NCBI RefSeq assembly: GCF_025753855.1
Contig: NZ_JAOWPT010000023.1
Span: forward strand, 1-34,223
DNA from: Mesorhizobium sp. ZC-5
GTDB taxonomy: Bacteria; Pseudomonadota; Alphaproteobacteria; Rhizobiales; Rhizobiaceae
DNA length: 34,223 nucleotides
Direction of reading: 5' to 3'
Part shown: positions 1 to 34,223 of the stretch, piece after piece
Numbering within the stretch: the stretch's first letter is position 1
How the letters are laid out: the number at the start of each line of letters is the position of its first letter
Notes under the pieces: generated by a model
What the model saw: the letters and a program-made list of their open reading frames with translations, nothing else
The model's database searches: none
Told to the model about the DNA's origin: nothing
Translations under genes and position numbers: made by a program

Positions 1-20
1 AAGCACGAAAGGCCAGCCCT

Positions 21-221
21 GGCAGATCAGCCTTTCCAGCGACCAGATCGATCAACTTCAACGCCGGCTGCAACGGACCAGGCGATCAAAGAAAGGTGCA
101 TCATGAAGCATTCGCGGACGCCAAGATGACCACCGCGCTGCTCGACCGCCTCACCCATCACTGCGAGATCGCCGAGACTGGCAACGAATCCTGGCGCTTC
201 AAGAGCCGCTCTCAAAGCTGA
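21..221 (+). pseudogene. istB: IS21-family istB 3' remnant
   Basis: Codons 99-221 read a typical end of the IS21 helper ATPase IstB: a [12 protein letters not shown] stretch, then [12 protein letters not shown] and a TGA stop at 219-221. Upstream of about codon 99 the frame stays open but no longer resembles IstB, so the gene is internally damaged and also cut by the window edge. IstB is the AAA+ partner of the IstA transposase. The fragment cannot be functional and marks the right half of an old IS21 insertion. Confidence 0.7.
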
Positions 222-309
222 AGTCCGAAAGCCAATTAGTCGCGCCCGATCAGGCTGTGCAACCCCGACCAGCTTCGCGTGATCGGGCGCTTACCGGCGT
301 GCCCTTCAA

Positions 310-372
310 CACCCCAATACCGGGGTCCCGTTTGCGCGAAAAACCAGGGTCCCGATTCCGTGGTCATTGACA
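310..372 (+). repeat. IS21-type terminal repeats
   Basis: Two copies of a GGGGTCCCG / AGGGTCCCG block, each followed by a short AT-richer spacer, end at a CATTGACA-like tip. Multiple terminal repeats of this kind are typical of IS21-family ends, and this one lies about 90 bases after the istB stop, as expected for the right end. Confidence 0.5.
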
Positions 373-461
373 AACGGATGCTCTGACCATGGCTTGGCAA
401 GCTGAGTCTGTCGGTTCGAGGCTGGCAATCGTTGGCGGTTTTGGGACAGAGGCATAGATAT

Positions 462-477
462 TGTCAGATCCAAGACA
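462..477 (+). promoter_or_regulatory. NifA upstream activator sequence
   Basis: The sequence TGT-CAGATCCAAG-ACA fits the NifA binding site TGT-N10-ACA exactly. Its centre lies about 75 bases upstream of the -24 element of the sigma-54 promoter at 545-560, and so roughly 100 bases from the expected start, the usual distance for NifA activators. TGT-N10-ACA alone occurs often by chance; the spacing to a consensus -24/-12 promoter is what makes it convincing. Confidence 0.7.
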
Positions 478-544
478 CGCTGCCGGCTGGGCAAAGGCCC
501 CGATTTTCAAAGCTTATTCAGGAGCTTGCAGAGCGAGCCAAGGC

Positions 545-560
545 TGGCACGGCATTTGCG
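545..560 (+). promoter_or_regulatory. sigma-54 (-24/-12) promoter
   Basis: TGGCACGGCATTTGCG matches the RpoN consensus TGGCACG-N4-TTGC in full, with the invariant GG and GC ten bases apart (546-547 and 558-559). Transcription should start near 571 and run into a leader of about 200 bases ahead of the ORF at 771. With the NifA site at 462-477 this predicts expression under low oxygen in nodules. I see no other gene between 372 and 770; the short ORFs there lack ribosome binding sites and family likeness. Confidence 0.8.
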
Positions 561-770
561 CTGGAGTGTAGTAACACTCGTGAATGCCACAGCGCCAAAC
601 CGGATTACTGCAATTTCACACGACGAGTGCTGGTGCATTGGTCTGGTTAACAAAAACAGCCCCAAGACGTGTGGGTCGCGACCTCTCGCAGATGACCGCA
701 GTATAAAAATATACCGCGACGTTTTGTCGGTAAATTCCTCGTTATCTACATGTAAGAAGGAATTTCGCTT

Positions 771-944
771 ATGTCTTTAGAAAAAGAAAACCGGTTTTCC
801 GACGGCTCATTTTACGCATCTGTCCATGGCCACACCGGCCCCGGTCAAGTTTCACAAACCAAAGATGTGACTGGCACCGGCGCAGCAAAATTAATGCGAT
901 GTCGCCCACGACGACGTTACACAGATTTCGGACCGCCTCGATAA
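771..944 (+). CDS. small protein of unknown function (57 aa)
   Basis: This is the first ORF after the NifA/sigma-54 promoter. It starts at an ATG with a good ribosome binding site (AGAAGGA about eight bases upstream) and ends in TAA at 942-944. The product is polar, rich in Gly, Ser and Thr in the first half, with an Arg-rich tail (RCRPRRR) near residues 43-49. I recognise no family, signal peptide or membrane segment. The tail may result from a frameshift, because a second frame stays open from 899 onward. It could be a true nodule-expressed small protein, a leader, or the broken start of a longer gene. Confidence 0.35.
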   Translation: MSLEKENRFSDGSFYASVHGHTGPGQVSQTKDVTGTGAAKLMRCRPRRRYTDFGPPR

Positions 945-1020
945 CGAAGTCGGATCCAAATACCCAGCCGTTTTCGCATAGTATGGTAGCGCGCAACTTC
1001 ATCATAAGAGAGTACCAGCG

Positions 1021-1989
1021 ATGTCAACCAAGCTGCTTTACCTGTCGAATTCTGATATCCAAGACTTGCAAATTACACCTCGCGAGGCACGCGAGGCAGT
1101 TCTTGGAGCCTTTCGCGACAACGCTTCTGGCCGCAACGTCGGCTTGCCGAAATCGTTTATCACCATCGGTCCGAGTTCCTGGCTCATCTCGATGAGCTCG
1201 GCATCCGAAGGCGACGGTATCGCAACAGTGAAATGCGTGGCCGTTGTTCCAGTCGAAGGGACACAAACAAGGCCGGTAGTAAACGGCTTGGTCTGTGTGA
1301 GCGACTACAAATCGGGAGTGCCCATCGCAGTTCTCGATGGCAATTCGATTACGCTAATAAGGACAGCGGCGATGTCCGCAGCGGCGGCGATCTATCTCGC
1401 TCCTGAGGCATCCGCAACGATTGGCTTGATCGGCTGCGGCCTGCAGGCGTTTAGCCATCTTGATGCGTTTGTCGATCTGTTTCCGTCGCTACGCAGGATC
1501 TATCTCTTCAGTCGAAACGTCCGCTCAGCCGAGAGGATCGCAACTGTCGCTTCCGAAAAACAGCTAGATCCAATCATCGCACACAATCCTGATCAGCTGT
1601 TGAGCGAAAGCGAGATCGTGGTCTCTATGATTCCGAGTTCACCTGGATTGAAACCATTTCTGGACGCTCGATCTCTACCGTGTTCGGCGTTCGCCTCGGC
1701 TGTGGATGGAGGCAGGAGCTGGCGGCCGGAAACGCTCACTGCTTTCGACAGACTTATCACAGACAGTCTGGAGCAAGATACATCGCCGGTTGACGCATCT
1801 GGAAGTTATGTTGAGGGTGTGAGATTTCAGGACGATCTTGTGCATCTTGCTTCTGGCTCGTCTCGGCCTCCTGTTCCAATCAGAGCCTTTTTCGGCTTCC
1901 GAGGTCTCGGGATCGCCGATCTGGCTTTGGCCGGACTAGCTCTCCGTAAAGCCCGTGCTTTTGGGGTGGGAACGATTCTGCCGCGATGA
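1021..1989 (+). CDS. ornithine cyclodeaminase / mu-crystallin family protein
   Basis: The 322-residue protein has the normal length of this family. It shows the nucleotide-binding loop GLIGCGLQA near residues 135-143, the conserved Lys of VKCVAV (residue 71), the Arg of TLIRTAAMSA (residue 114), and the typical C-terminal segment GIADLALAGLAL. Members are NAD(P)-dependent: ornithine cyclodeaminase makes proline from ornithine, while relatives reduce imino acids or build amino-acid conjugates. The substrate cannot be told from sequence. AAGAGAG stands upstream of the ATG. The gene is 77 bases after the small ORF and on the same strand, so it probably belongs to the NifA/sigma-54 transcript. 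Confidence 0.85.
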   Translation: MSTKLLYLSNSDIQDLQITPREAREAVLGAFRDNASGRNVGLPKSFITIGPSSWLISMSSASEGDGIATVKCVAVVPVEGTQTRPVVNGLVCVSDYKSGVPIAVLDGNSITLIRTAAMSAAAAIYLAPEASATIGLIGCGLQAFSHLDAFVDLFPSLRRIYLFSRNVRSAERIATVASEKQLDPIIAHNPDQLLSESEIVVSMIPSSPGLKPFLDARSLPCSAFASAVDGGRSWRPETLTAFDRLITDSLEQDTSPVDASGSYVEGVRFQDDLVHLASGSSRPPVPIRAFFGFRGLGIADLALAGLALRKARAFGVGTILPR

Positions 1990-2121
1990 GACATGTTACT
2001 GGCCTGTCTTATTCATGAGCATGATTGCGTGGATTAGGCGTAGGGAACGAGCGCAGATGTCGAGGCGCCTTTTTCACCGCGGGTGCGTCTGAACTTGGTG
2101 AAGGATGGATGTCTCGGGTAA

Positions 2122-2250
2122 ATGGGGCTCGATACCCCGCCGTTCACGGCCCTGCTGGCTGCAGCTGATCGCGAGCGAGCAGAACAAGCAGGGTTTTGGG
2201 AGGCGGCGGCGAAGGCCAGCCGGATCGGTGACGCGGGCAACACAGCTTGA
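2122..2250 (+). other. short open stretch between two genes, unknown
   Basis: An ATG-started frame of 42 codons (ending QAGFWEAAAKASRIG...) shows GC-rich, protein-like codon use but has no clear ribosome binding site and no family I recognise. It may be the 3' scrap of a lost gene. The rest of 1990-2267 shows nothing but the ribosome binding site of the next gene. Confidence 0.2.
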
Positions 2251-2267
2251 GAGGAGGAAGGAACAAG

Positions 2268-3071
2268 ATGAGCGACCCCGTCCAATTCTGGAATGATTGC
2301 GGTGTGGAATTTGCTAGGACTGCTCGCGATCCGAATTCTTTTTTCGCTCGACGAGCTGCTTTCGTCGCGGAGTTCGTATTGCGTAATACCTCGCCAGGTC
2401 GAATGCTAGATATCGGGTGCGGAACAGGCCAGCTGTGTCTTGATTTGGGGAGACGTGGATTTGACGTACACGGAGCTGATCTGTCGTCAGTGCAAATCGA
2501 AATTGCGATCCAAGCAGCGCGCGGAGTCCTCGACGCCCCGGAGGAGCGCTTTCAGGTGTGCACAGCTGACTCTTTGCCGTTTGAAGGACGCTTTGACCTC
2601 ATTGCCGCTATCGGCGTCTTGCCGTATGTTCAGGATCAACCTGCTTTTATTCAGCGCACACTCTCACTCTTGAAGCCGACCGGCATGTTCGTCGCTTCGT
2701 ACACGAACCCCGCTAGCCTGTTTACATTGGTGGCGGTGACTCGCCACATCCTGTCGTTTCGGCCGAAACGAGTCTGGGCCTTAACGCTCCGAAATCTGGT
2801 GCGAACAGGTTTATTGGGCGGTAGTTGTGTCGATATTCGGACGGCACGTCAGTGCCGAAGCGTGGCAGCGCTGGATCAACTGTGCTGCCAGCTCGGATTA
2901 ACAATTGAGGGTGAGTTCGATCTTTACAACGTCGACTGGGGTTTGCTCGATCGATGCCCTTTTGAAAGGGGACGTTTCGGTAGACTACTGTCCCGACACT
3001 TCGGGTGGACCCATATTGCCGCTTATCGGCTGGGACCGCAAGGGACGGCTAAATTAGGGCCCTGGTCATGA
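2268..3071 (+). CDS. class I SAM-dependent methyltransferase
   Basis: The start is the ATG at 2268, because GAGGAGGAAGG lies just upstream; a TTG at 2247 would be in frame but overlaps that site. The 267-residue protein carries the SAM-binding motif I MLDIGCGTGQL near residues 49-59, an acidic motif II (VHGADLS), and a motif IV/V region FDLIAAIGVLPYVQ. The C-terminal third is not recognisable and may bind the substrate. It follows the cyclodeaminase-like gene on the same strand after 278 bases and may be read from the same nodule-type promoter. The methyl acceptor is unknown. Confidence 0.8.
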   Translation: MSDPVQFWNDCGVEFARTARDPNSFFARRAAFVAEFVLRNTSPGRMLDIGCGTGQLCLDLGRRGFDVHGADLSSVQIEIAIQAARGVLDAPEERFQVCTADSLPFEGRFDLIAAIGVLPYVQDQPAFIQRTLSLLKPTGMFVASYTNPASLFTLVAVTRHILSFRPKRVWALTLRNLVRTGLLGGSCVDIRTARQCRSVAALDQLCCQLGLTIEGEFDLYNVDWGLLDRCPFERGRFGRLLSRHFGWTHIAAYRLGPQGTAKLGPWS

Positions 3072-3084
3072 AGTCTGTTTCACT

Positions 3085-3605
3085 CTATGCATTGCCGCGA
3101 GAGTTTGCAGGCAGAATCGTCGGGTGCTGGCCATGACGCCTGCCGCAGAACTGCTGCCAAAGGTCGGGATCTCGCCGGAGATGATGCACGGGCTCCCGTC
3201 CGAGCTGTCCGGTGGCCAGCGCGAGCGGCTCTGCATTGCGCGTGGGCCGGCCGCCGGGCCCTCGCTGATCATTGCCGACGAGGCGGTATCGCCGTTGACG
3301 TCTCCGTTCAGGCACAAATCCTAAACCCGCTGATGTATCTGCAGGAGCAGGTGGGCATCGCCTTCATCTTCATGGCGCATAATCTTAGCGTCGTGGAGCA
3401 TATCGGCAATCGCGTCGCGGTGTCGCGGTCATCATCTAGGGCAGATTGTGCAGTTAGCGCCCTGCGAGGCGCTCTTCGCCAAGCCGGTCCACCCTGCAGG
3501 GAGGCGCCGCCCGCGGCGGCACCAGTGCCCAATCCCAGACGGCCGCGTCGTGGCCTGTCATGTGCGCGCTTCTGCAGCGGAACTTCGGGGCCAGCCTGCT
3601 AGCGC
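3085..3605 (+). pseudogene. oligopeptide/dipeptide ABC transporter ATPase (OppF/DppF type), broken
   Basis: In several frames one can read the second half of an Opp/Dpp-type ATPase: the signature [14 protein letters not shown] (near 3200), Walker [11 protein letters not shown] (near 3270), then [17 protein letters not shown] and [15 protein letters not shown], and in a third frame [16 protein letters not shown], the usual C-terminal region. The N-terminal half with Walker A is missing and at least two frameshifts break the rest. The intact relative energises uptake of peptides or amino-acid derivatives at the inner membrane. It is the first member of a decayed operon with the CapA-like and DadA-like genes that follow. 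Confidence 0.75.
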
Positions 3606-3715
3606 CGTCCTAGGCTATGTCAGAGGCTCTTTCACCCGATGCAGCATCCCGATTGCACCGCTGACACGAACACTGAACCAATCTCAAATGCAGCGAAAAG
3701 AAGAGCAAGAGGACT

Positions 3716-5126
3716 ATGGAAGAATATACACGCGGGATCGGTTCTTGTCTTGACCAACCGGGTGAAAACTATGATACGGTCGGGTCGATTGCAACGGGCG
3801 TCGCTGATGGCTTAACGATGGTAGCAGTTGGCGACCTGATCGTGTCCCGAGCGCCGAAGGCCATCATCCCGGCCTCGATGACATCATCAAGATCCTTCGT
3901 AATGCCGATGTCACGTTCGGCAACATGGAGACCCTGATCTTCGACGTCCTATCGTTCAAAGGAAGCCCGGAGGCTGAACACGGCGGCGCTTATCACGTCA
4001 GCCTGCCGGAACTCGGGTCTGATTTGAAAGCGATGGGTTTCAACAAACATCGTCGGTCGTGCAAACAACCATACGCTTGATTGGGGCCTTCGAGGCATGC
4101 GCGTGACGAGTCGGGTGCTCGATGAGAGTGGTATCGTCCATGCAGGTTCCGGCGAGAATCTTGCTCAAGCCGGCGCCGCTCGCTTTTTGGAAGCTGCACG
4201 CGGTCGCGTGGGTTGGTGTCATTTGCTGCAACGTTCGCGCCAATGTCTCGTGCGTGCGATCCCGCTGGCGAGGCGCCAGGCAGACCTGGACTCAACCCCC
4301 CTTCGTTTGGCGGAAAGCATCGTGGTCCCGCCGGGATGCTCGAAAACTTGAGACAAGTGCGCGATGCGTTGCCCGGTTTCAAGGCCGGCGGGAAGGATCC
4401 AAGCCGGGTCGTGCTCCAGTGGGGGTACATATAAAGCAGGCGACAAGCCCGGTTACAGCTACGAAGCAAACCCGCGCGATGTCGCCGACATCCTACGAAA
4501 TGTTCGCCGGGTAAGCAGTTCTCTGACTTCTGCATTGTCACCAACCACCGTCACGAGCCCAATTGGAGCCACAAAGTGAGCCAGGAACCGCCGGATTACC
4601 AGCAATCCTTTGCGCGCAAGATGATCGATGCTGGGGCGGACGCATATGTAGGACACGGGCCGCATCTTCCGCGAGGCATCGAGATCTATAAGGGCCGCCC
4701 GATCTTTTATAGCTTGGGAAATTTCTTCTATGACGACCTCCGGACGCCTGCGGGGCTGACATGTTCGAGGCCTACTGGAAGGGCCCGCGGGTCGACACAG
4801 ATGCCGAGGCGACGGTCGACGAGGCGGCAAAAGGATATCCTACGGCAGAAGGATTTGTAGGCACGCTATCCGGCCCAGTCTTCTATGAGAGTGTTGTCAC
4901 CGTCGGTCGGTTTGAGCAAAACAAGCTCGCTGAATTGCGACTTTATCCTATCGAGCTCGGGCATTCGAAGAGATTTGCCAATAGGGGCATCCCGCGTCTG
5001 GTTACCGGGCCAAAGGCAAAGGCCATTCTGGACCGTCTACAAAAGCTGTCGAAGCCATTTGGAACTGACGTAGCCATCGAGAACGACGTTGGAGTCATCG
5101 GACCGTGGCCCGGCTCGTCACTATGA
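3716..5126 (+). pseudogene. CapA/YwtB-type metallophosphatase, multiply frameshifted
   Basis: Read across several frames, this is a near-complete PGA_cap-family protein: VAVGDLIVSRA near 3820, ADVTFGNMETL near 3910, a broken ANNHTLDWGL near 4065, [17 protein letters not shown] near 4620-4660, then [19 protein letters not shown] near 4680-4735. The last open frame runs to 5126. Frame changes occur at least near 3850, 4050, 4200, 4300, 4430, 4510 and 4760. Family members are calcineurin-like enzymes tied to poly-gamma-glutamate, and in rhizobia they can stand with peptide transporters and amino-acid oxidases. No function remains here. Confidence 0.75.
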
Positions 5127-5283
5127 CGTGACTTGGGGGGCGCCAAGCAGCGGGGTGACCTACGCTGGGCTCTCTGGTCGGGAATCCCCTCGCAACGGCT
5201 ATCCCAATGGGAGACATTCGATTTTCATTCGGTGGCGACCAACGACGCGACCGTTGCGGCGGCGGTTGACGATCGAGGTGGCC

Positions 5284-5448
5284 ATGACTGAGACCAGGCG
5301 TGCATTCGCCGTGGGCGGCGGCGGTGTCGCAGGACTGAGCGCCGGCTAGTGGCTGGCACAAGCCGGCGTCGACGTTGTCGTCATCGAGAAAGGCATCGTC
5401 GGTTGGGGGGCATCCGGCAACAACGGCGGCGGCTGCAGCACCTTAGTG
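5284..5448 (+). pseudogene. DadA-type FAD-dependent amino-acid oxidoreductase, N-terminal remnant
   Basis: From the ATG at 5284 the frame reads the start of a FAD-binding oxidoreductase: a dinucleotide-binding loop (VGGGGVAGLSAG), an in-frame TAG, then WLAQAGVDVVVIEKG and GASGNNGGG, where FAD binds in DadA and D-amino-acid dehydrogenases. The first Gly of the loop context is altered, and the frame ends within 55 codons. The remaining 300 codons or so of the family are missing, replaced by IS debris from about 5450. It fits the amino-acid catabolic theme of its neighbours. Confidence 0.65.
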
Positions 5449-5639
5449 GTGTCTATTAGCGGAATTGCCGTCGTCACTTGCGAGCTCTTCGCCCGCATGA
5501 TCGAGTTCGGCCTGTCCTGCCGTCTCTGCCGAATTGTCCCCGTCACCGATCTGCAGATGGAGCGCGTCGTCGGGTTTGTGTGCTGCAGTGACTGGGTTGG
5601 GTACGCAGGAGGAAGGATTGGTGCGCTGGTCAGGCAGCG

Positions 5640-5793
5640 AGAATGGGGCCAGGGACGGAGTCGGATTGAAGGCATACCTCGCCTGTCGCTTGCGCATCAT
5701 GTGGACCATTTCGATGCCGAACAGGATGATGCCGGTAGTGACGAGCGACTTGAAGCCGAGCATTGGCCGATACAGCGCTTGATCCGTCGATGA
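5640..5793 (-). pseudogene. IS6-family transposase C-terminal remnant
   Basis: The minus strand reads MLGFKSLVTTGIILFGIEMVHMMRK with the short tail that normally ends IS6/IS26-type transposases. Only the last 50 or so residues survive; the DDE residues are gone. The matching N-terminal part of such a transposase occurs as a separate fragment at 11684-11814, but nothing shows that both come from one insertion. The stretch 5450-5640 holds nothing I can name. Confidence 0.5.
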
Positions 5794-5799
5794 TCCTGC

Positions 5800-6275
5800 T
5801 CAGGAGATTATTGACGCCGATCTGCTGCGCGAACTATTCGAGACCGTCCTCCGGGAGGGCCTCGTGGGGGCGAAGGCTTTGCGACCGATGTCGGCATGAT
5901 CGTCGCTGACGCTCACCGTCAGCGTGGGATCGGCACGATCGAGGAACTACAGAGCGACCAACGACGACTGCGACACCTGCGCGCTGAAATCTCGTTGCTG
6001 TCGCAATGCGCCGGCACGAAAGGTGACGCGCTCGATTTACGAGCGCGCGCGGTACATGACCCGCAATATCGCCAAAACCGACGCCTACCAATCCTGAAAG
6101 TTGTCAACGGAAGAAGGTGGAGAATCTGTTGGCCCACCTCAAACGTCTGAAGCTCGATCGTAGCGATAGCGGGGCCCCCTAGCGCGCGATGAGTTCCATC
6201 TAGCAGCAATCGCAGAACCTTAGGAAACCGGCCAAGATCTGCACCGCTCCAGCGCCAAGCCCGTCCAACTAGGAC
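5800..6275 (+). pseudogene. IS1182-type transposase remnant
   Basis: The plus strand reads, over several frames, pieces typical of IS1182-type transposases: LVGGEGFATD then MIVADAHRQRG near 5865-5925, RNIAKTDAYQ near 6065-6090, VENLLAHLKRLKLDR near 6115-6160, and ARDEFHLAAIAQNLRK near 6183-6230. Frameshifts and deletions lie between them. The intervening catalytic core is missing, so this is only a scar between the catabolic pseudogenes and the aldehyde dehydrogenase. Confidence 0.6.
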
Positions 6276-6359
6276 AAGGAGGCCGTTCGACCTCAATCGC
6301 AACACGGCGCGGCAACAAAATCGCGGGCTTCCTCGCTGACTTCTCCAACACGATCTGGC

Positions 6360-7898
6360 CTAAGGCGACGCGCGAGCCATAGCATTCAACCGTTCTTGAT
6401 GCGCACGGCGCATATAAGCCTTCCACACGTCTGACTCGGATTTCCGCCAAGCGCTTGTCTCCTTCTCGCTTCCAAAGACGCCTATTGCTCTGCCTGATGG
6501 GCTGGTATTGACGTTGGCGATGCCGTAGTCGGATCCACGCGCCGACAGGAATGTTTCGGCTTCGCGCGGATCATTGGTGAAGATCGAGGACGAAACTTGC
6601 TGCGTAACGGTGTTGTGCAACTGAAGCATGGAATCGAGGTGGCGGTATTTTGTCACGTATAGGATCGGCGCGAAGGTCTCGTGTTCGACTGGCCCCTTCT
6701 GTGCGATGATTTCCACCATGGCCGGACGGACGTAGTAGCCATCCGCCGCCGCGTCGATAAGCACGCGTTCACCGCCATAAACCGTCGCACCTGCAGCTTT
6801 CGCAGATTGGAGTACGCTTTGCATGTTGCGATAGGCTGCGCCGTCGACCAATGGACCAACTAGCGTGCGGGCCTCAAGAGGATCGCCGATCGTGAGGGAA
6901 TCATACACACGCTTCAGGCGCGGTACGAATGTGTCATATACGCTCTCGTGAACGGATAGGCGACGCAGAGTTGTGTAGCGCTGGCCAGCTGTGCTGATTG
7001 CAGCGAGGGCAACAGCGCGCAGCGTCAGGTCGAGGTCGGCCGTGGGCGCAACAATTGCGGCATTGTTGCCGCCGAGGTCAAGAATCGCACGTGCGAAGCG
7101 TTTGGCAAGCCGCGGCCCAAAGGCAAGGCCCATTGCCTTGGAACCCGTAGCTGAGACCAATGCTACCTTTGGGTAGTCAACGAGGAGGTCGCCGACCTCG
7201 CGACCGCCAAATAGTACTGCCGAGAGGCTCTCTGGCGCCGCCCCGCCCTCTTGCTTAAAGCGCTTCAAGGCACGTTCAAGCAACGCCGCGGTGGCCAGCG
7301 CGGTTAACGGTGTCCTCTCCGACGGCTTCCACACGACGCTGTTGCCGCACACGAGAGCAAGTGCCGCATTCCACGCCCACACCAGCACTGGAGAACTGAA
7401 GTTTGAGATGATTCCGGTGACGCCGAGCGGATGCCAAGTTTCCGTTATCCGATCCTTGCCGCGCTCGGTCGCGATCGTCAGGCCACCGCACTGCCGAGAA
7501 AGTCGGAGCGCAAAGTCGCAGACCTCGATCGTTTGTTCGACTTCACCAAGGCTCTCCGAGGCGACTTTCCCAACTTCGATCGAGACCAGCCGGCTGAGGC
7601 TCTCCTTGTTGTTCTGCAATTCTTCGCCAAGCAGCCGTACCAACTCCCCCCGCTTCGGCGCGGGCACGAGTCTCCACGCGTGGAAAGCCGTATGCGCCGC
7701 TTCGATGATCGCGACCGCCTCCCCGGAGCTTGTTTGCTTGACGTGTCCGATGATCTGACCGGTTATAGGAGTATGCACCTCGAGCATCCCATCTTTGCAG
7801 TGGGGTCGGCCTACTCCGACTGCGGCGAGTAACCTGTCAACTTCACTGGAAAGATCGACATTGCGGATTGTGGTTTCCGCTTTCGTTGGATCGGACAT
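6360..7898 (-). CDS. ALDH7-type aldehyde dehydrogenase with altered catalytic residues
   Basis: The 512-residue ORF is full length for ALDH7, the aminoadipate-semialdehyde / piperideine-6-carboxylate dehydrogenase group, and aligns end to end: GVTGIIS...WAWNAALALVCGN, WKPSERTPLTALA, HETFAPILYV, SSIFTND and a C-terminal WKAYMRR. GGAGAG precedes the ATG. The key sites are changed: GQRCT is GQRYT (nucleophile Cys to Tyr), ELGGNN is DLGGNN (base Glu to Asp), FNFPV is FSSPV (oxyanion-hole Asn to Ser), FTGS is ATGS, and the Gly-rich GGEKHTGGG region is GSEKETSAW. By family knowledge it cannot act as a normal dehydrogenase. It is either a pseudoenzyme or a decayed gene that still lacks stops. Confidence 0.75.
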   Translation of the reverse strand: MSDPTKAETTIRNVDLSSEVDRLLAAVGVGRPHCKDGMLEVHTPITGQIIGHVKQTSSGEAVAIIEAAHTAFHAWRLVPAPKRGELVRLLGEELQNNKESLSRLVSIEVGKVASESLGEVEQTIEVCDFALRLSRQCGGLTIATERGKDRITETWHPLGVTGIISNFSSPVLVWAWNAALALVCGNSVVWKPSERTPLTALATAALLERALKRFKQEGGAAPESLSAVLFGGREVGDLLVDYPKVALVSATGSKAMGLAFGPRLAKRFARAILDLGGNNAAIVAPTADLDLTLRAVALAAISTAGQRYTTLRRLSVHESVYDTFVPRLKRVYDSLTIGDPLEARTLVGPLVDGAAYRNMQSVLQSAKAAGATVYGGERVLIDAAADGYYVRPAMVEIIAQKGPVEHETFAPILYVTKYRHLDSMLQLHNTVTQQVSSSIFTNDPREAETFLSARGSDYGIANVNTSPSGRAIGVFGSEKETSAWRKSESDVWKAYMRRAHQERLNAMARASP

Positions 7899-8080
7899 GG
7901 GTCTCTCCGAGACTCGGCGTTGATTTCAGATGATTGCGGGCGTTGCACCTCGCGCCCTGGGCTCCGGAAGGATCGCAGAGCCTCAAATTGCGCGCTTCCT
8001 GGAAGAAACAAAACGTGGGCTCGAGGGGGATTTGGTTGTAGGGCTCCGAATGTATCGGGCTGGCGAACCGGTCTAGTCAT
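7811..8080 (-). other. uncertain ORFs upstream of the aldehyde dehydrogenase
   Basis: A minus-strand ORF of 89 codons starts at an ATG with a very good ribosome binding site (GGGAGGAGG, five bases away) and overlaps the dehydrogenase start by about 90 bases. On the plus strand a 48-codon frame (7930-8076) also looks protein-like (PQIARFLEETKRGLEG). I recognise neither. One may be the end of a lost gene, the other its shadow. The remainder, 8080-8447, shows nothing I can name. Confidence 0.2.
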
Positions 8081-8534
8081 GGCAGCCTCCTCCCGAAGCA
8101 AGTGGTTCAGTGAACAATCCTCTCTCGGTCGGATCTCTAAGAGACCGTTTCGAAATTCGCTCCGGCGAGTCATATCATGGTGGTTTCGAGAACCGACGCA
8201 CAGCGGACGTTGGTCCGTGACCACCGGAAGCGCAGAAAACGCCTTCAGATGGCCGCCAGAGTAGAATTTCCAAACGGTTTCTAACCGCCTCTGGACGAAG
8301 AAGCTTCAAAACTTGTGCCAACAGCGCAGAGAAAGCCTCAAATCGATTTTCTATTATGATCGCATGGCCTAAATGAGAGGTAAGCGAAAACAGGCCGAAC
8401 ACTACTGTGTCGCGAAGTCAACAAAGCCGACAAGGGGTCATCCGCCACTAAGAAGTGACTTCCTGGGTCGTCGCGGTCGAGTTCAGCCATTCGGCTTCGA
8501 CCGGGTCACCGGAGGCGGTCCCCCGGTTCCCACA

Positions 8535-8567
8535 GAACGTGGCGTGCGGAGCTACCGCACCACGCTC
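8535..8567 (-). ncRNA. group II intron domain V
   Basis: The minus strand folds like a domain V: lower stem GAGCGTGG with CCACGTTC, a CG bulge on the 3' side, upper stem TGCGG with CCGCA, and a small loop. The total of 33 bases is close to the usual 34, and the AGC triad sits at positions 2-4. It lies 13 bases after the stop of the intron-encoded protein remnant ending at 8581, as in short bacterial introns. The 5' half of the intron is lost, so splicing is not possible. The 3' boundary, somewhere near 8450-8530, is not clear to me. Confidence 0.6.
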
Positions 8568-8580
8568 CTGCGCAGTTGCT

Positions 8581-8658
8581 TCACAGCACCGCAAGTGCCC
8601 GCAGCCCCGGTAGGGGAGCCGCAGTTTCGGATGCAGTAGCGGGGTCCGTTTTTTGATT
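8581..8658 (-). pseudogene. group II intron-encoded protein, C-terminal end
   Basis: The minus strand reads KKRTPLLHPKLRLPYRG and then, after a one-base loss, LRALAVL and a TGA stop. This is the usual end of one class of group II reverse transcriptase/maturases. If IS66 copy 1 and one copy of its 8-base duplication are removed, the frame joins directly to the part at 11147: FHQIK continues into KRTPLL. The gene was therefore split by the IS66 insertion. Confidence 0.7.
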
Positions 8659-8742
8659 GTAAGCGGTGTTTCGGGACCACCTTTCGGGAGTGGTCGCGAT
8701 CTGTGAGGTTGCCGGTTCTGCATTGGGATCGGAGATCGGCTT

Positions 8743-9183
8743 GTGTCTGGACTTGACCTTACGCTTGACCCGGAGCGGCAACCTCGACGTTTCGAGGTGA
8801 TCAACGGTGCTGGCGGCCGGCGTCAGTGGTCGGTGGATGACAAAGCGCGGATCATCGCGGAGACGCTGGAACCGAACGCAATCATTTCTGAGGTCGCCCG
8901 CCGTTATGGCCTCAGACCGCAGCAGGTCTTCGCCTGGCGCCGCGAAGCGCGCAAGCGGGCCGCTTCGGTGCAGCAAGATTCTCCTGCCTTCGTGCCGGCG
9001 GTGGTGGCGGCGCCGACGTCGGAATCCGCGGCGAAGCACCCAGGACGGCCACGGAAGCGGAAGATGGTGCGAGACGCCGGCGTGATCGAGCTTGAGATCG
9101 ACGGCGTCGTGATGCGGGTCGGCCGTGGCGCCGACGCCAGCACGGTGTCTGCGGTCATTCGCGCGTTGAAGGCGACGTCGTGA
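8743..9183 (+). CDS. tnpA: IS66 accessory protein TnpA
   Basis: This 146-residue protein is the small IS66 helix-turn-helix accessory protein. RRQWSVDDKARIIAETL, EVARRYGLRPQQVFAWRR (helix-turn-helix, residues about 46-63) and the C-terminal ELEIDGVVMRVGRGAD motif are as expected. The start is GTG with GGAG upstream. The stop overlaps the GTG of tnpB, suggesting translational coupling. It is more distant from the TnpA of the other two main copies than their TnpBs are from one another. Confidence 0.9.
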   Translation: MSGLDLTLDPERQPRRFEVINGAGGRRQWSVDDKARIIAETLEPNAIISEVARRYGLRPQQVFAWRREARKRAASVQQDSPAFVPAVVAAPTSESAAKHPGRPRKRKMVRDAGVIELEIDGVVMRVGRGADASTVSAVIRALKATS

Positions 9184-9536
9184 TCGGGCCGACTGGTGCG
9201 GTCAAGGTCATGGTGGCGACGAAGCCAGTAGACTTCCGCAAGGGCGCGGAGGGATTGGCCGCGCTGGTGCGCGAGACGATGGGCGCCGATCCGTTCAGCG
9301 GCGCGGTCTACGTCTTCCGCGCCAAGCGCACCGACAGGATCAAGCTAATCTTCTGGGACGGCACCGGAGTCTGCCTTTATGCCAAGCGTCTGGAGGACGG
9401 CGAGTTCCGCTGGCCGAAAGTACAGGACGGCGTGATGAGGTTGACGGCTGCGCAGCTCTCGGCGCTGCTCGAAGGGCTCGACTGGCGGCGGGTCCACGAG
9501 GCGCGCCGGACCCGCGTTCCAGCCCTGGCGGGCTAA
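9180..9536 (+). CDS. tnpB: IS66 accessory protein TnpB (IS66 Orf2)
   Basis: The 118-residue protein is a complete IS66 Orf2: VMVATKPVDFRKGAEGLAAL at the start, DPFSGAVYVFRAKRTDRIK in the middle, and LEGLDWRRVHEAR at the end. It starts at GTG overlapping the tnpA stop by four bases. It is nearly identical to the TnpB proteins at 12334 and 23748, so the three copies are close relatives. Its role in IS66 transposition is needed but poorly understood. Confidence 0.92.
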   Translation: MIGPTGAVKVMVATKPVDFRKGAEGLAALVRETMGADPFSGAVYVFRAKRTDRIKLIFWDGTGVCLYAKRLEDGEFRWPKVQDGVMRLTAAQLSALLEGLDWRRVHEARRTRVPALAG

Positions 9537-9605
9537 CCCGCGACGAAGTGAATCAGCATCGATTCCGCTGTCGCGGGCTGTCAGCGAATATGGTCTGATC
9601 CGGTC

Positions 9606-11133
9606 ATGGCGATGACGGCTGACCAGCTTCCCGACGATCCGGACGCGCTGAAGGCGATGGTCCTGGCGCGCGACGTCGAGAATGCCCGCCTGATCCAGCA
9701 AGGAATTGCAGCGTCACCGCTTCGGCCGACGTGCCGAGACGCTGCCGGAAGACCAGCTTCTGCTGGGGCTGGAAGAAGCCGAACAGATCGAGGCCGCCGG
9801 CGAGGAGGAGAACGAGCGGGCTGCTCCCACGGAACGTCAGGCGCGTGTCGCCAAGCGCCGAGCGAACCGAGGCGCGCTGCCGGCACACCTTCCTCGCGTC
9901 GAGATGGTCGTCGACATCGAGGACCATGCCTGTCCGTGCTGCCGCAATGGCCTGCATCGCATCGGCGAAGACGTGAGCGAGCGGCTCGACATCGTTCCGG
10001 CGCAGCTACGTGTGATCGTCGTGCGGCGACCAAAATATGCCTGCCGGGCTTGCGAGGACGTTGTCGTTCAGGCTCCGGCGCCCGCCCGGCTGATCGAAGG
10101 CGGCCTTCCGACCGAAGCGACGGTCGCCCAGGTGCTGGTCTCCAAATATGCCGATCATCTGCCGCTCTATCGTCAGGCGCAGATCTACGCCCGGCAGGGC
10201 ATCAATCTCGACCGGTCCACGCTCGCCGACTGGGTCGGCCGCGCCGCCTGGCATCTGCGTCCGGTGCATGAGCGGCTGCTTGGCACGCTGAAGTCCTCGC
10301 CAAAACTCTTCGCCGACGAGACGACCGCGCCGGTGCTCGATCCGGGCCGCGGCAAGACGAAGACAGGCCAGCTCTGGGCCTATGCCCGCGATGACCGACC
10401 ATGGGAGGGAAGCGACCCGCCGGGCGTCGCCTATGTCTATGCGCCGGACCGAAAGGCCGAGCGTCTGATCGCTCATCTCGCAGGCTTCACCGGAATCCTT
10501 CAGGTCGACGGCTATGGCGGCTATCGCATGCTGGCCGACAAAAGCGGCGTGACGCTGGCCTTCTGCTGGGCGCATGTCCGTCGGCGCTTTTATGAACTGG
10601 CAGCTGCCGGTCCCGCGCCGATTGCCAGCGAGGCGCTGAGACGGATCGCCGAGCTCTATAAGATCGAGGACGGCATCCGTGGCCGGTCGGCCGACGAGCG
10701 CCGCGCGATGCGTCAGGAAAATAGCCGCGCTATCGTCGCCGATTTCGAACCCTGGCTGCGCGAAAAGCTCGGCCTGATCAGTCAGAAGACGAAGCTCGCC
10801 GAGGCGATCCGCTACACGCTCTCGCGCTGGGAAGGCCTCTCGCGCTTCCTCGACGACGGCCGCATCGAGATCGACAGCAACACGGTCGAGCGGTCCATCC
10901 GACCCATCGCACTCAGCCGCAAGAACGCACTCTTTGCAGGCTCCGACGGCGGTGCCGAACACTGGGCAGTCATCGCGTCGCTGATCGAAACCTGCAAACT
11001 CAACGGTGTCGAGCCGCTCGGCTATCTCGCCGATGTCCTAACCAGGATCGTCAACGGCCACCCCAACAGCCAGATCGACGACCTGCTGCCCTGGGCCTAC
11101 ATCTGTGCGCCCGAAATCAGGGCCGTGGCCTGA
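9606..11133 (+). pseudogene. tnpC: IS66 transposase TnpC, frameshifted by an 8-base loss
   Basis: The N-terminal part (MTADQLPDDPDALKAMVLAR) is in one frame and the rest, from QRHRFGRRAE to the end, in another. Next to its sister copies the sequence near 9694-9701 lacks eight bases of the QIIKEL codons, which breaks the frame. Everything downstream is complete: a zinc-finger-like CPCC...C..C segment, KLFADETTAPVLD with the first Asp, LQVDGYGGYR with the second, and the Glu in NTVERSIRP. A TTG at 9706 could restart a 475-residue protein lacking the coiled N-terminus. Whether that is active is unknown. Confidence 0.85.
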
Positions 11134-11146
11134 GAACAGCGCTTAC

Positions 11147-11683
11147 TTTTGATTTGGTGGAAGGCGTCCCAGTCGAGGCGTCACAGCTGCGACTGCACAG
11201 CATCTTGTGCCAGTAACGCTCAGTGACCCGATACACCTTGGTCAGCCCGTCGTTGCAGGAGTTGATGCGACAAATACGCATCACGCGATCAGTGATCAGG
11301 GCAGAGCGATAAACGCTGCCCTGCGTGCCCACTATGCCTATTATGATGTTGCCGGAAATATCCGGTCCGTTGTACTGCACGCGGATCTGAAGGGCAACTT
11401 CAAGGTTGGCATGCGCAGGGAGAAGTCTCGGCTTCAAGGAGCGTGTCGCGACCGGCGACATTCTATTTTCTGGGCATTACGGTTTCTGCCGCGTCTGTCT
11501 GCGTGTCGTTGTGCGAACCGATCAAACTCGACCAGCTTTGTCTTGGTCGGTTCGAGGGTGAGGCCAAACTTTCCCAACCTGTGATGCAAGGCCTCCTGGG
11601 CGCGCAGAGCGTTCGAACGATATTGGAAGCAGATCACAAATTCGTCGATATAGCGCACCAGGCGTACCTCGCCCCGATGATGG
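11147..11683 (-). pseudogene. group II intron-encoded reverse transcriptase/maturase, scrambled remnant
   Basis: On the minus strand 11658-11434 reads RYIDEFVICFQYRSNALRAQ, the catalytic RT region (normally YADD, here YIDE), then GKFGLTLEPTKTKLVEF. At 11250-11170 the minus strand reads KVYRVTERYWHKMLCSRS. The three motifs normally between them are seen only on the plus strand: FYFLGI near 11460-11480, LKGNFKVGMRREKSRLQ at 11386-11436, and ALRAHYAYYDVAGNIRS at 11317-11367. They lie in the collinear place but in flipped orientation. A hairpin at 11297-11323 marks one border. The 5' part of the intron is replaced by an IS6 fragment at about 11684. Confidence 0.65.
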
Positions 11684-11814
11684 TCGTGCGATCGACCGTA
11701 ATGCCCCGCTCGACCATCATCTCCTCAAGGTCACGTAGGCTCAGATTGTAGGCCAGGTACTAGCGCACGCAAAGCAGGATCACAGATTGGTTGAACTGAC
11801 GGCCCTTGAACATC
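11684..11814 (-). pseudogene. IS6-family transposase N-terminal remnant
   Basis: The minus strand reads MFKGRQFNQSVILLCVR, a stop, then YLAYNLSLRDLEEMMVERG, the start of an IS6/IS26-type transposase. It is cut directly at its ATG by the IS66-based mosaic: removing 11815-21844 joins the upstream sequence at 21845 back to this ATG. On the other side it runs into the intron maturase remnant at about 11684. Confidence 0.6.
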
Positions 11815-11890
11815 GTAAGCGCTGTTCTGGGGGCACCTTTCGCGTGTCGACGTGAGGGACGATGTTCGGAGCCTTTGAGGGCTTCGACAT

Positions 11891-12337
11891 ATGACGATTT
11901 CAGAGTTTACAGTTAAGTCTAGGATGAGGATCTCGGTCCGGCGGCTGGAGATATTCACGGGTTCCGGTCGGCGGCGGGAATGGCTGCCGGATGAGAAGGC
12001 GCGGATCGTGGCGGAAAGCTACGAGGTCGGCGAGACCGTGAGCGCGGTAGCCCGGCGCTGTGCCTTGTCCCCGCAGCAGCTTTTTGCCTGGCGTCGGGCC
12101 GCTCGTCGGCCGTTGGCGGAGGTGTCGGCATCCGACCTGTTGTTTGTTCCGGCGGTGGTCGCAGCGCCGATTTCCGAGCCGAGCGCAAAGCGTCCAGCGA
12201 AGCAGCGGAAGCGGAAGCCGGCCCGAGACGCCGCTGTCATCGAGCTGGAGATAGACGGCGTCGCCGTGCGGGTCGGCCGTGGTGCCGACGCCAGGACGGT
12301 CTCGGCGGTGATCCGCGCGCTGAAGGCTACGGCGTGA
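11891..12337 (+). CDS. tnpA: IS66 accessory protein TnpA (mosaic copy)
   Basis: This 148-residue accessory protein has the helix-turn-helix VSAVARRCALSPQQLFAWRR near residues 49-68 and the conserved ELEIDGVAVRVGRGAD tail. It starts at an ATG at 11891 and overlaps the GTG of tnpB by four bases. Over its first half it is closer to the copy at 23305 (both share IFTGSGRRREWLP) than to the one at 8743. Confidence 0.9.
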   Translation: MTISEFTVKSRMRISVRRLEIFTGSGRRREWLPDEKARIVAESYEVGETVSAVARRCALSPQQLFAWRRAARRPLAEVSASDLLFVPAVVAAPISEPSAKRPAKQRKRKPARDAAVIELEIDGVAVRVGRGADARTVSAVIRALKATA

Positions 12338-12690
12338 TCGGGCCGACGGGTGCGGTCAAGGTCATGGTCGCGACGAAGCCGGTGGACTTCCGCAAGGGAG
12401 CGGAGGGCTTGGCCGCACTGGTGCGCGACACGATGGGCGCCGATCCGTTCAGCGGCGCGATCTATGTCTTCCGCGCGAAACGGACGGATCGGATCAAGCT
12501 GATCTTCTGGGATGGCACCGGGGTCTGCCTCTATGCGAAGCGGCTGGAGGATGGCGAGTTCCGCTGGCCGAAGGTGCAGGATGGCGCGATGCGGCTGACG
12601 GCCGCACAACTGTCGGCGCTGCTCGAAGGTCTCGACTGGCGGCGGGTCCACGAGGCGCGTCAGACCAGTATTCCCTTGCAGGCGGGCTGA
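12334..12690 (+). CDS. tnpB: IS66 accessory protein TnpB (mosaic copy)
   Basis: A complete 118-residue IS66 Orf2 protein, differing from the copy at 9180 at only a few positions (for example RDTMGADPFSGAIYVF). The start is GTG, coupled to the tnpA stop. It is probably still a functional protein, although its own tnpC is destroyed. Confidence 0.92.
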   Translation: MIGPTGAVKVMVATKPVDFRKGAEGLAALVRDTMGADPFSGAIYVFRAKRTDRIKLIFWDGTGVCLYAKRLEDGEFRWPKVQDGAMRLTAAQLSALLEGLDWRRVHEARQTSIPLQAG

Positions 12691-13486
12691 TCCGCGACCA
12701 AGTGAATCAGCCTGGATTCCGCCGTCGCCCGGAGCGAGCGAATATGGTCTGATCCGCTCTTGGCGATGACAGCGGACCAGCTTCCCGACGATCCGGATGT
12801 GCTGACGGCGATGGTCCTGGCGCGCGATGTCGACAATGCTCGCCTGACCCAGATCATCAAGGAACTGCAGCGCCACCGCTTCGGCCGCCGGGCCGAAAGC
12901 CTGCCCGAAGACCAACTCCTCCTTGGGCTCGAGGAGGCCGAGCAGATCGAGGCGGCCGGCGAGGAAGAGGTCGAATGTGCCGATCCGGCCAAGCGCAGGG
13001 AGCACACCGCAAAGTGGCGGATGAACCGTGCCTGCCCGTGCTGCCGCAACGGACTTCACCGGATCGGTGAAGACGTCAGCGAGCGGCTCGACATCGTGCC
13101 GGCGCAACTGCGCGTCGTCGTCGTGCACCGGCCCAAATATGCCTGTCGCGCGCGAGGACGTTGTCGTGCAGGCTCCGGCGCCGGCGCGACTGATCGAAGG
13201 CGGGCTGCCGACCGAGGCAACCGTCGCCCAGGTTCTGGTCTCCAAATATGCCGATCACCTCCCGCTCTATCGCCAGGTGCAAATCTATGCCCGGCAGGGC
13301 ATACATCTGGATCGTTCCACGCTCGCCGACTGGGTCGGCCGCGCGGCTTGGCATCTGCGTCCGGTCCGCGGGCGGCTGCTGGAGAAGCTGAAGGCCTCGC
13401 CCAAACTCTTTGCCGACGAGACCACGGCGCCCGTGCTGGATCCAGGCCGCGGCAAGACAAAGACCGGGCAACTCTGGGCCTACGCC

Positions 13487-13587
13487 CGCGATTATGTGCA
13501 CCTCGTGATTATGCGCAGATTGCTGAGGCAGGAGACTTTAACCGTCGGATTCTCGGATGACTTCCGGCTGGCGAACTGCGCATAATT
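13487..13587 (+). repeat. RIT left inverted repeat (101 bp)
   Basis: It matches the reverse complement of 16835-16935 at 99 of 101 positions by my reading. It contains two outer TTATG(T/C)GCA-like motifs (TTATGTGCA, TTATGCGCA) and an inverted inner copy (TGCGCATAA), which look like recombinase-binding subsites. Confidence 0.9.
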
Positions 13588-13594
13588 CTTGTGT

Positions 13595-13625
13595 CTCCTA
13601 TCGAGCGTAATCAGCTCAATAGGAG
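13595..13625 (+). promoter_or_regulatory. leader hairpin covering the ritA ribosome binding site
   Basis: CTCCTAT (13595-13601) pairs perfectly with ATAGGAG (13619-13625); an inner GAGC/GCTC pair extends the stem around a seven-base loop. The 3' arm contains the AGGAG ribosome binding site of the first recombinase gene, whose ATG is at 13632. In the folded state translation should be reduced. Confidence 0.5.
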
Positions 13626-13631
13626 ATCAGT

Positions 13632-14873
13632 ATGCAAAAGATGATCGTCATACAGCCACGGCCGCGCGCTTGGGTGGAAGGAAGTATTCTTCAGCCTTAC
13701 GTTTCGCAATACGGGGAGCATTTGCAACGAAGGCGATATGCTCCGGGCACCCAGCGCGCCTACATGTGCTGCATCGCGCACTTCGCCCATTGGCTGACAC
13801 AGGAGGGGTACCGCCTGGAAGCGATCGGTCAAGTCGCCGTCATTCGCTTTCTCTCGGAACACTTGCCGGCATGCGTCTGCCCCGATCCGGTCCGCCGTAT
13901 TCGTCATGACCTGCAGGCGGTACTTGGCCACCTTCTGGAGGTACTCAAAGCTGGCGGCGTGGTGCCGCAGTATCCGGCTCGGAACTCCGCTATCGAACAG
14001 GAGTTGACGCGTTTCGATACCCACATGCGAGACGTCTGGGGTTTGGCAGACAGGACCCGTCGGCGGCGCTGCAAAGTGGTTAAGGAGGTTCTTGTCGAAC
14101 ATGTCGGCGAGCAGCCCATTTCGATGGCGACAGCCACGACCGTCCGTCACTTCATCCTCGGCGAGCAGGGGCGAGGCTCCGCAGCCATCGCCGCGATAGG
14201 CGCCACCATTGCCTTCTATCTCCGCTTTCGCAGTATATCCGGCGATCGGGTGAGCGAACTGAAGGCCGCAATTCCCCGAGTCGCGCGCTGGCGGTTGGCG
14301 TCATTACCAGAGGTTCTGACCGATGCCGAGATCGACCAACTGCTGAGTTCGTTTGATCAGTCGTTTCCGTCGCGCCTGCGAGCTTATGCGATGGTGCGGT
14401 GCCTAATCGATCTCGGCCTGCGATCCGGCGAAGTCGTCAAGTTGCAACTTAACGACATCAACTGGTCCAATGGTACAATCAACCTTGTCGGCACCAAGAG
14501 TCGACGGGCTGATACTCTGCCCCTGCCAGTCTCAACAGGAGCGGCGATTGCGGCCTATCTGCGTGAGGAGCGTCCTACGACGGCGAACCGAGCCGTATTT
14601 GTTCGTCACGTCGTACCCTACGACAAACCGATCACAACCAAGAGCGTCGTACGCGCAGTATTGGCCGGCTACCGAAGATGTGGATGGACGCGAACCGGGG
14701 TCCACATTCTCCGCCACAGCGCTGCCAGCCGACTTCTACGCGCCGGCGCGCCGATGAAGGAGATTGCGGACATCTTGCGGCATCGAAGCCTCGACACGTC
14801 CGCCATCTATGCAAAGGTTGATCTGAACAATCTATCTGCTGTGGCTCTGCCTTGGCCGGGGAGCGCACAATGA
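13632..14873 (+). CDS. RIT tyrosine recombinase A
   Basis: A 413-residue tyrosine recombinase. The catalytic set is present: Arg in DLGLRSGEV, Lys in the beta-hairpin GTKSRRADTLPL, HxxR in HILRHSAASRLL, a His in LRHRSLDTS, and the nucleophile Tyr in SAIYAKVDL. The N-terminal SAM-like core-binding domain (YGEHLQRRRYAPGTQRAY) is complete. The ribosome binding site AGGAG lies in a hairpin. The stop overlaps the start of the second gene (ATGA), so the three genes form one coupled operon. It should act on the element ends, but RIT transposition is little studied. Confidence 0.88.
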   Translation: MQKMIVIQPRPRAWVEGSILQPYVSQYGEHLQRRRYAPGTQRAYMCCIAHFAHWLTQEGYRLEAIGQVAVIRFLSEHLPACVCPDPVRRIRHDLQAVLGHLLEVLKAGGVVPQYPARNSAIEQELTRFDTHMRDVWGLADRTRRRRCKVVKEVLVEHVGEQPISMATATTVRHFILGEQGRGSAAIAAIGATIAFYLRFRSISGDRVSELKAAIPRVARWRLASLPEVLTDAEIDQLLSSFDQSFPSRLRAYAMVRCLIDLGLRSGEVVKLQLNDINWSNGTINLVGTKSRRADTLPLPVSTGAAIAAYLREERPTTANRAVFVRHVVPYDKPITTKSVVRAVLAGYRRCGWTRTGVHILRHSAASRLLRAGAPMKEIADILRHRSLDTSAIYAKVDLNNLSAVALPWPGSAQ

Positions 14874-15831
14874 TCAACGCACGCACGATGCTCTCGTTGG
14901 CCGAGGACTATTTGTCCGAGCGCCGCGCCCTTGGTTTTAAGCTCAGGATGGAGGGCCATTACATCACCGCTTTCGCCCTGTTCGCAGACCAACACGGTCA
15001 TCGCGGCCCACTCACCGACGGTGTCGTTCTGAACTGGGTGCAAGGTCAGGCCAAAAAAGCTACCCCGCTCTCCTGGGCCCGGCGCCTCGAGGTCCTTGCC
15101 CGTTCACGAGGTATCTGACGCGGGTTGATCCCGACACTGAGTTCCCTGAGACCGCGATCTTTGGTCGTGCACATCGACGCCTCACGCCGCATATCTATTC
15201 AGAGCAGGAGATATGCGATCTCGTGGCTGCCGCTTCGCGGCTGACTCCCAAGGGCGGTTTGCGACCAGCGACATACGCAACGATCTTCGGACTGATCGCG
15301 GCTACGGGGCTACGACGCTCGGAAGCACTCCAGCTGCGCTACGGCGATATCAATCTCGACAGCGCGGTCCTTACGATTCGTAATACGAAGTTCCGTAAGT
15401 CCAGGCATGTGCCTATGCATGCCACCGTCGTAGCCGCGTTGCGGCGCTATCTGGAGGTTCGTGCGCGTCATGGCGCTCTCTCCAAGGATTCGCCGCTGTT
15501 CCTCTCCTCAGAGGGCGGATTCATCGCGGAGCGGAGGATCAATAAGATTTTCCAGAAGCTTCGTACCAAACTCGGTTGGGCCCCGCGGGGCGGCCATCGT
15601 GAAGTGCGCATCCATGACCTGCGCCACACCTTTATTTGCCGCCGCGTTCAGCTTTGGCACGAACATGGCGCCGATATCGACAATAGGATGGCAGCGCTCT
15701 CGACCTACGTCGGCCACGCCAAAATCTCCGATACCTATTGGTATCTGACCGCCGTCCCAGAACTCATGGCGGTCTCTGGCAGGCGTTTCGAGCTTTTCGC
15801 AGCAAATGTCGGAGGAGATTATCGTGTCTGA
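14870..15831 (+). pseudogene. RIT tyrosine recombinase B, one-base frameshift
   Basis: The first part starts at ATG 14870 (YLSERRALGFKLRMEGHY) and stops at 15118. The continuing frame reads RPFTRYLTRVDPDTEFPET, HIYSEQEI, GLIAATGLRRSEAL (Arg), IRNTKFRKSRHVPMH (Lys), HDLRHTF (HxxR), VGHAKISDTYWYL (His, Tyr). One C missing near 15091, in the codons for VLRPF, explains the break. The rest is intact, so the lesion is recent, is a sequencing error, or is bridged by slippage. If real, this copy cannot make the full trio. Confidence 0.8.
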
Positions 15832-16834
15832 TCTCAACCCGACACCGTCCTTCCCCATCCTGCTTCAACGCTTCTTTGTCGAACATCTGGGCAACCAGCG
15901 AGCTGTCAGCCCTCGCACCATCGCAGCCTACCGGGACACTTTTCGATTGTTGCTTGGCTTCGCCGAAGCGAAGATTGGCAAGGCGCCCACCCGGCTGATC
16001 TTGGCCGATCTTGATGCGCAATTGATCCTGGACTTCCTCGACCATCTGGAGAAGGAACGGAGCAACGGTGTGCGCACGCGCAATGCCCGCTTGGCGGCAC
16101 TTCGCTCCTTTCTGAAGTATGCCGCCCACTACGACCTGACTGCGCTCATCGTCATCCAACAGGCACTGGCCATTCCGATGAAACGGTTCGACCGGCCGGT
16201 CCTGGGATTTCTCTCGCGCGAGGAGATGCAGGCGATTCTTGACGCGCCGGATGCGCGGACCTGGGCAGGTGAACGGGACCGCACGCTGTTCAGCCTGATG
16301 TACAACACTGGCGCCCGTGTGTCCGAAGCCATCGGCCTACGCGTCGGCGAGGTTATCGTCGATGGCGCGGCGGTTGCACACTTGCATGGTAAGGGACGTA
16401 AAGACCGTAGCGTGCCGCTTTGGCGTACGACAGTCAGCTTGATCCGTAACTGGAAACGTCGGCTGGCTTTCACAAGCGAGGAGGACTTCCTGTTTCCGAA
16501 CCGTAGCGGAGGGCGCATGGCGCGTTCAAACGTCACCCAGCGCTTTGAACTTGCGGTATCGGCTGCGGCGGAACGTTACCCGCAACTCGCGAGCCGCTCG
16601 ATTTCGCCTCACACCATCCGCCACACCACAGCGATGCATCTCCTGCAGTCCGGCGTCGATATCAGCGTCATTGCTCTGTGGCTCGGTCATGAGAGTTCCG
16701 CGACGACGCATATGTACCTTCAAGCAGATCTCGCGATGAAGGAACGTACCCTCAACCGACTGCAGCCCATGACGTCCAGTCAAGGTCGATATCGTCCGCC
16801 GGACCAGCTCATGCAGTTCCTGATGAGTCTCTGA
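15824..16834 (+). CDS. RIT tyrosine recombinase C
   Basis: A tyrosine recombinase of about 336 residues. I prefer the GTG at 15824, because GGAGGA stands seven bases upstream; the in-frame ATG at 15806 would place that site inside the gene. Catalytic residues are all visible: Arg in NTGARVSEAIGL, Lys in HGKGRKDRSVPL, HTIRHTTAMHLL, LGHESSATT and the Tyr of HMYLQADL. It overlaps the end of the second gene by eight bases. The stop at 16832-16834 directly abuts the right inverted repeat. Confidence 0.88.
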   Translation: MSDLNPTPSFPILLQRFFVEHLGNQRAVSPRTIAAYRDTFRLLLGFAEAKIGKAPTRLILADLDAQLILDFLDHLEKERSNGVRTRNARLAALRSFLKYAAHYDLTALIVIQQALAIPMKRFDRPVLGFLSREEMQAILDAPDARTWAGERDRTLFSLMYNTGARVSEAIGLRVGEVIVDGAAVAHLHGKGRKDRSVPLWRTTVSLIRNWKRRLAFTSEEDFLFPNRSGGRMARSNVTQRFELAVSAAAERYPQLASRSISPHTIRHTTAMHLLQSGVDISVIALWLGHESSATTHMYLQADLAMKERTLNRLQPMTSSQGRYRPPDQLMQFLMSL

Positions 16835-16935
16835 AATTATGCGCAGTTCGCCAGCCGGAAGTCGTCCGAGAATCCGACGGTTAAAGCCTCCTGCCTCAGC
16901 AATCTGCGCATAATCACGAGGTGCACATAATCGCG
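16835..16935 (-). repeat. RIT right inverted repeat (101 bp)
   Basis: The inverted partner of 13487-13587, with two differences (one in the AGGAGGCTTT segment and one in GGACGAC). It begins one base after the stop of the third recombinase gene. Confidence 0.9.
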
Positions 16936-16963
16936 CTTATGGAGATCTCTACATAAGCGCGAT
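16930..16963. repeat. palindrome at the right RIT junction
   Basis: ATCGCGCTTATG (16930-16941) and CATAAGCGCGAT (16952-16963) are perfect inverted repeats of 12 bases around a 10-base spacer that itself holds the palindrome GAGATCTC. It straddles the end of the right inverted repeat and the start of the resumed tnpC. No equivalent is present at the left junction. Its form, two inverted arms about a short core, resembles a tyrosine-recombinase crossover site. Confidence 0.6.
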
Positions 16964-17558
16964 GACCGGCCATAGGGTGGAAGCGACCCACCGGGCGTCG
17001 CCTATCTCTATGCGCCAGAACGAAAGGCGGAGCGACCAATCGCCCATCTGGCGGGCTTTGCCGGAATCCTGCAGGTAGACGGATATGGTGGTTATCGCGT
17101 ACTCGCCGACAAGAGCGGCGTAACGCTCGCCTTCTGCTGGGCGCACGTGCGCCGGCGCTTTTACGAACTCGCCGCAGCCGGCCCAGCGCCAATCGCCAGC
17201 GAGGCGCTCCGGCACATCGCGGAACTTTACAGAATAGAGGACGACATCCGCGGCCAGACGGCGGAGGCACGCCATGCCGAGCGTCGGGAAAGGAGCCGGC
17301 CGCTCCTGGCCGAGTTCGAGCCGTGGCTGCGCGAGAAGCTCGGCCTGATCAGCCAGAAGACGAAGCTCGCCGAGGCGATCCGCTACACGCTCTCACGCTG
17401 GGAAGGGCTCGCCCGCTTCATCGATGACGGCCGCATCGAGATCGACAGCAACGTGGTCGAGCGCTCGATCCGCCCGATCGGTAAGCGGTGCGCCAAGGCA
17501 CCTTTCCCGAAATCGTCTTTATGGTTAGGTCGCTTGTTGGTCGGCGCACCGGCGCCGA

Positions 17559-18158
17559 TCACTCCGAGTCATAACGGGTGACGTAGTGGAGTTCGCGCAG
17601 GGCGGGGATGACGAGGGCGATGTCTTTGTACGCCTCGTGCTCGATGAAGCGCGCGGTCTCGGGCCCCGGCCTGGGCTTACCGAGAACGGGCCTGCCCTTT
17701 TTGTCGACGCAGTAGATCAGGATCGGCAGCAGCAGGCCGTGATTGGGGTTGTTGAGGTCGAGTAGCGATTTCCATTTTTTGATGTTGAGATTGATGGCCG
17801 CGTAGAACCCCTGGCACCACGGCCGCGGGTCGATGCCGCCGCTGGGCTTGGTAGCGAATCGGGGCGCATAATCCTGCGGTCTGTCGAAGAGCGTCTCGTT
17901 GATCCGGTTGTGGATCCTGGCGACGCTGGCAAACACGGCGTGATCGGTTGCAGAGCCTTTGGCCAGGACGTCGCGCCGCAACCCCATGAGCGGGCACATC
18001 CAGTCTTGCGGGTCCGCGAACCGCGGCCCGGTGACCGCCGCCGTTACGAAGCCATCCAGCGCCGACATCGTCCGCACCAGCGGGCGGGGGTTGGTCTTGA
18101 CGGCCATCCAGGCCTCCAGCGCCGCGTCCGACAGCGCCATGTCATTGATCGCGCTCAT
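17559..18158 (-). CDS. UPF0149 (YecA-like) family passenger protein
   Basis: The start is the ATG at 18158, which overlaps the tnpC stop (ATGA), giving 199 residues. The early segment MSALDGFVTAAVTGP is the hallmark of UPF0149/YecA proteins, and ADPQDWMCPLMG follows as usual; the metal-binding SEC-C tail found in many members is absent. A further in-frame extension to 18467 only shadows tnpC. Such genes occur as fourth genes in some IS66 elements. The function is unknown; tight coupling to tnpC suggests a role tied to the element. Confidence 0.8.
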   Translation of the reverse strand: MSAINDMALSDAALEAWMAVKTNPRPLVRTMSALDGFVTAAVTGPRFADPQDWMCPLMGLRRDVLAKGSATDHAVFASVARIHNRINETLFDRPQDYAPRFATKPSGGIDPRPWCQGFYAAINLNIKKWKSLLDLNNPNHGLLLPILIYCVDKKGRPVLGKPRPGPETARFIEHEAYKDIALVIPALRELHYVTRYDSE

Positions 18159-19717
18159 GCCGCCAACGGGAGCGGCATCGCTTGGCGGCGCACCCAATTC
18201 CATGGCATCAGCTCGTCCCAGCGCGAGGCTGGCCAGTCGTTCTGGATGCGCTCGGTGATATCGGCCATGTAGGCTTCGGCATCGACGCCGCAGAGCTTGC
18301 AGGTTTCTATGATGCTGAGCACGACCGCTGACCGCTCCGCCGCGGCGAAGCTGCCCGAGAAAAGCCAGTTGCGCCTTCCGACCGTAAATCCACGAATGGC
18401 GCGCTCCGCGATCAGGTTGTCGGGCTCGAGCTGGCCATCGTAGAGGAAGCGATTGAACGCGCGCCATCGGTTGGTGCCATAGGCGAAGGCCTTGGCGATA
18501 TCGGCATGGCGCGACAAACCCTTGCCCTGGCGCGTGAGCTGTCGTCGCAGCGCGAGGACCAGTGGTCGGGTCCGCCTTCGTCGTGCGGCCAATCGCTCGG
18601 CGGGCGGCAGCCCCCGTATCTCTTCCTCGATCCGGTAGATCGCCTGGATACCGGCCATCGCCGTCGTGCTGAGCTCGGTCGGCTGGCTGTCGTGAACGTC
18701 GAATATCTTGCGACGCAGATGGGCCAGGCAGGCAGCTTCTCGAATGGCGCCGCCCTTGTAGAGCTGATTGTAGCCGCTGAATCCGTCGGCCTGGAGGGTG
18801 CCGGAAAATCCGGCGAGCTCGCTCATCACGCTCTCGCCGGCGCGGCCCATGGTGGCGCGATACCAGGCGATCGGCGGCTCCTTCGAACCCGAATTGCGGT
18901 CGTCGGCGACATAAACCCAGAGCGCGCCCTTGTGTGTCTTGCCGTTGCCGGGCGCCAGGATCGGAAGCCGCGTGTCGTCGGTGTGAATCTTGCTGCGGGT
19001 AAGGCCGATCTCACGGATGCGGTTGTAGATCGGATCGAGCAAGGCGGCAGCGTAGCCGGCGCTGCGCGCAAGCGTGGATCGCTCGATATCGACGCCCTTG
19101 GCGGCCATCATCTGGGCCTGACGGTAGAAGGGCAAATGATAACCCCACTTGGCCATCATGATATGGGCGAGCGCGGCATAGCTGAGCTTGCCGCGTGCAA
19201 TGGCCTTGGCTGGTGCCGGCGCCTGGATGATTTTATCGCAGGTCCGGCAGCTGTACTTGGGTCGAATGGTCTCCATTACCTGCCAGGCCTGGGCGACCAG
19301 ATCGAGCATCTCCTCGCTATCTTCGCCCATGGCGCGCAGATCGCCGCCGCAGCCCGGGCAGCATGCGCAAGACGGCTCGCGAACGACCCGCTTGCGCGGC
19401 AGGGTGGGGTTGAGCTTACGCACCGGCAACACCCGCACCTTGTCGCTGTCCGCGACGATAGGCAGTTCGAGATCGGGCACGCTGGCGGCGAAATCGGTCT
19501 CGAGATCTTCGAGTTCGAGCTGCATCTGGCCGAGCTTCTCGGAGGAGCGGCCGAAGGCCTTGCGGTTGAAGCGATCGATCCGCAGCGCGGCCTCGGCGCG
19601 CTCTCTTCGCAGCTGCTCATCGCGTTCGGCAATGGCGATGTCACGGGCACAAACCGCCGCCTCCAGAAAGGCGATCCGGGCGATGAAATCAGCGTTTGAG
19701 GGGGCCTGTTCCGACAC
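18155..19717 (-). CDS. tnpC: IS66 transposase TnpC (second type)
   Basis: A complete 520-residue DDE transposase. An N-terminal coiled-coil-like region (residues 1-60) with FNRKAFGRSSEKL is followed by a zinc-binding segment (CACCPGCGGDL and RPKYSCRTCDK). The catalytic core has Asp in IHTDDTRLPIL, Asp in LQADGFSGYN, and Glu in LIAERAIRGFTVGRRNWLF. The C-terminal TCKLCGVDAEAYMADI segment is as in the family. No stops or frameshifts are seen, so this is the best candidate for an active transposase here. It lies 72 bases downstream of tnpB. Confidence 0.92.
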   Translation of the reverse strand: MSEQAPSNADFIARIAFLEAAVCARDIAIAERDEQLRRERAEAALRIDRFNRKAFGRSSEKLGQMQLELEDLETDFAASVPDLELPIVADSDKVRVLPVRKLNPTLPRKRVVREPSCACCPGCGGDLRAMGEDSEEMLDLVAQAWQVMETIRPKYSCRTCDKIIQAPAPAKAIARGKLSYAALAHIMMAKWGYHLPFYRQAQMMAAKGVDIERSTLARSAGYAAALLDPIYNRIREIGLTRSKIHTDDTRLPILAPGNGKTHKGALWVYVADDRNSGSKEPPIAWYRATMGRAGESVMSELAGFSGTLQADGFSGYNQLYKGGAIREAACLAHLRRKIFDVHDSQPTELSTTAMAGIQAIYRIEEEIRGLPPAERLAARRRRTRPLVLALRRQLTRQGKGLSRHADIAKAFAYGTNRWRAFNRFLYDGQLEPDNLIAERAIRGFTVGRRNWLFSGSFAAAERSAVVLSIIETCKLCGVDAEAYMADITERIQNDWPASRWDELMPWNWVRRQAMPLPLAA

Positions 19718-19789
19718 CCAAATTACATACCCGAAAGGCCTCCGTTACGGAAGCAGAATCGACACAAAATCAATAAGAAACGAGCAAAA

Positions 19790-20140
19790 TCAGCCAGCCA
19801 TACGTGGTCGATAAATCTTGTTTGGCCGGCGCCAATCGATCCCGTCCAAAAGTAGCGAAAGCTGTGCCTTGGTGAGCGACACGGTCACCTGATCCTTGGT
19901 GGTCGGCCAAGCGAAACACCCATCGGAAAGGCGTTTTGTAAAAAGGCAGAACCCCTGGTCGTCATGCGCCAAAATCTTGATGATATGACCCTTGCGTCCT
20001 CGGAAGCAGAAGATCGCGCCGGTATGCGGGTCGAGCGCGAGCACCTGCTGCACCATGCGCGCCAGGCTGTTGATCCCGCGGCGCATATCGGTCTCACCGC
20101 AGCAAAGGTAAATCCGGTCGGTCGGCACCACCGTGATCAC
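19790..20140 (-). CDS. tnpB: IS66 accessory protein TnpB (second type)
   Basis: A 116-residue IS66 Orf2 protein: VPTDRIYLCCGETDMRRGIN at the start, DPHTGAIFCFRGRKGHIIK in the middle, LLLDGIDWRR near the end. The GTG start at 20140 overlaps the stop of tnpA by four bases. A longer open frame upstream of 20140 is a shadow of tnpA. Confidence 0.9.
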   Translation of the reverse strand: MITVVPTDRIYLCCGETDMRRGINSLARMVQQVLALDPHTGAIFCFRGRKGHIIKILAHDDQGFCLFTKRLSDGCFAWPTTKDQVTVSLTKAQLSLLLDGIDWRRPNKIYRPRMAG

Positions 20141-20479
20141 CTGGTCAACTCCGCCAGGACGATACGCAGCGCTGTCGGATCGACGGTCCCGTCGATCCGC
20201 AATCGCGCGCCGTTCGGAAAGGCCACGACGATCCTGCCGGCCGGGTCCGGGCAATCGGCGACGGGACGCTCGACCTCGGGCGGATCGTTCACTTCGATCC
20301 GCGCGAAAGTTGCCATCGCCCGATCGGCCTCGAGCTCGCAACCGGCCATCTGCTTGCGCCAGGCATAGAGCTGTGACGGAGCTACGCCGAACGCGCCCGG
20401 GCACCATTGAAAGCTCTTCGGCCGCCGCGGCGCCGCTTAACTCGGCGACCATATCGCCCCTCGCATGTTCCAATGTCAT
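20137..20479 (-). pseudogene. tnpA: IS66 accessory protein TnpA (second type), N-terminus damaged
   Basis: The frame ending at 20137 reads FGVAPSQLYAWRKQMAG, the recognition helix of IS66 TnpA, then VVAFPNGARLRIDGTVDPTALRIVLAEL, its conserved tail. Upstream of about 20395 the frame meets a stop at TTAAGCG, while a likely N-terminal part (MTLEHARGDMVAELSG) is in another frame from the ATG at 20479. A start at 20349 would give 70 residues without the helix. I judge the gene broken near 20395, though an unusual start cannot be excluded. Confidence 0.6.
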
Positions 20480-20781
20480 GGCGCGAAAGCTCCATGTTCA
20501 TCAGCCTATTGCAAGGTGCCTTGGCGCACCGCTTACCCCGATCGCGCTCAACCGAAAGAACGCACTCTTCGCAGGCTCTGACGGCGGCGCCGAGCATTGG
20601 GCCGTCATCGCTTCGCTCATCGAAACTTGCAAGCTCAACAGCGTCGAGCCGCTCAGCTATCTCGCCGATGTTCTCACCAGGATAGTCAACGGCCACCCCA
20701 ACAGCCAGATCGACGATCTCCTGCCCTGGGCCTACGTCAACCAGCCTGAGCTAAAGGCCGTGGCCTGAGAACAGTGGCTAC

Positions 20782-20855
20782 GCTCGACATCGTTCGGCGC
20801 AGCTGCCTGTGATTGTTGTACGGCGACCAAATATATATGCCTGCCGCGCCTGACC
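20782..20855 (+). pseudogene. internal IS66 tnpC fragment
   Basis: Directly after the mutated right end of the first IS66 copy (GAACAGTGGCTAC), about 75 bases match tnpC around RLDIV...QL and RRPKYACRA, with small insertions and a stop. It is in the same orientation as the tnpC end at 21657-21836. Between the two lies the methyltransferase gene, replacing some 330 codons of tnpC. Confidence 0.7.
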
Positions 20856-20931
20856 GCAAAAGCAGCCGAGGGGTAACGTTACTCGTCCAAACGACGGCAT
20901 TCTGGGCTGACCGTCAAAGATCTCCGGATGG

Positions 20932-21564
20932 CTATGCGCGTCCCCGGACGATGATCCCATAGCGCCGGATCGGCGCACCACTGGGGGTAATCTGCTCGGA
21001 TTCGACCGTCTCAACATGAACGTCTGTAAAGCCGGCGGCGCGGCAGAGCGCATCCCAGCTCGCGGCGTCGCGGAGGTGGAAGCCGTGTTCCGGCCGGGCG
21101 AAATCCGGCGCTTCCCTTGGCGCCAGACAGGCCATTGGCATCGAGCCGCCGGGGCGCATCACCTCTGTCCAGAAATGAATTACTCCGATCGAGAAAACGC
21201 TGTCAAAGCTGTCTTCGGCACAAGGCATATTCTCCGCCGAGGCCAGATCAAAGCTTGCTTTGCCGGAAGCGACGAGGGCGGCTTTGAAGGTGGAGGCTTC
21301 CGTGACCATTGTTGGGGAGATGTCGATCCCGCAATAAGTGACGTCCAGCGCTTGGGCGATCACATCGGGCACAGTGCGCCCGTTGCCGAAGCCGATTTCG
21401 AGCACGCGGTTGCCCGCATCCCCGCCCAGAAGCGCGACGTTCTTGGCATTCGCTTGCCTGTTATTCTCGTTCAGCCAGTCGGCAACGGCGAGGCCTACAG
21501 CGCCCTCGGGGTTGCCAAGCTGTCTGGCGCGTTCTGCGAGGGTGAGCGTTTCGAAGACGGCCAT
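20932..21564 (-). CDS. class I SAM-dependent methyltransferase carried in the IS66 mosaic
   Basis: Starting at the ATG at 21564 (GGGGA upstream), the gene encodes 210 residues. Motif I is RVLEIGFGNGRTVPD near residues 50-64, followed by YCGIDISPTMV, ASAENMPCAEDSFDSVFSIGVIHFW (motif IV/V), and a C-terminal AAGFTDVHVETVES typical of UbiE-like methyltransferases. The reading frame is intact although everything around it is broken. A small hairpin (CCTGCC-TGTT-GGCAGG) lies upstream near 21630. The substrate is unknown. Confidence 0.75.
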   Translation of the reverse strand: MAVFETLTLAERARQLGNPEGAVGLAVADWLNENNRQANAKNVALLGGDAGNRVLEIGFGNGRTVPDVIAQALDVTYCGIDISPTMVTEASTFKAALVASGKASFDLASAENMPCAEDSFDSVFSIGVIHFWTEVMRPGGSMPMACLAPREAPDFARPEHGFHLRDAASWDALCRAAGFTDVHVETVESEQITPSGAPIRRYGIIVRGRA

Positions 21565-21656
21565 CGTTGATCCCCAAAGGTCTGCGCACATGATCCGGTG
21601 GCAGCCCCAGAAACACAAGCCTGCCTGTTGGCAGGAGTGTCTGAAAAACCTTGATT

Positions 21657-21836
21657 GCGTCGCCCCCCGCTGATCGAGACCTGCAAGCTCAACAGCGTTG
21701 AGCCGCTCAGCTATCTCGCCGACTTGCTCACCTGGATCGCCAGCAGTCATCCCAACAGCCGGATCGACGAGGTTCTACCCTGGGATCTACATCCGTACTC
21801 CAGAGCTCAAGGCTGTGGCCGAAGAACACCGCTTAC
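21657..21836 (+). pseudogene. IS66 tnpC 3' end and right terminus
   Basis: The plus strand reads LIETCKLNSVEPLSYLADLLTWI and HPNSRIDEVLPW, the end of TnpC, then drifts out of frame, and closes with GAACACCGCTTAC, an IS66 terminus, followed by the duplication TGAACATC. It is the true right edge of the 10-kb mosaic. Confidence 0.8.
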
Positions 21837-21894
21837 TGAACATCGCAACCCTCCGAAAATGATTGAAACAAAGCCCGTATCCAGAAAAACTGCT

Positions 21895-22140
21895 ACACAT
21901 CCTCCGCGAGAGTTAGGGTCTACGTTTTGTGAGACGTGGCCGTAGCGTTCCCTAATCGACTGTGGCAGCGCAAAGTACCGCCGGGAAGCTCGAATGGCTT
22001 GTGCGACGCGTTCGTTCAGGTTGCCCTGCTTGACAAGGTAGAAGCCCCCTTGCTCGTGGCAGGCTATCGTAGGCGCTCGCGCCTTCATCTGCATCGGCTG
22101 CTAGTTTCGCCAGCGAGATTGCGGTAGTGTCTTCATAGCT
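21895..22140 (-). pseudogene. 2-oxoglutarate/Fe(II) oxygenase, N-terminal remnant
   Basis: Reading the minus strand, TTAISLAKLAADADEGASA and, after a frame change, IACHEQGGFYLVKQGNLNERV and AIRASRRYFALPQSIRERYG give the DIOX_N domain that opens isopenicillin-N-synthase-type oxygenases. Homology ends near DPNSRG at about 21895, where an IS6 end and then the IS66 mosaic begin. The catalytic HxD...H domain is missing. It follows the methyltransferase gene at 22133 with almost no gap, so the two were probably one operon that modified a small molecule. Confidence 0.6.
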
Positions 22141-22834
22141 TCTCGTCAGTTGGTGCGGTGGCCTTATGGGGCACCTTGAAAACCCAGTAGTGCGCGTCCT
22201 CCTCGTAATATCTGGCACCGTTTAGACAATGTGCCGGTACAAGGATGCCCCCATCGTGCAGACGTCGCACCTCGCCTTCAAAGGACGTCGCCTCCGCATA
22301 GCTCTTTCGGACGCTTGCGATGACCAATCCGTTGGGGCGCGTGACGCGAGCCAATTCGCGCAGCCCATCCGGTTGGGCATGCCTGTGCACGAAGACGCCA
22401 CAGCAGACCGTGATGTCATAGCTCGCGTTGGAATATTCGGAGAGCGGGCCGTTGAGGTCGACATCGCCCCGCACATGACGGTACACGCGGGTCTCTCGGG
22501 CCTTTTCGGCCATTTCCTCGAATAGGTCAAACCCGTCGATCAACTGAAAGCCAAGGCGTTCCAACTGCACACCGACGAGGCCTGTTCCGCAGCCAGCGTC
22601 AAGGATCGCGATGGCTGCTCGCTCCTTGGCTAAATAGGCCGTCTGCATGGCGGCCGCCAGCTCCGCCACGACAATAGGCCCGTAGTATCCGTGACGGTTC
22701 CTCAGATTGTAGCTACCGGCCTGTTCGCGATAGAACTGGGCCAAGTAACCGACATCGCCGTCGAGTGTATGGGAAGCCTTGATGCGCTTTCGTGCTGCTT
22801 GATCCAGCGCGGCCTGTTGATCAGGGATTTTCAT
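22133..22834 (-). CDS. class I SAM-dependent methyltransferase
   Basis: A complete 233-residue protein with a GGAG ribosome binding site seven bases before the ATG. Motif I is AILDAGCGTGLVGVQL near residues 75-90, then LIDGFDLFEEMAEKA, a YDITVCCGVFVHRH segment and ELARVTRPNGLVIASVR. The N-terminal YREQAGSYNLRNRHGYYGP suggests a small-molecule methyltransferase of the type seen in secondary metabolism. The truncated oxygenase follows on the same strand. The frame is intact, so it may still be made. Confidence 0.78.
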   Translation of the reverse strand: MKIPDQQAALDQAARKRIKASHTLDGDVGYLAQFYREQAGSYNLRNRHGYYGPIVVAELAAAMQTAYLAKERAAIAILDAGCGTGLVGVQLERLGFQLIDGFDLFEEMAEKARETRVYRHVRGDVDLNGPLSEYSNASYDITVCCGVFVHRHAQPDGLRELARVTRPNGLVIASVRKSYAEATSFEGEVRRLHDGGILVPAHCLNGARYYEEDAHYWVFKVPHKATAPTDEKL

Positions 22835-23110
22835 GACAGTTACTCCATGGAGGGACAGTGGGATCCGGCGCAGTCCTGTTCGGCGGCCCTATTGCTGGGG
22901 TTCTGTGTTACGGGAACGACTGCGTGCACGGCGCTTCCATCAACCTTCATAAGAAATGGGACTTCCTTCACCGGGGATTCGTCGCTTTGCGATCAGTCTC
23001 GCACCCATTCCAAATATCTGCTCGATATATGGAGCGATCAAGGACGTATAAATTAATAATTAATGAAATTATATTTCGTATAACCGGGTTAATCTTCGTT
23101 AGACAAGGGG
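22835..23110. other. AT-rich upstream region without recognised gene
   Basis: No convincing gene. The part 23035-23100 is strikingly AT-rich for this window (a run with ATTAATAATTAAT) and holds two CGTATA repeats about 35 bases apart. It lies 200 bases upstream of the methyltransferase start and may hold its promoter or a site for a nucleoid-type regulator. I see no sigma-54 element. Confidence 0.3.
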
Positions 23111-23216
23111 ACAAATTTCACAATTCGCCAGCCTGATGGTGGGATAGTCGTCGTAGGCGCTCAGGCAGGGTGTTCTTGCCGCGAGCATACGCAGGTTCAC
23201 AATGTCGTCGGTCATC
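23110..23216 (-). pseudogene. possible IS256-type transposase N-terminal remnant
   Basis: The minus strand from an ATG at about 23216 reads MTDDIVNLRMLAARTPC, like the first residues of rhizobial IS256-type transposases, and then loses likeness. The assignment rests on some 15 residues. Confidence 0.3.
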
Positions 23217-23304
23217 GGTTCTTCGAATGTGAGCGCTGTCCCGGCGCCACCTTTCGCGCGTGGCCGTGAGCCACGATGCTCGGAGCCTTTGAGGGCTTCA
23301 ACAC

Positions 23305-23751
23305 ATGACGGTTTCAGAGCTTACGCTTAAGTCCAGGGACGAGGAGCCGGTTCGACGGCTTGAGATATTCACGGGTTCTGGACGGCGGCGCGAATGGTTG
23401 CCGGAGGAGAAGGCGCGGATCGTGGCGGAAAGCTATGATGCCGGCGAGACCGTGAGCGCTGTGGCCCGGCGATATGCATTGTCCCCGCAGCAGCTGTTCG
23501 CCTGGCGCCGGTCCGCGCGGGTGCCATTGGCGAATACGCCGTCACCGGAGCCGTTGTTTGTTCCAGCAGTGGTCGCGGCACCGGAGCCCAGTCCGGCGGG
23601 GGAGCGCGCGAGATCGACGCGGAAGCGAAAGGCCGCGCGAGAAGCTGGCGTGATCGAGCTGGAGATTGACGGTGTCGCCATGCGGGTCGGTCGTGGCGCC
23701 GACGCCAGGACGGTGGCGGCGGTGATCCGTGCGCTGAAGGCGTCGTCGTGA
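23305..23751 (+). CDS. tnpA: IS66 accessory protein TnpA (third copy)
   Basis: A 148-residue protein with EWLPEEKARIVAESYDAGE, helix-turn-helix VSAVARRYALSPQQLFAWRR and tail ELEIDGVAMRVGRGAD. It starts at the ATG in ACACATGACGG and is coupled to tnpB by a four-base GTGA overlap. Confidence 0.9.
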   Translation: MTVSELTLKSRDEEPVRRLEIFTGSGRRREWLPEEKARIVAESYDAGETVSAVARRYALSPQQLFAWRRSARVPLANTPSPEPLFVPAVVAAPEPSPAGERARSTRKRKAAREAGVIELEIDGVAMRVGRGADARTVAAVIRALKASS

Positions 23752-24104
23752 TCGGGCCGACGGGGGCGGTCAAGGTGATGGTCGCGACGAAGCCAGTGGA
23801 CTTCCGCAAGGGCGCCGAGGGTTTGGCCGCGCTGGTGCGCGAGACGATGGGCGCCGATCCGTTCTCCGGCGCGGTCTACGTCTTCAGGGCCAAGCGCGCC
23901 GACCGGGTCAAGCTGGTGTACTTCGACGGCACCGGCGTGTGCCTGCTGGCGAAGCGTCTGGAGGACGGGAAGTTCTGCTGGCCTGCCATCACCGATGGCG
24001 TGGTGAGGTCGTCGGCGGCGCAATTGCAGGCGCTCCTGGAAGGGTTGGATTGGCGGCGCGTGCATGACGCCCGCGAGACGCGCGTGCCGGTCGCGGCAAA
24101 TTGA
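23748..24104 (+). CDS. tnpB: IS66 accessory protein TnpB (third copy)
   Basis: A complete 118-residue IS66 Orf2 protein. The first two thirds almost match the copies at 9180 and 12334. The end differs more (LVYFDGTGVCLLAKRLEDGK, CWPAITDGVVRSSAAQLQ), so this element is a slightly more distant lineage. Confidence 0.92.
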   Translation: MIGPTGAVKVMVATKPVDFRKGAEGLAALVRETMGADPFSGAVYVFRAKRADRVKLVYFDGTGVCLLAKRLEDGKFCWPAITDGVVRSSAAQLQALLEGLDWRRVHDARETRVPVAAN

Positions 24105-24162
24105 TTCCACGGGCGGCCAGAGACGCTGGCAAAGCATTGGAATACATGATTGAATCGGCCTT

Positions 24163-25691
24163 GTGAGCAACCCGGCCGAGCCTCAGACCAACGATCCGAT
24201 CGCGCTTCAGGCGATGCTCGCGGCGGAGCGCGCCGAGAACGAGCGGCTGCGCCAGATCATCAAGGAACTGCAGCGCCACCGCTTCGGCCGCAGGGCAGAG
24301 AGCCTGCCGGTCGACCAACTGCTGCTGGGCCTGGAAGAGGCCGAGCAGGTCGAGGCGGAGGGCTTCGCCGCAGAGCACGCCGCCGATCCTGCTAAGCGCG
24401 AGGCTCGCGCCAGGAAGCGCCGCGCCAACCGCGGTTCACTGCCCGCGCACCTGCCGCGTATCGAGCAGGTCATCGACATCCCCGACAAGATCTGCCCGTG
24501 CTGCAAGGGGATGCTGCACGTCATGGGCGAGGATTGCTCCGAGCGCCTCGACATCGTGCCGGCCCAATTCCGCGTCATCGTCACGCGCCGACCGAAGTAT
24601 GCCTGCCGGAGCTGCGAGGAGGTCGTGGTGCAGGCGCCCGCAGCGGAGCGCCTCGTCGAGGGGGGCATCCCGACCGAAGCGACCGTCGCCCACGTGCTGG
24701 TGTCGAAGTATGCCGACCATCTTCCCCTGTATCGCCAGGCGCAGATCTATGCCCGGCAGGGCGTGAACCTGGATCGGTCCACGCTCGCCGACTGGGTCGG
24801 CAAGGCAGCCTTCCTGCTACGGCCGATCCACGAGCGGCTGTTCGAGCGGCTGAAGGCGTCCGGCAAGCTCTTCGCCGACGAGACCACCGCGCCGGTGCTC
24901 GATCCCGGGCGCGGCCGCACCAAGACGGGCCAGCTGTTTGCCTATGCGCGCGACGATCGCCCCTGGGGCGGGATCGATCCGCCCGGCGTCGCCTATCTCT
25001 ATGCGCCCGACCGCAAGGCCGAACAGCCACTCCGGCACCTTCAGGGCTTCGTCGGAACCCTGCAAGTCGACGGCTACGCTGGATACCGGGCGTTGGCCGA
25101 GCGCAATGCCGTGAGCCTGGCGTTCTGCTGGGCGCATGTCCGTCGCCGGTTCTACGAACTGGTCCAGTCCGGACCCGCGCCAATCGCCACGGAGGCGCTC
25201 CAGCGCATCACCGAGCTCTACAGGATTGAGAGCGAGATACGGGGACGCTCGCCCGAAGAGCGGCGCACCGCCCGCCAGGAGAGAAGCCGCCCCGTCATCG
25301 ATACCCTCCAGCCATGGCTGCGCGAAAGCTCGCCCTGGTCAGCCAGAAGAGCAAGCTCGCCGAAGCAATCCGCTACCCGCTCTCGCGCTGGGCCGGACTT
25401 GGTCGCTTCCTCGACGACGGCCGCGTCGAGATCGACTCCAACGTCGTCGAACGCTCGATTAGGCCAATCGCCCTCAATCGGAAGAATGCGCTCTTCGCCG
25501 GTTCCGACGGTGGTGGCGAGCACTGGGCGACCATCGCCTCGCTCGTAGAAACCGCGAAACTCAACGGCGCCGACCCATACGCCTATCTCGCCGACGTCAT
25601 CACCCACATCGTCGCAGGCCATCCGCAAAGCCAGATCGACGACCTGCTGCCCTGGGCCTATGCCCCCGGGCCGCTCAAGGCCGTGGCCTGA
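24163..25691 (+). pseudogene. tnpC: IS66 transposase TnpC, one-base frameshift near the 3' end
   Basis: From the GTG at 24163 the frame is good through LQRHRFGRRAESLP, CPCCKGMLHVMGEDCSERLD, KLFADETTAPVLD (Asp 1) and LQVDGYAGYR (Asp 2). Near 25326, in the codons for LREKLAL, one base is missing. The rest, KSKLAEAIRYPLSRW, NVVERSIRP (catalytic Glu) and ALNRKNALFAGS to KAVA, is in the frame open from 25314. Without the Glu domain the 461-residue product should be inactive. Confidence 0.88.
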
Positions 25692-25712
25692 GAACAGCGG
25701 TTACCTTCGAAT

Positions 25713-25975
25713 CAGCTTGGTCTCAGAGTTAACGCGGGTGCTGGCGTGGGAGGAGTATCGCGACGCCAATCCAGGCGGCCTTCTATATCTATTTTTGCAT
25801 GACCTTACCTGGAAAGGACGCGTACACCAGACGATACGCCAGATGCACTCCGCGGCGTGAAGGTGTTTGGCGATTTCGCCGGCGACACCTTCAACATCTT
25901 GGATCCAATCACCGGCCTAAAGCTGTTCGTCGCAACGATGGGCGCCTCGAACTACACCGACGCCCCAAACGGTAC
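25713..25975 (+). pseudogene. istA: IS21-family istA internal fragment
   Basis: The plus strand reads WEEYRDANPGG, then IRQMHSAA, a TGA, KVFGDFAGDTFNILDPITG and KLFVATMGASNYTDA, the region around the first Asp of IS21 transposases. It starts next to the IS66 duplication and ends at about 25970, inside the 3' end of the aspartate kinase gene on the other strand. Confidence 0.6.
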
Positions 25976-27052
25976 GCTAACTACTGCAGGATACATTTGT
26001 TCGTGGATTTGGCGCACCAGGGAAATGGCGCCGTCATAATCGCCGACCAAATGCACGAGCAACCCCGAAGAATCAAGTTCTGTCACCACATTGCTTAAGC
26101 CAATGAAAACCGGACCAATGTCCGCAAGCGAGACTAGTCGCTGGGCAAAATCGATGTCGCTTACAATACAAACCCTCACCCCGTGACTGTCCTCCAGGCG
26201 AAGGACGTTGATGTCATGTCTAGCAAGAAGGGCGCAAAGGCTGTCGCATTCTTCGAGGCTGGCGCATGAAAACACCGGGCTGTCGCGAGCCACGGTCACA
26301 GAACGGGCGTTGCCATGACCTGATACGATCGTGCCGGTGATGGCTCCGTCGCTGGTCAGCGATTTACAAATAATGGAAACCCTGTGCTTTTCGGCGTAAT
26401 GCACCCCCCTGTGGTGGAGAACCTTTGCGCCGTGTAGGGACATCTGTAGGATCGTCTGATAGGCAAGCTCCGGAATCAGTTGTGCTCCTGGGACAAGATA
26501 AGGGTCTGCCGTATAGACGCCCGGAACATCTGAGTAGATTTCGCAAGCGTGCTCTCCTAACATGGAGGCTATTACGATAGCTGTCAGGTCGGAGCTGTTT
26601 CTGCCCAGAAACGTTAACCTGCCGGACTGATCGATTGCCTGGGCGCCAGCGGCAACGATCACATCATGCTCCAGCAATGCTGCCATAATTTGCTTAGGAT
26701 CTACGCTTTCTATTGACGCGCGACCGAAGTCCGAATTCGTACGTATTCCAAGGGAATAGCCGTTCAAAGACATGACCGGTATCCTCAGCCGGCTGATGGC
26801 AGCCTCCAAACAGCAGGCACTGATCATCTCTCCAGTTGCAAGTGCTGCATCAACGTTCGATGGTGATGCTTTCTTGTTGACGTTGAGCATCACCTCTTTC
26901 AGGTTGTCAGTTATTCCCGACATCGCGCTGACCACGGCAACGATTTTGCCTTCGCCAGTTGCTAGTCGGTCGGCTATGTGCCCAGCAACTCGATGGTAGT
27001 CTTCAGTATGTCGAAAAGAGGAGCCCCCGAATTTCAGAACCGTCGCGTTCAT
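25952..27052 (-). CDS. aspartate kinase, monofunctional
   Basis: A 366-residue aspartokinase: VLKFGGSSF at residues 5-13 (normally KFGGTS), TGEMISACCL, LGRNSSDLTA (normally GRGGSDLTA) and the nucleotide-site segment YSDVPGVYTADPYLVPGA. The rest forms an ACT-type regulatory part. It makes aspartyl phosphate, the first step to aspartate semialdehyde. The last codons (about FGASV) read into a reversed istA fragment, so the natural C-terminus has been replaced. It follows the diaminobutyrate aminotransferase gene by 188 bases on the same strand. Dedicated aspartokinases with EctB-type enzymes are known from ectoine clusters, where they bypass lysine and threonine feedback. Confidence 0.85.
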   Translation of the reverse strand: MNATVLKFGGSSFRHTEDYHRVAGHIADRLATGEGKIVAVVSAMSGITDNLKEVMLNVNKKASPSNVDAALATGEMISACCLEAAISRLRIPVMSLNGYSLGIRTNSDFGRASIESVDPKQIMAALLEHDVIVAAGAQAIDQSGRLTFLGRNSSDLTAIVIASMLGEHACEIYSDVPGVYTADPYLVPGAQLIPELAYQTILQMSLHGAKVLHHRGVHYAEKHRVSIICKSLTSDGAITGTIVSGHGNARSVTVARDSPVFSCASLEECDSLCALLARHDINVLRLEDSHGVRVCIVSDIDFAQRLVSLADIGPVFIGLSNVVTELDSSGLLVHLVGDYDGAISLVRQIHEQMYPAVVSVPFGASV

Positions 27053-27105
27053 GTTCCACCAATCACGTCGTAAGCAATTTGCAAGCTATGCGATGAGAGA
27101 TGCGT

Positions 27106-27204
27106 TCAACGCGCAGCCCCCACTCTACGCCTCAAGGGGTTCAGTCGGTCACGTCGCAGTGTGATCCTGTAGCATCTTCGATTTCGGCAGCCATTAATTG
27201 ACAT
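27106..27204 (-). CDS. possible small ORF between aminotransferase and kinase genes
   Basis: An ATG with a strong purine tract just upstream (GAGGGGGG, then ATC) opens a frame of 32 codons for a basic peptide rich in Arg (MSINGCRNRRC...). An alternative ATG ten bases later gives a 17-residue acidic peptide, MAAEIEDATGSHCDVTD. Neither has relatives I recognise. The tract could be a leftover from a lost gene, or this could be a leader peptide for the kinase. Confidence 0.2.
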   Translation of the reverse strand: MSINGCRNRRCYRITLRRDRLNPLRRRVGAAR

Positions 27205-27240
27205 GATCCCCCCTCTGTAAGCACCACAGCGTGGATCCGC

Positions 27241-28515
27241 TTAGACGCTTGCATGCACAGAACGGTCCAAAATGTTGAGACCGCGTTGAAGCGTCTGCCC
27301 GTCGATCGTCAAAGGAGGAAGGAGCTTGATAACCTGGTGCTCGGCGCCGCATCGCTCTACCACAAGTCCATCTTCAAAGGCCCTACGGACGATTTTCTCC
27401 GCCAATTGGCCTGTATTACAATCGAGCCCGAGCATCATGCCCCTTCCGCGAACGGAAAGGTTATGATCTCCGCTACTTTGAGCAACCTGGTGAAGGCGCC
27501 CGCTCAAAATGCGTCCTGTTTCCGCAACGCCATCAGACAGCTTTTCACTAGTCCAATATTTTCGCAACGCAGCAGTCCCAGTCACTAGCGCAAGGTTGTT
27601 GCCTCTGAAAGTTCCATTGTGTTCGCCCGGCTGCCAAACGTCTATTTCAGGTTTTAGCAGCAAAAGGGACAGTGGCAGTCCACAGCCGCTGAGGGACTTC
27701 GACAAAACAATCATATCCGGAGATAAATCGGCAAACTCGAAACTGAAGAAACTACCTGTTCGTCCGCAACCCGCCTGAATGTCATCAACAATCAGGAGAA
27801 TGCCGTTCGTTCTGCAAAGTCGCTCGAGCGACTGAAGCCAATTCTTGCTCGCAGTGTTGATGCCCCCCTCGCCTTGGACAGTTTCTAGAATGATGGCTGC
27901 GGGTAGGTCGACACCACTGCTTGCATCAGCAAGTAGCCTCGCCAGATATTCCGAAGTGTCGTGATCGGCTCCCCAATACCCATCGTAAGGCATGAACACT
28001 GCGCCGGCTAGAGGAAGGCCTGCTGCGTCTCGGCAGTGCCGATTACCCGTTACGGCAAGCGCGCCCAAGCTCACTCCATGAAAGCCGTTGGTGAATGAAA
28101 TTATAGTTTGCCGACCAGTGGCCTTGCGTGCGAGCTTTAAAGCCGCTTCCACGGCATTGGCGCCGGTGGGGCCGGGGAACTGAAATTTGTACGCTAGGCC
28201 ACGCGGATGAAGTATTGTCGCGTCAAAATTCTCCATAAACTCTCTTTTTGCAGAGGTAGCCATGTCAAGACCATGAATAATACCGCGTAATTCAAGGTAT
28301 TGCCTTGCGGCATTTAGCAAATCGGGATCGTTATGGCCATAGTTGAGGACGCCCGCGCCGGAGAGAAAATCGATGAACTCGAAGCCACTCTCATCCTCGA
28401 GAATGGCTCCCGCAGCCTTCCTGAACACAACAGGATACGATCGCGAATAAGACCGCACGTTTGACTCGAGAGTTTCGAAGGCAAATAGCGAGTTGGAGGT
28501 ACTCTCTTGAAGCAC
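27241..28515 (-). CDS. EctB-type diaminobutyrate--2-oxoglutarate aminotransferase
   Basis: I choose the GTG at 28515: GAGGA stands seven bases upstream, the length becomes 424 residues, and the PLP Lys of VLSKSLSG falls at residue 273, as in EctB. The ORF is open to 28794 only because it runs into an IS5 remnant. Features: FETLESNVRSYSRSYPVVF, FIDFLSGAGVLNYGHNDP, FPGPTGANAVEAALKLAR, ETVQGEGGIN, DDIQAGCGRTGSFFSFE, PGEHNGTFRGNN. The enzyme converts aspartate semialdehyde and glutamate to 2,4-diaminobutyrate. The aspartate kinase gene follows; no acetyltransferase (EctA) or ectoine synthase (EctC) gene is present. Confidence 0.87.
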   Translation of the reverse strand: MLQESTSNSLFAFETLESNVRSYSRSYPVVFRKAAGAILEDESGFEFIDFLSGAGVLNYGHNDPDLLNAARQYLELRGIIHGLDMATSAKREFMENFDATILHPRGLAYKFQFPGPTGANAVEAALKLARKATGRQTIISFTNGFHGVSLGALAVTGNRHCRDAAGLPLAGAVFMPYDGYWGADHDTSEYLARLLADASSGVDLPAAIILETVQGEGGINTASKNWLQSLERLCRTNGILLIVDDIQAGCGRTGSFFSFEFADLSPDMIVLSKSLSGCGLPLSLLLLKPEIDVWQPGEHNGTFRGNNLALVTGTAALRKYWTSEKLSDGVAETGRILSGRLHQVAQSSGDHNLSVRGRGMMLGLDCNTGQLAEKIVRRAFEDGLVVERCGAEHQVIKLLPPLTIDGQTLQRGLNILDRSVHASV

Positions 28516-28649
28516 AATCGTTTCCTCATCTAAATGGTGGCGCCATAGCATCCCAATCGAAGCATCCCAATCGAAATTCTGATGGCTTCGCAGTTTTAGA
28601 CGGTAACCTCGACTCGTGCGCCTACCAAGGATGGTAGTATCTTTCAGTC

Positions 28650-29215
28650 GCGACGAGAGAGAGGCGTCGACGATACGCCAGCGATCGGCAAAGGCCATGG
28701 CGATGGCTGGAACCTTGGACATGTCAGTGGTTCCAGCGATGAGCTTCGGCAGCCGCACCAGATTGTAGGCGGCGGCGCTGAGGGTGAAGCCCATCCGACG
28801 CGGTTCCGGCGGCGCAACTTGGTTTGGCGCTGACCGGCGACCGTCTTGATCCAGCCGAACGCCTCTTCAATGCGCTTACGAATACGCTGACTGACAGCAT
28901 AGCCGCTATGCCGGGTGGTGCGCCCGTCGATGGCCGAACTATGGCCGCTGGTGTTCTGCGCCACATGCGGCGTCACCTTCATCGAACGCAGTTCGTTGAC
29001 GAAGTCCTCCGCATCGTAGGCCTTGTCGGCACCGAGCGTGATCGCCTGCGGCCGGTCGGCGCGGGGCTCGATCATGTGCAGTGCCACTCGCTCGGCATGT
29101 CCGTCGGCCAGCGTCAGGCAGGCATCGACCAAAAGGCCGTGGCGGTTCTCCATCAGCCCATGCCCGATGAAACACAGCTTGGTTTCCTTGCCCCGCACAC
29201 GGACGTTATCCGCCA
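28650..29215 (-). pseudogene. IS5-family transposase, C-terminal part
   Basis: The minus strand reads RGKETKLCFIGHGLMENRHGLLVDA, ITLGADKAYDAEDFVNELR, TAIDGRTTRHSGY-like sequence, QRIRKRIEEAFGWIKTV, then after one lost base near 28800 FTLSAAAYNLVRLPKLIAG. The N-terminal half is missing, cut by the IS21 remnant at about 29215. Its 3' side lies just upstream of the aminotransferase gene and may contribute promoter sequence. Confidence 0.75.
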
Positions 29216-29920
29216 GGAGTTGGCGGACGAACACGGGATCGTTATCAGCCTGCGTTCGGTGGAGCGTGGGGTACAGCATTGGCGCCGGGAGCTAAAGGCG
29301 CAGAAGCGGGCGACAGTCCGCTTCGAGACGGCGCCCGGTCATCAGATGCAGATCGACTTCGGCGATACCCGTGTTTGGATCGGCGGCGAGCGGGTGCGGA
29401 TCCATGTGTTTGTCGGGACGCTTGGCTATTCGCGCCGGATGCATATCCGGGCCTCGCAGAGGCAGCGCCAGGCCGACTGGTTCGAAGGGCTGGAGGGCGC
29501 ATTCCTGCGGTTCGGGGGCGTTCCGGCGGAAGTCCTGATCGATAATGCGAAGGCTCTTGTCGAGCACCATGACGCGGTGACGCGCGAGGTGAGGTTTAAC
29601 GCGCGGCTGCATGCCTTCGCCCGGTACTGGGGCTTCAAGCCGCGGGCCTGTGCTCCCTATCGAGCGCGCACGAAAGGGTAGGACGAACGCGGAGTCGGCT
29701 ACGTCAAGAAGAACGCGATCGCCGGGCGCCGGTTTGAGAGCTGGGCGGCGTTCGAGGCGCATCTGGACCGGTGGACGCGCGAGGTCGCCGACCAGCGCGA
29801 ACACGGCACGACCGGTGTCGCGCCGGTGGAACGCTTTGCCGCTGAAGCTCGTGCGCTTCGCCCGCTGGCCGGACGCGCGCCGTTCAGACAGCTGCGGGAT
29901 CTGGTCCGCAAGGCTGGCGA
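29216..29920 (+). pseudogene. istA: IS21-family istA remnant
   Basis: In one frame from 29216: ADEHGIVISLRSVERGVQ, then PGHQMQIDFGDTRVWIGGE (first Asp), VGTLGYSRRMHIRA, GGVPAEVLIDNAKALVEHHD (second Asp), HAFARYWGFKPRACAPYRARTKG, a TAG at 29679-29681, and then GVGYVKKNAIAGRRF (Glu region probably damaged). The N-terminal DNA-binding part is lost at the IS5 junction. Confidence 0.7.
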
Positions 29921-29924
29921 CCTG

Positions 29925-30410
29925 TCGCTGGATTGCCCATGGCGACACGCTCTTGTTGCTGGGGCCTCCGGGAACGGTGCTGTGAGCCTTGGTCGCGAGG
30001 CGATCCGGCAGAATTACAATGTTCAATTCGTCACTGCGGCCACGCTGGTGGCGATGTTGGCAAAAGCCCATGACGACGGCTCGCTCGACAAGCAGTTGAC
30101 GATCTTATCACGTCCAAAATTGCTGATCATCGACGAGCTCGGCTATCTTCCCTTCGAGGCCAATGCCGCTCACCTGTTCTTCCAACTGGTGTCGCGCCGA
30201 TACGAGAAGGGATCGATCCTGATTACCTCCAATCGTTCGGTGGGCGCGAATGGGGAACGTTTTTGGAGATCCCGTGGTGGTCACCGCGATCCTGGATCGC
30301 CTGCTTTACCATTCCGCGGTGATTACTATCCGCGGCGATAGCTACCGTCTCCACGAAAAGCGCCGGTCCGGCGCCCGAAACCAACGAAACAGCAACCCAG
30401 TGAAGGCGGT
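29925..30410 (+). pseudogene. istB: IS21-family istB remnant
   Basis: IAHGDTLLLLGPPGT is followed directly by a stop where GKTHLA should be, so Walker A is destroyed. Then LGREAIRQNYNVQFVTAATLV, KLLIIDELGYLPFEA (Walker B) and RYEKGSILITSNRSVG follow, a further frame change, and ILDRLLYHS and IRGDSYRLHEKRRSG. The N-terminus is deleted and joined to istA. Confidence 0.75.
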
Positions 30411-30463
30411 CAGTTCCTGATGTCGCCAAAGGGGCCAATTCCTCGTGTCGCTTGACAAAGCCG
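30408..30463 (+). repeat. IS21-type right end with repeated motif
   Basis: Two related blocks, GTCAGTTCCTGATGTCGC and GCCAATTCCTCGTGTCGC, lie 27 bases apart, followed by TTGACA. Repeated blocks like this form the ends of IS21 elements, and the position after istB fits. The next 315 bases (30464-30776) show no gene I can recognise; the part 30690-30776 is AT-rich. Confidence 0.55.
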
Positions 30464-30776
30464 GATCGTTCCCGTGGACGACGGGCAAGGCGATCTCGTT
30501 AGCAGGCACGATCCTGGGACGAACTCTCCTAAGATCGTTCAACAGATTGAGACGCCTTGCGCTACTGACCTCATCATGCGGCGGCCTAACGTCGAAGTCT
30601 GTGAGCACCACCTTCTCGCAGTCACTCCCGATCCGGCCTGATTAGTAGAGCAAACGCACAGGGGCCAAATCAAAACCCCTCGAAAAGCCCACGATATAAG
30701 AATCATATCATAATAACTCAAGTATATTTCTCATACGAAAAGCCAACGTAAATTTTACTTAACGAGATTTACAATA

Positions 30777-30796
30777 GAATTATAGTTCTATAATTC
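30777..30796. repeat. perfect inverted repeat at the 3' end of the luxR-type gene
   Basis: GAATTATAG-TT-CTATAATTC is a 9-base perfect inverted repeat overlapping the last codons and stop of the regulator gene. It could be a weak terminator stem or an operator. It lacks a GC-rich stem and T-run of an ordinary terminator. Confidence 0.35.
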
Positions 30797-31625
30797 CGTT
30801 GTTGACCGCCTTTATAGCGGCAACCGTCCTGCTGGCGACATCAAGTTTTCGCATTACGTTTTTTATGTGAAAGTTTACAGTGTTATCAGATATATCTAGA
30901 ATTTTCCCTATCTCCCACGACGTTTTTCCTCGTGCTACCCACGAAATACATTCCTTTTCTCTTGGAGAGAGGCCAAAAGGGCCCTTGGCGCAACTCGAAA
31001 GCACGAACTCGGCGATCCTCAGATGGAAGTATAAGGCAACAAGTTCCAAGTAGGTGACTGCTATATTCCGGAAATCCTGGTCATATACTTGCGCAAAACT
31101 TACAACTGCAAAGCTGCCATCGGGGCGGTGCAATGGAATGCTGATGCCTGACCTTAGGCCGAACGTCGCAGCCTCGTCGAAAACGCGTCGTTCGTCTTCA
31201 GTCGTACTTGCATCGTTGTACACCTCGCTCCAACGAAAGGTGCCTGCCCGCTTTCGGCTCGTCTTAATAATGGGGTCTATCTTGTCGTAGCCCATCTCGA
31301 AATAGCGCTCCTGCCATTCGTCAGGATAATTCAGCATGGCCACAGGATCGCACTTGACGGGCTTCAAAAATCTTTGGTTGCCAGTAAGATAGCTATATGC
31401 AATCCACGGGCAATCAAACTTCAGGGCAAAAGCACATACTAGGTCGAACAACTTCTCGGGTTGAGCAACACCATCAGCCTGGTCGAGAAATCGGCCGAAC
31501 TCGACGGCAAATGCATCTTTGGCTGCCGCTCGCAAATTCGTCGAGGGGACTAAAGAAAACTGGTCGGAAACGCCGATTTCCAGCCTTCGAAGCTGAGAGA
31601 CTGCAGTCATCCGCGGGCTCGCCAT
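30780..31625 (-). CDS. LuxR-family regulator with AHL-binding domain
   Basis: A 281-residue protein. The N-terminal two thirds form an autoinducer-binding domain (WIAYSYLT, then YFEMGYDKIDPII, FRWSEV and FGLRSGISIPLHRPDG), keeping the Trp, Tyr, Asp-Pro, Trp and Gly that line the acyl-homoserine-lactone pocket in LuxR/TraR. The C-terminus is a LuxR helix-turn-helix, GLSPREKECISWVARGKTSW...ISDNTVNFHIKNVMRKL. It is about 40 residues longer than TraR at the N-terminus; an ATG five codons later is possible. No luxI-type synthase gene is in the window. It lies upstream of the diaminobutyrate genes on the same strand, with IS5/IS21 debris between. Confidence 0.87.
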   Translation of the reverse strand: MASPRMTAVSQLRRLEIGVSDQFSLVPSTNLRAAAKDAFAVEFGRFLDQADGVAQPEKLFDLVCAFALKFDCPWIAYSYLTGNQRFLKPVKCDPVAMLNYPDEWQERYFEMGYDKIDPIIKTSRKRAGTFRWSEVYNDASTTEDERRVFDEAATFGLRSGISIPLHRPDGSFAVVSFAQVYDQDFRNIAVTYLELVALYFHLRIAEFVLSSCAKGPFGLSPREKECISWVARGKTSWEIGKILDISDNTVNFHIKNVMRKLDVASRTVAAIKAVNNGIIEL

Positions 31626-31907
31626 AGTCTCTGCTCTGCAGCCACTTGCGCCTGGTGCGCCAATCTGCCGGTTTAAGGCGCCGTCTTCGCAGACGGACAG
31701 CGCTGAAGCTCTACCCCACCCTCGCGTTGCATAAAGTTATTTTGTGTAAAAGTTATTTTTCAAAAGCTTTTGTGAGCGTAGAGAAATTGCAAAAAAGCTT
31801 GGATGTAAGATATTATTCCAGTTGGACACCTTCTGTAATCGGTCAACGACCTCCTCGGCGGTTTCAGCGGTCCTCGTCGTCTGCGGGTTTCACGCTTCTG
31901 TTCGTGG
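31626..31907. other. region upstream of the luxR-type gene
   Basis: It holds no gene I can support. At 31761-31772 stands the palindrome CAAAAGCTTTTG in an AT-rich setting, a candidate regulator site about 135 bases before the start. A small hairpin CCGTC-TTCGCA-GACGG lies at 31681-31696. No conserved 18-base lux/tra box is evident. Confidence 0.3.
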
Positions 31908-32467
31908 TCACCGCTGTGGGTGCCACATTCTGGGCGCTTCGATGGTGGGTTTGAATGCTGCCAGCGCGAACGCGTAATCTTTGGATCGCAAGGTGTCCAA
32001 CGCATTCATTCTGGCCCACACGCTCTCCGCATTCTCACGACGAGCGTAGCTATTCATGTATGCGCCATCATCGAAAACATGGACCATGAATACGCTCACA
32101 TGCAGCGCTTGCAGGCGTTGTAGATCCCACTCCTTCATTCCTACAAGCGTCGTGAAAATCCGGATGCCATGGCCTCTGGCGTAAGCGTGCTCGACCATTT
32201 CGGTGCAATCCGGATTGAACCAAGGCTCGGAGTACCGGAAAAACCAATGTCGACGGAAGTTGGTACGCGCGCCAGACATCCCTTGAAATCTTCAAGCCGA
32301 AGACGGTTCGCATGAGAGACTGCTCTTTGCCGATGGGCGAACTTGTCCTGCGGGCAACAGGAACATCCGACGATGCAACCTGTGGTCGTCGTTATTTCCA
32401 AAATCCTGCCGCCTGGGACGACAGAGATCATCGGATATGAATCCACTTTTCCGGTGCTCTTGGCCAC
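31908..32467 (-). pseudogene. radical SAM protein, frameshifted and truncated
   Basis: From the ATG at 32467 the frame reads GGRILEITTTTGCIVGCSCCPQDKF with the CX3CX2C cluster motif near residues 31-38, then SVDIGFSG. Near 32235 one base is lost, and the next frame continues YSEPWFNPDCTEMVEHAYARG and IRIFTTLVGMKEWDLQRL, to a stop at 31908. The usual C-terminal SPASM-type cysteines are absent, so the gene is also short. Radical SAM enzymes of this type modify peptides or small molecules. It lies between acdS and the regulator gene on the same strand. Confidence 0.7.
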
Positions 32468-32756
32468 TCTCTAATTGCTAACAGAAAAAGTCCACTCGGA
32501 TAGAACGTTGCTTCAGCCACCAACAGATATTGTATCATCGCCCCTGCGATATCGGTCTGTACAAGATTCATCCTGCAATACTCAAAATAATATTGTCCAC
32601 AAACTTGGGATTATTCAGCAAAAATCCATCGATCAAAACATTTCCGCATAACTCCGTCAACGTCGCGATGGTTGATCATCCGCCGACTCCCTCGGTTGCC
32701 GGGCGGCCCTCGAAAGAAAGCATCGGCAGGACGGCGCAATCGCAATCTGTCGAGCG
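32468..32756. other. intergenic region between radical SAM pseudogene and acdS
   Basis: This 289-base stretch is AT-rich in its middle (near 32520-32640) and shows no gene, no NifA site and no -24/-12 promoter that I could find. Confidence 0.4.
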
Positions 32757-33770
32757 TCAGCCGCTGCGGAAGGTATAGCTGTAGCCGTTGACCGCCGGCG
32801 CGCCGCCGAGATGCGCGTAGAGGACCCTCGATCCCTCTGGAAAGAAGCCTTTCTGAATGAGATCAATCATCCCTTGCATCGATTTTCCCTCATAGACGGG
32901 ATCGGTAATTATCCCCTCGAGCCGCGCGCACAGGCGGATGGCCTCCTTGGTTTCTTCGGACGGAATGCCATAACACGGGTACGCATACTCCTCGAACAGC
33001 ACCACGTCGTCTTCGACGATTTCCGTTTCGAGATCGACGAGCTTCGCTGTATGTTGGGCAATGTTTAGCACCTGCGCCTTGGTTTTGGTGGGGGTGGCAG
33101 AGGCATCGACACCGATCACGTTGCACTGTCGACCGTCCTCGGCGAATCCGACGAGCATGCCGGCATGCGTTGAGCCTGTGACCGTGCAAACAACGATGTA
33201 GTCGAAGGCAAAGCCAAGCTGTTTCTCCTGGGCGCGCACCTCTTCCGCGAACCCCACATAGCCGAGGCCGCCCTTTTCGTGAACAGACGCCCCGGCGGGT
33301 ATCGCATAGGGTCTGCCGCCCCTTGCCTTGACCTCATAGAGCGCTTTTTCCCAACTGCGGCGGATGCCGATGTCAAAGCCCTCGTCGACCAGGCGCAGCT
33401 CTGCTCCCATGATGCGGCTCAAAAGAATGTTGCCGACCCGATCGTAGACGGCATCCTCATGTGGAACCCAGCTCTCCTGAACCAGGAGGCATTTCATGCC
33501 GATCTTGGCGGCGACCGCGGCGACCATCCGCGTGTGGTTTGACTGCACGCCGCCGATGGAGACCAACGTATCGGCATTTGACGCGATGGCGTCGGGGATG
33601 ATGTATTCGAGCTTGCGCAGCTTGTTTCCGCCAAATGCGAGACCGGAATTGCAGTCCTCGCGTTTGGCGTAGATTTCCACCTTGTCGCCTAGATGCTTGC
33701 CAAGGCGGTCGAGCTTCTCGATGGGCGTTGGTCCAAAGGTGAGCGGATAGCGTTCGAATTTTTTCAGCAT
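32757..33770 (-). CDS. acdS: 1-aminocyclopropane-1-carboxylate (ACC) deaminase
   Basis: A complete 337-residue PLP enzyme. The residues known to separate ACC deaminase from D-cysteine desulfhydrase are present: PLP Lys at 50 in FGGNKLRK, Ser at 77 in GGVQSNHT, Tyr293-Glu294 in [10 protein letters not shown] and Leu321 in LYAHLGG. GGAGAG precedes the ATG. It splits ACC, the ethylene precursor of plants, into ammonia and 2-oxobutyrate in the cytoplasm, lowers ethylene in roots and nodules, and is common on rhizobial symbiosis islands. In Mesorhizobium loti acdS is NifA-controlled, but I see no NifA/sigma-54 site in the 330 bases upstream here. Confidence 0.96.
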
Positions 33771-33844
33771 TTTCTCTCCGGCAACTCGTGATTGAGCTAA
33801 AATTAGCTTGCACGGTCATTCTAAAGGCATGTTTGATTTGAGGT

Positions 33845-34018
33845 TTAGCTGCCTTCCTCCAACGTTCCAGAAGAGGCCCCCATCATTAGTTCCAGCGCCA
33901 TTTCGTCATCGAGACGAAGCGCCCGCAGGGCGGCGTCCTGCAACAAAGCTACTATGCCTATGGCACCGAAAAGCTGCATTTCCCGAATTAAATAGAATGA
34001 CCGGAGTGCGGTCGCCAT
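33845..34018 (-). CDS. possible small protein upstream of acdS, unknown
   Basis: A minus-strand frame from the ATG at about 34018 (MATALRSFYLIREMQLFGAI...) runs to 33845 and would give a 57-residue protein with a short hydrophobic segment (LFGAIGIVALL) and an acidic end. There is no strong ribosome binding site and I recognise no family. It lies 74 bases upstream of acdS on the same strand. Confidence 0.25.
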   Translation of the reverse strand: MATALRSFYLIREMQLFGAIGIVALLQDAALRALRLDDEMALELMMGASSGTLEEGS

Positions 34019-34103
34019 CGATGTATCAAGCCTGTATTCCTTGCAAGTTCCGCTCAATATTCAAGGTTGATCAAAAGTATCCTGAGCGCAGACCTTGTCA
34101 TGA

Positions 34104-34223
34104 CTGACCTTGCCCCCAGTTTCTATCCAGTTTTGAGTTCGTTTCGGGCGTGGGTTGTGCCCTGCTGGGCGGGTGAAGCGACGGGCGCTGGCGCGGAGCC
34201 TTTGGCATAGCGCAGCGCGAGCG
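34104..34223. mobile_element. possible IS terminus at the window edge
   Basis: From about 34104 the sequence TGACCTTGCCCCCAGTTT resembles the tip of some rhizobial IS3-type elements, and the following GC-rich DNA could hold the end of a transposase gene on the minus strand. Only 120 bases are visible, so the family is uncertain. Confidence 0.3.

Follow-up and report, generated by a model that had tools for sequence, protein, structure and literature searches.

A putative nifH-type NifA/sigma-54 promoter ahead of an ornithine cyclodeaminase-family gene in Mesorhizobium sp. ZC-5

The rhizopine mos locus of S. meliloti, reportedly described by Murphy in 1993, is said to be a mosaic that places accessory metabolism under symbiotic control; mosA is of the DapA type and mosB of the DegT type. 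A possible counterpart, judging by sequence, lies on pSymA of S. meliloti (loci L074 and L075). In strain ml46, an ATP-grasp gene stands behind a nifH-type site with a NifA upstream activating sequence (UAS) and a short nifH match, and an ORF carrying a nifH fragment precedes dapA, with no site scoring at least 10 directly before dapA. The ATP-grasp gene of L074 is of the L-amino-acid-ligase type. The pSymA of RCAM1750, similar to that of ml46 and included in this possible counterpart, has ATP-grasp and dapA genes behind nifH-type sites and short nifH fragments. On pSymA of S. meliloti KH35c (L010, 13425-16168), genes of the lysine-2,3-aminomutase-type radical SAM and D-Ala-D-Ala-ligase types lie behind a sigma-54 site with a UAS. 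In M. loti R7A, lacZ fusions to two loci, 'nifH frag, msi321-320' and 'nifQ frag, msi332-331', lose activity in a nifA2 mutant; that of msi321::lacZ drops from 319.8 units in the wild type to 11.7 in this mutant (PMC3538637).

The locus described here lies in a stretch of 34,223 nucleotides (hereafter the window) that constitutes positions 1 to 34,223 of contig NZ_JAOWPT010000023.1 of Mesorhizobium sp. ZC-5. Like msi321-320 (PMC3538637), it has a nifH-type promoter ahead of a locus with a methyltransferase gene. M. loti adds a nifH fragment, whereas the window retains none, its promoter is of the type found at Bradyrhizobium nifH, and the gene next to it encodes a member of the ornithine cyclodeaminase (OCD)/mu-crystallin family. 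The likeness to the mos locus lies in an accessory metabolism that would be under symbiotic control; the chemistry is different, and no mos-type genes were recognized among the window ORFs scanned with profiles. Promoter capture is of a known kind, exemplified by M. loti msi321, and the window locus is a new example of it, with a different gene pair. Our literature search, which covered the sources in part, recognized no report of this locus or of a NifA-controlled OCD gene. The same genome holds two further arrangements of this sort. On contig C25 (L040, 6445-12213), a methyltransferase-domain gene comes after a nifH-type promoter and a nifH fragment, and ATP-grasp genes of the D-Ala-D-Ala-ligase and L-amino-acid-ligase types lie upstream; the arrangement resembles msi321-320. 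Contig C22 (L020, 1567-3278) carries a nifH-type promoter and leader 5' of a 398-aa redoxin-domain gene, with nifH-like DNA at 1567-1681.

A second point of comparison is the DAO-OCD ... HglS-AmaB cluster of Bradyrhizobium sp. 190 (L002), whose OCD is 68% and whose AmaB-like protein is 69% identical to its counterpart in the window, and whose DAO gene, encoding an FAD amino-acid oxidase, matches a relic there. That cluster looks catabolic and has no sigma-54 site of at least 10 in its 13-kb locus, whereas the window has a NifA-type promoter and a relic oxidase. The features of the window are listed in Table 1.

Table 1. Positions of predicted sites, genes and remnants in the window
Feature	Position	Strand	Sequence or basis
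Second NifA site, degenerate (TGG replacing TGT)	433-448	+	TGGCGGTTTTGGGACA
Predicted NifA UAS, exact TGT-N10-ACA	462-477	+	TGTCAGATCCAAGACA
IHF-like site, weak and presumptive	516..528	+	best match, 7/9 consensus positions
Predicted sigma-54 -24/-12 site	545-559	+	TGGCACGGCATTTGC; exact over TGGCACG-N4-TTGC, with invariant GG and GC
Leader start resembling nifH leader	560..600	+	GTAGTAACACT-CGTGAATGCC vs GCAGCAACACTGAGTAAGGGC
57-aa ORF over oxidase relic	771-944	+	in frame with oxidase 3' end
Decayed 3' end of FAD amino-acid oxidase (DAO) gene and DAO-OCD spacer	791..1020	+	alignment to Bradyrhizobium sp. 190
OCD/mu-crystallin family enzyme, 322 aa	1021..1989	+	Pfam PF02423
IS1380-family remnant between OCD and methyltransferase	2053..2225		intergenic
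Class I SAM-dependent methyltransferase, 267 aa	2268..3071	+	co-occurrence with OCD in Bradyrhizobium
L-piperidine-6-carboxylate dehydrogenase (AmaB)-like gene	6360..7898	-	69% identity to the counterpart in the Bradyrhizobium sp. 190 OCD cluster
Second nifH-type sigma-54 promoter (A at -12), ahead of AmaB-like gene	8305..8320	-	motif and alignment
NifA site of second promoter	8408..8423	-	TGTTGACTTCGCGACA; motif

An earlier note on this DNA had proposed a NifA/sigma-54 promoter ahead of the OCD gene, and both of its elements were found where the note had placed them. The UAS and the -24 element are separated by 67 bp, a usable spacing, and transcription is predicted to start near 571. The degenerate second NifA site lies 112 bp 5' of the -24 element, close to where Bradyrhizobium nifH and OCD promoters carry their second UAS, and the presumed IHF-like site overlaps a TCAG-AGCTT block common to nifH promoters. 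Taken separately, the two motifs carry little weight: the window has 7 copies of TGT-N10-ACA where 3.6 are expected, and 13 of the -24/-12 pattern with at most two mismatches where 14.25 are expected, the site ahead of OCD being the sole exact one, while the exact -24/-12 pattern is found 13 times in the 6.34-Mb genome and its reversed version 6 times. The combined pattern, relaxed around the window's own site and with a gap of 50 to 80 bp, occurred five times in the 6.34 Mb and never in the reversed control. One of these five sites (C10:66006, core TGGCGAGGCGCTTGC) is off consensus and may be a chance match. The genome encodes one NifA and one NifH above curated cut-offs, and a sigma-70 consensus scan of window 200-3300 gave no match.

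Orthologs of OCD with 59 to 79% identity were present in 12 of 265 Bradyrhizobium genomes, and in the strain's own family (395 genomes) three besides its own reach E 1e-60, at 39 to 42% identity; both counts refer to the candidates scored, at most 5 to 9 first-look candidates a genome, and low-identity copies may be missed. A sigma-54 site matching at least 11 of 12 positions lies 70 to 209 bp 5' of the OCD start in six of the 12 Bradyrhizobium orthologs, with a score of 12 in genomes G430, G404 and G471 and of 11 in G585, G509 and G581. Such sites appeared in 22 of 5200 shuffled OCD upstreams and in 0 of 13 on the antisense strand; about 0.05 were expected (binomial P 5e-12). The earlier note had suggested looking for both elements in relatives, and the answer was divided: the sigma-54 site is conserved in half of the orthologs, but the other six (G590, WSM3983, G609, G613, sp. 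190 and G446) have no site of at least 11/12 within 600 bp 5' of OCD, and, among the six with a site, an exact UAS is found only in G585 (two, at 112 and 83 bp) and G581 (one, at 104 bp). Each of the two UASs of G430, at 113 and 83 bp, departs from consensus at one position, G404 and G471 have UASs with one mismatch, and G509 has none. In the OCD tree, the rows nearest to the window by path are G585 and G430, but the supported branches require the nifH-type label to change at least twice, and the window, G430 and G585 do not form one clade. OCD lies at most about 432 kb from nifH, a limit chosen after the distances were known, in the six genomes that carry both on one contig of 7.7 to 9.9 Mb; in G509, 195 kb separate the two, on a contig of 736 kb. 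Presence of nifH as such was discarded as a discriminator (12/12 OCD genomes versus 23/30 others, Fisher P 0.16, not significant).

When anchored on the -24 element, the window and three Bradyrhizobium nifH promoters have in common the UAS, the TCAG-AGCTT block 20 to 30 bp 5' of -24 and a leader like GCAGCAACACTGAGT. Window 430-771 was aligned locally and unmasked to 19 promoter regions, with 300 shuffles each. The three Bradyrhizobium nifH promoters reached z values of 9.3, 9.1 and 8.3, the WSM3983 promoter 5' of an ATP-grasp gene near OCD 8.4, and C22:3160 of the strain's own genome, 5' of the redoxin-domain gene, 7.1. The other 14 regions ranged from -0.7 to 2.0, and among them was the strain's own nifH promoter, which we rejected as the origin on its z of 0.1 unmasked and -0.7 masked. 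Against OCD upstreams, the unmasked z was 11.8 for G585 and 8.2 for G430 (150 shuffles). We then masked both UASs and the -24/-12 element and aligned the remainder to 31 targets with 300 shuffles. The top scores were those of the G585 OCD upstream (z 8.1) and of nifH promoter L031 (z 5.2), reached in 0 of 300 shuffles each, followed by the G430 OCD upstream (3.8), own C22 (3.6), nifH L027 (3.4) and one nifD promoter (3.1), reached in 1 of 300 each, and, lower, by the WSM3983 ATP-grasp promoter (2.6) and nifH L034 (1.8). By masked z, the homology to nifH promoters extends outside the NifA and sigma-54 motifs, L031 being the strongest nifH match.

A blastn search (E 1e-3) with the WSM3983 nifH promoter and gene as query matched the G430 and G585 OCD promoters, WSM3983 7497-7635 and own C22, and did not match the window; nifH homology of the window promoter refers to Smith-Waterman scores, not to blastn. 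In direct comparison, the WSM3983 nifH promoter gave z 9.5 with the G585 and 10.7 with the G430 OCD promoter. From these results, we consider the case for homology of the window promoter to the G585 OCD promoter strong, and its descent from nifH well supported via G585 and G430, while its own nifH likeness is partly motif-driven. These alignments, together with the sigma-54 sites ahead of half of the orthologous OCD genes, bear out the NifA/sigma-54 promoter call. No NifH or nifH coding match was found in the window.

The call of a cyclodeaminase-like enzyme held up equally: OCD matches PF02423 with 100.8 bits (gathering cut-off 24), its frame is intact, and dN/dS of 0.08 to 0.22 against all 12 orthologs indicates purifying selection. 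Its Lys, Arg and Asp residues K71, R114 and D229, which we take to be those of the active site, are invariant in 13/13 sequences. Its substrate is a guess, since none of 13 listed NCBIfam models (ornithine/lysine cyclodeaminase, P2C/Pyr2C reductase, SbnB) reached its cut-off, the best giving 99 of 266 bits and SbnB being far from its own, and since fold scores were about equal. By sequence, the closest solved structure is a pyrroline-2-carboxylate reductase, although identity to Delta1-pyrroline-2-carboxylate reductase (6t3e) and SbnB (4m54) is 22 to 25% and does not imply a like substrate. The predicted model has the family fold, scores 25.4 to 30.6 against 25 OCD-family entries with the top ones nearly tied, and is about equally close to the folds of biosynthetic SbnB, pyrroline-2-carboxylate reductase and alanine dehydrogenase; these ranks say little on the substrate because model confidence is middling (pLDDT below 50 for residues 235-287).

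The gene neighborhoods of the orthologs are mixed. OCD lies in lysine/pipecolate-type clusters in two relatives and adjoins exporters, ligases or peptidases in others; in Bradyrhizobium sp. 190, DAO, HglS and AmaB are near OCD, and a MATE exporter or an ATP-grasp gene is near other OCD copies. The supply of proline to bacteroids, which the earlier note had raised, is accordingly possible and not favored. In G609 (L056, 7395-9262), a MATE exporter near OCD is preceded, at a distance of 419 bp, by a sigma-54 site that has A at -12 and a UAS. G430 (L053, 2032-12608) has OCD, an M19 dipeptidase, an aspartate kinase and a diaminobutyrate aminotransferase on one strand, and relatives of the latter two are found at window 25952-28794. 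According to PMC10228743, pipecolic acid in bacteroids rises on loss of diaminobutyrate aminotransferase; this shows that pipecolate-like compounds occur in bacteroids and says nothing on the window locus.

The 57-residue protein proposed earlier as a gene product fared less well, as its frame overlies an FAD amino-acid oxidase remnant and is conserved in no relative found. Window 791-1020 aligned to the oxidase 3' end and the spacer directly 5' of OCD in sp. 190 with 140/222 bases identical (z 10.2), and window 792-949 to the G446 oxidase 3' end with 98/156 (z 8.5); in both of these Bradyrhizobium clusters, the oxidase gene precedes OCD. The G585 OCD upstream showed a shorter similarity (z 4.9) that takes in the spacer just 5' of OCD. 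Over residues 9-30, the ORF matches the oxidase and shares the reading frame of its gene (the difference between 5770 and 4591 is a multiple of 3). The ORF had no plasmid match at E of at most 1 and no family match in profile scans. We therefore dismissed it as a peptide gene or RiPP precursor, given the lack of a family and of a plasmid relative and the in-frame overlap with the oxidase; a reading as a nifD start (MSLEKEN versus MSLEYEN in the strain's own NifD) was also dropped, the alignment across the start being weak and made without a shuffle control. Its ribosome-binding site is good and the frame could possibly be translated, but the sequence comparison identifies it as a relic within the leader, with no conserved product found.

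The methyltransferase, which the earlier note had tentatively added to the locus, is tied to OCD by its distribution. Among the candidates scored, orthologs of 67 to 75% identity occurred in 4 of 265 Bradyrhizobium genomes, all four among the 12 with OCD (P 2.5e-6, phylogeny ignored), at about 7 to 107 kb from it; in the strain's own family, the single occurrence among the candidates scored in 390 genomes was its own. In two of the four, nifH promoter, leader and fragment DNA lie 5' of the methyltransferase: G585 has a promoter of nifH type, whose two UASs are exact, and a nifH fragment decayed yet recognizable at the protein level (z 32.8), and G590 a 12/12 site without exact UAS and nifH-like DNA at the nucleotide level only (z 9.6). 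The G404 upstream has an 11/12 site without exact UAS, and that of G613 no site of 11/12 or better. In the window, the methyltransferase has no nifH-type promoter, UAS or nifH fragment of its own, and a nifH remnant ahead of it was looked for and not found (z -0.7). A consensus scan of window 200-3300 gave no forward terminator-like site, so the methyltransferase is probably translated from the OCD message. Its matches among solved structures were generic.

Starting from the computed sites, their homology and partial conservation, the co-occurrence and the relic, we infer expression, co-transcription, substrate, product and export as follows. We think it fairly probable that a captured nifH-type promoter puts OCD and the methyltransferase under NifA control, so that a metabolite derived from an amino acid, and perhaps cyclic and methylated, is made specifically in nodules. 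A two-UAS NifA/sigma-54 promoter of nifH type and Bradyrhizobium lineage would have been captured 5' of an OCD-family gene and would have travelled with it. In micro-oxic nodules, NifA on the exact UAS would activate sigma-54 polymerase at the -24/-12 site, giving a message that would run from about 571 through the dead oxidase remnant, including the 57-codon frame, and would be translated at OCD and probably at the methyltransferase too. OCD would then reduce or cyclize an amino-acid-derived imine, most likely a pipecolate- or proline-like one, and the methyltransferase would decorate this product or a downstream intermediate, yielding a compound made only during nitrogen fixation that may leave the cell. 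Counting against this model are the six orthologs without a site and the exact UAS in just two of the others, the blastn miss, the low masked z for two nifH promoters next to 3.1 for a nifD promoter, the IS1380 remnant, the split OCD tree and, as to the substrate, the NCBIfam scores below cut-off and the near-equal folds.

Several other explanations were weighed. That the promoter is real and the locus a decaying passenger, OCD being the one gene still intact in a degraded module for lysine/pipecolate catabolism and expressed in nodules without an important product, would fit the oxidase relic, the catalytic substitutions of the AmaB-like protein (see below) and the IS fragments and broken genes around; we nevertheless hold it to be rather unlikely, as OCD is intact and under constraint against all 12 orthologs, six of the 12 keep a sigma-54 site and the methyltransferase co-occurs. 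Somewhat less probable still is that OCD supplies bacteroids with proline, or with pipecolate as an osmolyte, from ornithine or lysine, the methyltransferase being unrelated. Family membership and the nearest solved structure speak for such a supply, but they are countered by the failure of all 13 listed NCBIfam models, by the same co-occurrence and by the ligases, exporters and peptidases that adjoin OCD in several relatives. That OCD is an SbnB/CmnK-like biosynthetic dehydrogenase whose pathway leads to a diamino acid as building block (2,3-diaminopropionate-like) and not to a cyclic amino acid appears improbable in view of the nearly tied fold scores and the distance from the SbnB cut-off. 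Finally, the -24/-12 and UAS match might be due to chance or be inactive, with OCD read from an unseen promoter. Each motif alone is indeed common and a strong site is absent in six of 12 orthologs, but the combined motif (five versus none), the masked homology to the G585 OCD promoter and a conservation far above shuffles make this very improbable.

Under the favored model of a captured nifH-type promoter, an accessory enzyme pair is tied to nitrogen-fixing nodules by more than a motif match. A bolder version, which we regard as doubtful and put forward tentatively, is that OCD and the methyltransferase make a new nodule-specific cyclic methylated amino acid (e.g., a pipecolate or proline derivative) and, in Bradyrhizobium and Mesorhizobium-like symbionts, came under the control of duplicated nifH promoters on more than one occasion. 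If true, duplication of the nifH promoter would be a general route through which symbiosis islands draw secondary metabolism into the fixing nodule. There are further cases of nifH promoter copies before non-nif genes, and the pattern could be searched systematically for nodule-made metabolites.

The AmaB-like gene has an open frame and, compared to both relatives, carries Cys-to-Tyr, Asn-to-Ser and Glu-to-Asp substitutions at what are presumably the catalytic positions of an AmaB-type aldehyde dehydrogenase. The promoter region ahead of it scored z 6.5 to the strain's own nifH, 3.1 to the nifH-fragment locus on C25 and 4.3 to an S. meliloti promoter (100 shuffles). The A-at--12 pattern occurs at two sites in the genome, own nifH and this one (control 0); as it was written from these two, they match by construction and the count shows only that there is no third. 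An A at -12 has been reported for M. loti nifH (PMC3538637).

Window 1-378 is recombinase- and IS21 IstB-like DNA that ends about 55 bp 5' of the promoter. Window 3087-5126 holds oligopeptide ABC transporter ATPase fragments, followed by short ORFs in which visual inspection suggested a disrupted CapA/PgsA-like gene; the CapA/PgsA reading of 3716-5126 was not upheld, as the two ORFs scanned had no Pfam match. A TraR-like LuxR regulator and an ACC deaminase gene (acdS) occupy window 30780-33770, and the DNA around the latter corresponds to part of the nif region on M. amorphae pM0123d, in which about 7 kb, including a TlpA-type gene, separate acdS from nifX. Since the window ends in acdS and contig C22 carries the redoxin-domain gene and nifH, this order suggests that the right end of the window is probably close to C22, the join being inferred.
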